Shown here piece after piece: positions 1 to 64,000 of a stretch of DNA of 64,000 bases. The position numbers and the translations under genes were made by a program. The stretch spans positions 29,054 through 93,053 of the forward strand of contig QAXH01006692.1 in the NCBI GenBank assembly GCA_004335635.1. Direction: 5' to 3'. The DNA comes from Chloromonas sp. AAM2. Its lineage: Eukaryota; Chlorophyta; Chlorophyceae; Chlamydomonadales; Chlamydomonadaceae. The notes below the pieces were generated by a model. That model was not told the DNA's origin and made no database searches. It saw only the letters and a list, made by a program, of their open reading frames with translations. Within the stretch, counting starts at the first letter, position 1. Each line of letters opens with the position of its first letter.

Positions 1-141
1 TTGTGTTTCGTGATGTGCGTAATCTAGGGCTAAGGGCGTCTTGCAAAACAGTTTGGCGGCTATACACTGTAAGGCCTGCCTTGGTGTTTTGGGAACGTAG
101 GCTTGCCATGCGTTCGAGTCAGGGCAGAGGTATCCACTCAC

Positions 142-942
142 CCGGCCAAACGAGGCACCTTTGAAGCCAATGACGTACATGGCGACGCAGTAGATGAGTC
201 CGACTACGACATGCACCGTGGAGACGGTGTATGGGAAGGGGAAATATTTGAAGATGCTCTTGTTCAGCAAGTTGAACCCAATGTTGAGTGCGTACCTGTG
301 CCATCAGCAGAAAAAACACATGAGTGCACTCCAGAACAAAGGTATCGGTGTAGTGTGCTTAGAAGTGCTAGTTAAGGCAAGCCCTGACTGCCGACAGGTG
401 TTGTTGACTCACCACATCGCGATGTAGCCAATAGTCACAACATTGGGGGCGAGCTTGGGGCCGGTAACCTTGGCGACGATGCTGCAAGAACAACAGATGG
501 GATGACTGCCGTCGATCGGAACCCATTTCTGAAACCTTGTTCGGTGCGCAGCACAAACATTTCGCACATACTGCAACGCGCAAAGGTTTGCTGGGTCTGC
601 GATCATAAAGCCTACGATCTAGGTGGGTTTGAAGAAAAAGCCCCAGACAGGCCTACCTCTCTAGGGGATCCAACTCCTTGGCAGCATCAGCGGATGAGCG
701 CGTGATGATCCCAGACCTTGCCGAGTGCAGCGGCAGCAGTCCATGATCCTGAGACGTCTGCGATAACACAGCGATGCACAGTGTGCTTTTCGCAATCTTT
801 GGCTGAGTTCAGCATGCGTTGCACTCTGACGGCTAGCCACCTGCAGCGGAAGGCGCGTGCGAATGGGTTTTGCTAGGTGCAAAACAGGCGTAGACGCCGC
901 TGTGGCGGGGCGCAGAATGTTGGTCGTCCTAAGCATCGCCAT
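142..942 (-). CDS. Plastid triose-phosphate/phosphate translocator family protein (partial, 5' exons)
   Basis: Predicted antiporter of the plastid inner envelope exchanging phosphorylated C3 compounds for phosphate. Exons on the minus strand: 942-841, 570-536, 481-413, 295-142, with consistent phases; the rest lies beyond the left edge. Exon 1 (34 codons) begins MAMLRTTNILRPATAAS, rich in A, T, R and lacking acids, as in chloroplast transit peptides. After the third splice the protein reads IGYIAMWYALNIGFNLLNK, then FPFPYTVSTVHVVVGLIYC, matching the family pattern of a W-Y/F-x-L-N-x-x-F-N-x-x-N-K helix followed by FPYP and V-H-x-x-V-G-x-x-Y-C. That second pattern is closer to TPT than to PPT or GPT, from recall of the families. 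The substrate-binding C-terminal half is not in the window, so specificity is unproven. The small exon 570-536 is the least certain. Confidence 0.8.
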
Positions 943-2735
943 GGTGTTTCGTCTGATGGATAAAGCTCAAGGACGCGAGCTGAGTGAGCTACAAGCGTCA
1001 CTGGGCTAATGGGCAGACGGAGACGACGGGCCATGCAGCAGGAAAATGCAAAGATCCGACGCTAACGCCCACCCACGTGGTGTGCGTTTGTGGGATTGGA
1101 TTACATGGATTGATTCGCTGCTTTCCCGCTCGGCCTCTTGTGTCAGGCCCTGCTGCTGTCCCTTGAATTTCGTGAGCCCTTTGTAAGAAATGCGTGATCC
1201 TCAAAAGCCCATGTAACAGTTTATCAGCACTGTCAGTAGTCTCAGCCGCGATTGCCAGTCAAAGAGCCATGAGACGCCTGTGCGTGATACACCGTCTGCA
1301 TGCCAATGGAGCTTGCCACTGTATGCATCATGCCTTGGTTAGGTGCCATTAGGTGCAGCACGTCCTTCTCCTGTGGTGCAGAGTTGTGCGTTAGTATGTA
1401 TCCCATTGTCAGCGTGGCACAGACTGAACATGGCAATCTCACGCCAAATAAGCGCTGCGGTCTTAGCGGCTCGACAGCCATGACAAGGCAACACCACAGT
1501 TTGAAATTCCGACCCAGACCTGACCCAGACCTGTCTTTTTTTCCCCTGCAACGTTTCGCCTGGTTTCTTTTGCGAGTAGTTCGGAATGGTGCACCCATCA
1601 CTGCAAGCTGGCCAGTATCTGCAAGGGATGAACTGGGCGAACGCAGCCAGCACCGCCTCACAGCCTGCTGGCATCCTCACTGCCATACCCTCCCACGGTA
1701 TGCCCCTCCCAAGGCAGCTACTGGCATAAGTAGTTTAATTGGGTCTGTTAATCACCAATAATGCGTCCATGGCACTGCACAGATTGACCCAACTGAGGCT
1801 GGCAAAGCACAGGGCGGCCATTTCACAGGCTGGCAAGGCACCTGCCTGGAGCTGCTGGCATCTCAATGCAATCCCGGTCCAGCTTAGACGGCAACATAGA
1901 TGGAGCTGTGCCCAACACTTCAAAGGCAAACAAGCAGCGCCAGGCAGGGGCCTCAGCTACCGGGCTCGACAGGTTGTTTATCTGAACAGCTGCAAACAAG
2001 GACTGCAATAATGATTCAGCGTGTTTGGAAAACCCTCCAGCTCGAGAGGCCACGCCCAGCCAAGCCAACGCCCAGGCACTTTCAAGACATGCTGAAAAGC
2101 ATGGTCAGCAGCCAAACTTGCAGTTGACAATGAAGGACTGGGTAGCCCAACTTGGAACTAACAATAAGGGACAGGCAGTTAACCTCCATTGGATGGGTAG
2201 GAGCTTTTGATACCATGATTTCGGTGCTGGCATTGAACCCATTACGTCAGCAAGCAGACTAACCAAAAAAAACAAGTTTGCCAGTTCTGGGACAATTTTG
2301 AAAACGTCACTGGAACTGTTGTTGTCTGGGTCGCAACTTGCTGTGTGGGGTTCTCACAGGGACTGTGGGCATATTGTGTGTGTCCGTATATACCACACCA
2401 TATCGTGTGTTGTGGCACACGATACCGCAGGGCCAAATCTGGGACAGTGAACTGAAGATCGTGGTGTGATCATTACACTGTAGATCGTAACCAGCTTCGT
2501 AAGATTCCACACGTCTCGAAATTCAACAAAACCTCTTGAGGTTCGTATAATCGGAATTGTGAAATCAAGAGGTGGCAAAAAACCTGATTCGTAACTTTGT
2601 TTGGACCGTCGTGTCATGAGATGCGCTAGGAACTACGGTGTTCACGTCATCAAGAATGGGCAAGATGGCTCAGAAGCTTGCCTGCAAGTGTATGTCTCAT
2701 ACACCAATCAAAAGCCAACCAGACGTTTTGCACTC
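943..2735. other. Intergenic spacer, no supportable gene
   Basis: Open frames here are short and low in complexity or read through repeats; none shows a recognisable domain or splice-linked continuation. It holds one copy of the dispersed end motif (AAGTTTGCCAGTTCTGGGAC, about 2274-2293) preceded by an oligo-A run at 2265-2272. Confidence 0.5.
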
Positions 2736-5700
2736 CTACTCCTCTTCACTCTCCTCCTCGCTGCCCCCCATGTCGATATCAGGAAGCGACCCTTCGGAAT
2801 CACTGCTGCTGTCGGCGCCAAACACAGGCGGCACGACGGCAGCCGCTGTAGCTGCTACAGCTGGAGGGACGGCGGTAGGCATGGCTGTGGCTGGTGCAGC
2901 AGGACCTGACGCCTCAAACCTCATTACGGGCTGTACTTCTTCAGCCGTGCCCATTTCCATCCCAGCACCAGTAGCAGCTACAGTGGCTGCAGCAGCACCT
3001 GCCCCCATTCTCGCACTTCTAGCCACTGTACCAGCTACAGTTTTGCCTGCTGCTTCCGGCGCAGAAACCAGTGATGCAGATGGTTCTTTCTGTGCTTTCT
3101 GAGGCCGTGCTTTTGAGCTGGAAACAGCCGCATGTGCATTGTGTATCTGTGCAGCGGTCAACTCTGCGGTATGAACGGCTGCCACCGGATCCTGGGGCAA
3201 ATGACCCGGTCTTGACTCTTCGGTAGCAGGTGGTGGTGCGGCACTGGGTTGGCCTGCCCGGAGTGATGACCACAGTTGTGGGCAAGGCAAAGGTGCCACC
3301 TCGCTCATACCTGCACACGTCATGGGGCATGCAGACACACTCAAGATTAGGACAGAGCGAACAGCAAGATATGCCTGATGAATCCCATCTGCCTGTGCGT
3401 CAAGCTAGCTTGCTTGAGGAGACACACTCGAGGAGGCACATGAGGCATGTGGTAGGCATGAAAGCACCTAGTACACATGAAGCACATGGGGGCATGTGGT
3501 GCACGTGAAGGCCATGGAGGTGCTGCACGTGGTAGGTATGCAGGCACATAGTGTCACGGCAAGCATGGAAGCACATGCGGCATGTGATGGGCACACGGCA
3601 ACATCAGGACAGCGCCTCCGGTGATGCCCAAATACCTCAACTTGATCATGTTCAAAGGACAGTTGGCGGGACATGTCCGGACGCATAGCCCATGCTTACC
3701 TGCATACGCATGTCTGACCCCAGTGATGGGTGTGGCGCGTGGGTGCAGCAGAGCCTCCAGGCTAGCCATGGCAGCACGGCTCACGTCTGCCACGGAGGCA
3801 GAGCGACTGGCGGCGCCCTGGCAGAACAACTGAACAGACTGCAGAGGCAGAGGGCGAACATCAACAGGCACAACGCGCTCAGGATGTTGTTGATGTTGTC
3901 CTTTAGTCCGGACAGAAGTGCTCATCAAGGGCAATGCCAGCCAATGGGCAAGTAAACACGGACCAGCCATAACCAGGCATTTCAATATAATGGACAGGTG
4001 AGCACGTGTTGAACGCGGACGTGCGAATGCCATGAAATGGTGGTCGTTCTGGATGAAGAATACCAGGCAAAACACTGTCAGGATCTGCAAATGAGTGGTT
4101 TGTGGCAGCATGGCATGAGATGTGAATGCCATGGAAAGATGACAATCATAGAGCGGCATGACTCACTTATAGATGGGCGCACCTGTGATAAGTAAGGAGG
4201 CCTTGTGTCCAAGGGTGTGACCAGTGTAACCAGGAGTGTGCGCAACGCCTGCGCCCTCAGCCCTTCCAACCCCGCTGCATGAAGTGCTGTCACTGATGCC
4301 GGCTCATGCGCTGCCCTTACCGCTGCCTCGCCTGCCGTTGTCGCCATGTGGTATGCAAGGGTATCAGCCGAGGCACGAACAGCCGCAGGCAGCAGCGGCC
4401 CTGCGGCACCCACCACTGCAGCCACCAGCTGCAGCGCAGCCTGTGCGGCCGCTGCCGCTCCGCTACCAGCTGCAAAGCATCCAGCCGGTCCGGCAGCGGC
4501 TGCAGCAGCTGCTGCCATCGCTCCCGCACCGGCCGCCGCCTCGGTCGCCTCTGTAAGCTTCGCTTTCTTCGACATTGTCTTGCCTGCACCCGCCGGCCCG
4601 TTCATTAGCGTTCCAGCGCCGCCCGCATTTCCTGTGCCTAGCGCTGCAGCAGCTGCAGTGGTGCCTTCCGGTGTCCAACCATAGAGCTCCACCGTCACTG
4701 CCCCGAGAGCATCAACCGCAATGGTCCGGGCGATGTACGTCCCGCCACACGGCGTCCCGCAGGACGTACTTGCAAGGCGGTGAAGTGAAGTGCGGCCGGC
4801 CGAGCCGACTGCGGCCGCTGCCCCCGGCCCAAGCGCCCGCAACCGCCGCAACTGCTCTGCCAACAGCCGGCCGAGTGCAGCGTGCAGCGGTAGCATAGCT
4901 GGCCCGGCGGCAACTACCAGCGTGCTGAGTAGGTCGCAGGCACGGGCCTGGAGCGAAGGGAGAGCGGCTTGGAGTTGTTGGAAACCGCCTGTGGATGGCG
5001 GGACGCGACCTGTGGCTAGCACTTGAGCGGCGGAGAACCGGAGAAGACGGGATGCCAGATGCATTACAGGGCCGCTGCGGGCAAACAAATATCACACATA
5101 GTATCATGGTTGGTTTACAAAGTTCTTGATTGAATGAGCTTTCATTTGAGATGTGAGACTCCTCGTGTGCTAGTGATATTCTTTTATGATTGGTTCGCTC
5201 GCTGCTCGTCACTGAGCAGTACAGCTAAAGGGAAAATATGTAACGGGCGAGGTTGCATGTCCACACGGAAAAACGCACCTTGGCACTGCAATGGTTTCAT
5301 TTGAGATGCGAGTACCCTGAGATGTGGGACACATCCCTTAAGCGCATGAAATCTTTAAGTGAAGGAAAATGAGACTCCTCGTGTGCTGGTGATATCTGCA
5401 AGTCCCATTTTGATCAGTTTTCGGTGGTTATCCCACAGCCCATGCAGTCTCTTAGCGCACCAAGGCAGAGGCACAGGAGAGGGATATGCGCCAGTCGAGA
5501 GATGCTGTGCCGCCTCCATGCCTGCATGCGCCACTTCTGCCAGCAGCTTCACCGTAGCTCCCTGCACTCGCCGCTGTGCATTTCCGCCCGCTTCCACACC
5601 TCCCATCAACCCCGACAAAACTAGCAACGCGCCAGAGGTAGTTGTGTCTGCCTGTGATGCCTGTTGCTGGCTACTGACAGTGAGCCGGGCACGGCATGCA

Positions 5701-7167
5701 GATGCAGCAGCTTGATCATCCAGCCCCATCAGCATCACATCCAACACATCATGTACAGATAGCAGTAAGCGACGGTACAGCTCACTGTACGTTACTGCAT
5801 CGCCCTGTATGCGAGGTAGTGCTGCGAGGCAAGCGGCAGCTGCTGACCGGCCGCGGGGTGAACCAGCAGGGGCAACCATGGCGGCTGCTATGGCGGTTTC
5901 TAAAACAGCTGCATGGTTTCGGAGGCTAGCTGGAGCTACGTCGATAAGACGCGTGATGAGTTGCAGTGCTGCAATGGCTGGGGCGGCCCATGCTTGGCCT
6001 TGGAGAGAGATGAGGGGAAGGGCAAGGCCACAGGCTCGGGACGCTAGGGCGGATGCTTCCCGCCTCACGCCTCCCACTTCCATCACATCACCCAACCTGT
6101 ACAGCAACAAGTCCAGCACTGCACTTGAACAACGCAACAGGTCAAGCGATGCATGAACTTCATGATCTCTCAAGCCAGGCTGGCGGCATGTCAGGCACAA
6201 CCGAACAACATGGAATTGCGCCTGCTAGCGCAGCCTCTGTTGAGCAGGGCCAGGATTGGGTTTGGTCTAACCCATGTCACTGCATTGCTTGTCATTGCAC
6301 TGCTTGTCACTGTCCAGCGCGTCCTGGCTGTTGCACAACGCACATGATCTCGTTCTGTCCACAGTAATCACGTTGAAATTGGCATTCGCCTACTTTCACA
6401 AAGGCTTGGTCGCTCTTGTTGTGCATCCGGTCTGACAAACCCACCTTGTGAAAATATGAGCAGCTGCACTGCACGTAGTCTGGAATGCATTGGCCAGTAG
6501 CAGCGCTGCTGATGATCTGGCCACGCCCTGCTGCTCTTGAGCTAGAGCATGCGGCCGCTTACGCTGCTGCTGCTGCTGAGTTCCTTGCTGCTGGCTACTA
6601 GCTGGTTCCTCTAGCCGCTGCAGCATTCCATCCCGCTGCTGCTTGAGAAGGTCGAGCAGAAGGCCCAGCCACTGTTGATAGCCGAGCAGCAGCCTGGGCA
6701 TGTCGCATGCAGTCGCGCTAGCTGCTAGCAGCCGAGTGAGCTGGATCTGCTGCACAATCTGCAGGCCAGCATGCAATCATCATCTGCGTTGCGTCCATAC
6801 CTCAGTTTGACACTGGTTTGATGTCTGTCAGAAACTCAGGTGCATGCATTGGTTGAGGTGGGGTGGATGCAGCCGTACATGCATGACAGAAGATGCAACC
6901 TCTTGATACAGTCAACTTGCGCACCTGGTCTGTCTGCTGCAGAGCCTTCACCAGAGCATTGAACCATGTGTCCACTGCCTGTCCAGCCTCCCGTCGGCGG
7001 CTACTGCTGGCGGGCTGCAACGGCGCCTCCGACACCAATCGCGAGGCGACAAGCACCTTGCACATCTCAGTAGTGCGTGTGCTAGACAGCTGGTGCAGGG
7101 CTTCATTTACTGTGGAGGCGAAGCCCCGCAGCTGGGAAGCCCTGACAAGCGCAACCCCGTCCATCAT
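2736..7167 (-). CDS. RIX1/PELP1-like pre-rRNA processing protein
   Basis: Predicted nucleolar scaffold of the Rix1/PELP1 complex, which acts in ITS2 processing and release of the pre-60S ribosomal particle. Six exons join in phase on the minus strand: 7167-6925, 6758-6445, 6168-5461, 5074-4183, 3877-3700, 3310-2736, giving 969 residues. The N-terminal half is helical and repeat-like, with a stretch containing AAACLAALPRIQGD followed by YSELYRRLLLSVHDVLDVML, which resembles the RIX1 domain. The C-terminus is an acidic tail, DSSSDSEGSLPDIDMGGSEE, like the acidic LPDI-type tails of PELP1/RIX1 proteins. A long Ala/Gly/Thr-rich linker precedes it. The acceptor at 3878 has a weak pyrimidine tract, so exon 5's start could move. 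The start at 7167 is the first in-frame ATG; a second follows immediately at 7164. Identity rests on recall of family pattern, not on a search. Confidence 0.72.
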
Positions 7168-7349
7168 GCAAGATGCCCTAACCCGAGTAGCGGGCGAGTT
7201 CCGGCTAATCAATGACAGATGCCTCAGTAGCTGGCGGCCGATGCGCCATCGTAACCGGCATCATGCGTTTCTAGGGTTTGGACCGGTGCCTGTACTCTGG
7301 CTTGCGCACTTGCAATTACATCCAGAGTTTGGTGACCAGCTCAAGAGAA
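7168..7349. promoter_or_regulatory. Short divergent intergenic region (putative bidirectional promoter)
   Basis: The RIX1/PELP1-like start codon (minus) and the UIM/EF-hand start codon (plus) are 182 bp apart in head-to-head orientation. Both 5' leaders and promoters must fit here or overlap. No clear TATA box is seen. Confidence 0.4.
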
Positions 7350-9671
7350 ATGAGTGACACTGGGGACTCAGAATCTAAGTCTGGGTCAGAGTCTGGGTCA
7401 GGGTCTGGGTCAGCTGAACCAGAACCAGGTCCTGGAAAGGATGAGGCAACCTTGCAACAGCACATGAATGACTACGAGGCTGAGAGGCGGGAGCGCATGC
7501 AGCGAAACCAAGCGATGCTGCTGCAACTTGCGGTAGGCGATGGTATCCACCAACCATGTGTTTGTATACCCTTGCTCGTGAACGTTAGCCTTCCATGCTA
7601 CTCGCATGCATTGTGCCATAGACTGTTCCATGTCATTGGCCAGCTTTATGCCTTATGCATCGTTGCATGTCGCTTCCATGCTAACGACAGCCTGTTCCAC
7701 GCCACCCTCTGCACGCCTCATGCCCTTTCCTGCACTGTGTTTCATGTCTGGACGTGACTTGTATAGGTGCCTTCAGCCGCCGCAAAGCTGGCAGCCACTC
7801 TGCAGGACCCACTTACAGCTAACCATTCTCCTCAGTCAGAAGCCAAGTCTAAGGCTTCCAAGTCTGCAACTGCCAGCCTTCCAGCCCGTGCCCGATCCTC
7901 TCGACAATCTGCTGCCCAGGCACAGCAGCGGCTCAAGCAGCAATCAAAAGGTATGCTCGCTGTGCAGGCGTGGGCACTGGAGCATGTGGCGCAAAACCCC
8001 AGACAAGAGCACAAGTGACATGGCTGACAACTGCATTTGGTAGCAGCAAGATAATTGCAAGTTTGTAAACCTTGCCCTACTTTCTGGCAGCAGGCAATGA
8101 AGGAACCTGGTGTGCTTTAGAACCATTCACAGACATGTGCGTGACCATGTGACACACGGCACAACGATACTTGCTATCCACGCTGTGCGCATTGTGCAGT
8201 TGCGTCCTCCAGTGAAGATGACGAGGGGAGAGCTGCAGACAAGGTGGCGGGAAAGAGGCCTGCACTGCGCAGTGGGCGCACAGCCATGGCACCGTCAAGC
8301 AAGAGGTGCGTGCATTTGTTGCTTTGAGCACAGCACCACACACTGCTTTGCAGTACAATCGTTGCGTTCTGCAAAGCATGACAATCGTTGCCAGCCTGCA
8401 CGCTTTCACATCTTGCTGCTTCTGCGCAAGGCAAGTTCAGAAGCTTGTCCTCTGCCATGTGTCTACCTGACTCATTGACATGTGCATCGTTGCATGACAT
8501 CATTGAGCATGTGCTCGGCATTCAACGACATGCATCTGGCCTTGAGTCAACAATACCAATCAAGCCAACTCGCCTGGCAGTGTTCTGATACTGATATCTG
8601 TCAGTTGTGACCATTAATATCGTGCGGTCCTGAATGAAATCAACAAGCACATGTGCTCGGCCCCGGACTGTATCATCCACAGATCCCAATGTCACGTACT
8701 GATACCCATCGGTTGTAATATATGCCAGTTGATATTATCATTGCGGTCCTGACTGCAGGCGGCGACGTACGGGTGCTGATGGTGCCCCCTCAAGCAGTGA
8801 CGATTCATACGTCATCAGCGATGAGCCAGGGGAGGACGAGCAAGATGAGGAAGCGGAGGACGATGCCGGTGTTCAGGTTCAGGCTGATAGCGAGCAGCCA
8901 GACAGCGGCAGCGAAGGCGCAAGGCCGGCATCGGATGCAGAAGAAGATGAATGGGACGCTGAGCAGCTGCAGCAAGCACTAGCAGCATCACTTGGACAAA
9001 CAAAAGGGGAGGGAGAGGCATCTGCGCCAAGGGGCAAGGCAAGAGCACGGGGACAGGCACAAGCAGAGACTCCTAAAGGAACGGAAGGGAATGAAGAGGG
9101 GTCTGCGTCGAGGGGCAAGGCAAGAACGCGGGGACAGGCACTAGCAGCGTCCGTTGAACAAGCGGAAGGAGATGGGAAGGGACCGACGCCCAAAGGCAAG
9201 GCGTGGGGGCAAGGACAGGCACTAGCAGCGCGTCCTCAACCAACCGAGGGGGATACCGAGAAGCCCACGCCGAGGGGTAAGGCACGGGGACGAGGGCAAG
9301 CACCAGCCGAGTCTCCTACTGAACCCAAAGCGGATGGGGACGGACCTGCACTAAGGGGCAAGGGCCGGACACGGGGCCGGGGCCGGGGGCGGGGCCGTGG
9401 CGACAGCCGTCCCGCTCTAACTGTCACTGAGTCAGACGTCTTGCACCTCTTTGAGCAGCTGTGCTCCGGAACCAAGGGTGTGATCACACACAGGTCACTC
9501 ACGGGTGCAATGGAGAGGCTAGGCATGGATGCAGACGAAGAGAGGGTGGCATGTATGCTAGGCTGGGCGGAGGAAGCGGCGCAGGGCCAAGAGAGGAGCA
9601 GAATGAACAAGAGCGGGCTGTCATTTGAGGCGTTCCAAGAGCTGGTGGCCACGCTGGTGGCACAGCGTTAG
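7350..9671 (+). CDS. Protein with ubiquitin-interacting motif, PRGKARxRGQ repeats and C-terminal EF-hand-like pair
   Basis: Not recognised as a named protein. Four exons join in phase: 7350-7532, 7767-7950, 8200-8305, 8759-9671, giving 461 residues. The N-terminus is Ser/Gly/Glu-rich, followed by a charged coiled-coil-like stretch. Exon 4 holds an acidic region and then WDAEQLQQALAASLGQ, a close match to the ubiquitin-interacting motif (acidic residues, then L-x-x-A-L-x-x-S-L). About five degenerate repeats of roughly 36 residues follow, each with a core like RGKARTRGQALAA, ending in a GRGRGRGRG tract. The last 80 residues contain two helix-loop-helix units (LFEQLCSGTKGVITHRSL and MNKSGLSFEAFQELVATL) shaped like EF-hands but poor in calcium ligands. 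It may bind ubiquitin and nucleic acid; this is inference from motifs only. Confidence 0.7.
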
Positions 9672-11070
9672 TCATGGTTGGACCATTCGCTGGCAAGTTT
9701 CTATGACTGCTTTGTTGTTGTCACATGGTGTGGGAAGGACGACTGTGTCTGTGTGATGGAATTCATTGCTTCGTTGCACCAGTGGTTCTCTGGTCGAGCA
9801 TGGCGTCCTGTAACTTGCAGCATGTTTGTTGGCATGTCAGTTGCACAGTCCAGACAGATAGCGTCAGGTGTGTATCAGTTTCCTTGCATTTCATGTTGTA
9901 GGTCAAGTCAGCCAGCTTTCGTGTCCGCTTTGCTGTTCTATTGGTAGCATGTTGGAATAGTGGAGTGGACGTTGCTGTTGGCGACAATAGGCACCGGTGA
10001 CTACAATGCAGCTTCAGCGGATCAAGCTGTTTCCAATTGGATCCTTAAGCACACAGGTGCATTCGTCCATGCCCTGTGTGCATGTAGCCGTATGTTTGGT
10101 ACACAACACGAGGACAAGACACTGCCACTGACCACGTGGCAAAGCCAAAGTTGACGCATTACCCACACCTTGTACAGTACAATTAGCAGCGAGCATGTGA
10201 CCACCGAGTGGCAGAGGCTAGCCTGCTTGACAACTGCACTGTAATTGTGTTCATTGACTCACAGGGTAAGACATCGACTTACAGTGTCAAGTATGATTGC
10301 ACAGGGCACCAAATAAATGTCATCACTGACTAGCTGACCAGCTCAGACAAGCACTTCCACTGTCTAGCTGGCAAAGCCTTGGCCAAACTCAACGCGTTTA
10401 GCTACACTAGCCATGTCCGGTGGTCGCTGTACGATCAGCAGTGAGCACGTGACATCTCATTCACTCACTGCAGAGTCTGGCAAGCAGGCCCCTTGCTTTG
10501 TGGCGTGAAACAAACTCAACTCCATGCTGAACAGCCAACTTGTTCCAAACCTCCAGCCTGGCAGTCTTGAGGTTCACATATGGAAAAGCTAGTGCATGCA
10601 ATCGTCTGACTTGGCCAAGCTGGGGGAACACCGTGAACAGTTTAGCAACGTGGCGTTGCCTAGCCCAGACGTGGCAAATGCAGCATTCAGATGAGTTTTA
10701 TAACTGCGTGGAGGCTCGTGAACGCTTTCTGCACCAAGGTTTCTCTCTCTCCGTCAATCAACCCACTGTGTGAAGAGGGAGTTACATGCCCTAGCAGGCC
10801 TGCCAATCGAGGGATCAGTGACTGCAGAGCTGTCAAGCCACGCACGGAGTGAAACATGCACTCCTGCTGGCCAGTGCTGACCCTTTGGTGCCCACACAGC
10901 ACTGCACCACATCATGGCCCTGACCCGGCCATGACATACGTGAACCACCCAGCTGTTATCACCCATCAATGCGAGCGTGACTACGCGGGTTGATAGCGCT
11001 GCCTCAGCAGCCTCCTTGCAAAACGTCATCAGACACGCCCAGTGCATTGCCTCAGACCAGAAGCACCGCC
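9672..11070. other. Convergent intergenic spacer
   Basis: This spacer separates the 3' ends of the UIM/EF-hand gene (plus) and the LC4-like gene (minus). I see no coding exon. The sequence is low in recognisable repeats apart from short CTTGCC/GGCAAG words. Confidence 0.5.
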
Positions 11071-12876
11071 TCAGACCAGAAGCAAGCGAAACTCTTCGTA
11101 GTCCAGGTAGCCCGAGGCATCCTTGTCCACCTCAGCTATGAACTTGTCCACGTTCAAAGTAAGCTCAAACTCCTGCAACCACAGAGAAAGGCATCCCAGA
11201 TGTCCCATATCGTATATCTGAACAATACACCTCTGCGACGGCTTGCCAACCACCACTACTGTATGCCCATGACACCTACAAGATCCGATGCCTTTGCCAC
11301 TTTGCAAAATTATGCCACATTGGTGTTGCTACTTCGCTTTGCTTGTATGCTTCCCTGCTTGCCCCCCTCGCTTGCCCGCATGATACATTGCCGCCACACC
11401 TCCATAGACTGGTGCTTACCGTGATCACATCCCGCAGCCGGTGTGTCTCCACCTTGCCTGTTTTGTCGGCCTGTAGCACAGCAAGTGTACAGCACCTCTT
11501 GCGTTCAGCGCTGGTTCACTGAGGCACCCCAATGCCAAGTCAGATCGCAAGTCAGGACAGCCAGATCGCCCAGCACAGCCAGATCGCAAGGCCAGGACAG
11601 CAAGATCAGTTTGTGCTTGTCAGAAGAGCATGGTTCCTTGCTGATGACCAGTGATGACCAGTCTATGGCTACTGATGGTTCATGGCAGTATGAATGTATG
11701 CAGCAGTGCCCTGTGCATTGGCTCTAATTCCACCCACACCGGTTGCCCAGCTGCATTGCACGTTGATCTTATTGCAGTCATCATGGCTTTGGCATGCTGC
11801 CGAGCGTGAGTCCTGGGCATGCCGCCCACAACCAAACTTTCGCACCCACATTTCCGCCCAGAGCCACGAACGCGTCCAGTGTTTCCTGTTCGTTGCTGTT
11901 CTTCTCGCTCATCGCCTTGTTGATCTGGATGGCGTGAACAAACTCCTGGAACTCAATCTCCTGGCTGCCGTCCTCATCCACCTGATAATCAGGAAATGAT
12001 AATCAGGGAAGAAAATGGCAAATAATCCCAAATAATTTACCAATATAACAAGGTCATGGCAAGTGAATATCATGGAGGGAAACATTAGCAGCTGAACCCC
12101 ATGCACATGCACTGACACTGCTACAAGCCCTGCTACGCAAGTATCAGACAAATCGCTGCATGCCTTGCCTCGCTTGCATGCAAGGAGCTGCCTAACGATT
12201 GATGAGCTGTGAACAATTATGATTTTCCCTTTAAGGGTTAACTCCACGGCCTGTGCCTTTCCTGCGCCTGGTGTACATGCCTGCTTTGCCTGGTTCAACC
12301 ACTTTTGTTGCTCAGCGCAAGTCAGAGCGGCGCACATCCCTCCGTTCCCGGAAACTGCTTGACTGTTGTAAACTGCTTGAGCTGTCATGTTTGGCATGTG
12401 ATGTCTGGCTGCATGTTCTTAAACCCTTGACATTCCCCGTCAGAACCCTGCATGGCTGTCCAAACACTCCATGCTGGGTTGGCAACGGCTCTGCTTGGTG
12501 TGGGTATCTACATCAGGCTCCCCATGCTGAGTGTCCCTAGCGTCCTTCATGACCTTGCAGCCACTGCTGTGCCACGTACTTGGCTAATCATGACGAACAG
12601 CTCCTCATCCGAAGGGTTCTGGCCCAAGGCTGTCAATGCTGTCTTGAGCTCCTTGATGTCAATGGTGCCGCTGCCTGCATGTGTTGCATGCATGGTTAGC
12701 TGGGCAGAACTGTTGCGCACGCTCTTGCATCTTTTTGATGCACTGGCAGGCTGTGCTTTGGGCGAAAACTCACTATCCTTGTCGAAGAGCTGGAAGGCCT
12801 TCCGGCACATCTCCAACTCTTCCTCGCTCAGCTTCGGAAGTTCTGACCACACGACCTGCATAAGATGCCATTCCAT
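11071..12876 (-). CDS. Calmodulin-like EF-hand protein, probable outer-arm dynein light chain LC4-type
   Basis: Predicted calcium-binding light chain; the Chlamydomonas protein it most resembles is the 18-kDa LC4 of the flagellar outer dynein arm, which binds the gamma heavy chain. Five exons join in phase: 12876-12774, 12674-12580, 11981-11850, 11470-11420, 11172-11071, giving 160 residues, about the length of LC4. EF-hand 1 is restored across the first splice (loop DKDSSGTIDIKE); EF2 is DEDGSQEIEFQE; EF3 is degenerate around ADKTGKVETHRL; EF4 is DKDASGYLDYEE. Three loops have the acidic ligands at positions 1, 3 and 12. The sequence ALTALGQNPSDEELFVMI is typical of the calmodulin/LC4 group. 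The start at ATG 12876 is a choice; the acceptor at 12856 could instead join an unseen upstream exon. LC4 assignment is from recalled similarity, and another calmodulin-like protein remains possible. Confidence 0.78.
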
Positions 12877-13370
12877 GTGCAATGTATTATGTTGCAGTGT
12901 TTGCAGGAGAATTGAAAGCCTGGCCTTCAGCATGTTGGACCAAGGCTCACACGCACCATCTTTCAACCTTGCGTTTGCTCTACTGGTCGATGCAAATCTA
13001 ATCAAACGAGCGCGTCAAATTGCACTAAGGCGGGTATCCTCCAGATAGCCGTCCCGCTCCTGGCCTCCATTGCTGAACCTATCCTGCAAGTAGGTGAAGT
13101 CTGTCTGCATGCGTGCTGAGCGGCTCAGGTGTCGCGTGGGTTGGATGGTCGAAAACCGCAAGCCGTATGAAACGGGTAACCAATCACGGGTAACCAACTC
13201 AGTAGCCTGCAGCACTTTCTGGGGGAAAGATTACCCCAACTACCAGCGAGCTGATGATGGACAAGTTGGATGGTTGATGTCCAAGGGCAACAATACGAGT
13301 CCAGCCCCACAGCTGCAAGAAGACAAGAAATGTGTCGTGCCTGGGCCTTGATCGCAGCAACCACCCACTT

Positions 13371-13475
13371 ACAAGGAGGGAGTGCACGCCATGCAGCACT
13401 GCCCTCCTGCCATGCAGCGCTGCGCTCCTGCCATGCCCCATTGTGGTAGCACCGCCCTCTTGCCGGGATCCACAC
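13371..13475. repeat. Degenerate GCAGCACYGCCCTCCTGCC minisatellite
   Basis: Three or four imperfect units of about 25-32 bp built on CACTGCCCTCCTGCCATG. The last unit, near 13436-13467, resembles the 32-bp unit of the minisatellite at the right edge (63858-64000). It begins directly after the dispersed motif ACAAGGAGGGAGTGCAC (13373-13389). Confidence 0.7.
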
Positions 13476-13627
13476 ATGCAGCAACATCAGGCTTGCCATG
13501 CGCTATCATGTGCCACGTCCCACTCTGCATTCGTTACGTAGGCTGCCCTATAGGCGGGTGCACAGGTGCAGTTTACAGGCAAAAGCTGGCAGTGGCAAGC
13601 GAAAAGATTGGGTATGGGCTTATATGT

Positions 13628-13688
13628 ATTGTTCAAAGGCATTGCTGCATTGTTCAAAGGCATTGCTGCATCGTCCAAAGGCATGCTG
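13628..13688. repeat. Short tandem repeat, about 25-bp unit
   Basis: Three near-identical units contain GTTCAAAGGCATTGCTGCAT; the third varies to GTCCAAAGGCATGCTG. The array abuts the repeat element that begins at about 13687. Confidence 0.7.
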
Positions 13689-13818
13689 TCCCAGAAGTGG
13701 CAATGCAACACACTGTAACAACCGCACACACCGCACTACACAAAAGCACACTTTACAACTGCAACACCCATCACCAACACTGGTTCCTGTCCCAGAACCG
13801 GCAAACTTCTTTTTTTGG
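13687..13818 (+). repeat. Dispersed short repeat element with TGTCCCAGAA ends and oligo-T tail
   Basis: The unit starts TGTCCCAGAAGTGGCA and ends TGTCCCAGAACCGGCAAACT, then TTCTTTTTTT. The copy at 30795-30973 has the same layout. It looks like a non-autonomous mobile element of about 130-180 bp; class is not determined. Confidence 0.55.
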
Positions 13819-13820
13819 GG

Positions 13821-13842
13821 GTTTAACCCTAACCCTAACCCT
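13821..13842 (+). repeat. Interstitial telomere-like repeat (CCCTAA)3
   Basis: TTTAACCCTAACCCTAACCC is followed by TCAAGGG. This is three hexamers of the TTAGGG type, located directly after the oligo-T/G tail of a repeat element and not at a contig end. Human-type TTAGGG telomeres are reported in some Chlamydomonadales. Confidence 0.75.
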
Positions 13843-13985
13843 CAAGGGACGCTGTTGCTATCAGTCACTTGGTCACCAAATGGTTGAGGGTAGGACCCTC
13901 TATTTCGTCTGGTCCACATAGAATCGACGAGCTGAAGGTGGCAGCTCAAAATGCCGTACGTAAAGCATTACATCAGCAATAACCG

Positions 13986-14012
13986 AAAAAGGTGTTTGCC
14001 AGTTCTGGGACA
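13986..14012 (-). repeat. Inverted copy of the TTGCCAGTTCTGGGACA end motif
   Basis: AAAAAGGTGTTTGCCAGTTCTGGGACAG lies opposite in orientation to the motif at 13788-13818. The two copies face each other tail to tail across 170 bp containing the telomere-like hexamers. Confidence 0.6.
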
Positions 14013-14300
14013 GTTTCCAGGAGATCCACTGCAACCAGTGTGGGATGGGCTAGTCCTCACCATCAACGATAGTGTGGAAGACCTGGCACACAACGTTTGT
14101 CTCGCGTCAACATCACCAGGGTGTGTGATGGAATTGACTCTCATAATGAACTGTACAAAGACCTCGATGAAAAGTTGTGACTGAAGGCATCTCAAAGTTC
14201 ACAAGTTCAACCGCAAAAAATTTGTGCTGCAGACCCACTGATTGCGCAGGCGTCTGTGCTGCAAAACCATTCGACTGCTTGTGGGGGGGTCCATAGAGCA

Positions 14301-17300
14301 TCACTTAGGTGCAGCTGTGGTCACGACTTCTTGTGGTCGCTTGCTTGTGGTTGCTTGCTCGGTCGGCTTCCAGAACGTGGACTCGGGATCTCCGGAGGGC
14401 TTGTCAGGATACGAGTCGATCCACCTGTCAAGAAACAACAAGGTTGTTGTCATGTAATCACTTCGCATGGTCAGAGGTCTTAACATGACTTCTCATCACT
14501 GGCTCATCACTTCTCATGTGTTGACGAGTGCCTTGGGTTAACCAACGGACCGGATTGTATCCACCAGGTTGCAAGGCCGACCGGGTTGCGTACACGAGCT
14601 ATCACCTGAAGAACTCCAAGAAGCGCTTTATGAAGGTCTCATCGTCCCTGGAAACGTCCGCTGGCCACGCCTGGTCTCGGATGCTTGCCAAGCCGCAGGC
14701 CTCCGCTGCATAGCGCTGGATGCGACACGTGCGTGCCAAGCGCGCGGCGGCATATCCAGCGACAGCAGCTGATAGAGCAGCCTTGTCGTCTGTACCAACG
14801 CTTGGCGACGACGTCTCCCTTTGCGTCGCAGCCCCAGCTCCTGACTTCCAACCCACGAGTGCTGAGCGATGCGTCTCCAACTGACTGATGAACGTTTCTG
14901 CATCCTCAAACGCTGTTCGCGCGCCTTGCCCTGGGCGCGGATGCATGGCATGGGCTGCATCGCCAATGAGCACCACACGGCCGCCTGGGCTGCTGTTGCC
15001 TGCGCCTAGCTGGTCCAGAGGCAAACGGTCAAACAGGGCACGCTCGTAAATGTCCGACTCGGGCGTGGCCTGCGAACAAAGTCGTCAAGCGAGAAACGAT
15101 TGCCCACTAGGTTGTGCAACTAACCGCAGGTTCACGTCAGACACAGCATACATAGGGATCGATGCACAACATGAGGCAGCGCAACAACAAGAAGCTGGCT
15201 CCTGACATGCTGTCAACAGCACTGTACACAGCTGCTGGTCGCAGGCTCTCTACTGGCGCCATGGCTCTTGTCGCACGCCAGCAAGTCGATTGCCAACCCC
15301 ATTGCATACAAGGAATACTCCCCACAAAACGAACATTCATGAAAACCGTTTCGTTGCCAGCCACAGGGAGAGCGACCATGCTAAGCGCGTCAGTATTTGT
15401 CACCCGCCTGCACGACCTTCAGTGCAGTATCCCATCCCAGCTCCTCCAGCAGCGCCACTAGCCTGGCCTTGCTGCCCGGGCAGCCCAGCCCCCCGCCGTG
15501 TGCCTGCGCTGCACTGGGCTGGCCGCTGGCAGGGCATGTGAAGGCAGGGGTGTCTGCCTGCTGGGTCAGGGTCCAGAAGGTGTAGCCACACCCCGCGTCA
15601 CTCACAAGGCTGCAGAGTGCGAGAACGATCAGGCGATGCAACAGTGCAACAGTCAACTCACAGTAAAGACCACCCTGACTGCAAAGCGCTCGCACAAAGC
15701 ATGGAACACAAGGCATCAAACTCCAGCCTCTCTCAACGTGGCCGGTGATTTCCGTATGCCGAGTCTGTGCCGGTGGCAGTGCAGGGTCATGAAACAATGC
15801 AACACTGTCACAACCAACTGACACAAGTCGCTCACAAGGCTGCAAGGGCCGTCAAACAGTGCAGCAATGTCAACGGATTCACACAAAATACACAAGTGGT
15901 GCAAAGCGCTCACACAAAGCATCACATTGCAGCCAGACCAACCGGACTTGAGACTTGTACAAACAGCGCATGCCACAGGTGGCAAGCAGGACTGTCCCGG
16001 AGCAGGCGGCACATGCAAAGCGCCCGCAATGATTCCACATCCACCGAGTTTGTCGCAAACGTGAGCATCAGCCAAAACGGACTTGCTGCCACGCAGTGAT
16101 GATGTATGTGCTTACCAATTCATGGATGAGTGTTGCGAGTCGGGATTGTTATAGAACATCATCTGCTCCCCCGGCTGGTGTGCCTTGACCACGGAGCTGT
16201 CCGGGTTGTGGATGAGGGCGCTCCAGTTCATGTGGCCGAGGTACCTGTGCATGTGAAACCAGCAGGCAATGATTACACGAGAGCAGCCATGTGTGCAAGA
16301 CCCACCTACCACTTGCCCCCGGTATGACCTGGGGCCTGACCCAATCATCAGTGTGTTTGGAGTCACTCAACACAAGCGGCTTAATATAGTCTTCATCGAG
16401 TACGCAGCCATCCATTCGTTTGACCCAAGCCAGACAGGGATAAAGCTCGAAAAACTGGGGAGACGAACCTGGAAAAACACTGTGGAAACAAGACTAAAAC
16501 AAACAACACTAGGCTGAAACGGTTTGCAGTGGCAGCCTTCTCAATCATGCTGATCAGTTCACCTTGGTCCTGGGTCATGGGGTATCATGGTAGCCCTTAA
16601 AGCCGACCTCAGCCCGTCGCCAGCTATGGCCAGACGCGCTGTGACCTCCTCACCGTCCTGCGCACGTGTGCACACATCAGCAAGCATGCAATGTCACACA
16701 TACTGCAACCATGTTAAGCCCTACACTGTGCTCCTGGCGCATGCCACGCCTCATGGCATGTGGTTGAACAGCGTTCCAACGTGTCCGGTTTGTTCGCTGT
16801 TTTTGTTTTCTTGCTCATGGCAGGTCAGGGCGACTGGTGTAATTATGCACGTCGCATGCATCGACACCTGATGAGATTTCACATGCCCCACCTTGAAGCG
16901 CACCCTCACACAGTCCTCCTCCTCGGTGTAGCCCACAGCATGGGCGCTGCAGTGCACTGATTCACTGGGGACCAGGTCAGCAAGAATGTCCTTCAACTGC
17001 AACGCACCGGGCAACAGTCTCTGGATAAGAGTTGGGCCCAGCCTGTCATCTATATCGTTGCAGTCTCTAGAATAGATGACCTCTTACGATCAGCTTAACG
17101 ATTGTCAGGCGCGTAATTCTTGAACAGATATTGTGTCTAGCTGCAGTACCGTGGGTTGTACCATGGAAAGACATGTAATGATAATGTGGGGGAGCTCCAC
17201 AGGGTGGCGCGCTGTTGAAGAGCCACTTACCTGAGACCACCTGACGCCATGCCAGCCTGGCACAACAGGCAGAGGCTCCACAACCATGTCATGTGTCTTG

Positions 17301-18110
17301 TCTATCCTGATGGTCCGGGTGGCGATGCGCCTTTCTGAGGCCCGTGTCCTGCAGTATAGCACATCTGGGAAAGGTTTGTACTACGACTATGAGTTTGCCA
17401 AACAGTTTGGATATCAATAAGATAGGCTCGCACGCTACTAGTGTTCAGGTACTGGTGTTATTTGTGGTAGCTTACAGTAGTTCAGGGACAATGTCCTGGT
17501 GAAGCCTATCCAGAGAGTTCAAGGCGTTGCGTCCCAGGGATATGAGGGTAGAGTTCTCCGATCGCAGCTGGGTGCCGCGTTCTGCACACAAGAGGGCATC
17601 CACAAGCATGCCGAGATCCAGATTAGGTTGGTATGATACCCGGTCCAGAAAAGACTGCAGCGTTCTGTTCACGCCATGGCGTTTCGACATCAACCCCCCT
17701 AGTAAAAACTTGTACTGCACACATGGGCACTGGATTCCAAGAGCCGATCTGTTGACGTGTGGAGCAAGCAGTTCATCAAAACGTGCTGATGATAGAAATG
17801 GCGCACGGTGCTGACAAAATTGCGAAGCTACTGGGCACTCGAGCGCGGTGAGACGCTGTTGCAAATTGCAGGAGTTGGTGATTACCGTACACGCGTGCAT
17901 TATATCCTCTGAAGTGCAGGCCTGCTGCCATGGCCAGGCCACCCAGACCTCCGCCTATGATGGCAATGTCGCACGCTACATCTGCACCTGCACGGGCGTG
18001 AAGTTCAAGCCATTGTGCACGGCATCACTTCTCTCTGGTGTTGTGGCAGGCAAATGCCATTGGGTCTCACCAGAAGGTTCGGCTCCCTTGTCAAGCTTGG
18101 CGTACACTGG
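14301..18110 (-). CDS. FAD-dependent monooxygenase, zeaxanthin epoxidase/UbiH-like (5' end unresolved)
   Basis: Predicted flavoprotein hydroxylase/epoxidase. Ten exons join in phase on the minus strand: 18110-18071, 17987-17886, 17581-17476, 17348-17231, 17020-16892, 16657-16563, 16244-16116, 15609-15408, 15069-14606, 14424-14301, about 502 residues plus an unresolved N-terminus. The FAD Rossmann motif is IAIIGGGLGGLAMAAGL; exon 3 restores VYERGTQLRSENSTLISLGR, with the Arg typical of this family; the DG motif appears as IAGDGLRSALRA; the second FAD motif is GDAAHAMHPRPGQGARTAFE. The intron 15407-15070 has a GC donor (CAG|GCGGGT), chosen because it yields VVQATPESDIYERALFDR, a family-like stretch. 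No in-frame ATG precedes exon 18110-18071, so a start or transit-peptide exon lies upstream. Substrate is unknown; it lacks visible evidence for a specific zeaxanthin role. Confidence 0.85.
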
Positions 18111-18637
18111 CTGCAAAGGTGAACGCGCACCCGGGCGTGGGTTGGCGCGCCTGCGGCATGCGGACAGTGTACGCCTCGCTCACATGGGGTGGTCTCAACA
18201 GTCAGGGTCTTGGCATGCCACACAGGGACGAATGCCAGGGACGTGTTGAGCGCACCGACAGTTACAGGACTGCTGCAGGGCAACGCAGCCACAGGGCTTC
18301 ACAATGATCAGGGATGGGCGACGCACTGCGTACCTGTCCAAAATCCCTGATGCGGCCGTGCTGCGTGTGGTGCGGCTGCCGGCACAAGCGCCAGGGCACC
18401 CAACGCTCGCAAGAACCTGCATTGCTGTGTTCTCGGAGATTATAAGCTTCAGATGCCACAATGGTAGGGCGTTTCAGTGGCCTTGATGGCTACCTTGAAT
18501 TGACATGCCGCGTGGCTTCAGTCAACGTGACGCAATGTGATGCCTTGGAAATGGCGTGGGAACGTTCCCAGCTTCCACACTGAATTGTCTGACTTTCGTG
18601 TGTGCAGAGCGGCATTTATGGCCAGAATTGCTGGCAG
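18111..18637. promoter_or_regulatory. Divergent region between FAD monooxygenase and RCCR-like gene
   Basis: The two genes are transcribed away from each other. The missing first exon of the monooxygenase must lie here or across the neighbour. A candidate minus-strand segment, 18423-18337, begins MQVLASVGCPGACAGSRTT and ends at a good donor, but its phase does not fit exon 18110-18071, so it was not joined. Confidence 0.35.
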
Positions 18638-21473
18638 ATGATTGCGTTGTCGCATACAACTGGCTTTGGGGCCCGTGCCTTGCGGTAAGTCGCCGCGTTC
18701 AAACGCTCACAAGAGCTCTTAGCCACAGGACCTGCAGGCATGGCAAACAAGCACCAGCGTGAGCAGTGATCCGTAGTTCCGTGATCCTCAGTCCATTGGC
18801 TCTGGTGGGATGTCCTGCTTGTTTGGCAGGCTGATCAGACTCGTTGCCTCGTGCAATGTCTCGTGCACACATGGCAGACCGGCACTGGCAGACCGACTTG
18901 GCAGTGCTCAACAACTCGCACTTTGCCCTCCAGTGCTCAACAGCAGCTTCAGCTGAAGATGAGGGTGTCATTCTAATTGATCTGAACATTTGCGGGCCGG
19001 AGATCTGCTGGATTGGATGACGTGGATTTTGCAACGTTCCAACTTTGCAGGCGCGTTGACACCTGTTCGAAGCAACGCCACCTTTCTCGTCCAGCTGCGA
19101 ACAAACCGTACCCAAAGATGGATCAGGCGCCCGAATGCATTGGTAAGCATGTGCCAGACTGTGAATCTGGGCAAAAGCTGACTGCTGAACTGGACTGTCT
19201 GATCATGCACATAGGGAATGATGAATGGAAATAATGAGTTTAGGTCATGTATGTAGTTCACGTCATGTCACAATTGCGTTTGCTGTCCTTGGCAGGTCTA
19301 TCAGAAGAGGCAACCAATTTATGTATGCTCATGCATATGCATGCATGCATATGCATGCGTGACTGGCTGGCTCCCTTTATCTAGTCTTTGGCCTTGACTT
19401 TTGCGGCCCCGTCCTGTTTGCTTTGGGTTGGCCTGCCTGGNNNNNNNNNNNNNNNNNNNNNNNNNNNNNNNAGGCCAGGGCGGTGCCCATCCCGTTCCGT
19501 GTCCTCTGACGGCTTCCCTGGTGTAAATACATATATATGCCACAGATGCGTTTGCTCACCTTGGCAGGTTTGTCGGAGGAGGCGACTAGCTTCCTGCAAG
19601 CCAATGAGTGGGCCAGGTCTGTTGCTCAGCTTCAGCAAGGCGTTCACGAGCAGATACAGCAGCAGCTGGAGCCGCTGCATGTGCAGCCCACTCAGTACGC
19701 AGAGCATGGCATGCTTCAGGAGCATGCACCCGGTGGCCAATCACATGTGCGGATCAGTACCCATGCTGGGAAAGGAGCTGTCAGGTGAGTTACTCTGTTA
19801 TGTACCTGCCTGGCAAGCCAGGCCAAATCTAGGTCACATGATGTGCATCCGTATAGTCAGAAGAAGCTTTTTGTGGCATGATATGCGCTTTGATCAGCAC
19901 TGTTCGGACCAGCAATGCTCGATCCAGCACTGTTTCACGAGAATGTCTGCCCCACTGAGCTTTCAATACCGAAAGCCAATGCAGGCTAGTCTGCTGCTGG
20001 AAGTCAGAATGTGCGTTGCGGTGCTGCTTGTTTCCACATGCACTCTCGCAGGCACAAGTTCCAGGTCACCACAGTGTTCCCCCCATTCGGCATGCTCTAC
20101 AGCAAGACCGGCGCACATGCATGCCCTGAGCAAGGGTGAGGGACACCAGGGCCGTGAAAACTGGTGCTGTAGAGCAGTGCAGGTATGTAAGGCATGGCCG
20201 TGAAAACTGGTGCTGCAGTGGCTTGCTGCGAGACACGCCCGCCTGCGTTTTTGTATGTGTTGCTGTTGTTGTTGTTGTTGTTGTTATTGTTGTTGTTGTT
20301 GTTGTTGTTGTTTACATGGCCTTCAGTATGGGGAGGACTGCTCAGCGCCCACCTCACGCCCGCCTGTGTTTGCTGCACGATCTTGTGTGGTCCCTGCAGG
20401 ACTCCCCATCTGGACGTCGAGATAGCAGGCACTCGGCAGTCCGTTCTGCTGGCCATGTTCATGACACCCCGCCTGTCCACCCTGCGCCACCCCGCCTACA
20501 CAAGCAAGTACTATGCTAGCGTACCGCCTGCACAAGCAGACGGCAACGGCAGTGGCGACAGCCAGCCAGCCCTGCTGCCGCTGAAATCCCTTCACAACCG
20601 AATGCATGACCGGGCTGAGAAGGGGGTAGGCATTGAACTACTGTCTGACCGCGACCCGACGGACTCCGCTGCCCCCGCTACACAGCCGCTCTACCGTCAC
20701 TTCCACAGCCGACAGCTGTACACGCGCCTGATGGCTGGCCACGGCGCGCTGTTCACTTTTGACCCGAGCAGCCCAGATGCTTTGTCAGCTGTGCGGGAGG
20801 ACTTGGCTGCGTTTGTTGCCCTTTGGTGAGTGAGTCAGCACCGTGCATTCAGTAGTGATCTGCAGTGAAAGTGAGTATCCTTTATACAAGTATCGTGTCA
20901 GCACGTTGAACAGAAGATCGCTCAAGTATCCATATACAACTCGTACTCGTATTGCAACGGGCTGCTGTTGCCAAGTCCAAACCACTGTCATCATCATCAC
21001 CTGGATTCCAGCCTGGCAGGCTTCTGCCGGGTTTCTGCTGCGCTTTGTGCCTTTCTTCTTCTTTCTTGCCCAGGGTAGGTCAGGGCGGTACACATCCCGT
21101 TGCGCGTCCTTTGATGGCCTTTGACGGCTTGCCTGATGCTGCAACAGTTGCTGTTGTTGTTGCATCTGCTGCAGTTGCTGCTGCTGTTGCAGTCTTTGCG
21201 TCAGGTGACGAAACAAATGAAGCAACCTTTTTTGGACTCAGGTGTGCGTGGGCGAAGGCAGACTGGGCGAAAGGAGATGGGCCGCACCTGCCTAACTATC
21301 TGCTGAATGAGTGCCGTGACATGACCAAGCTATGGGCCAACTCTTTCGATATGGATGAGGAGACTGACCAGTTGGAAAAACTGATCGGCAGTGAGGCGGC
21401 AACACGAGTTAAGAAGACTTTGAACGGGGAGGCGTCACTGGCAGGCGAGCCTTGGTGGAAAGGTGCCAAATAG
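18638..21473 (+). CDS. Plastid protein resembling red chlorophyll catabolite reductase (bilin reductase superfamily)
   Basis: Six exons join in phase: 18638-18684, 19051-19142, 19568-19784, 20052-20135, 20400-20825, 21242-21473, giving 365 residues; plant RCCR is of similar size. The N-terminus MIALSHTTGFGARALRRVDT looks like a transit peptide. The central region reads HKFQVTTVFPPFGMLYSKTG, then PHLDVEIAGTRQSVLLAMFM and TPRLSTLRHPAYTSKYY, matching the order seen in RCCR of a beta strand, an H-L-x-x-E strand and a P-R-x-x-L-x-x-x-P-x-Y-x-x-x-Y-Y segment. A C-terminal helix ends LAAFVALW before the last splice. RCCR opens the chlorophyll-breakdown product in land plants; in algae the role is less clear. 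Family call is by recalled pattern; another ferredoxin-dependent bilin reductase-fold protein is possible. Exon models are better supported than function. Confidence 0.6.
19270..19318 (+). repeat. Duplicated relic of an exon boundary
   Basis: GCGTTTGCTGTCCTTGGCAG followed by a SEEATN-type coding start matches the true acceptor and exon start at 19548-19600. The copy decays after about 45 bp into ATGCATGC repeats. Confidence 0.7.
19385..19535 (+). repeat. Dispersed repeat, GACGGCTTCCCTG family, copy 1
   Basis: The right part (19472-19535) reads GCCAGGGCGGTGCCCATCCC and later GACGGCTTCCCTGGTGTAAA. It aligns by eye with copies at 21005-21140, 31130-31230 and 45715-45775. Confidence 0.65.
19441..19471. 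other. Assembly gap (31 N)
   Basis: The gap interrupts a copy of the dispersed GACGGCTTCCCTG repeat inside intron 2 of the RCCR-like gene. Confidence 0.95.
20262..20312 (+). repeat. (TTG)n microsatellite
   Basis: A run of TTG triplets with one TTA interruption, intronic in the RCCR-like gene. Confidence 0.9.
21005..21140 (+). repeat. Dispersed repeat, GACGGCTTCCCTG family, copy 2
   Basis: The core reads CTTGCCCAGGGTAGGTCAGG, then GGCGGTACACATCCCGT and TTTGACGGCTTGCCTGATG. It is almost the same as the copy at 31130-31230 and lies in the last intron of the RCCR-like gene. Confidence 0.75.
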
Positions 21474-22689
21474 CTGTATGCTGGAAGGGTGCAGAGTAGC
21501 TGTATGCAACATGTTTTCTCAGACCCAGCAGTAATAGGCAAAACCTATGTTCCGGCAAGCATGCGTGTATTCTGTCGCCGGTCAAGGCCGCAAGCATAGT
21601 CTTCAGGCTTGAGCAGCAGGATGCGTAATGGCCGGGTTTCTCGACGTCGGCGTTGATAGTGGGTGTTGATGGATATGGGATATCCAAATACTAACACTGG
21701 TGGTTAACAGACCCATCATGGGGCGAGAGTCCCCTTACCAACGATATTTGAATCAATACGGTAAACTGAAGCCTTTCTAAGGGATTATCATCAAGATCAT
21801 TGGATTGTGTTGCGACATGTTGCTTCCACTCATTTATCCATGAACTGGTGCAATCAGTTTGTGGCCGGTGCAAATTGTCAAGTACAGTGACGGTCCCTGG
21901 ATCATGCGGTGCAATTCCCTTTGTAGTTAAACCCTATAGGATGATCGGATACTGGGGCGATTGGAAATAGGGCGTGTCACTGTACATATCCAGCTAGCCC
22001 TGCATGTTTGTATTGAATTTTGACAACTCGAAACACATGAAGCACGTGGCATGTCACTCGGGAGGAGGCGCGCTGGCGCGCTCTTAGGCAATGATGGGCC
22101 AGCAATTGGCAGTTAAAGAGGAGTATCAGGGCATCGGGGCGACTAAGATATGCACCACCCTCCGCATGGAAAGCTCCTCTGCTATAATGTGGTGCTCAGA
22201 CTCTTCAGGGCAGCCAACAGAATAAAAGTGGCCAAGTACCAAATAAGTTAGCACCGTTCTTGTTCTAATGTGGAGCTGCCTTTGGCAGCAGCGCCACATC
22301 AGATTCAAGGCTTCCAGACTGAAGCTTTCTCCAGAAATGGTGCTGCGCCCAGCACGGCCAACATGACGGCTCCTGTGCTCACTCCTCTGATCACCATTTT
22401 GCACGAGCCCGCCTAGGTATCATGTAAAAAGAAGATGTTTGCCAGTTCTGGGACACCAGCTTGTACGCTGCACTGGCCGCACTGGGCTCCTGACAGGCGA
22501 CTGTAATTGCAGCAGGCTGCGTGTTGTTGTTTGATCTGATCTATCCTGGCAGGAGAAGGCCAAGGTTAAAATAGTGTGAGATGACAACATGTGAGATGAT
22601 AAGCGTGACCCCACCGCGACACGGCCCACAAGCTTCCACCAAGTCCGCCATCAAGCACATTGCTATAGCGCTGATCTTATCTCATCAGC
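21474..22689. other. Intergenic spacer with one repeat-end motif
   Basis: No supportable coding exon. Minus-oriented copy of the dispersed end motif at 22426-22453 (AAAAAGAAGATG, then TTTGCCAGTTCTGGGACAC). Confidence 0.5.
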
Positions 22690-23292
22690 ATGCTGCTCGC
22701 CCGCAACGCATCTGCCTTTACGGGAGCCTCTGCATCCCGGCGCGCAGCAGTGCCCCGCCCGGAAGTGAAGACCAGGTCTTTGCCAGCCTTCATCAGCCAG
22801 CATGCTGTAATCCTGGATGTAGCTGAACGTACTGGCACAGTAGACGCTCCCATCCAAATACCTATCATCATGTAAGGGTTTCGTAGTTTTTGCCAGTTTT
22901 GCAGTGAAGCCTGTGCCTTGGCCGATGCCCTGCATTATTTGCGTACGCCTGCAGTGGCATCGTTGTCGCTCTGGCCGGCACTGCAATCATTCCCATCGTG
23001 CTTAATCCAGGTAAGCCGACCTGGACACCTCTCATCCGCTGACGTGGCGAGGTACACACAGATCGCTAAGCTTAGAACCAGAGATCACCAGCTGCATGGC
23101 CACGGGAAGCTCTTGCTTATTCTGTTGTTGTTGTTGGTGCACAATGTCAATGGTCTTCAGGTCAGTGACATGCATCGAATGCGCATGGTTGTGTTGATGA
23201 CGCATGGGCATGCCTTTGCAGGGCAGGAGGCTGCTGATGATATGTTCGAAGGCAAGAAGCCCAAGACCAGCGTGAAGAACAAGAAGAAGTGA
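22690..23292 (+). CDS. Small single-helix plastid (thylakoid-type) protein
   Basis: Three short exons join in phase: 22690-22775, 22955-23010, 23222-23292, giving 70 residues. The first 29 residues (MLLARNASAFTGASASRRAA onward) are rich in A, S and R without acids, as in a chloroplast transit peptide. Exon 2 encodes one hydrophobic span, SGIVVALAGTAIIPIVLNPG, long enough to cross a membrane. The tail, QEAADDMFEGKKPKTSVKNK, is charged and ends in lysines, with a stop after KKK. Size and design match low-molecular-mass subunits of photosynthetic complexes, but I do not recognise the specific family. All splice sites are canonical and phases agree, which makes chance unlikely for so short a gene. 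Location is inferred. Confidence 0.65.
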
Positions 23293-24865
23293 AGAACAAC
23301 AAGCGGAACTGAGCAGTCCAAGGCTTTGGTTCATTGTTCACCTATCTGACTCCTCAGATGCGATGGAAGCATGCTGTCGCGGTGCACAAGCAACAGATAT
23401 TGTTACATGCTTTGCTTTGGGGCGACAATCTTGAGCATCCAGAAGCCAGCGTATGCGGAACATTCAGGTTCCTAGTTATTGCATCAAAACAACACCTTGG
23501 GCAAAAGAACACCACACACAACACAGCCATGCACTTGTGATCTCTTGTGCAGCGGACGTGAATCCAGAAGGCATGATAATCCTTGCACCCCAGTATGAAT
23601 CACTAATGCTCGTGTCTGCATGAGAAGAAATGGGCGCGCACAAACAACTACGTCAAAGTGTTTTCTTGCTGAAATGGGCATGGCCATGGCTCAATTTGAG
23701 CTGTTGGTAGAGGCTTGATTAGAGCGGACAATTGCCCAATCAAGATGAATCTAATCAGGAATAGAGGCATGTAATCACGCGCAAGGACATGCAGCGGCAA
23801 TTGCACCCTCAGCATTCCTTGATCACGGTCCGCCTAATGAATCCAGTGCTTTCTGGTGTGCACTCCCTCCTTGTAATGTGTGATGACGTAGTGATGTCAA
23901 GATGAATCAACAACTTGTCCAGCAGTACAAGTGCACGACCAGCCTCCAGCCTGAGGCTGTCCCAAAGCAGCAGTCGTGGGTCAGAGTAGTTGCAATCCAA
24001 TTGTTTTTGCAGCTGCCAGCAGGAAAACCTACAAAAGGCAGGCCACATGCGTGCACTGCCTCCAGACAAAGCCCAAGAAAAGATACATGATTAGGCGTGC
24101 CACCTCGCAGGTTGCAATCAATCACCGTGTGAAGTCAGATGGGCCAAGTTTGTATGCTGTTTGTCAGCGTCAGGTCAATATTGCATGTTTTGTCAGCTTT
24201 GAATCAGAGTGCCCGCACAGCTCAACAGGTCTGTCCCATGCAACACACGGATAGCAACAAGTGCACTCTCTCCAAAAGCTTGAGTGGGCTTGCCTGTAGT
24301 TGCATAGCGCTTGCAAGGCCATTCTCATGCGAGGCTGCTCGCGACCACTTGCGAGTACTTGTGGAATCTGTTGCCATCAGTTGTGCGTTGTCTTTGACAT
24401 GCTTAACGCCAGTGGTGTTCTTTTTCAATCACCAAGGTCACGTCAGCAGGCCATGTGCTTTGTTGTTCCGAACTCATAGGTACCCAATCGCCCATCCGAA
24501 CCCTGCCTCTCCACACCATAAGCAATGTTCATGGGCTTTCTGACGAAAGCAGATTGTAAGGCTCAAACGTGCCAGCTGCCAGACAAGCCCATGAGGGCTA
24601 GCTTGCATGACATGACAGCAGGAAACGAGGTCATGGCCTGCATCTGTTTGTGTGCTGGCTTATGCCGTCAGGCGCCACATGCAGCTTCCGCCCTCGCCCT
24701 CGCTGAGAAGTCTTCCCTGGCCTGATGGCCGCGACCACAAAACGCGTTTTGCCTGCAGTCTCTTCGTGTGTCAGGCGCCACATGCAGTGCCTGCCGCCAT
24801 GCGGCATGTCAACAGCTTTCCCTTGGGGTACAGCCAGGTGCCTACTTCGGAGATGGAGCACGTGC
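23293..24865. other. Intergenic spacer with a dispersed motif and a local direct repeat
   Basis: Minus-oriented GGTGTGCACTCCCTCCTTGT at 23856-23875 matches sites at 13373 and 48909. GTCAGGCGCCACATGCAG occurs at 24668-24685 and again at 24771-24788. No gene is supportable. Confidence 0.5.
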
Positions 24866-26595
24866 CTACTTTGCCAATGGAGACTCACATCTGAGCACGT
24901 GATCACCCATCACCAACACGTTCATAGCTCCACCCAACGGTTTGACGGCTTCCAGTGGCGCCGCGCCTGCACACCCGCTACCGCCATCCGCCACGCCCAC
25001 CGTCCCGCCTGCGGGAATCGCAACCTTCACGCCCCCGCAGACACCACCCCTCGCCACGGTCGACCGTGGCAGTGCCGGTGACGAGTGGCCCGTAGTTACC
25101 ACGTGTGGTGCGGACGTCTCCGGGGGGTTTACCGGCTGCACTGGCGTCGCAGCGCCAGTGAAGATGTTGTTGTGGTGGCTGCCAGCACAGGAAGCACCGG
25201 CTTCAACGTGGCCACTGCTGCCACCAACCGTGCCTGTCGGCCCACTGCTGTTGCGTGGATCCTGCTGCTGCTGGTGTTGGCGGTGTGCATCGTTCAGCAA
25301 GCAGGTGTCATACATTTCGTTGTCAAAATGGGCAAGTAGCAGGTCAGCTGTTGAGCCAATGTCATCGATTTCTTCGCCCGAAGGATGACCCATCGTTCCG
25401 TTGGCTGCTGCTGCTGCGAACGCTGAAGCTGACGCCATGCCCGTTGTACCCGGGGGTGCACCACCTCCGCTGATGTCCATGCCAGCAAAGACATCGGCTT
25501 GCTGATCAGCAGCCATCTGCAGCATGGTGGTCTCTTCACCACCCTGGGTACCCTTGGACAGCCGGTGCCTGTTAGCACCTGAAGCACCCAAGCTGGTAGG
25601 CAGCGCATGCTGGCCCATGCTGTGCCCATGCAGAGGCGCATCAAGCATGCCCCATGCAGCATGTCCTCCCACCGGCATGTGAGCCAAATGGCCTGCAGGA
25701 CCGTAGTGCTGCTCACGCATGGCTTGTTTGTACTGCTTGTACTGGTTGAACTGCTTGTTCTGTGCATCATCAGCAGCTGCTAGGCTGTCGCTGTTGAAGT
25801 GTGTGCTCATATCGAATGAGTGACTCATGCCCATGGCTGGATTACCCAAGCCGCCGAAAGCGCCAGTTGAGTTGAAGGCAAGCATGCGGGCGGTTTTCTT
25901 GCCGGCCAACTGGCCGCCCGCACCCTGGTTGAACATCCCACTAAACGATTGCATGCCTCCGGAAGACATCATGCCTGGCTGGGGCATGCTGTTAGCCCCA
26001 TTCACCACCCCGTCTTGCTCAGTCATGCTGCTAACACGCAGTGGCTGCAGCTGCAACGTAGTCATGCCAGCCGGCATGCTATGAGCAGAAGTCAGGCGGC
26101 CAGCGCCCGTGCTTGCATTACCACCAAGCCCCATTGACAGCTCCCCAAACCCACTCCGCTGCAGATCAAACGTGTTCGCTATCCCGTTCACATCCCCACA
26201 ATTTCCGCCCCCAGGAAACGTAGGACCACCAGCCACGCTCAGAGAAGCCACGTTGCTTGTATCTTTCCTGCCGCCAACGCTGTTGCCGTTGCCCACGGTA
26301 GGAGCAGGGTTGTCAAGAGCTGGCTCGCTTGACTTCTTCAAAGCAAGGGCTGGCATGCCACCGCTGGTAATAACGTTGTGGTGAGGCATGGAGTGGGTGT
26401 TGTCGACAAATGTCTTGGGCATGTGGCAGCTGCCGTGCATGTGGGTGGCGTCAGAGGCGATGCTGACCTCCTGTCCAGTGAGCCGGGAGGGCCCTGCACT
26501 GGGCACGTCCTCACCGGTCTGCAGTGCAAGGGGCATGCACATCCGGCTGGTCTGCCTCAGTAAACTGACAGTTTGCGTGCTTAGCTTGCATCTTA

Positions 26596-26629
<34 letters not shown>

Positions 26630-29600
26630 TTCAACTACCAAATTGCATTACGGATGAGGGCATTTCTCGCTCTTTCCCTGAAACACGACAGAAGCTGACA
26701 ACTCAGGCGAGAGTGCAAGTGATCAACCCGCTGACAGCACAGGCGATAGTGCAAGTGATCAACCGCTACAAGTTGAGCAATGAACGCACTCAGGCGTGTG
26801 CGAGTGGCCTAGGACTGTCCAAAACCGTACACAAGCGCAGGTCTGCAGTCAGATGCATGCAGGTAGCCTGATAGCACCATGCAACCTACAAGAAGCCCTG
26901 GTTTCCCTAAGACTCTACTGCCTTGTCTGCTTTGTCTACAGCATCGCACGCTGCGGTAGGCTGAGGCAAAAGCCTTGCGGCGATGGTGTTCTCTCACCTT
27001 ACTGTTATCAGGCACCCAAGTACTGGCTGCAGCCTGCTGCTGCTGTTGCAGGTGCTGCTGCTGGCAGGCCACCCGCCGCTGGTGCTGGCTGTAGGCACGG
27101 GTGTCCTGGTAGCGAACGCACGCACTGCAAGACAGCAGCAACAAGCAGAGGGCCAGTTCTGTTAGCACTAACGGCTGAGGCATCATGCGCTCATTGGATC
27201 GTTGGATGGCGTTTGCAAGTTTGCCAGGAGCTGAAGCATCACTTTATCCCTCTTAATCAGAATGCACAAGGCCAATGCACAAAGCAGATCCCCAGTACGC
27301 AGAGAAGTGGGGCAAACAGTTGAACTGAACAGTAACGCTTCTACCGAGCTGTTGCAAGACTGGAGAATGTAGCAACAACACCAACATCAATATAAGAAAA
27401 GACCCAGTCTTAAGCCTGCACTCACTCTCTTGCCAGCTCCTGGTACGGCTGCTTCTGGTCCGCAGTCATGGTCTCCCACACCTCCGCTGCCGCCTCCTTG
27501 ACCGGCCGGCCCTGCACCAGCTGCTCCCCGTGCTCATCCCAAGTCACCATGCCGGGGTTGTTGTCCACAACCGAGCGCACAAAGCAGGAGAAGGCCGTCT
27601 TCACCACGTCAAACGGCAGCACGCTGGGGTCCAGCACTCTGCCACCGGCGGACGCCTCGTCCCCGCCCTTGCTGCCCGATGCGGTTCCGCTTGGGTTCAG
27701 CTCTGAGCCAGCACCGAGGTCCAGGTTGTGAGCTGCAGGATACATGAGGTCACTGCTGATGTTAGCATTCCCGTTCGGAGACCAGGGTTGTTCAGAACCA
27801 CCTACGACTGCATAGCCACCGTTTGAACGCAGGCGCAGCTTCTTGGGAGTGTCCTGGTGGCCACGTGGGCTATACTGGGCGACTACCGCAGCGGTTGCGT
27901 CTCCGTCCCCACCAGCACTCAGGTTGTCCAAGTCAAACGCCCCCATGTCACCGTCATGTGCACCCCCTGCAGAGCCCACCCATTCCCTGGCCATCGTCTC
28001 GAATGCGAAGTCGTCTTGGAAAGCAGTTTCCAGGGATGCTAGGTCGTCCACTTCACAGTCTCCGCTGTTGCCGGTGTTGTGGCTTCCGAGCCCCGCCCCG
28101 CTCCCGCTCCCCGCGCCGGAGTGACCCACGCCCACGCCGGCCATCATCGGCCCGCCGGCCGTGCTGGTGTCGGCGAATTGCCCGCCTGGCATCATCGTCT
28201 GCATGTTGCTGTTGTGCGTGCGGGGTAGTGGTGGGATGCCTCCTGCTTGTGGGAAGAGTTGGCTGCTTGTGCGTTGCCCGATGCCCTGCTTACGGGCCCG
28301 GTGGGGTTCGTAGATGGGTTGATGGGGGAGGACGTTTGGAGTGAGAGTGAAGCCTGGGGGGAGGGAGTGGAAGAGTTGGCCGAAGGTGGGCCCATCCATG
28401 CCAGGGATCGACATGGAGATGATGTAGTAGCTTTCGTAGACAGCAGTGATGTGTGTGGGAATCTCGCACCCAGCTTGTAAACCTGCTGGGACGAGAACGG
28501 GTGGAGACATTTGAGGGGTGCCTGAGGTACAACTGGTGGTTGGAGACGGTTGGGTGATGCATGCTGCCTTGATGCCCATGAGGTGGGGGTCAGTGCTGGG
28601 GCCTGTCATGCCACGGGCGTCGTATGCAGGGGCTGGCATCATGGTAGGCATGGGGGGCATGGAAGGCATACCCATGAGTGAGTTGGTGGCATGCAGCAGA
28701 GGTTTGAAGCCGAGGGGAATGCTGTTGTTGGTGTAAGGCGAAGCCAGGCTGGTCGAGGGTAAGAAGCTTGTCCTACTGGGGCTGCATGTCGTGCCTGCGC
28801 TGGCATCTGACTGCTTGCGCTTGCCGGATGGGCTGCCCAATGGACTGGCTGCGCTCGCCAGCATGTTGCTCATGGCTTGCTTGAAGTGGTTGATACCCAT
28901 GGCGGACGGTGATGCACGAGGCGTGCAACTCTTGGTTGCCTTGGTGCGCGAGACGGAGCGCTTGGCCGGGGAGGCGCCATGAGCACCACGTTGGTTCTGC
29001 TGCTCACTGACTGGGGGAGGTACCAGCTCGTTCACGTTGCGGTGGTAGTAAACCTGCGAGGGTTGTTCAGCATGCAAAATCAGGGTTTGGCCACTGGCGT
29101 CTTGGCGATGAAAAGCATGGCCATGCCAGCGCGGTGAACGTGCAGCAGCCATCCATACCTGCTCGTAGTGGTGGAGAACGTTGCAGTAGAGCTTGCGCAT
29201 GACGAACGACTTGTTGGTGAAGGATGCTGGGAAATTGAAAGGCTCGCAAACTGTGACGAAGAGCTTGCGTCCCATGACAATGTCGAGGCCTCCAAGCTTC
29301 GTGACCTCGACGTACAGGCGATGCACATCAATCTCCTGCCCGCCAATCTTTGGAACCTGCGACACGAAAAGCCAGGAAAAGGATGTGCGTCATGTGATGT
29401 GATGGCTGAACAAGTGTTCCCCGAGTTTCCTTGAGGTGTTGTGTGGGGTACAAGCAAAGTATTGGAAGCTGGCCGGTGTGCGGAAAACCGGACGAGATGC
29501 AAGCATGCAGATGAAATACAGGCAATGCACGATGCGAGTCGATTGCACTGCTATCACAAAGTGTTAGATTACGAACCTTGAAGGGCAGACCCAGGTACGC

Positions 29601-29822
29601 AAGCAATTCCTCCAGCGTCCTGAAGAATAGCCTGGCATCTGCTACCACTTGCTCATGCGTGGCTCTTGCTTGTGGGTAAACAGTTTCCTCGCTTGGCACC
29701 GTATACATGGAGTTCTGTGGCGGAGAGTTGGGTGAACCGCCAGGGCATGCAAGCTCAAGTTGCAGGCTCATGTTGCTCTCCTCCTGCACGCTGCTCAGCA
29801 CTGGATTCTTTGCCTTTGTCAT
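24866..29822 (-). CDS. ARID-HMG box chromatin protein
   Basis: Predicted nuclear DNA-binding protein of the plant/algal ARID-HMG class. Five exons join in phase: 29822-29577, 29356-29159, 29053-27426, 27124-26998, 26518-24866, giving 1283 residues. The ARID spans the first two introns: VYPQARATHEQVVADARLFF, then VPKIGGQEIDVHRLYVEVTK, LGGLDIVMGRKLFVTV and VMRKLYCNVLHHYEQVYYHR. After a long low-complexity linker, an HMG-like box begins TAFSCFVRSVVDNNPGMV, continues with AAEVWETMTADQKQPYQELA and is completed across a splice by RYQDTRAYSQHQRR. Unlike typical plant ARID-HMG proteins, about 590 residues of Gly/Met/Gln/Asn-rich sequence follow the box. The start is the first in-frame ATG; the frame is open up to about 29942, so an upstream exon is possible. 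Confidence 0.85.
26598..26628 (+). repeat. (GT)n microsatellite
   Basis: About 14 GT dinucleotides, intronic just upstream (minus strand) of the last ARID-HMG exon. Confidence 0.9.
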
Positions 29823-30549
29823 TCCGAATGCAGCTTCGTCTACGGAGGCCGAGGTTAAGGTGCCGCGGTTGCCATGATGACCGAAGACAGCTGCTGGCTG
29901 TGCACTTCGATGTTTGGCAGCACAGCTGAGCGCCTCAGACAAGGTTGCTGGCTTTGTCGCCTACACACAAGCTGATGGGTGCCAGGCCTTTGCGTCCGGC
30001 ACGATGTGGTGTTTGGTGCTTGCCTGTGCAGCGTCTGCAGAGTGCAGAACAGCCGCAATGGCAGTGTAAGCAATCGAGAAGCAATGCGTTCAGAGCTGGT
30101 GAACGTTGCCACCAACGTAACGTGCCATGTCAAAAAGTACGTCAGCGTTTCTGGTTGTTGGTTATCCATGGCTGGCTTTGCCTGGCCATGTCTTCTCCGT
30201 TTAAACAGAGTAAACCATTCCTGCGTCATGCGTTCCTTGAACACAGGTTGTGGCAAACCAAGAATTGCAGGTAGCCAGTCCTCAGGTGCCAGCTGCACTG
30301 TTACCTAACACGCCCAGGGTGCAGTGCCCTTCTGGCTGTGGCATGGATTGTACAACAGGCCACGGTTTGCGAGTCTATGCACTTCATCAAGTTGAACAGA
30401 AGTCCAAGGATCGTTTTGGGCTCTGGTCTGACACAATCAGAAGCGTTCTGACTCCGGGCCACATGCACACACTCCATGGATAAAGCCAAGTCCTTACAGC
30501 ACAACATGTCACGCATTTTTGAATTGGGTGACGGCAACGCCCATGGAAA

Positions 30550-30723
30550 ATGGACGAAGGGCAGAAGACGCCACCCCCCAATGCACCTCCAGTGGCAGAG
30601 CGACCAAGAAGAAGAGAGAGTTGGAAGCAGGCTGTGGGACGTCTCCGTGCGCAACACACGAATCTGCTCAAGAGAGTGAGGCAGCTGGAACACTTGGTGG
30701 CGACTTACATCACCGACTTCTGA
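30550..30723 (+). CDS. Short basic, leucine-heptad open frame (57 residues)
   Basis: Begins MDEGQKTPPPNAPPVAERPR and continues with a basic stretch and leucines spaced roughly by seven (VGRLRAQHTNLLKRVRQLEH), ending YITDF before TGA. The composition resembles a coiled coil with a basic N-flank. There is no recognised family, and it sits 70 bp upstream of a repeat element. It could be a small gene, a last exon, or a remnant of a mobile element. Confidence 0.3.
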   Translation: MDEGQKTPPPNAPPVAERPRRRESWKQAVGRLRAQHTNLLKRVRQLEHLVATYITDF

Positions 30724-30794
30724 GGAACTCGGTCAGACGGGTCACACACCCATTTGTAATTTGACACTGTACGTCCTGTCTAGTCCTGATTTCC

Positions 30795-30973
30795 TGTCCC
30801 AGAAGTGGCAGTGCACCGTCTACCACAACACGCGCTGTTCACCCCGCTGTTCACCCCATGTGCGGTTCACACACACGCACATATACATGTTTTACTGACA
30901 CACAATGGTTCCTGGCGGTATTACAGACCTATTCACACAAACTGTCCCAGAACTGGCAAACTTCTTTTTTTTG
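30795..30973 (+). repeat. Dispersed short repeat element with TGTCCCAGAA ends and oligo-T tail
   Basis: It starts CTGTCCCAGAAGTGGCAGTG and contains a doubled CGCTGTTCACCCC. It ends ACTGTCCCAGAACTGGCAAA, then CTTCTTTTTTTT. The region 38883-39017 is its reverse complement with very few differences. Confidence 0.75.
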
Positions 30974-31129
30974 GACTTTCCTTTTCATGGCAAAATTGAA
31001 TTGACTCTTGAGGTGGCATTGCATGGACTCTTTGCTTGACACGCTTGGACTAGCACGCTTTGAAGCCTTCTCCTGTTTTTGATAGCCGGTTGTGTTGCTT
31101 TCTGCCTTGTTCCTTTTTGCCTTCCGGCC

Positions 31130-31230
31130 TACGTCTGCCTTTGTTCCTGCCTTTCTTCTCCTTTCTTGCTCAGGGTAGGTCAGAGCGGTACAGATAACGT
31201 CCCGTGTCCTTTGACGGCTTCCCTGATGTA
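31130..31230 (+). repeat. Dispersed repeat, GACGGCTTCCCTG family, copy 3
   Basis: CTTGCTCAGGGTAGGTCAGA, then GCGGTACAGATAACGTCCCG and TTTGACGGCTTCCCTGATG. Same layout as 21060-21140. Confidence 0.75.
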
Positions 31231-31265
31231 TAACAAATCAATCAATTAACACGTCTTCTTGTCAC

Positions 31266-31401
31266 GCCTTGAGTCACAAGAGGGAAGGGATTCCAACCCG
31301 TCCAACCTACATGTCAAGGGGATTGCGACACACCAGGATAGTAGTGGTGGTGGCCAACCCCTCGAGGTGCTATCCTGCCCGCATACCTCGCCTTGAGTCA
31401 C
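31266..31401 (-). mobile_element. SINE-like element flanked by a 14-bp direct repeat
   Basis: The 14-bp word CGCCTTGAGTCACA occurs at 31266-31279 and again at 31388-31401, enclosing about 108 bp that recur at 41405-41513. The length of the direct repeat fits target-site duplication by a retroposon. On the minus strand the insert contains GGGTTGGAATCCC, one base from the tRNA B-box consensus GGTTCGAATCC. An A-box-like TAGCACCTCGAGG lies further 5'. The tRNA link is inference. Confidence 0.55.
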
Positions 31402-31545
31402 ACCAATGCACCACCTGACAGGGCGCAATCAATGGTCTTGCTTTGCTGCGTCAAAACGAAATCCATGTTCCAGATTGTCACCAGAAAATTCAACTACTCA
31501 GAACGCAATTGATCGGCATGTCAGATCACACTGAAGCAAGAAGCT

Positions 31546-34500
31546 CTACAAGTCCAAGGTTGCATGCGCATGCACCTTTGGCTGGGGGTTGACATAGGCT
31601 AGATCTATTTCCCCTGCAGCACATGACACCCAACAGTTCTCCTCCTTCCCAGTTTCATGTGCTGCCAAGGCCCCTGCGCTATGCATGTGGCTCGCATGAT
31701 GCTTTGCATGCTGGCCATGCATCACAGCGGGGCCAGCCTTCACATGCTCCTGGTGTGCATGCCGCTGACCAGCCAAGCTGTGGTGCTGCTGGCTTGCATG
31801 CTGAGCATGCAACGGCTGCCGGTGTTGTTCTTTAGCACATGCAGTAGGTTGCTCTGCACCACTGGTAACCTTGGGCCGTCCACCATTCAACTGCCATCCA
31901 GACACAGGCCGTTTCCCCTGCATTCCAGCTGCTACATCCATAAGCCCCACATCTCTGACCACTTTACTCAGCACGCTCCGCTGCGCTATCCACCGAATGC
32001 GCGGGTCTTTCAGCGGTGCCGATGCCATAGCAGTAGCGTCCAACTGCCCAACCACCTGCCCTCCGCCATCCACTAAATCTGCCAGTAAGTCCTCCCTGGT
32101 CGGCTGTGGCACATCATCAGATAGTGAATAAACGTCTACGTCGTGCCCATCGCCTTCCCGCCGTGTCGCTGCCATGCTTGTAGCAGTGAGATCTAGAATA
32201 TCGCTGGCTCCGGCATGACGGCCGCCACAGGTTGGTGTTGTTCTTGTTCTGCCCTCCTGCTGTGGTTGTGTAAGGTTATCAGGTCCGTCTGCGGAACACC
32301 CACCCCACAGGCTGCCTGCCCCTTGCGCCCCCCCTGCCTCAACCGCCTCCTCATCCGCCAACGCTCGATCAGCTGCTTCCAGCTTCCACCGCCGAAGCTG
32401 CGCTAGCAGCTGATCTGCATCATACAGTGTGGCAGCCGGCACGGGAGCGTGGCTGCCGGCACGGCCTAGCTGCCGTGACCCGCCGGCTGCGGCAACACCG
32501 GCCAGCCGGCGAGGTACCGCCCCCGCAGCACCGACAGAACCCACTGCACTTGAACCAGCAGGGGCGGTGGCAGGATGCACTACAGGCACCCCGGGCCCGT
32601 CCTTCCGCCTTCGCCTCAAATCCCTAGCCAGACTCCCACCAATCGAGCCCCCTCCAAACGTCAGCGCACTACTCCCCGCTGCTCCCACGTCGTCACCTCC
32701 CTCACCCTCCTCTCCCGCCTCCGTCCCCGCGCCTACGCCAATCCCGCCTCCGCCCCATGCTATCGATGTTGATGTCGACGTCTGAACCCGATGCTTGCGC
32801 CAGTAAAGCCCACCGGCAGCGTGCGGTGTGCTGGCGGTTGAAGTCGGCTGGCTGGCGGCCCCGCCGGTTAGGAACGAGGCCGTTCCCGGACGGCCGGTGA
32901 ATGGCCGCGGCACGCCAGCTGCGGTTGACGGCCGTGCTGAGGCTGACATGCTTGCGCTGTGCAGCAGCATGGGTGCGTGGGCAGAGGCTGTGGCAGGGCG
33001 TGCGCCCCCTGCGCTCCCGCTGCCGTTGCTGTCGCATGCATGGGCGGGGCCGGAGGAGGGTGGCCGGCTGGTGATGGGGCTGGGCCCGCCACTAAGGCAG
33101 GAGTTCTGACCACCAGGAGGGGTTGTGCTCAAACGACCCTGCAGGGCAACAAGCACAGATATCCAGGCAGATAGCTAAACAAATTGCGTACGTAAGCAGA
33201 TAACAGACACTGGACGTCATGCATGTGTGAGTCCTTGAAGTGTGCCGTAGTACTTTGCTATCCCACATAACCATGCCTCACTGGCTCCACCTAACCGGGG
33301 ACTGCGTCACTGCCAAGCCGCCCGTTGCTATCCCATGCACTGGTGATCATGGCCCGATGACACCACACAGCCAGGCATGAACAGAGCACGCCAGTGCTCA
33401 ATACTCACCCACAATGCAAGTCACCCACCATGCAAGTCACCCACTGTGCTCGTCACCCACCTGTAAGCTGCCTTCTCTAGACATGCGCAAGCCAGCCAGG
33501 GCGCCAGTGGTCGACGACCTTAGCGTGCGCAGCCATGCCGATGTAGTCACAGGCATGAGAGACGTGGGTGCTGCAAGCGGTGCTTGTGGCGCCGAGGCAG
33601 ACAACGGCCTTGGAGACAACGGGGCGGTTTCACCCTGCTGAGATGCAGACACAGACGCATGGCGTGTGCATGGCTGTTGCAGGGAGCTGCGGCCACTATG
33701 CTGGTCGCCTTCCGCTGCAGCCCAGGCCTGCTGGACGTTTCCAAAACGTCCACCGGAATCTGACGACCCTGGTGCTTGCTGGGGATCAGAGGGCGGGAAA
33801 AGCGTTGGCCCTGCAAACGCCCCCATGGCTGTGCTAGCGAGTAGCATGTTGCCTTCCAGCTCTCGAAACTCATGCGAATCCACACCAACACGGGCGTGCT
33901 TGATGCCTTGAAGCACCAACTCCATCTCCTCACCAAGTTTCAACGGAGCGCCCCGGCTGCCAGACTGCCTCAACTGCTGGTCCGGGCCCATTCCCGTCAA
34001 CCGTGAACCGTCCGTGCCTTCCCCAAGGTTATCACCCTCGCCCCTGCCTGGTGGCACTGATGACGACCCTTGGGTGGTGGTAAGGTCATTTCTGCTCCCG
34101 CTCCCGTTCCTGTTCCCGCTCCCGTCCCCGGCCATGGAATCCCCGCTGTGTCCCGCTTTAGCTTCGCTATCCCCAGCAGCCCCACCCGCATCAGCCATTG
34201 CATCAGCAACAGGCCGGTCGTTGATCAACTGCAGCGAGGGTAAAGCGATGGCGGCCGCTCGCACGGCCGCGCCCCCCGGGGCCCGCATGACAGGGTTGCC
34301 CGCCACGTTGAGCGTTTGCAGGGCGGTGCAGCGGGCCAGGTACTCAAGAGTGTCCACATCAGCCACACAGTTACCCTCAAGGTCAAGCACCTGTGGCATA
34401 CACAGTACCTTGTGCATGACTACAGGATGCTTAACTACGTGCATAACTATGCGCAACCTTGTGCATGATTACCCACAGCCAGTGGTTTACTGATGGATCA

Positions 34501-35977
34501 ATCATCCCTGGTGTGCAGTCCGGGCATCTCGAGCAAGTGGGGTTGCGGGGTGAATAGAAAGATGACCCCAAACAGCTGTTCAGACACTGGTGTTGTTAAT
34601 GTTGTGATGGCAATGTGGGCGATGGACTGATGGCGATGTAGCGCCAAACCAGCGCACAGGGCATGCGTGCTTCAGTGTGCCATTGTCAGTGCCACTGGGC
34701 AACCACTGTTCAAGAGTGCAAGTACTGCCAGTGTCACGTCACAGTTTGCCTACCTCAAGCAGTGTGCATGCGCCCAGTGGCTGCAGGTCCGAGATGTCGT
34801 TGTACGCGCAGTAGAGCTCCCTGAGCTGGTCCAGGGAGGAGAGGCCGTCCAGGGAGGACAGGCCGCAGCGCGACACCCACAGCACCTGCAGCAGCAGAGG
34901 GGGTGAAACCACGTTACTAAGCGAGGCAGGCAAAGCCAACGCACGCAATGACACACAATCCATCCAACCAACCAACTCGCCAGGAAATGCTGCAAAACCT
35001 ACAGTTCTAGGTGGCTGTACAACCAACACCTTATCTCCCTGGGTTTCCAGGATGTCAACGAGGTGCCATACTACGATAGCAGGGTACCCTCGGTGTACCC
35101 GGTGTACCCTGCCACTCGGTGTTCAACCCTCCGAGGCTGCTCTGCCAGTCAGTTGTCAATGCATTCCTCTTTGCCCCTCACCTGCAAGGCCCTGAAGCCA
35201 CTGCCCAGGTCTCTCAAGGACTCAATGACGCTGTTACTGAGGTTCAGTTCCTGCAGGTTGGGCAGCTTGGCCCCCAGGTGGCTGACTGTGGACTGGGAGG
35301 TGTTGATCACAGCCTGCATGCAAACACACGCATGGAGTGCATGGAGTGCGTGTAGTGGCATGCTGTCTCTCAGCTTTATTGTCAGCCCTTCGTGTCACAC
35401 ATGTGCATGGCATTAAGCTGGTTGACTGGCATGCTGCAGGCACACATGGAGTTCCTCCCTTGCCCATGCTGAGCAAGGCCATGTGGTTGCATGCCGTGTC
35501 TAGGCTTTGTTTTGTATTCCCACACATTGGCAAGCCCTTGTGCCCTTGTGCACACTCGTGTGTGGTATAGGCTGGCTGATTGTCTCATCACGGTGATGGC
35601 TTTGCACAAGAGCTTTCTACAGAAGGATTGAAACCCCTGTTTGTCTGAGTTGTGCTGCTGAAACCGTATTGCTCCACATCTTGGCGTAGAACGACACAAG
35701 CGCAAGGCAGCTGATTGCGTGATTGGCCCAAGCACCCATTTCAGTCCAAACTCACCTGTAAACTGACAGCATCTGACAGTTGGCTGACGCCTGCCAGTTC
35801 ACACAGATAGACATCTTCATCCTCCTGTTCATTAGCAAGGGCTTGCCAATGCTGAGCGTAGGCATCAGCATCCAGCCGTGCAGAAGCGACAGTGGGCAGC
35901 GGGGTGGGGTTCTCTCGGTCCATGACTGCAAGCATGCTTGCCTGCTCCAGCTGGATCTGCATGCAGCACATAGGCAT
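31546..35977 (-). CDS. ODA8: ODA8/LRRC56 leucine-rich repeat protein (outer dynein arm transport)
   Basis: Predicted cytoplasmic/IFT-associated factor; the LRRC56/ODA8 family is needed to mature and import outer dynein arms. Five exons join in phase: 35977-35756, 35313-35182, 34885-34754, 34390-33461, 33138-31546. Leucine-rich repeats sit on separate exons of 132 bp: LPNLQELNLSNSVIESLRDL, VLWVSRCGLSSLDGLSSLDQ, LRELYCAYNDISDLQPLGAC, VLDLEGNCVADVDTLEYLAR, followed by LQTLNVAGNPV. The asparagine ladder and the segment ELYxxYNxISDL-xPL with VLDLEGN after it are characteristic of LRRC56. The long C-terminal half (about 800 residues) is low complexity, Ala/Gly/Ser/His-rich. The start is uncertain: several ATGs lie between 35977 and 35933, and an upstream exon is possible. 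This call is the second outer-arm gene in the window. Confidence 0.85.
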
Positions 35978-36197
35978 GGACGCGCATGTGTTGCGGGAGC
36001 TCTGTGTTGGACAGCTCTGTGTCTGTGAGCCGGTGGAGTCTGTGATGCTATACTGCGTGCCATGTTAGGAAAGAAGCTGTGCTGAACGAGCCAGCCAGCA
36101 GTGCATGACAATGCTCATCATGAGCTTGGCCTTGACTGGCGGTATAAAGTCCATGCTGCATGGTTTGCCTGGTGGGCAGCCCACGGGCCTGCTGCAC

Positions 36198-36455
36198 TCA
36201 CATGCTACAGTTGCATTGCGTCTCAGCTGCTGAGATAATGTCACTGCCTAGCGCCAGACGGCATGTTACAAGTCCTCGTCCCGTACGCTCACAAAAAACG
36301 CAACTGGCTCGGAACTTGCGGCTGAGGAGTAACTTGTTAATGCGTTCAAGGTAAATCGTCTGCTCGCGAGAACAAGGTTTGTCTTGGTGTCCCCGCGGCC
36401 GAAGCTCAACACCGAATGCAGCGAGATTACTGAACCCTCCTAACACTACGGTCAT
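36198..36455 (-). CDS. Unknown 85-residue open frame upstream of ODA8
   Basis: It reads MTVVLGGFSNLAAFGVELRP, a basic middle, then a Cys-containing part CVFCERTGRGLVTC. There is no recognised family and no visible splice partner. Codon use is more AT-rich than its neighbours. It could be chance. Confidence 0.2.
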   Translation of the reverse strand: MTVVLGGFSNLAAFGVELRPRGHQDKPCSREQTIYLERINKLLLSRKFRASCVFCERTGRGLVTCRLALGSDIISAAETQCNCSM

Positions 36456-36879
36456 ACAACTCCTTCGGGCAACGCTGGGGTCACCTGCGACTGCGGTTTA
36501 AAGTGCAAGCTGGGCGGTTGAACATTGAATTCAATTCTGCAGAATTCAGTTCTGCGGATCTTGTACAACACTGATAACATGATCAGCCCTCATCCTTCTG
36601 TTGATGTGAATCCGCTGCATGCAAACACTCCTGGAAAGCAACATCATCGCGCCTGGATTCTGCGACTTCCACACGTTGAGCCCTGACTTAGGTACTGTTC
36701 TGGGCAAGTCACTCAGCGTGCGCAAGCTCAGCCTCTTGCTGGCGCTGGTGCAGCCATGACGTGGCGTAGCCCACACATGGGACTGCACAGGGGCTGTGAC
36801 AGCAGGCGAGGTGTGTTGCATGTGAGACACGCTCAGTGGCTGTGGTGCCTCTTACGCTTTCGACTCGGATCATCATCAT

Positions 36880-37412
36880 CCTCCTCATCCTCCTCATTAC
36901 ATGGCTTATCATGGTTCAACCCAGCGAACTGTGTCCCTTCCTAAGAATCTTTAGGAAGGAAGGACAGCTCCCAACCGCACCTGAGCCGTGGATCACAAAA
37001 TGTGCCCTTCCCATACCGGCCAACACTGTCGCAAGTCCAAAGAGTGTGTGGCCGAGGGGGGGCCGAGGGGGCATAAGCATTGTGAATTGCTTTTTCAGCC
37101 TTTAAAACCCCCGCGGCGATCTCGGGTTGGAGTCCCTCCCCCTCTTGTGAATTTTGTACAACTTTGTACGTCTCGCTCTGATTCTGTAAGTGTCACCTGT
37201 CAAGTGCATTGAAACTAGGTACTACGAAAGTGCCTGCTGCTCACGAAAATCTACTCAGGACAAGTATTGACCGCCACGTGACGTCACAACGTAAGAAAAG
37301 GACGTTTCTTAACCTACCAAATTGACGTCAGAGTGAGATTAACACTTGTGCATTGGAGGTCACTGCTACAGTCATCATCATCATCATTACATGGCTTTTC
37401 ATGGTTCAACCC
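36880..37412 (+). repeat. Pair of ATCATCATC...CATGGCTTTTCATGGTTCAACCC repeats
   Basis: CATGGCTTATCATGGTTCAA at 36900-36919 and CATGGCTTTTCATGGTTCAA at 37389-37408, each preceded by CAT/ATC-rich sequence. The second is preceded by GACGTCAGAGTGAG, a word that recurs at 51090. No gene is seen between 36456 and 37687. Confidence 0.5.
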
Positions 37413-37687
37413 ACGGTACTGCAGCTGGACACAATATCTCTCCAAGAATTACGCGCCTGACAATCGTTAAGCCAAGAAAGGTCACTGGTAGCAGGGTGCA
37501 TAGTACGAATGTCATCACTGGCAACACGGTTCCAAGTCGAGAGTGGGGCACCCCTGCCTCTCCTTGCTACAGCCTGCTGGCCCTGTGGAGCTGGAACGGT
37601 TGCAAAAAGCAAACGTTTGACGCTGGAAGTGTCAGGAATGCGTCCCATGTGGCCTAGCTGCTGCTACTGCTACAGTGTCGCAGCAAA

Positions 37688-38459
37688 TTACCCATGCTGG
37701 GCCCACCGCAGCATGTCCATCAGCATGAGCACAACCTCTACATGGCCATACTCAGAAGCTTCTCTCAGTGCTGCGCCATCCCCCGCATGGACATCAGCAC
37801 CATGGTCAAGCAGCACACGCACCACCTCTGCATGGCCATTTGCAGCAGCATCTATCAGTGCTGCGCCATCCTCTGCATGGACATCAGCACCATGGTCCAG
37901 CAGCACACGCACCACCTCTGCATGGCCATTTCCAGCAGCATATCTCAATGCAAACTCATCGAGCGCATGGACATCAGCACCATGGTCCAGCAGCATATGC
38001 ACCGTCCGCGCATGGCCATGCTCAGAAGCATTCCTGAGTGCTCCATCATATCGCACATGGACATCAGCACCATGGTCCAACAGCACACACACCGCCTCTG
38101 CGCGGCCATACTCAGCAGCATCTATCAGTGCTGCGCCATCCCCCGCATGGACATCAGCACCATGGTCCAGCAGTATACGCGTCACATCTGCATGGCCATG
38201 AAGGGCAGCACGTCTCAGTGCTGCATCAGCACCAGCATGGACACCGGCACCACAACTCACAAGGACTTGGGCAGCGCCGGCCATGCCATGTCTGGCTGCA
38301 CGCAGCAACGCTGCATCCAAACCGCCATGGCGTACGGTGAGCCAGGTGGCCAACTGCTGTGTCGGCCGCTATGGCCTGGAACGCACGCAACCAACCCTTG
38401 CAAACCGGTCCTACGATGCCTGCATTGGCCATGATCTGCGCAAGGACGTTTTCCGGCAT
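37688..38459 (-). CDS. F-box-like/ankyrin-repeat protein with a frame break
   Basis: The ankyrin part (minus frame 38353-37688) has seven consecutive units of 30 residues, for example ALIDAAANGHAEVVRVLLDH then GADVHAGDG; the last unit is truncated before a stop. Another frame, from ATG 38459, begins MPENVLAQIMANAGIVGPVC and KGWLRAFQAIAAD, resembling an F-box, and runs to 38226. The two frames are offset, and would join if one shift occurred between about 38400 and 38340. No intron with GT-AG ends fits well there. It may be a frameshifted gene, an assembly indel, or two overlapping remnants. If intact it would be a substrate adaptor for ubiquitin ligases. The 90-bp repeats are very similar at DNA level, suggesting recent expansion or conversion. 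Confidence 0.6.
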
Positions 38460-38736
38460 TTGACAAGCCAGCTCGTGCCATGACCCGCCAGGTTCATAGC
38501 CTGGATACTCTTATGGGCAACCTCAAGAGAGATGGAGCGATCAAAGATAGGCGGTGAGCGTATCCTGCACATGCATAGGGAAGCCTTGTTGCGGATGAAC
38601 GGCAGTGAGCAGAGAACATCGCAATCCTCGTGTTACCTCATCAATGGTCTGCCTCAAGTTCTTCATTGGTCGCGCCGTTGAATCAACTGCCGCTCTGCAA
38701 GGTCGCAGACGAGTTCTTCTACAACATAGGCAACGC

Positions 38737-38762
38737 AGGATCCTGGATAACAGGATCCTGTG
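38737..38762. repeat. Doubled 10-bp palindrome CAGGATCCTG
   Basis: CAGGATCCTG at 38737-38746 and again at 38753-38762, separated by GATAAC. Confidence 0.7.
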
Positions 38763-38882
38763 TACCCGCAAATTGACAGCTGCTGAAGCACGTGCCAGTG
38801 TCTTACATGGATTAGGCCGCCTTATGCAAAGTAGCGCGACTCTTCAATACAATCCTGTAAAGTGGACTTGCACCACTCGGAG

Positions 38883-39017
38883 CGATAAAAAAAAGAAGTT
38901 TGCCAGTTCTGGGACAGTTCTTGTGTGAATAGGTGTGTAATACCGCCAGGAACCTTTGTGTGTCAGTAAAACATGTATATGTGCGTGTGTGTGAACCGCA
39001 CATGGGGTGAACAGCGG
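38883..39017 (-). repeat. Dispersed short repeat element, truncated by gap
   Basis: An oligo-A run, then GAAGTTTGCCAGTTCTGGGA and on to the edge of the N gap at CACATGGGGTGAACAGCGG. It is the reverse complement of 30840-30973 with few changes. Confidence 0.75.
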
Positions 39018-39480
39018 NNNNNNNNNNNNNNNNNNNNNNNNNNNNNNNNNNNNNNNNNNNNNNNNNNNNNNNNNNNNNNNNNNNNNNNNNNNNNNNNNNN
39101 NNNNNNNNNNNNNNNNNNNNNNNNNNNNNNNNNNNNNNNNNNNNNNNNNNNNNNNNNNNNNNNNNNNNNNNNNNNNNNNNNNNNNNNNNNNNNNNNNNNN
39201 NNNNNNNNNNNNNNNNNNNNNNNNNNNNNNNNNNNNNNNNNNNNNNNNNNNNNNNNNNNNNNNNNNNNNNNNNNNNNNNNNNNNNNNNNNNNNNNNNNNN
39301 NNNNNNNNNNNNNNNNNNNNNNNNNNNNNNNNNNNNNNNNNNNNNNNNNNNNNNNNNNNNNNNNNNNNNNNNNNNNNNNNNNNNNNNNNNNNNNNNNNNN
39401 NNNNNNNNNNNNNNNNNNNNNNNNNNNNNNNNNNNNNNNNNNNNNNNNNNNNNNNNNNNNNNNNNNNNNNNNNNNNNNNN
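39018..39480. other. Assembly gap (463 N)
   Basis: It hides the centre of a repeat-bounded region; the flanks suggest a mobile element. Confidence 0.95.
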
Positions 39481-39557
39481 TCTTCTGTTGCTTCGTTTGA
39501 CATAGTGGGTCTCTTCTTCTTCGTCGAGGCGCCGTTGGATGACGCAGGTGGTGCCAT
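39481..39557 (-). CDS. 5' fragment of a gene running into the gap
   Basis: On the minus strand a frame opens with ATG at 39557: MAPPASSNGASTKKKRPTMS, then NEATE and the gap. The KKKRP run could be a nuclear localisation signal. It may be the start of an element-encoded protein, since the flanks (38883-39017 and 39915-39940) carry inverted copies of the same end motif. Too short to identify. Confidence 0.3.
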
Positions 39558-39717
39558 TCTTGTTATGCAGGTCAGTGCGTGTGTTACCTAAGTGGTGACC
39601 TCACTGTCATCTTGTGAACCACCCAAATTTCCTGCACTTGGTCCAGGTTAATTTATGTATTGTAAGAGTAGCGGCATAGGGAGACGTGACTTTGCAAGCA
39701 TGGCTAATGAGCCCTAC

Positions 39718-40814
39718 AGTGTAACATGCTAAGTCCTGAGTCCTGCTTTGTGTGCTTGTAAAGGGCAATGTTCCAACTGTCCAAGACACATGTCCCAGTA
39801 TTGACAAGTCGCCACCGCCTACCAACATGCACCATCAGCACCATTCAGTGCCAGATGACGCTGGTCCATCACCAGATATACACACAGTACAACCAGTCAC
39901 ACTACCACAAGTGAAACTGTCCCAGAACTGGCAAACTTCTCTGAAGGGACAGTCTAGCATAACATTGTCAGCAACTGGGACGCAGCACTGTAGCTGCTCA
40001 CTGACAACACCTGGCTTGGCTGATTGCTGCTCATCAAGCACCGCTCTTTCTCACCCCGCTAATTGTGACCGTGAGACCGTGGAAGCGCAGCATATTAAGA
40101 ACACCGTTCCGTAGCAAGGCCTAACAGCAAGCATTGAGGCTGATTGAGTGGCACACAAGCTTCGGTTTTTGAAAGGAAGTTCGCAAGCACAACTGCAAGA
40201 TGGCATCAGGATTTCGGACCTTCACACTTGTGACCGACAGGAGTGATGGCAAAAAAAAGTAGTTTGCCAGTTCTGGGACAATGCCTGTGGGGTGTGATTG
40301 AGATGTTGATGATGTGTGGTGACGTGTGTTGTGTGAGCCTGGGATGTGGTGAGGTGCAACATGTCGGTAGACGACAGTGGCGACGGGTTGGGGCTAGAGA
40401 CACGCTTGGTGTTGAAGATCAATGATTCATGTGTCGTCAGAGTTGCTTCAGAGTGAGAGAAACGCTTGTGACCTGTCAAATCCGTGGCCATATATGGACA
40501 CCGTCGCTCCCTGCTTGTCCTCTTCGCCCTGGAGGACCTCGGCTGGCTTGGAGGGCGTTGGTGAGTGGGAGTCTTTATGCCTTGAACAGCAGTCGGCCTC
40601 GCGCAAATCACATTTCGTCATCACCACATCACATTCCATTCTGCATTGCAGGGCACGATTGTACAAGGTGTGGAGCCGTCTCCACAATCTCCGTGTACTG
40701 TGCGTTATTTGATACTGAATGGTGGTGCTGGTGCATGCTGGTAGGTGGTGGCGATTGTCAACACTGGGACATGTGTCTTGGACAGTTCAGCCTCCATGAC
40801 TCACATGTTACACT
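39718..40814. mobile_element. Foldback-type element with imperfect inverted arms
   Basis: The arm at 39774-39851 (AACTGTCCAAGACACATGTC onward) is the reverse complement of 40712-40789 over about 78 bp with roughly one mismatch in ten. The word AGTGTAACATG at 39718 and its complement near 40804 may extend the arms. Nested inside are inverted copies of the dispersed end motif at 39917-39938 (plus) and 40260-40281 (minus). No transposase is seen between the arms. Confidence 0.5.
40430..40690 (+). repeat. Dispersed repeat with GGCGTTGGTGAGTG core
   Basis: GAGTGAGAGAAACGCTTGTG, ACCTGTCAAATCCGTGGCC and GGGCGTTGGTGAGTG recur in part at 51088-51170 and 56020-56056. GTTGGTGAGTG resembles a 5' splice site and TGCATTGCAGGGCACG (about 40643) a 3' splice site, so it may derive from a spliced gene. 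Confidence 0.5.
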
Positions 40815-41186
40815 TTTCAGCATGCTGTTGCAATTTTTTCCCACATTGTCGGTGTGAATCAAGTAGTGCGGTAAGTGAACTCTGGTTCCGCAAGCCGTTG
40901 AGCTGATAGTTTGAGTTGAAACTCGAACCACCTGCCAGCATACAGCTACTCACCACGGTTCTCGTGGCCATCTCAAACTCGCTAGCAGGCGAAAGTTTAC
41001 AAGCACCCTCCAACGAGAGGATGACGAATGCAGAGGCGTGTTGAAAACCAACAGCAAATGATTCAAACAATGAACTTGTTGGGCTGGGGATAACACTGAT
41101 TGGTGGGACGGCTCAGCGACCTGTTTGATGACCTTTTGACGACATGCCGTGATGAAACAGTGGCACACTTGACCCTGATAATAACA

Positions 41187-41404
41187 TGGGCGTCTGGCCA
41201 AGTCGCTGGCATGGGGGCAGATCCCAGCCAGACTCTAACTGACCGCCCATTGGTGCTGGGGAAACTCTCGCTGATAGATAGCAGACACGTTGAACCTTTG
41301 GGCGAGTCACACCCAACGCTATCAGAGACAGAGGAGTACCGACATAATAACATGCCAGACGCCCAGTGGGCGTCTGGCCAAGTCGCTGACATGGGGGCAG
41401 ATCA
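41187..41404 (+). repeat. Direct duplication of a 36-bp segment
   Basis: GGCGTCTGGCCAAGTCGCTG, then GCATGGGGGCAGATC at 41188-41223, and again at 41367-41402 with one change. Confidence 0.75.
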
Positions 41405-41513
41405 CAAGAGGGGAGGGATTCCAATCCGTCCAACCTACATGTGAAGGGGATTGCGACACACCATGATAGTAGTGGTGGTGGGCAACCCCTCGAGGTGCTA
41501 TCCTGTCCGCAAA
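41405..41513 (-). mobile_element. Second copy of the SINE-like element
   Basis: It aligns by eye with 31280-31387 at about nine bases in ten, including ATTGCGACACACCA and CAACCCCTCGAGGTGCTATCC. No flanking direct repeat is obvious. A decayed third copy may lie at 11245-11275 (CCAACCACCACTACTGT). Confidence 0.6.
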
Positions 41514-41904
41514 ATTGGCAAGTGCAATAACACACGTGACACTCTGCCTGGCAAGGCTGTTGATATTCCAAACAATCTCTTCCATAGATGGCAGGCACAC
41601 ACGAGCTGCAGCAGTCACACAAGGCACGGCGATCAAATGACAAGCCTGTCATAGTGTGACTGCTAGTAGGACTATCAGTAGCTTATGATAGGCTAGTCAT
41701 GGTCCGGTGCAGTTCATTTGCAGGGAGCAAGAAGACGAGCCTGGCAACATGGCTAAAAATGACACAACTGTGCCTGTAAACTTCGGTAAAGTACTTGCTC
41801 TGGCGGCAGTCAGACAGGATTGGGCCGGGAGAGAAGGGCGTGATGTTATCAGCTGTCAGGCAGTGCTTGAAGGATGAATCCTACACAAATGGCCAGTGCC
41901 GCGC

Positions 41905-52843
<10,939 letters not shown>

Positions 52844-53527
52844 GGCGACAGGTACTCCGGCACCGCAGTTGCAACCTTAATACAGTCGGCACCAACTTAC
52901 AGCTGGCAAGGTTGACAGAACGCAAATGCAAGCGAATTTGGCCGCCGGCCAACCGCCGAAATCCGACAAGTGTCGTCCAAGGTCGTCAGGTCAAGGTTGA
53001 CTAGCCTGGCAGCTGTCACAAATGCCCAGCGGCTTCAAAATCCTTGCAAGGGACTCCCACTTATGATCCAGGCAGGAGAAACGTGACAAACGTGCATGAG
53101 GTGCTGCATGACTTTCCATGCTACCGTCTCTCTCGTGGCAGGACGGCATCGTGAGACTGTCACTGAATTCCTTACACAGACATTGGCTGGACTCTGAAGC
53201 AATTGCGAGTGACGGAAATTTTTCATGCGGTCCAGATGCGGCTGGTGTTGACTTTGACTGACACTGAATCTGTGCCAGTTACAAAAATGACGGAAACCTG
53301 CAGCTCAGTGTCCACTTTTCCAGTGCCAAAGCATGCAGGCCGTCTAAGAAAATCACAATGCGCGAGTTTCGGCAAAACTAAGACTTTGGGCTAACTCCTC
53401 TTTTTGTGATGCTACGAGGCTACACCAGAGATCAACAAGTGCGAAGTGCTACAAAACTGGATTACTTTGCTAACGTATCTGCAGTCTAGTATCGCTGCAA
53501 CTACCACAATAGACTAAAGCCCACTGC

Positions 53528-56500
53528 TCATTTCGCTGCAGCAGCAGCAGGAGCAGCAGAAGCAGAAGCAGCCGGAATGGCTACAGGCCTGAAACCAGCC
53601 TTCTCTGCATCCTTTTCATTGCAAAAGTAAGCCTCTCCTTTCTCCGGCTCCACCAACACCTGTGTGTAGTTAGAACCACCTGCAGGCAGTGATGAACACA
53701 CTCGTGCTTCATCATCACGTCACAAGCTGTACAGGTCGCCTGACTGCTGCAATGCTTTGGCGTCCATTGGTCATAATGTGCATTGACGATCAACCATTGA
53801 CTGTTTTCCGTGCTGGACGTTGCCTGGTTCTGTTGACCGTCAATGGACCTGCACTCTGCCACCCTCAAATAGCCCACAGGCCCTTCTTCGCTCGCCACAC
53901 ACCTGGCATATGGTAGATCTTGACGCCCTTGCTGTTGATGTTCCCCTTGATGGGCAGCACACCCTTGCCACAGACCTCAGGCAGCGCCTGGGCCACGCTA
54001 GCGGCTGGTGTGCGACCGGTTGGGGGTGCCGGGGGCGCTGAGAAGGGTGTGGGCATGATAGGCGGCAGAGGTGGGTTGGGGACGCCAGCCTTCTGGTCCT
54101 TGCGCCACTGCAGGTAGCACAACCGGCACAGCGCAACTTTGTCTGCTGAGAAGCCATAGCCGTATGCAGGAGGCACATGTACTGGTGCAGCCATTGGGCA
54201 TTGGATTTGGTGGCTTGTACATTCTGCAAGCTGTCCAGCATACACGAACTTGTCAGGAGCACGTCGGGGCAACACACGTCAGGCCAGGCATACACATGTT
54301 GGATCACACACGAGTTTGCTGCAGGGGGCCTGAGACTGTTTGTTCATGTTTTTGTTGGGATCTGATTGTGTCTTGTGCGCCGGTGTAAACTGCTGTCATA
54401 TAATACAGGGGCAGGCATATGCAACGTAATACCTGAGCTGGGTACTCAGGGATGGCATGCATAAACATGCAAAGTATTTGGCAAAGAGTTCTTCGAAGTT
54501 CCTACGCGTTGAGTCTCTATCTCTACCATCTACAGGCACAGCAGTCATACCTGAGCTGGGTACGTGAAGGTGCCCGCCCAGATGCCCTTGCGCGCCGCCT
54601 TGGCCGCGTCCTCCGCAGGGATGTAATCCTTGCCATACTCCCTGCAAGGGCATCGCACATCAGTGCAACCTCGCTACAGTCACAAGACACACAGTGACAA
54701 TTCAATGCAGAACATCTAGTGCGAAATGCCAAGGCGCTTGCGTCAGATGCATGGGGCATGGAGCACATGCCTGTTTGCCTAACAATCTGCTGCAGTATGA
54801 ATCGATGAGTAGTGCACCTTGTTGTGTTTGCCTGTGCCGCCTGGCGGCATCAGCACACCTATACCTGATCAGTCGGTGCATCAGAAGACTGTTGTACTGC
54901 ATTGGGCTGTTGCACCCCACTGTTGTACTGCCTTGGGCTGTTGTACTACACTGTTGCTCTCACCTGTACGCTACTGCTAAGCCGTTGTCCACCAGCCACT
55001 GGTTGAGGTCCTGCGAGCCCATGATGGACTCCAGGCTGCACACCGCCACAACCCGCCCGTACTGATCACGGTTTCGAGCCTTGCAGGTGACAGTCTGTGC
55101 AGGACAGCACCTCATCATGATAGTCACCTGACGATTGACCCGATGTAGATGCTATTCCTGATCATATGCCTTGTATGACAGTCAGGGATCGACAATGACT
55201 TTTCGTCTCACACCATTCTGAATCCTCGGGCACGGCTCTTTGCATTGCATCGGGATTTCAAATTATCATCATTGAATGGCATGCAAGAACTACCGGGAAC
55301 ACCGAAGAACTATGAATTATGAACTACGGGCTGGTTTATATCAGAAATTGATTGGATTGTCGAACTATGATGACACTTTCAACCACGTTTGCTGAGGTGG
55401 CACAGGGTGCAAGCCTTCACAATGACATGCATCGGGAGATCCGCTGGAGGTGCCGCGGAACATCAGGTGAAAGCGGTGCCGAGTGCATCTGCACCACACC
55501 ACTGCCATGAATGCAAGCCTTGAGATCACAGGAACGTCCCGGTGGCTGGATCACTGCCAAGGTGCCAAGAATTGTTTTTGGCCAGGAGCATGGGAGCGGT
55601 TCAACAAGTGTACTGCCAACATGCTTCCCATCCTGGACAACATGGATGGTTTTTTCCCCCCTAAAATTTCATACCACCCTGGCCACCCTGGAGCCACACA
55701 ACACACAAGCAACAAGCAGGTGCAAAGGCAAACAAAACACAAACGTCTAGGCGTGCCAGCAGCGGCAAAAAACAAAAAACGCCGGAAAAGTTTTCCCCTT
55801 CCTGGACAACATGGATATCTGGACCACGTGGCTTACCTGGTTGCCAACCTTCTGTGATAGGGCATCCTTGGATACCAGCCCGCAAGCATAAGGAGCACCC
55901 TGCACAAAACGACAGTCGATCCACCGCCTGTGATTTCTACTGTTCATGGACACTGTGTGATGTGAATGTTAGCCTGCGTTCTGCGTTCCTCTGTTCTTCC
56001 TCTTCCCCGGAGGACGTTGTTCGCTGGAGTTGTTTGGGCGTTGGTGAGTGCCAATCATGCCTAGCATCGAGCACCCTAAGCACGAGCCTCGCTCACTGAA
56101 ATCCCTACTACGTATGAAAGGCCCATCTGGTGCCTTGCGGGCTGTAAGTGTTTGGCGCACAAGCAATTGTAGTGGAAAAGACTCACTTGGCCGTTCATAC
56201 ACTCCTGAGCCTTTTCTGGGGCGTCCACCTGCACATGGACACATGTCCAGGAAAAGTTGGATGGAAGGAAGCCAAGAGACTTGATGTGCATTCAGGCCAG
56301 CGTCTTACAGAGGTACATGCTGAAGATGAGAATTAAGGCTCGTGTATGCTCTGGTGCTTGCACGTCCAACTTAAATTTGCACTCACGCCAAACAAGCGGA
56401 AACGTTGATCTCCAATGACCATTGTGTCTCCATCAACCACTCTGGCTGGCCCAACCCAAGTGTCTTGCTGAGCCAGCGCCGGGGCGGGTTGTAGAAAGAG

Positions 56501-56767
56501 AAGGGCTGCCAACATCAGTGTAGGCAGCATGGGCATCATGGGTTTTAAAGTTGAGATGGGTGGATCTGGTTGGCAAGCAGGTACTGAGGTGTCTCGCGCC
56601 TCAACATGTGCGCCTTGCTGGTTTCTGATGTGTATGGCAATGTGCTGGTTGTTGAAGGCTTGCACAGCCACAGGGCGAGTGGGTGTTACATGGCAGAAAG
56701 AGCGGAGGGTAGGGTACGACTGAATGTGCAGCTTTGCATGGCGTGCTGTGCAGGGTTGGAATTGCAT
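53528..56767 (-). CDS. Secreted/lumenal thermonuclease (SNase-like) with bacterial-type C-terminal domain
   Basis: Predicted calcium-dependent nuclease of the staphylococcal nuclease family. Seven exons join in phase: 56767-56387, 56228-56187, 55899-55837, 55094-54964, 54641-54551, 54107-53903, 53679-53528, giving 354 residues. About 80 N-terminal residues precede a hydrophobic stretch PTLMLAALLFLQPAPALAQQ with an ALA-QQ cleavage-like site: a bipartite, thylakoid-lumen-style signal, though secretion is possible if translation starts later. The SNase core reads ARVVDGDTMVIGDQRFRLFG and, across the splice, VDAPEKAQECMNGQ, then TCKARNRDQYGRVVAVC, QDLNQWLVDNGLAVAYREYG and ARKGIWAGTF. The conserved Arg and Asp/Glu positions are present. 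After a Pro-rich linker the C-terminus has PIKGNINSKGVKIYHMPGGS and GEAYFCNEKDAEKAGFR, the small domain usual in bacterial thermonucleases, suggesting bacterial ancestry. It ends in an Ala-rich tail. Confidence 0.88.
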
Positions 56768-57369
56768 CGCCAATCACTCGAACCCAGCAGTTCGCATGCA
56801 AGAGAAATTCAGCCACAAATGCGACCACGAAGCGTATCGACACTCGCTTTCAGTCATCCTTCACGCATACTGGAAAAGCGTTTTTCCGTTCTGGGGCGGA
56901 TGTGGCCTGCCTACCCTTTCCATTTAGCACATACTCCGTTTACAAGCGCTCACACGCACGAACACCTAAACTTGAAAGACGAGCCATAATCCCCAAGTCA
57001 GCTCCTGGTAGTAACCTGACAGTAAGCCGATGGCCTTTGGCTTGTTCAAGGTCCTGTCGTCGCCCTCCTTGCCAGCACTGCGGGGACCAATCGCTCAGCA
57101 ATTAGCTAGAGGATCTTTCGACATGGGCGTGCCCAGGTGAGGCCTGCCGATGACAAAGAGGTTATTACCAGGCCAGCTCCGCTAAAGGTCCGTAAAGGTT
57201 TTGTCATCGGAATCGCGTGGCAGGAGCTAATGGTGAAACGCTTCACAAGCGAGAGCACGGCGACTGCATTGCCACAGCAGTTGGCACCTTATAATTACAA
57301 CACGCTTGCATCCCCCCCCCCACACTTATCAGCCGCTGATAGTGTCATCACAGATACACCACGACCTCG
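56768..57369. other. Divergent spacer between nuclease and unknown gene A
   Basis: No recognisable exon. A run of ten C lies at 57311-57320. Confidence 0.4.
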
Positions 57370-59252
57370 ATGTGCAGGCAATCCGACGACGCCAGACCTT
57401 GTGCAGTTCACTTGAGCACTGCGGCAACCAGCACTGGCAGCACCACCAGCCAAGGCCGCCCTGTTGCTGTTGGTAGAGAGCGGGCATCCATGCTTGCGAC
57501 ACCTCCCATCAAGCAGCTACGCTGCCTAGCCCCTTCATCCCACTTCATTTCTGGGGACCACACTGCAATGTGCGAAACGTCAGGCACATTCTCGTCAGCT
57601 CGCCGCGAAAGTGCGCCACTGTCGCGCATGGCTGTGCGCACATCACACTGTCCTCAAGGAGCAGTGCCTATTGGCGAAGCGCCGCTAGCAGCCGCATTGC
57701 AACCTCAGGTCGGCCCACCACACAGTGGAGTCCAGACAACGGGCATCCAGACAAATGGCGAGGTCCCCGCGCCAGGAGCCAGGACCCAGACTGGTGCAAC
57801 ACTTCCAGGCGCTGTTCGCGTAGCAGTGTACTGTGTCACCTGGACTGCAGACGAGTTGGTGGACCGTCTGGAAGCCGTACAAGCCGGATGTCGTTCATGG
57901 CTCCATCAAGTTCAGCTCACCCATGACTCCACCCACACCCTGGAAGAGTACGGCTTTGCTCAGGTGATTGTCGCTGCTTGGAAGTGTTTGTTGCTCTTCT
58001 TCGCTGTGTCGTGCTTGTTGTTCTGACTCTGTATACCATCTGATGCACCAGCAGTCCCCTGCCTGTTCATGCCTCATGACAGCCTGCACCATGTTGCTGC
58101 TTGCACACCCCTGTAGCTTTTGCGCCATCTCTGCAGCACGGCTCTTGACTGCTACGCTTCAGTGGTGCCTGCACAGGTTGTGACTTTGGATGCTGCTGTG
58201 GCCGACATCCTTGGCTTCTGTGACGTTGAAGTGCTTGACAATCAGACCAAGTCGTCGCGGCTGTTGCATCGCGAAGCTCCAGGACACGCTTGGCAGCTGG
58301 TGAGTTGTATCAATTCATCAATAACTGCACTGTGTGGTCGCTGTACCTGGTTGAGGTTGTTGGCGATGCTATGGAGGGGTGTGGCAAACAGTAACTATGG
58401 CTTGGCAGGGGCTGAACACTAGGATTAACAAGAGGAGCTGCGCACCTACCCACAGACAACTGTGAAGCCCAGTAAATAACGCTGATCAACTGTCAACAGT
58501 ACCAATAGTTTGAAGACACGCGTGAATGCAGCGCGCCACTTCTTTAGGGTCTTGCATACAACTTTCCTGAACACGTTGGGTCTGAAAAAGGTGTGAAAAA
58601 CATGCCCCACACCCAGGGCGGTGACGCATGAAAGAGCAAGTGGTGTTCATTATCGATAAACCTTCTACCCTTGCCTTGTTGAAACATGGCCTTGGAATAG
58701 CTTTTGACCTGAGTGCTCTAACCTGCATCAATGTCACAGTTTACTGAATCATATCTTCAAAATTGTGCGCAGGTTGGTGCAAGGGCTTTGGACGTGCAGG
58801 ACATGGAGCTGTTGCAGACATGCGACCTTCCAGAGGCCAATGAACGAGCATTGCCCACCTCCGTCCTCACCTTGCCTGCCGTCTGGCGCTGGGCTTACTC
58901 AGCAGCAGCTGCCTACCTAAGGTCTCAGGCAACTGAGGAGCGGGCAGTGACGCCTTCCAGCAACAGCACTCCTCAGCAGGTACCAACTGCCACATGGGAT
59001 CAGTTAGAAGAAGCGCTAGCGGCTGCATGCTGCAGTGCGTGCCGACAAGATCTGGACAGCACAGTGGGTGCAGGAGCACGTGGCCACAGAGACGTTTCCT
59101 TGCCTGACAGTCGGTTAGCCGCGCTTCAGGTATTGTTGCGGGCATCGCCCAAGCTCCGCTCAGCAGTAAAGCCAAGTGCTAGCTTCACAGCATCTATGAG
59201 GCGGAATTCTTCAGTAGGCTTGTTGCACCGGCCACAGATGGTGCCTGTCTAA
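57370..59252 (+). CDS. Unknown-family protein, tandem copy A
   Basis: Not recognised. Three exons join in phase: 57370-57963, 58177-58299, 58773-59252, giving 398 residues from the first in-frame ATG. The N-terminal half is low complexity. The conserved core starts at VAVYCVTWTADELVDRLEAV, continues WLHQVQLTHDSTHTLEEYGF, and crosses into exon 2, VVTLDAAVADILGFCDVEVL and NQTKSSRLLHREAPGHAWQL. Exon 3 holds LPAVWRWAYSAAAAYLRSQA, TWDQLEEALAAACC and SLPDSRLAALQVLLRASPKL. The downstream copy B matches core, exon sizes (123 bp for the middle exon in both) and intron phases. The start is uncertain because no homologue of copy B's upstream zinc-finger-like segment is seen here. Confidence 0.65.
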
Positions 59253-60587
59253 AGCCACAGATGGTGTGTGGCCACAGTTGGTGCCTGTCTAGAGAGGGGG
59301 CACTTGACTAGGGTTGCTGCAATGGGTTGATGCTTTTCTAGCGGCCAAATGATCCTATAGGCTAGCCAGCTGCCACCGGGATTTGGAAGAACCGACAATA
59401 GCTTGAATACAGCATATAGTTGAACTTTCCGTTGTGCTGTTGGGCACCCAGGTGACATGTGGTGGTTGCAACAAGGGTTTGTGTGCCATAAACAGCGTAC
59501 TGCCAACTTGAGCGATTTTTGTGATGCATCAACGCATGCATTTACTGAGCTGGCTTCTTGTCCTATTATGAGGTGTATGCGGACAACTGGCCCCTAGGGC
59601 ACCATATGTATATATTTAAGGAATTGAAAGTTAGTACGTCAACGATGTTTGTGTGTTCAACAGGGCAAGAAATTATCTTGTGATTTTCATTTTATGTTGT
59701 TGGGTCAACTGTCTGATACTGCATTGCCTCTTGTGTTCGTGGGCAGGAGAGGAATGAATGATACTTTTTCTAGGGCGTGGCGTGGCTGTGGCATGCTGCC
59801 CAGCAACTTGTTGCTCATTGTTTGTACCAAAACTAATGGATCGGCAGGGGTCTGAGCTGAAAAGCGCCCACATGCCATGTCTGTATTAACATCACTTGGT
59901 TGTCCCGGAAGAGAGCCTTCCTTTTTGTGTGGACTTGGTTATGCTGCTGTTGCGGCCCACTGTAAGACGTGGCTGAGAGCTTGATATAAAGTGAGACCAA
60001 TGTAACAACCCAGCCAACCAGTGGTTGGAGAACATCAGCTTGGAGACAGAGACATATTAAGGCAGCCACGGATGTCCAACTGGCGAATGCACCCAGGCCA
60101 CATTCCACACTTCAAGTTGTTGCAGCTCCTCAGCCATCAGTGTGTGCGTTCAAGTGGTCTCCTGAGCTTACTGCATAGATCAAAGTGCAAGTATCTGAAT
60201 TCATGCGAACGTGCGCACATGGCGCAGCTAACCTGGCATGACAGGTGCTGATGCGGCCAGTATGGCAGTGGCATATGAACAGCAACTTTTAGCCTCCTAA
60301 CAACTCCTTATCCGTTCTTCATCTTGTTCCGCCGCCCACCATCAATGTACCTTGGACACGATGCGCGAAGTTTTGCGTGCTCTGTTGAGACTTCTCTGTG
60401 GAGGGAGCCTATGCTCGTTACTGGAGCCGTACTACGGTTGCGTAACCCGGCGGCACGGTTGAGGTTGTCATCAGGCTGTGCTTGCATCGCAGAAGTGATG
60501 AGCATCTGTGCCGCTCCTTGCTCAGGCCACAAGACACTGCCATAGGTATCACTGTATCCAATCACAAGCAGCATCCAGCAGCTGCAG
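59253..60587. other. Spacer between tandem copies
   Basis: No coding exon is seen. The sequence 59230-59290 contains a short doubled GGCCACAGATGGTG/GCCTGTCTA word. Confidence 0.45.
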
Positions 60588-60856
60588 GTCAGTGTTGGTT
60601 TCAGACAAGCCTTGCCGGCTGCCCTGCTTTTGGCTCAGAATGCCGTTATGCGCATAAACTGCCCGCGCCTTCGCGACCTTGTTTTCTGCGCGCAAATCGC
60701 GCGCAAGTCCAGCGGACGGGACTTGTCGCCGCATTCAATGGCCAGATGTCCGCAAATGCTCTGCGTAGAAACGTTGGAAGAGTGAGGATGCCTCTGCCAG
60801 CACACTGCCAGGAACTTGTCATTCAATGCAAGGGCCAGCTACAGCTGTGGGCCTAA
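60588..60856 (+). CDS. Possible CCCH zinc-finger exon upstream of copy B
   Basis: After an acceptor (CAGCAGCTGCAG) the frame reads QCWFQTSLAGCPAFGSECRY followed by AHK. The spacing is C-x8-C-x6-C-x3-H, within the range of CCCH RNA-binding fingers although x5 is more usual for the middle gap. The frame stops at 60856, inside the frame of copy B's first exon. A splice linking the two would need a donor between about 60680 and 60826 that I could not fix. It may instead be a separate gene end. Confidence 0.35.
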
Positions 60857-62130
60857 ATGGCTTGCAGCAAGTAAAACCAGCCGCAGATTCACTGCAATGC
60901 GCGTCGCATCACATTGCCAACCTTGCTTGCGGTTGCTTCCCCAACCAAAACATCGACACGATGTGCAAGGCACAATCAGCAGCCCCAGATGCATGCCGTT
61001 TGACGCTGCCGCATGAGAGCACCGTCGTCTACTGTGCAACCTGGAGCGCCAGCGAACTGATTGAGCACCTGGTAGCTGGCCAGGAAGCTGCATGGCTCGA
61101 TCAAATCCAGCTCACCCATGACTCCATCTACACCCTGGAAGAATACGGCTTCGCACAGGTGATGGTCGCAAGCGTCCAGGTGCCTCTGTACCGTGAGAAG
61201 ATGGGAAACGATCCCCCAGGATGCGTGTAGTACGGGATGTACATGCGTGCTGCTTCATGTCTTCAGGTTGTCTGCCTGTTGCGCAACCCTGTAGCTCTTG
61301 GGCTATCTCAACAGCACTGCTCCTGAACTGCTCCAACGGTGCCTGCACAGGTTGTGACTTTGGATGCTGCTGCGGCCGACGCCCTTGGCTTCTGTGACCT
61401 TGAAGTGCTTGAAAATCAGACCAAATCATCACGGCTGCTCCATCGTGAAGCTCCAGGACATGCTTGGCAGCTGGTGAGTCATTGGAGTCATTCACGTTTG
61501 ATGTGGGCTAAGTCCATCGTTCACGTGAGTTAGGATAAAGCTCAGCATAGGACGCCATGCTTGATGAACCAAAAGCGTTGCACAGTTAACTAGTGACGGA
61601 TCCTGTTGTGGTGCTCCGGCATCTGATTCAGAGTCATCACAAGCAACCAGTCCAGTGTTTGGATTCTGTTGCTTTTTCACCCTCAAAATTGTATTCAGCA
61701 CGACAAACTGGCCACATCATGTTCGCGCTCAGAAATGCCATGGCATGAGCGTCCATGCCACCTGTGCTGCATGCAGGTGGGCATCAGCAGCTCTGACTCC
61801 CTTGACTTCCAACCTCTGCAGACATGCGAAGTGCCTCCTGTCACCCAATCATCAGCACCAGCCCTGGCCCTTTCTGACCTCCACTTTTCACATGTCTGGC
61901 AGTGGGCGTACGCCCAGGCAAGTGCACATACTGCTGCACAAGCACTCACAGACGATTCACCGCCACCCTCTCCTAGGGTAGCGCAGCAGGCGCCCACTGC
62001 CATGTGGGACCTGTTAGAAGAGGCATTGGCGGCTATAGCAGTTGATGCTGAGACGCCCAGATACGTTTCAAGTCCATGTGCAGCCTTTAGTATGAAGGGC
62101 CAGGAAAAGCGTTTGCAAGCAGCAGCCTGA
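60826..62130 (+). CDS. Unknown-family protein, tandem copy B
   Basis: Paralogue of copy A. Three exons join in phase: 60826-61158, 61351-61473, 61777-62130, giving 269 residues from ATG 60826. The core is STVVYCATWSASELIEHLVA, then AWLDQIQLTHDSIYTLEEYG, VVTLDAAAADALGFCDLEVL and NQTKSSRLLHREAPGHAWQL. Exon 3 has FSHVWQWAYAQASAHTAAQ and AMWDLLEEALAAIAVDAE, aligning with copy A. After the stop at 62130 a +1 frame (to 62324) encodes SLPAGWRAMLQALLQSPPKP, which aligns with copy A's C-terminus. Copy B therefore either has a further splice near 62100-62160 or has lost its frame there. Function is unknown. Confidence 0.62.
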
Positions 62131-62324
62131 CAGCAGTGGTTGTTGGGCCAACTGATTACAGCAGTGCATCTTTACCAGCTGGCTGGCGCGCCATGCTTCA
62201 GGCACTGCTGCAATCTCCACCCAAGCCGTGGGTTGCAACCAGTCCAGCACGAGCCATGGCAGCATTGATGGCTAATGCCTTGGAACAATCAACGGATAAT
62301 TCCTTTCCGACATTTAATCGATAA
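62131..62324 (+). pseudogene. Displaced C-terminal segment of copy B
   Basis: In the frame one base forward of exon 3, the segment SASLPAGWRAMLQALLQSPP continues to MANALEQSTDNSFPTFNR and TAA at 62322. It matches SLPDSRLAALQVLLRASPKL of copy A. It is either an unrecognised last exon (an acceptor such as GATTACAGCAG at 62155-62165 exists) or the result of a frameshift. Confidence 0.5.
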
Positions 62325-63096
62325 TGCCTCTCCGATAAGTCTTTAGTGCAACTTGTTGCATCTAGTTCCCGCTTGGAGGGCAAATGCAGTACCATTTGCC
62401 TGCTTTGACGAGAATCTGACCATTTTTACCCAGTGACTGTTACGTGGCCTGGCTCCTGCATGGCAACGCCCATCCGTGTGCCAGTGTGGAATGTTTTGCA
62501 AGTGTTTTGACCGTTGTAGCCTTGTTGGCCATTGAGTTGTGGTTGCCTTCACTCCCGTTTTGCTCTTGGCATGTTTCCATTGTTCTTGGCGCTCGAGAGT
62601 GCATTGGTGCAGACAGATATGTTTGGCTTGTTTTGCTGTCTTCCAATCAAAGTTTTTGTTTCGCAATGCCTTTCTGACTTGAACGGCAGACACTGCGCCA
62701 CACGTCATACTGATTTCACAAAAACTGCAGGGCTCTTGCCTGATTTCAGCCTGTGAGGCTAGCAAAACTGACGATCTTTTGATTGTATAATCGGGCTTTC
62801 AAGTGTCAGAGGTGTTGAGAGCTGTACAACAGTGTGCAACACGAGCACGAACTGCACATGCAGTGTTCACAGGCTCATCGCACCCGGGCAACCTGGGGCA
62901 ACCAGCACAACAATCGTGTTGTTTGTTTGCAGTTTATGGCAGTGTGCCATGGCATCTACTGCAGGACCATGGGCGCTGCATAAAGGGAAAGTTGTTTCCC
63001 TTTACGTTTGCCTGGTGAGCCGGCTTTCTGACCCCTGCAAGGGAGAATGAGCCTCTTTCACAAAGAACTTGCCTGTCAATTTGATTTTTCCTGCAG
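62325..63096. other. Intergenic spacer
   Basis: No supportable coding exon. The only open frames are short and lack splice continuity. Confidence 0.4.
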
Positions 63097-63742
63097 ACTT
63101 GGATCAGTGTGTAACCTCATCTCGTCTAGCCACATCAGCAGTAACAGCAATTCCAGCAGCGCAGGAATTGCCCTGCAGAGCAGGTGCCCATCATCGTCAG
63201 TTTGGACCAACCGTTTTCGTGCCGAGCCCGACTGTTGGTGTGCGTTTATTTGACGTGATTTCTGGGTCATTGCCTACCAGATCTAGCGGTCTAAGCGGCA
63301 GTAAGTGAGCGTGAAGCTTTACCATCTGATGCTAGCCTTGAGAGCCCGTCCTCACTGCGCCACAGCGTTGAACAGAGCAGGGAGAACAGATCCTGTGAAG
63401 TGGCAACCACGTTTGTCACTTGGTACGCCGGATAGCAGCCTGGTGCAATCCATCACCAGCTGGAGAACAGCAGCCAGCTGCGGCCATGATCAGCTGACGG
63501 AGAGAACGCTACAGCAGCAACTGCTCGTGCAGTACAAGCAGGCCACTGATTCCAACCTGTAAGGACACCCCGCAGAGGCTGAGCCCATACTGCGGCAACT
63601 AGTGCGGCAGCAGGCGCGTGCACTGGGCCATCAACACGCTGACACCATGAGCAGCATGGGTGAGCATGGGGCTGTGCTGGTGAGCTTAAGCAAGTTCGCA
63701 GAGGCAGTTACCGTGCTCCTGGATGTACTGCAGCTGAGGTGA
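63097..63742 (+). pseudogene. Unknown coding-like gene with in-frame stop
   Basis: Two exons join in phase: 63097-63300 (DLDQCVTSSRLATSAVTAIP onward; ends at a strong donor GCA|GTAAGTG) and 63336 onward (TLRARPHCATALNRAGRTD, then LTERTLQQQLLVQYKQATDS). The frame meets TAA at 63560-63562, then stays open in the same frame with protein-like sequence (EAEPILRQLVRQQARALGHQ, HADTMSSM, SLSKFAEAVTVLLDVLQLR) to TGA at 63740. Upstream exons are missing. It could be a gene ending at TAA, a decayed gene, or a case needing RNA evidence. No family recognised. Confidence 0.4.
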
Positions 63743-63857
63743 CGTATACAGGTCCATGAGCACCCTGTAAAGCGTCGGCATGCTGGGTCACGCCTTGGGT
63801 CAGCATGAAAATCCGCACGGTTAGCAGCAGCACACGATCAGCTGCCTGCTGCTGTGT

Positions 63858-64000
63858 CCCGTCATGGCAGCACCGCCCTCCTGCCGTGCCCCGTCATGGC
63901 AGCACCGCCCTCCTGCCGTGCCCCGTCATGGCAGCACCGCCCTCCTGCCGTGCCCCGTCATGGCAGCACCGCCCTCCTGCCGTGCCCCGTCATGGCAGCA
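63858..64000 (+). repeat. 32-bp minisatellite, about 4.5 units, continues past the edge
   Basis: Perfect copies of a unit made of CCCCGTCATGGCAGCACCGC followed by CCTCCTGCCGTG. Related, diverged units occur at 13390-13467. Confidence 0.95.

What the first reader, a model, noticed from the sequence alone, without database searches (positions are those of the whole stretch)
57370..62324. Tandem pair of genes encoding an apparently undescribed protein family
Copies A and B share a core of about 85 residues split at the same phase-0 position, with a middle exon of exactly 123 bp in both, flanked by diverged ends. The near-identical block NQTKSSRLLHREAPGHAWQL implies strong selection. I cannot place the core in any family. 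Conserved Cys (VYC, GFCD) and His (THD, LLHREAPGH) could bind metal.
Basis: partly seen in the sequence, partly recalled or inferred. Interest (0 to 1): 0.75.

Follow-up and report, generated by a model that had tools for sequence, protein, structure and literature searches.

The report
Partly homogenised pair of orphan genes
Two neighbouring genes, said to be from a green alga, seem to encode related proteins that match no family we could search; they look like real old duplicates whose middles have been kept alike, which is worth recording but not a new kind of thing.

Summary
The pair is real. Copies A (57370-59252) and B (60826-62130, possibly to 62324) share two GT-AG, phase-0 introns and a 123-bp middle exon. 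Similarity covers 178 residues at 59% identity, not only 85. Only these two copies were found in the genome. No Pfam or NCBIfam match above cut-off, no PDB match, and no protein at E<=10 in two collection searches; how well that collection covers algae is uncertain. dN/dS is about 0.34 (bootstrap 0.22-0.50), so both are probably constrained coding genes. Near-identity of the centre is not mainly selection: silent divergence is 0.22 there against 0.68 elsewhere (permutation scan 0 of 1000), and the adjoining 76 bp of intron 1 is 79% identical while other introns are at chance. This suggests gene conversion between old duplicates. One 20-residue block does show selection: seven substitutions, all silent. 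B's frame breaks near its 3' end relative to A: extra intron or truncation. Function and metal binding are untested.

The parts
57370..57963 (+). Copy A exon 1 (first in-frame ATG 57370; others at 57490 and further in; true start unknown)
   Evidence: Open frame from 57343; donor CAG|GTGATT
57964..58176 (+). Copy A intron 1, 213 bp; its last 76 bp (58101-58176) are 79% identical to the end of B's intron 1
58177..58299 (+). Copy A exon 2, 123 bp, phase 0
58300..58772 (+). Copy A intron 2, 473 bp
58362..58669 (+). Dispersed repeat inside A intron 2; 33 other match rows in the genome at E<=0.001 (lower bound; some rows are pieces of one copy)
58773..59252 (+). Copy A exon 3 to stop codon
60826..61158 (+). 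Copy B exon 1 from first in-frame ATG (true start unknown)
   Evidence: Open frame from 60769; donor CAG|GTGATG
61159..61350 (+). Copy B intron 1, 192 bp
61351..61473 (+). Copy B exon 2, 123 bp, phase 0
61474..61776 (+). Copy B intron 2, 303 bp; no other match in the genome at E<=0.01
61777..62130 (+). Copy B exon 3, open to the TGA at 62128-62130
62148..62324 (+). Stretch in another frame that resembles A's C-terminus (score 53; 0 of 2000 shuffles as high): extra intron or frame disruption in B
57896..57974 (+). Low-divergence tract, first part (pairs with 61091-61169, 89% identical)
58101..58305 (+). Low-divergence tract, second part: end of intron 1 plus exon 2 (pairs with 61279-61479)

Best explanation
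A and B are two real tandem protein-coding genes of a family that is possibly restricted to its lineage, made by an old duplication (silent sites saturated over most of the alignment). Both have been under moderate purifying selection. Their middle (end of exon 1, end of intron 1, exon 2) was later made more alike, most simply by gene conversion between the copies that left the non-homologous 5' part of intron 1 untouched. The likely product is a small, mainly helical protein with variable ends around a conserved core, acting through protein contacts rather than as a recognised enzyme. Read directly from sequence: matching open frames and splice sites, two copies, the silent-site pattern. Inferred: expression, conversion, fold. 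The function itself is a guess (about 0.2).
For: Same intron positions and phase, GT-AG, in both copies. Overall dN/dS 0.34, bootstrap 0.22-0.50, over 162 codons. NQTKSS block: 7 substitutions, 0 amino-acid changes, P 5.5e-4. pS 0.22 in 63 core codons against 0.68 in 99 others; Fisher P 1.7e-6. Third-position scan over 170 codons: 5/47 mismatches inside the best segment against 70/123 outside, 0 of 1000 permutations; limited to 97 same-residue codons, 0/21 against 31/76, reached by 10 of 2000 permutations. End of intron 1 57/72 identical against a shuffle mean of 0.53 and maximum of 0.74 in 60; the other intron parts compared are at chance. One long helix in the model of the isolated exon 1 core (pLDDT 77, pTM 0.46); helices in exon 3 at low confidence (pLDDT 42).
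Against: The 5' part of intron 1 (126 against 109 bp), inside the proposed tract, is not alignable; a simple single conversion would have homogenised it. In the first 21 codons of exon 2 all five substitutions change residues, in four codons, and none is silent, the reverse of purifying selection. Core omega alone has a wide range (0.28, bootstrap 0.11-0.78) and outside the core dS is saturated, so omega there (0.26) is uncertain. No transcripts were available, and B's frame break leaves B's integrity open.
Confidence: 0.6

Rival explanations
1. No conversion: the centre is constrained at the nucleotide level as well (splicing signals, an alternative start of exon 2 at the CCCTGTAG acceptor in intron 1, or an RNA element), which slows silent and intronic change there.
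For: The conserved intron stretch abuts the acceptor of exon 2, and A is open in frame with exon 2 from the alternative acceptor (58117 on), adding 20 residues. The unalignable 5' part of intron 1 fits this better.
Against: In B that extension holds a stop in each of the three frames and a 4-bp gap against A. Read by eye, not counted in a call, most changes in the extension would alter residues. The left edge of the tract falls inside exon 1, not at a splice site.
Confidence: 0.25
2. B is a degenerating copy: A is the working gene and B has lost its C-terminal frame.
For: B's open frame stops at 62130 while a stretch resembling A's C-terminus lies downstream in another frame; 4-bp gap in B's intron 1 end.
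Against: B keeps open frames through its three exons, both pairs of splice sites, and the 20-residue block without amino-acid change. Seventeen candidate introns of 25 bp or more would join the frames, though none has a GTGAGT or GTAAGT donor.
Confidence: 0.25
3. A known domain diverged beyond sequence recognition (for example a GST-like protein, after the single hit in the prokaryote genome collection).
For: One Ramlibacter ORF, 30% over residues 13-122 of the A core, 34.3 bits. That the ORF is GST-like is recalled, not tested.
Against: The hit was selected by an exact peptide pattern (WL[HD]Q[VI]QLT), its E-value counts candidate stretches only, copy B gives no hit, and A and B match no GST family in Pfam. 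Judged chance.
Confidence: 0.05

Closest known systems
Lineage-restricted (orphan) gene families
   Same: No recognisable relatives in the libraries searched; two copies; variable ends that do not align
   Different: Phyletic range could not be measured: no related genome is held here
Tandem duplicates homogenised by gene conversion
   Same: Silent divergence drops sharply in one tract whose alike sequence includes part of an intron; saturated elsewhere
   Different: The tract is interrupted by an unalignable intron part; no third sequence to prove the event or its direction. PMC7853309 (two passages seen, one of them in its reference list) names conversion as one possible reading for green-algal rbcS paralogues
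DUF7731 (PF24865)
   Same: Weak match to B exon 1 (E 0.017, 15.4 bits, cut-off 27; E 0.048 for whole B)
   Different: A does not match; the match lies largely in the variable N-terminal part; below cut-off

Membership tests
Any Pfam-A family | Score above the curated cut-off | tested here: not met
   A and B, the two cores and five exon pieces: nothing above cut-off
Converted tandem duplicates | Tract of reduced silent divergence between paralogues | tested here: met
   pS 0.22 against 0.68; scan 0 of 1000 permutations, 10 of 2000 with same-residue codons only
Converted tandem duplicates | Homogenisation extends to non-coding sequence within the tract | tested here: inconclusive
   Last 76 bp of intron 1 79% identical, its 5' part at chance
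Converted tandem duplicates | Paralogues group by species rather than by copy in the tract | not testable with these tools
   The genome has no relatives here
Lineage-restricted gene family | No homologue outside the lineage | tested here: inconclusive
   0 at E<=10 among 7997 and 6144 scored candidates; a neighbouring exon used as control found 3 proteins at E<=0.001 among 7998, organisms not named
GST | GST domain | tested here: not met
   No GST family among Pfam matches of A, B or the cores at E<=10; the hit concerns A only, 34.3 bits
Metal-binding protein | Ligand-spaced conserved Cys/His | not testable with these tools
   Two sequences only; two of the residues named lie in the low-divergence tract

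The most novel reading that the evidence does not exclude
A new green-algal protein family with its own fold, in which tandem copies keep a shared central module by repeated conversion across a heterologous intron segment while their ends diverge freely.
Probability: 0.15. Interest if true: 0.45.

Novelty: new member of a known kind. Interest (0 to 1): 0.27.

Why it matters
It adds a probably constrained, unannotated gene pair to a eukaryotic genome and shows a trap: near-identical peptide blocks in tandem copies can reflect homogenisation, so selection must be judged from silent sites. If the family proves widespread in green algae it would be a new domain worth a structure.

Tried and rejected
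Metal-binding reading: no test possible with two sequences. GST relation: rejected as chance. Matches to DUF7731, TRL10, Rhamno_transf, DUF2065 and PRK10316: weak and not shared by both copies, taken as noise. Antisense reading: the opposite strand is open over much of the region, but comparing the two translations by eye gives more residue changes over exon 2; rejected without a counted test. Mobile elements as the cause of the unlike introns: intergenic 59253-60825 (E<=0.001), B intron 2 and the 5' parts of both intron 1 sequences (E<=0.01) match only themselves; A intron 2 does hold a dispersed repeat. Downstream TGTAA signals: their density near the genes is about that of the whole window, so they say nothing. 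Structure: exon 3 model too poor to search, exon 1 core model a single helix; no fold search was made. Paper searches gave listings with starts of abstracts only; two passages of PMC7853309 were seen.

Full report
Observation. Copies A and B lie head to tail on the + strand. Junctions are GT-AG and phase 0 at matching places, and exon 2 is 123 bp in each. The aligned part runs from the end of exon 1 into exon 3: 178 residues each, 59% identity. The window lies in a genome of 74,379,869 bases in 2324 contigs. A finds its own three exons and B's three there (6 matches). B finds the same six places, the one over A's exon 2 running on into a stop, plus two matches at E 0.15 and 0.22 with a stop each, taken as noise (8 matches). 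That tool scores only its best candidates.

Is it known? hmmscan of A gives 0 Pfam families at E<=10, of B two below cut-off; the two cores 0 of 2; of five exon pieces 3 match nothing and 2 have weak matches below cut-off. NCBIfam: one weak match for 1 of 2 cores. PDB sequences: 0 for A and 0 for the two-sequence profile at E<=10. Protein collection: 0 at E<=10 among 7997 scored candidates for A and 6144 for the alignment. Viral contigs: 38 pattern matches, 0 relatives. Prokaryote genome contigs: 52 pattern matches, 1 relative, judged chance. As a control for the protein collection, a neighbouring exon (5355-6224; no Pfam family at E<=0.01; PELP1/RIX1-like by recall) found 3 proteins at E<=0.001, the best with 51% identity over 72% of the query, the weakest carrying PF08167. 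Their organisms are not named. So the collection holds relatives of at least this neighbour, but few, and the absence of hits for A and B is weak evidence of a narrow range.

Coding and selection. Over 162 aligned codons pS is 0.50 and pN 0.23, omega 0.34 (bootstrap 0.22-0.50); for the 63 core codons omega is 0.28 (0.11-0.78), for the other 99 it is 0.26 with silent sites near saturation. Left out before these counts: the unalignable N-terminal and C-terminal parts and eight codons between the two exon 3 segments; the 170 codons include those eight. In the core 20 substitutions give 8 amino-acid changes against 12.6 expected when placed at random (P 0.017). In the 20-codon block 7 of 7 substitutions are silent (P 5.5e-4); in the 21 codons before it all five substitutions change residues.

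Homogenisation. pS by segment: exon 1 left 0.75, exon 1 right 0.27, exon 2 0.19, exon 3 left 0.66, exon 3 right 0.64. Rounded counts give Fisher P 1.7e-6, with edges chosen after the fact; a scan with free edges gives 0 of 1000 permutations, and 10 of 2000 when only same-residue codons are used. The last 76 bp of intron 1 are 57/72 identical (shuffle mean 0.53, maximum 0.74 of 60). At chance are the 5' part of intron 1, intron 2, the stretch 5' of the core (57496-57820, which is N-terminal exon 1 in A) and the stretch after the stop. I favour conversion, with the 5' part of intron 1 as the main difficulty.

Copy B's end. B's exon 3 frame closes at 62130. A stretch up to 62324 in another frame resembles A's C-terminus (score 53; maximum of 2000 shuffles 48). 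Seventeen candidate introns between 62041 and 62178 join the frames, none with a GTGAGT or GTAAGT donor. B therefore has an extra intron or ends early.

Surroundings. A's intron 2 carries a dispersed repeat of about 308 bp with 33 other match rows at E<=0.001, a lower bound; 12 of the 33 start at the same query base. The intergenic stretch matches only itself. TGTAA, recalled as the green-algal polyadenylation signal, occurs after A at 59961 and 60001 and after B at 63110, but 6 in the last 8 kb on this strand is close to the window's average (55 in 64 kb), so it is no evidence. No tRNA and no Rfam match at gathering score in the window.

Mechanism. The models give one long helix in the isolated exon 1 core (pLDDT 77) and poorly supported helices in exon 3 (pLDDT 42); neither holds the whole core. 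A small helical contact protein is my best guess; nothing tests it.

Noticed in passing
58362-58669: Dispersed repeat in A's intron 2 with 33 other match rows in the genome (lower bound), 12 of them starting at the same query base; class not determined.
   Followed up: partly
63845-64000: 32-bp tandem repeat, 4.9 copies, running to the window end.
   Followed up: no
59230-59294: Local repeat (3 copies of 25 nt) straddling A's stop codon, so A's last residues are repeat-encoded.
   Followed up: no
53865-56773 (-): ORFs that by recalled motifs resemble a thermonuclease-like protein with a C-terminal GNI...IYHMPG motif; Pfam gave no hit at E<=0.01 for the two pieces tested.
   Followed up: partly
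27422-29389 (-): ARID domain plus a weak HMG-box match (below cut-off) in one long ORF.
   Followed up: no
37688-38368 (-): Ankyrin repeat array.
   Followed up: no
43886-44440 (-): Toprim-like piece (E 0.0021, below cut-off); gyrase/topoisomerase-like motif by recall.
   Followed up: no
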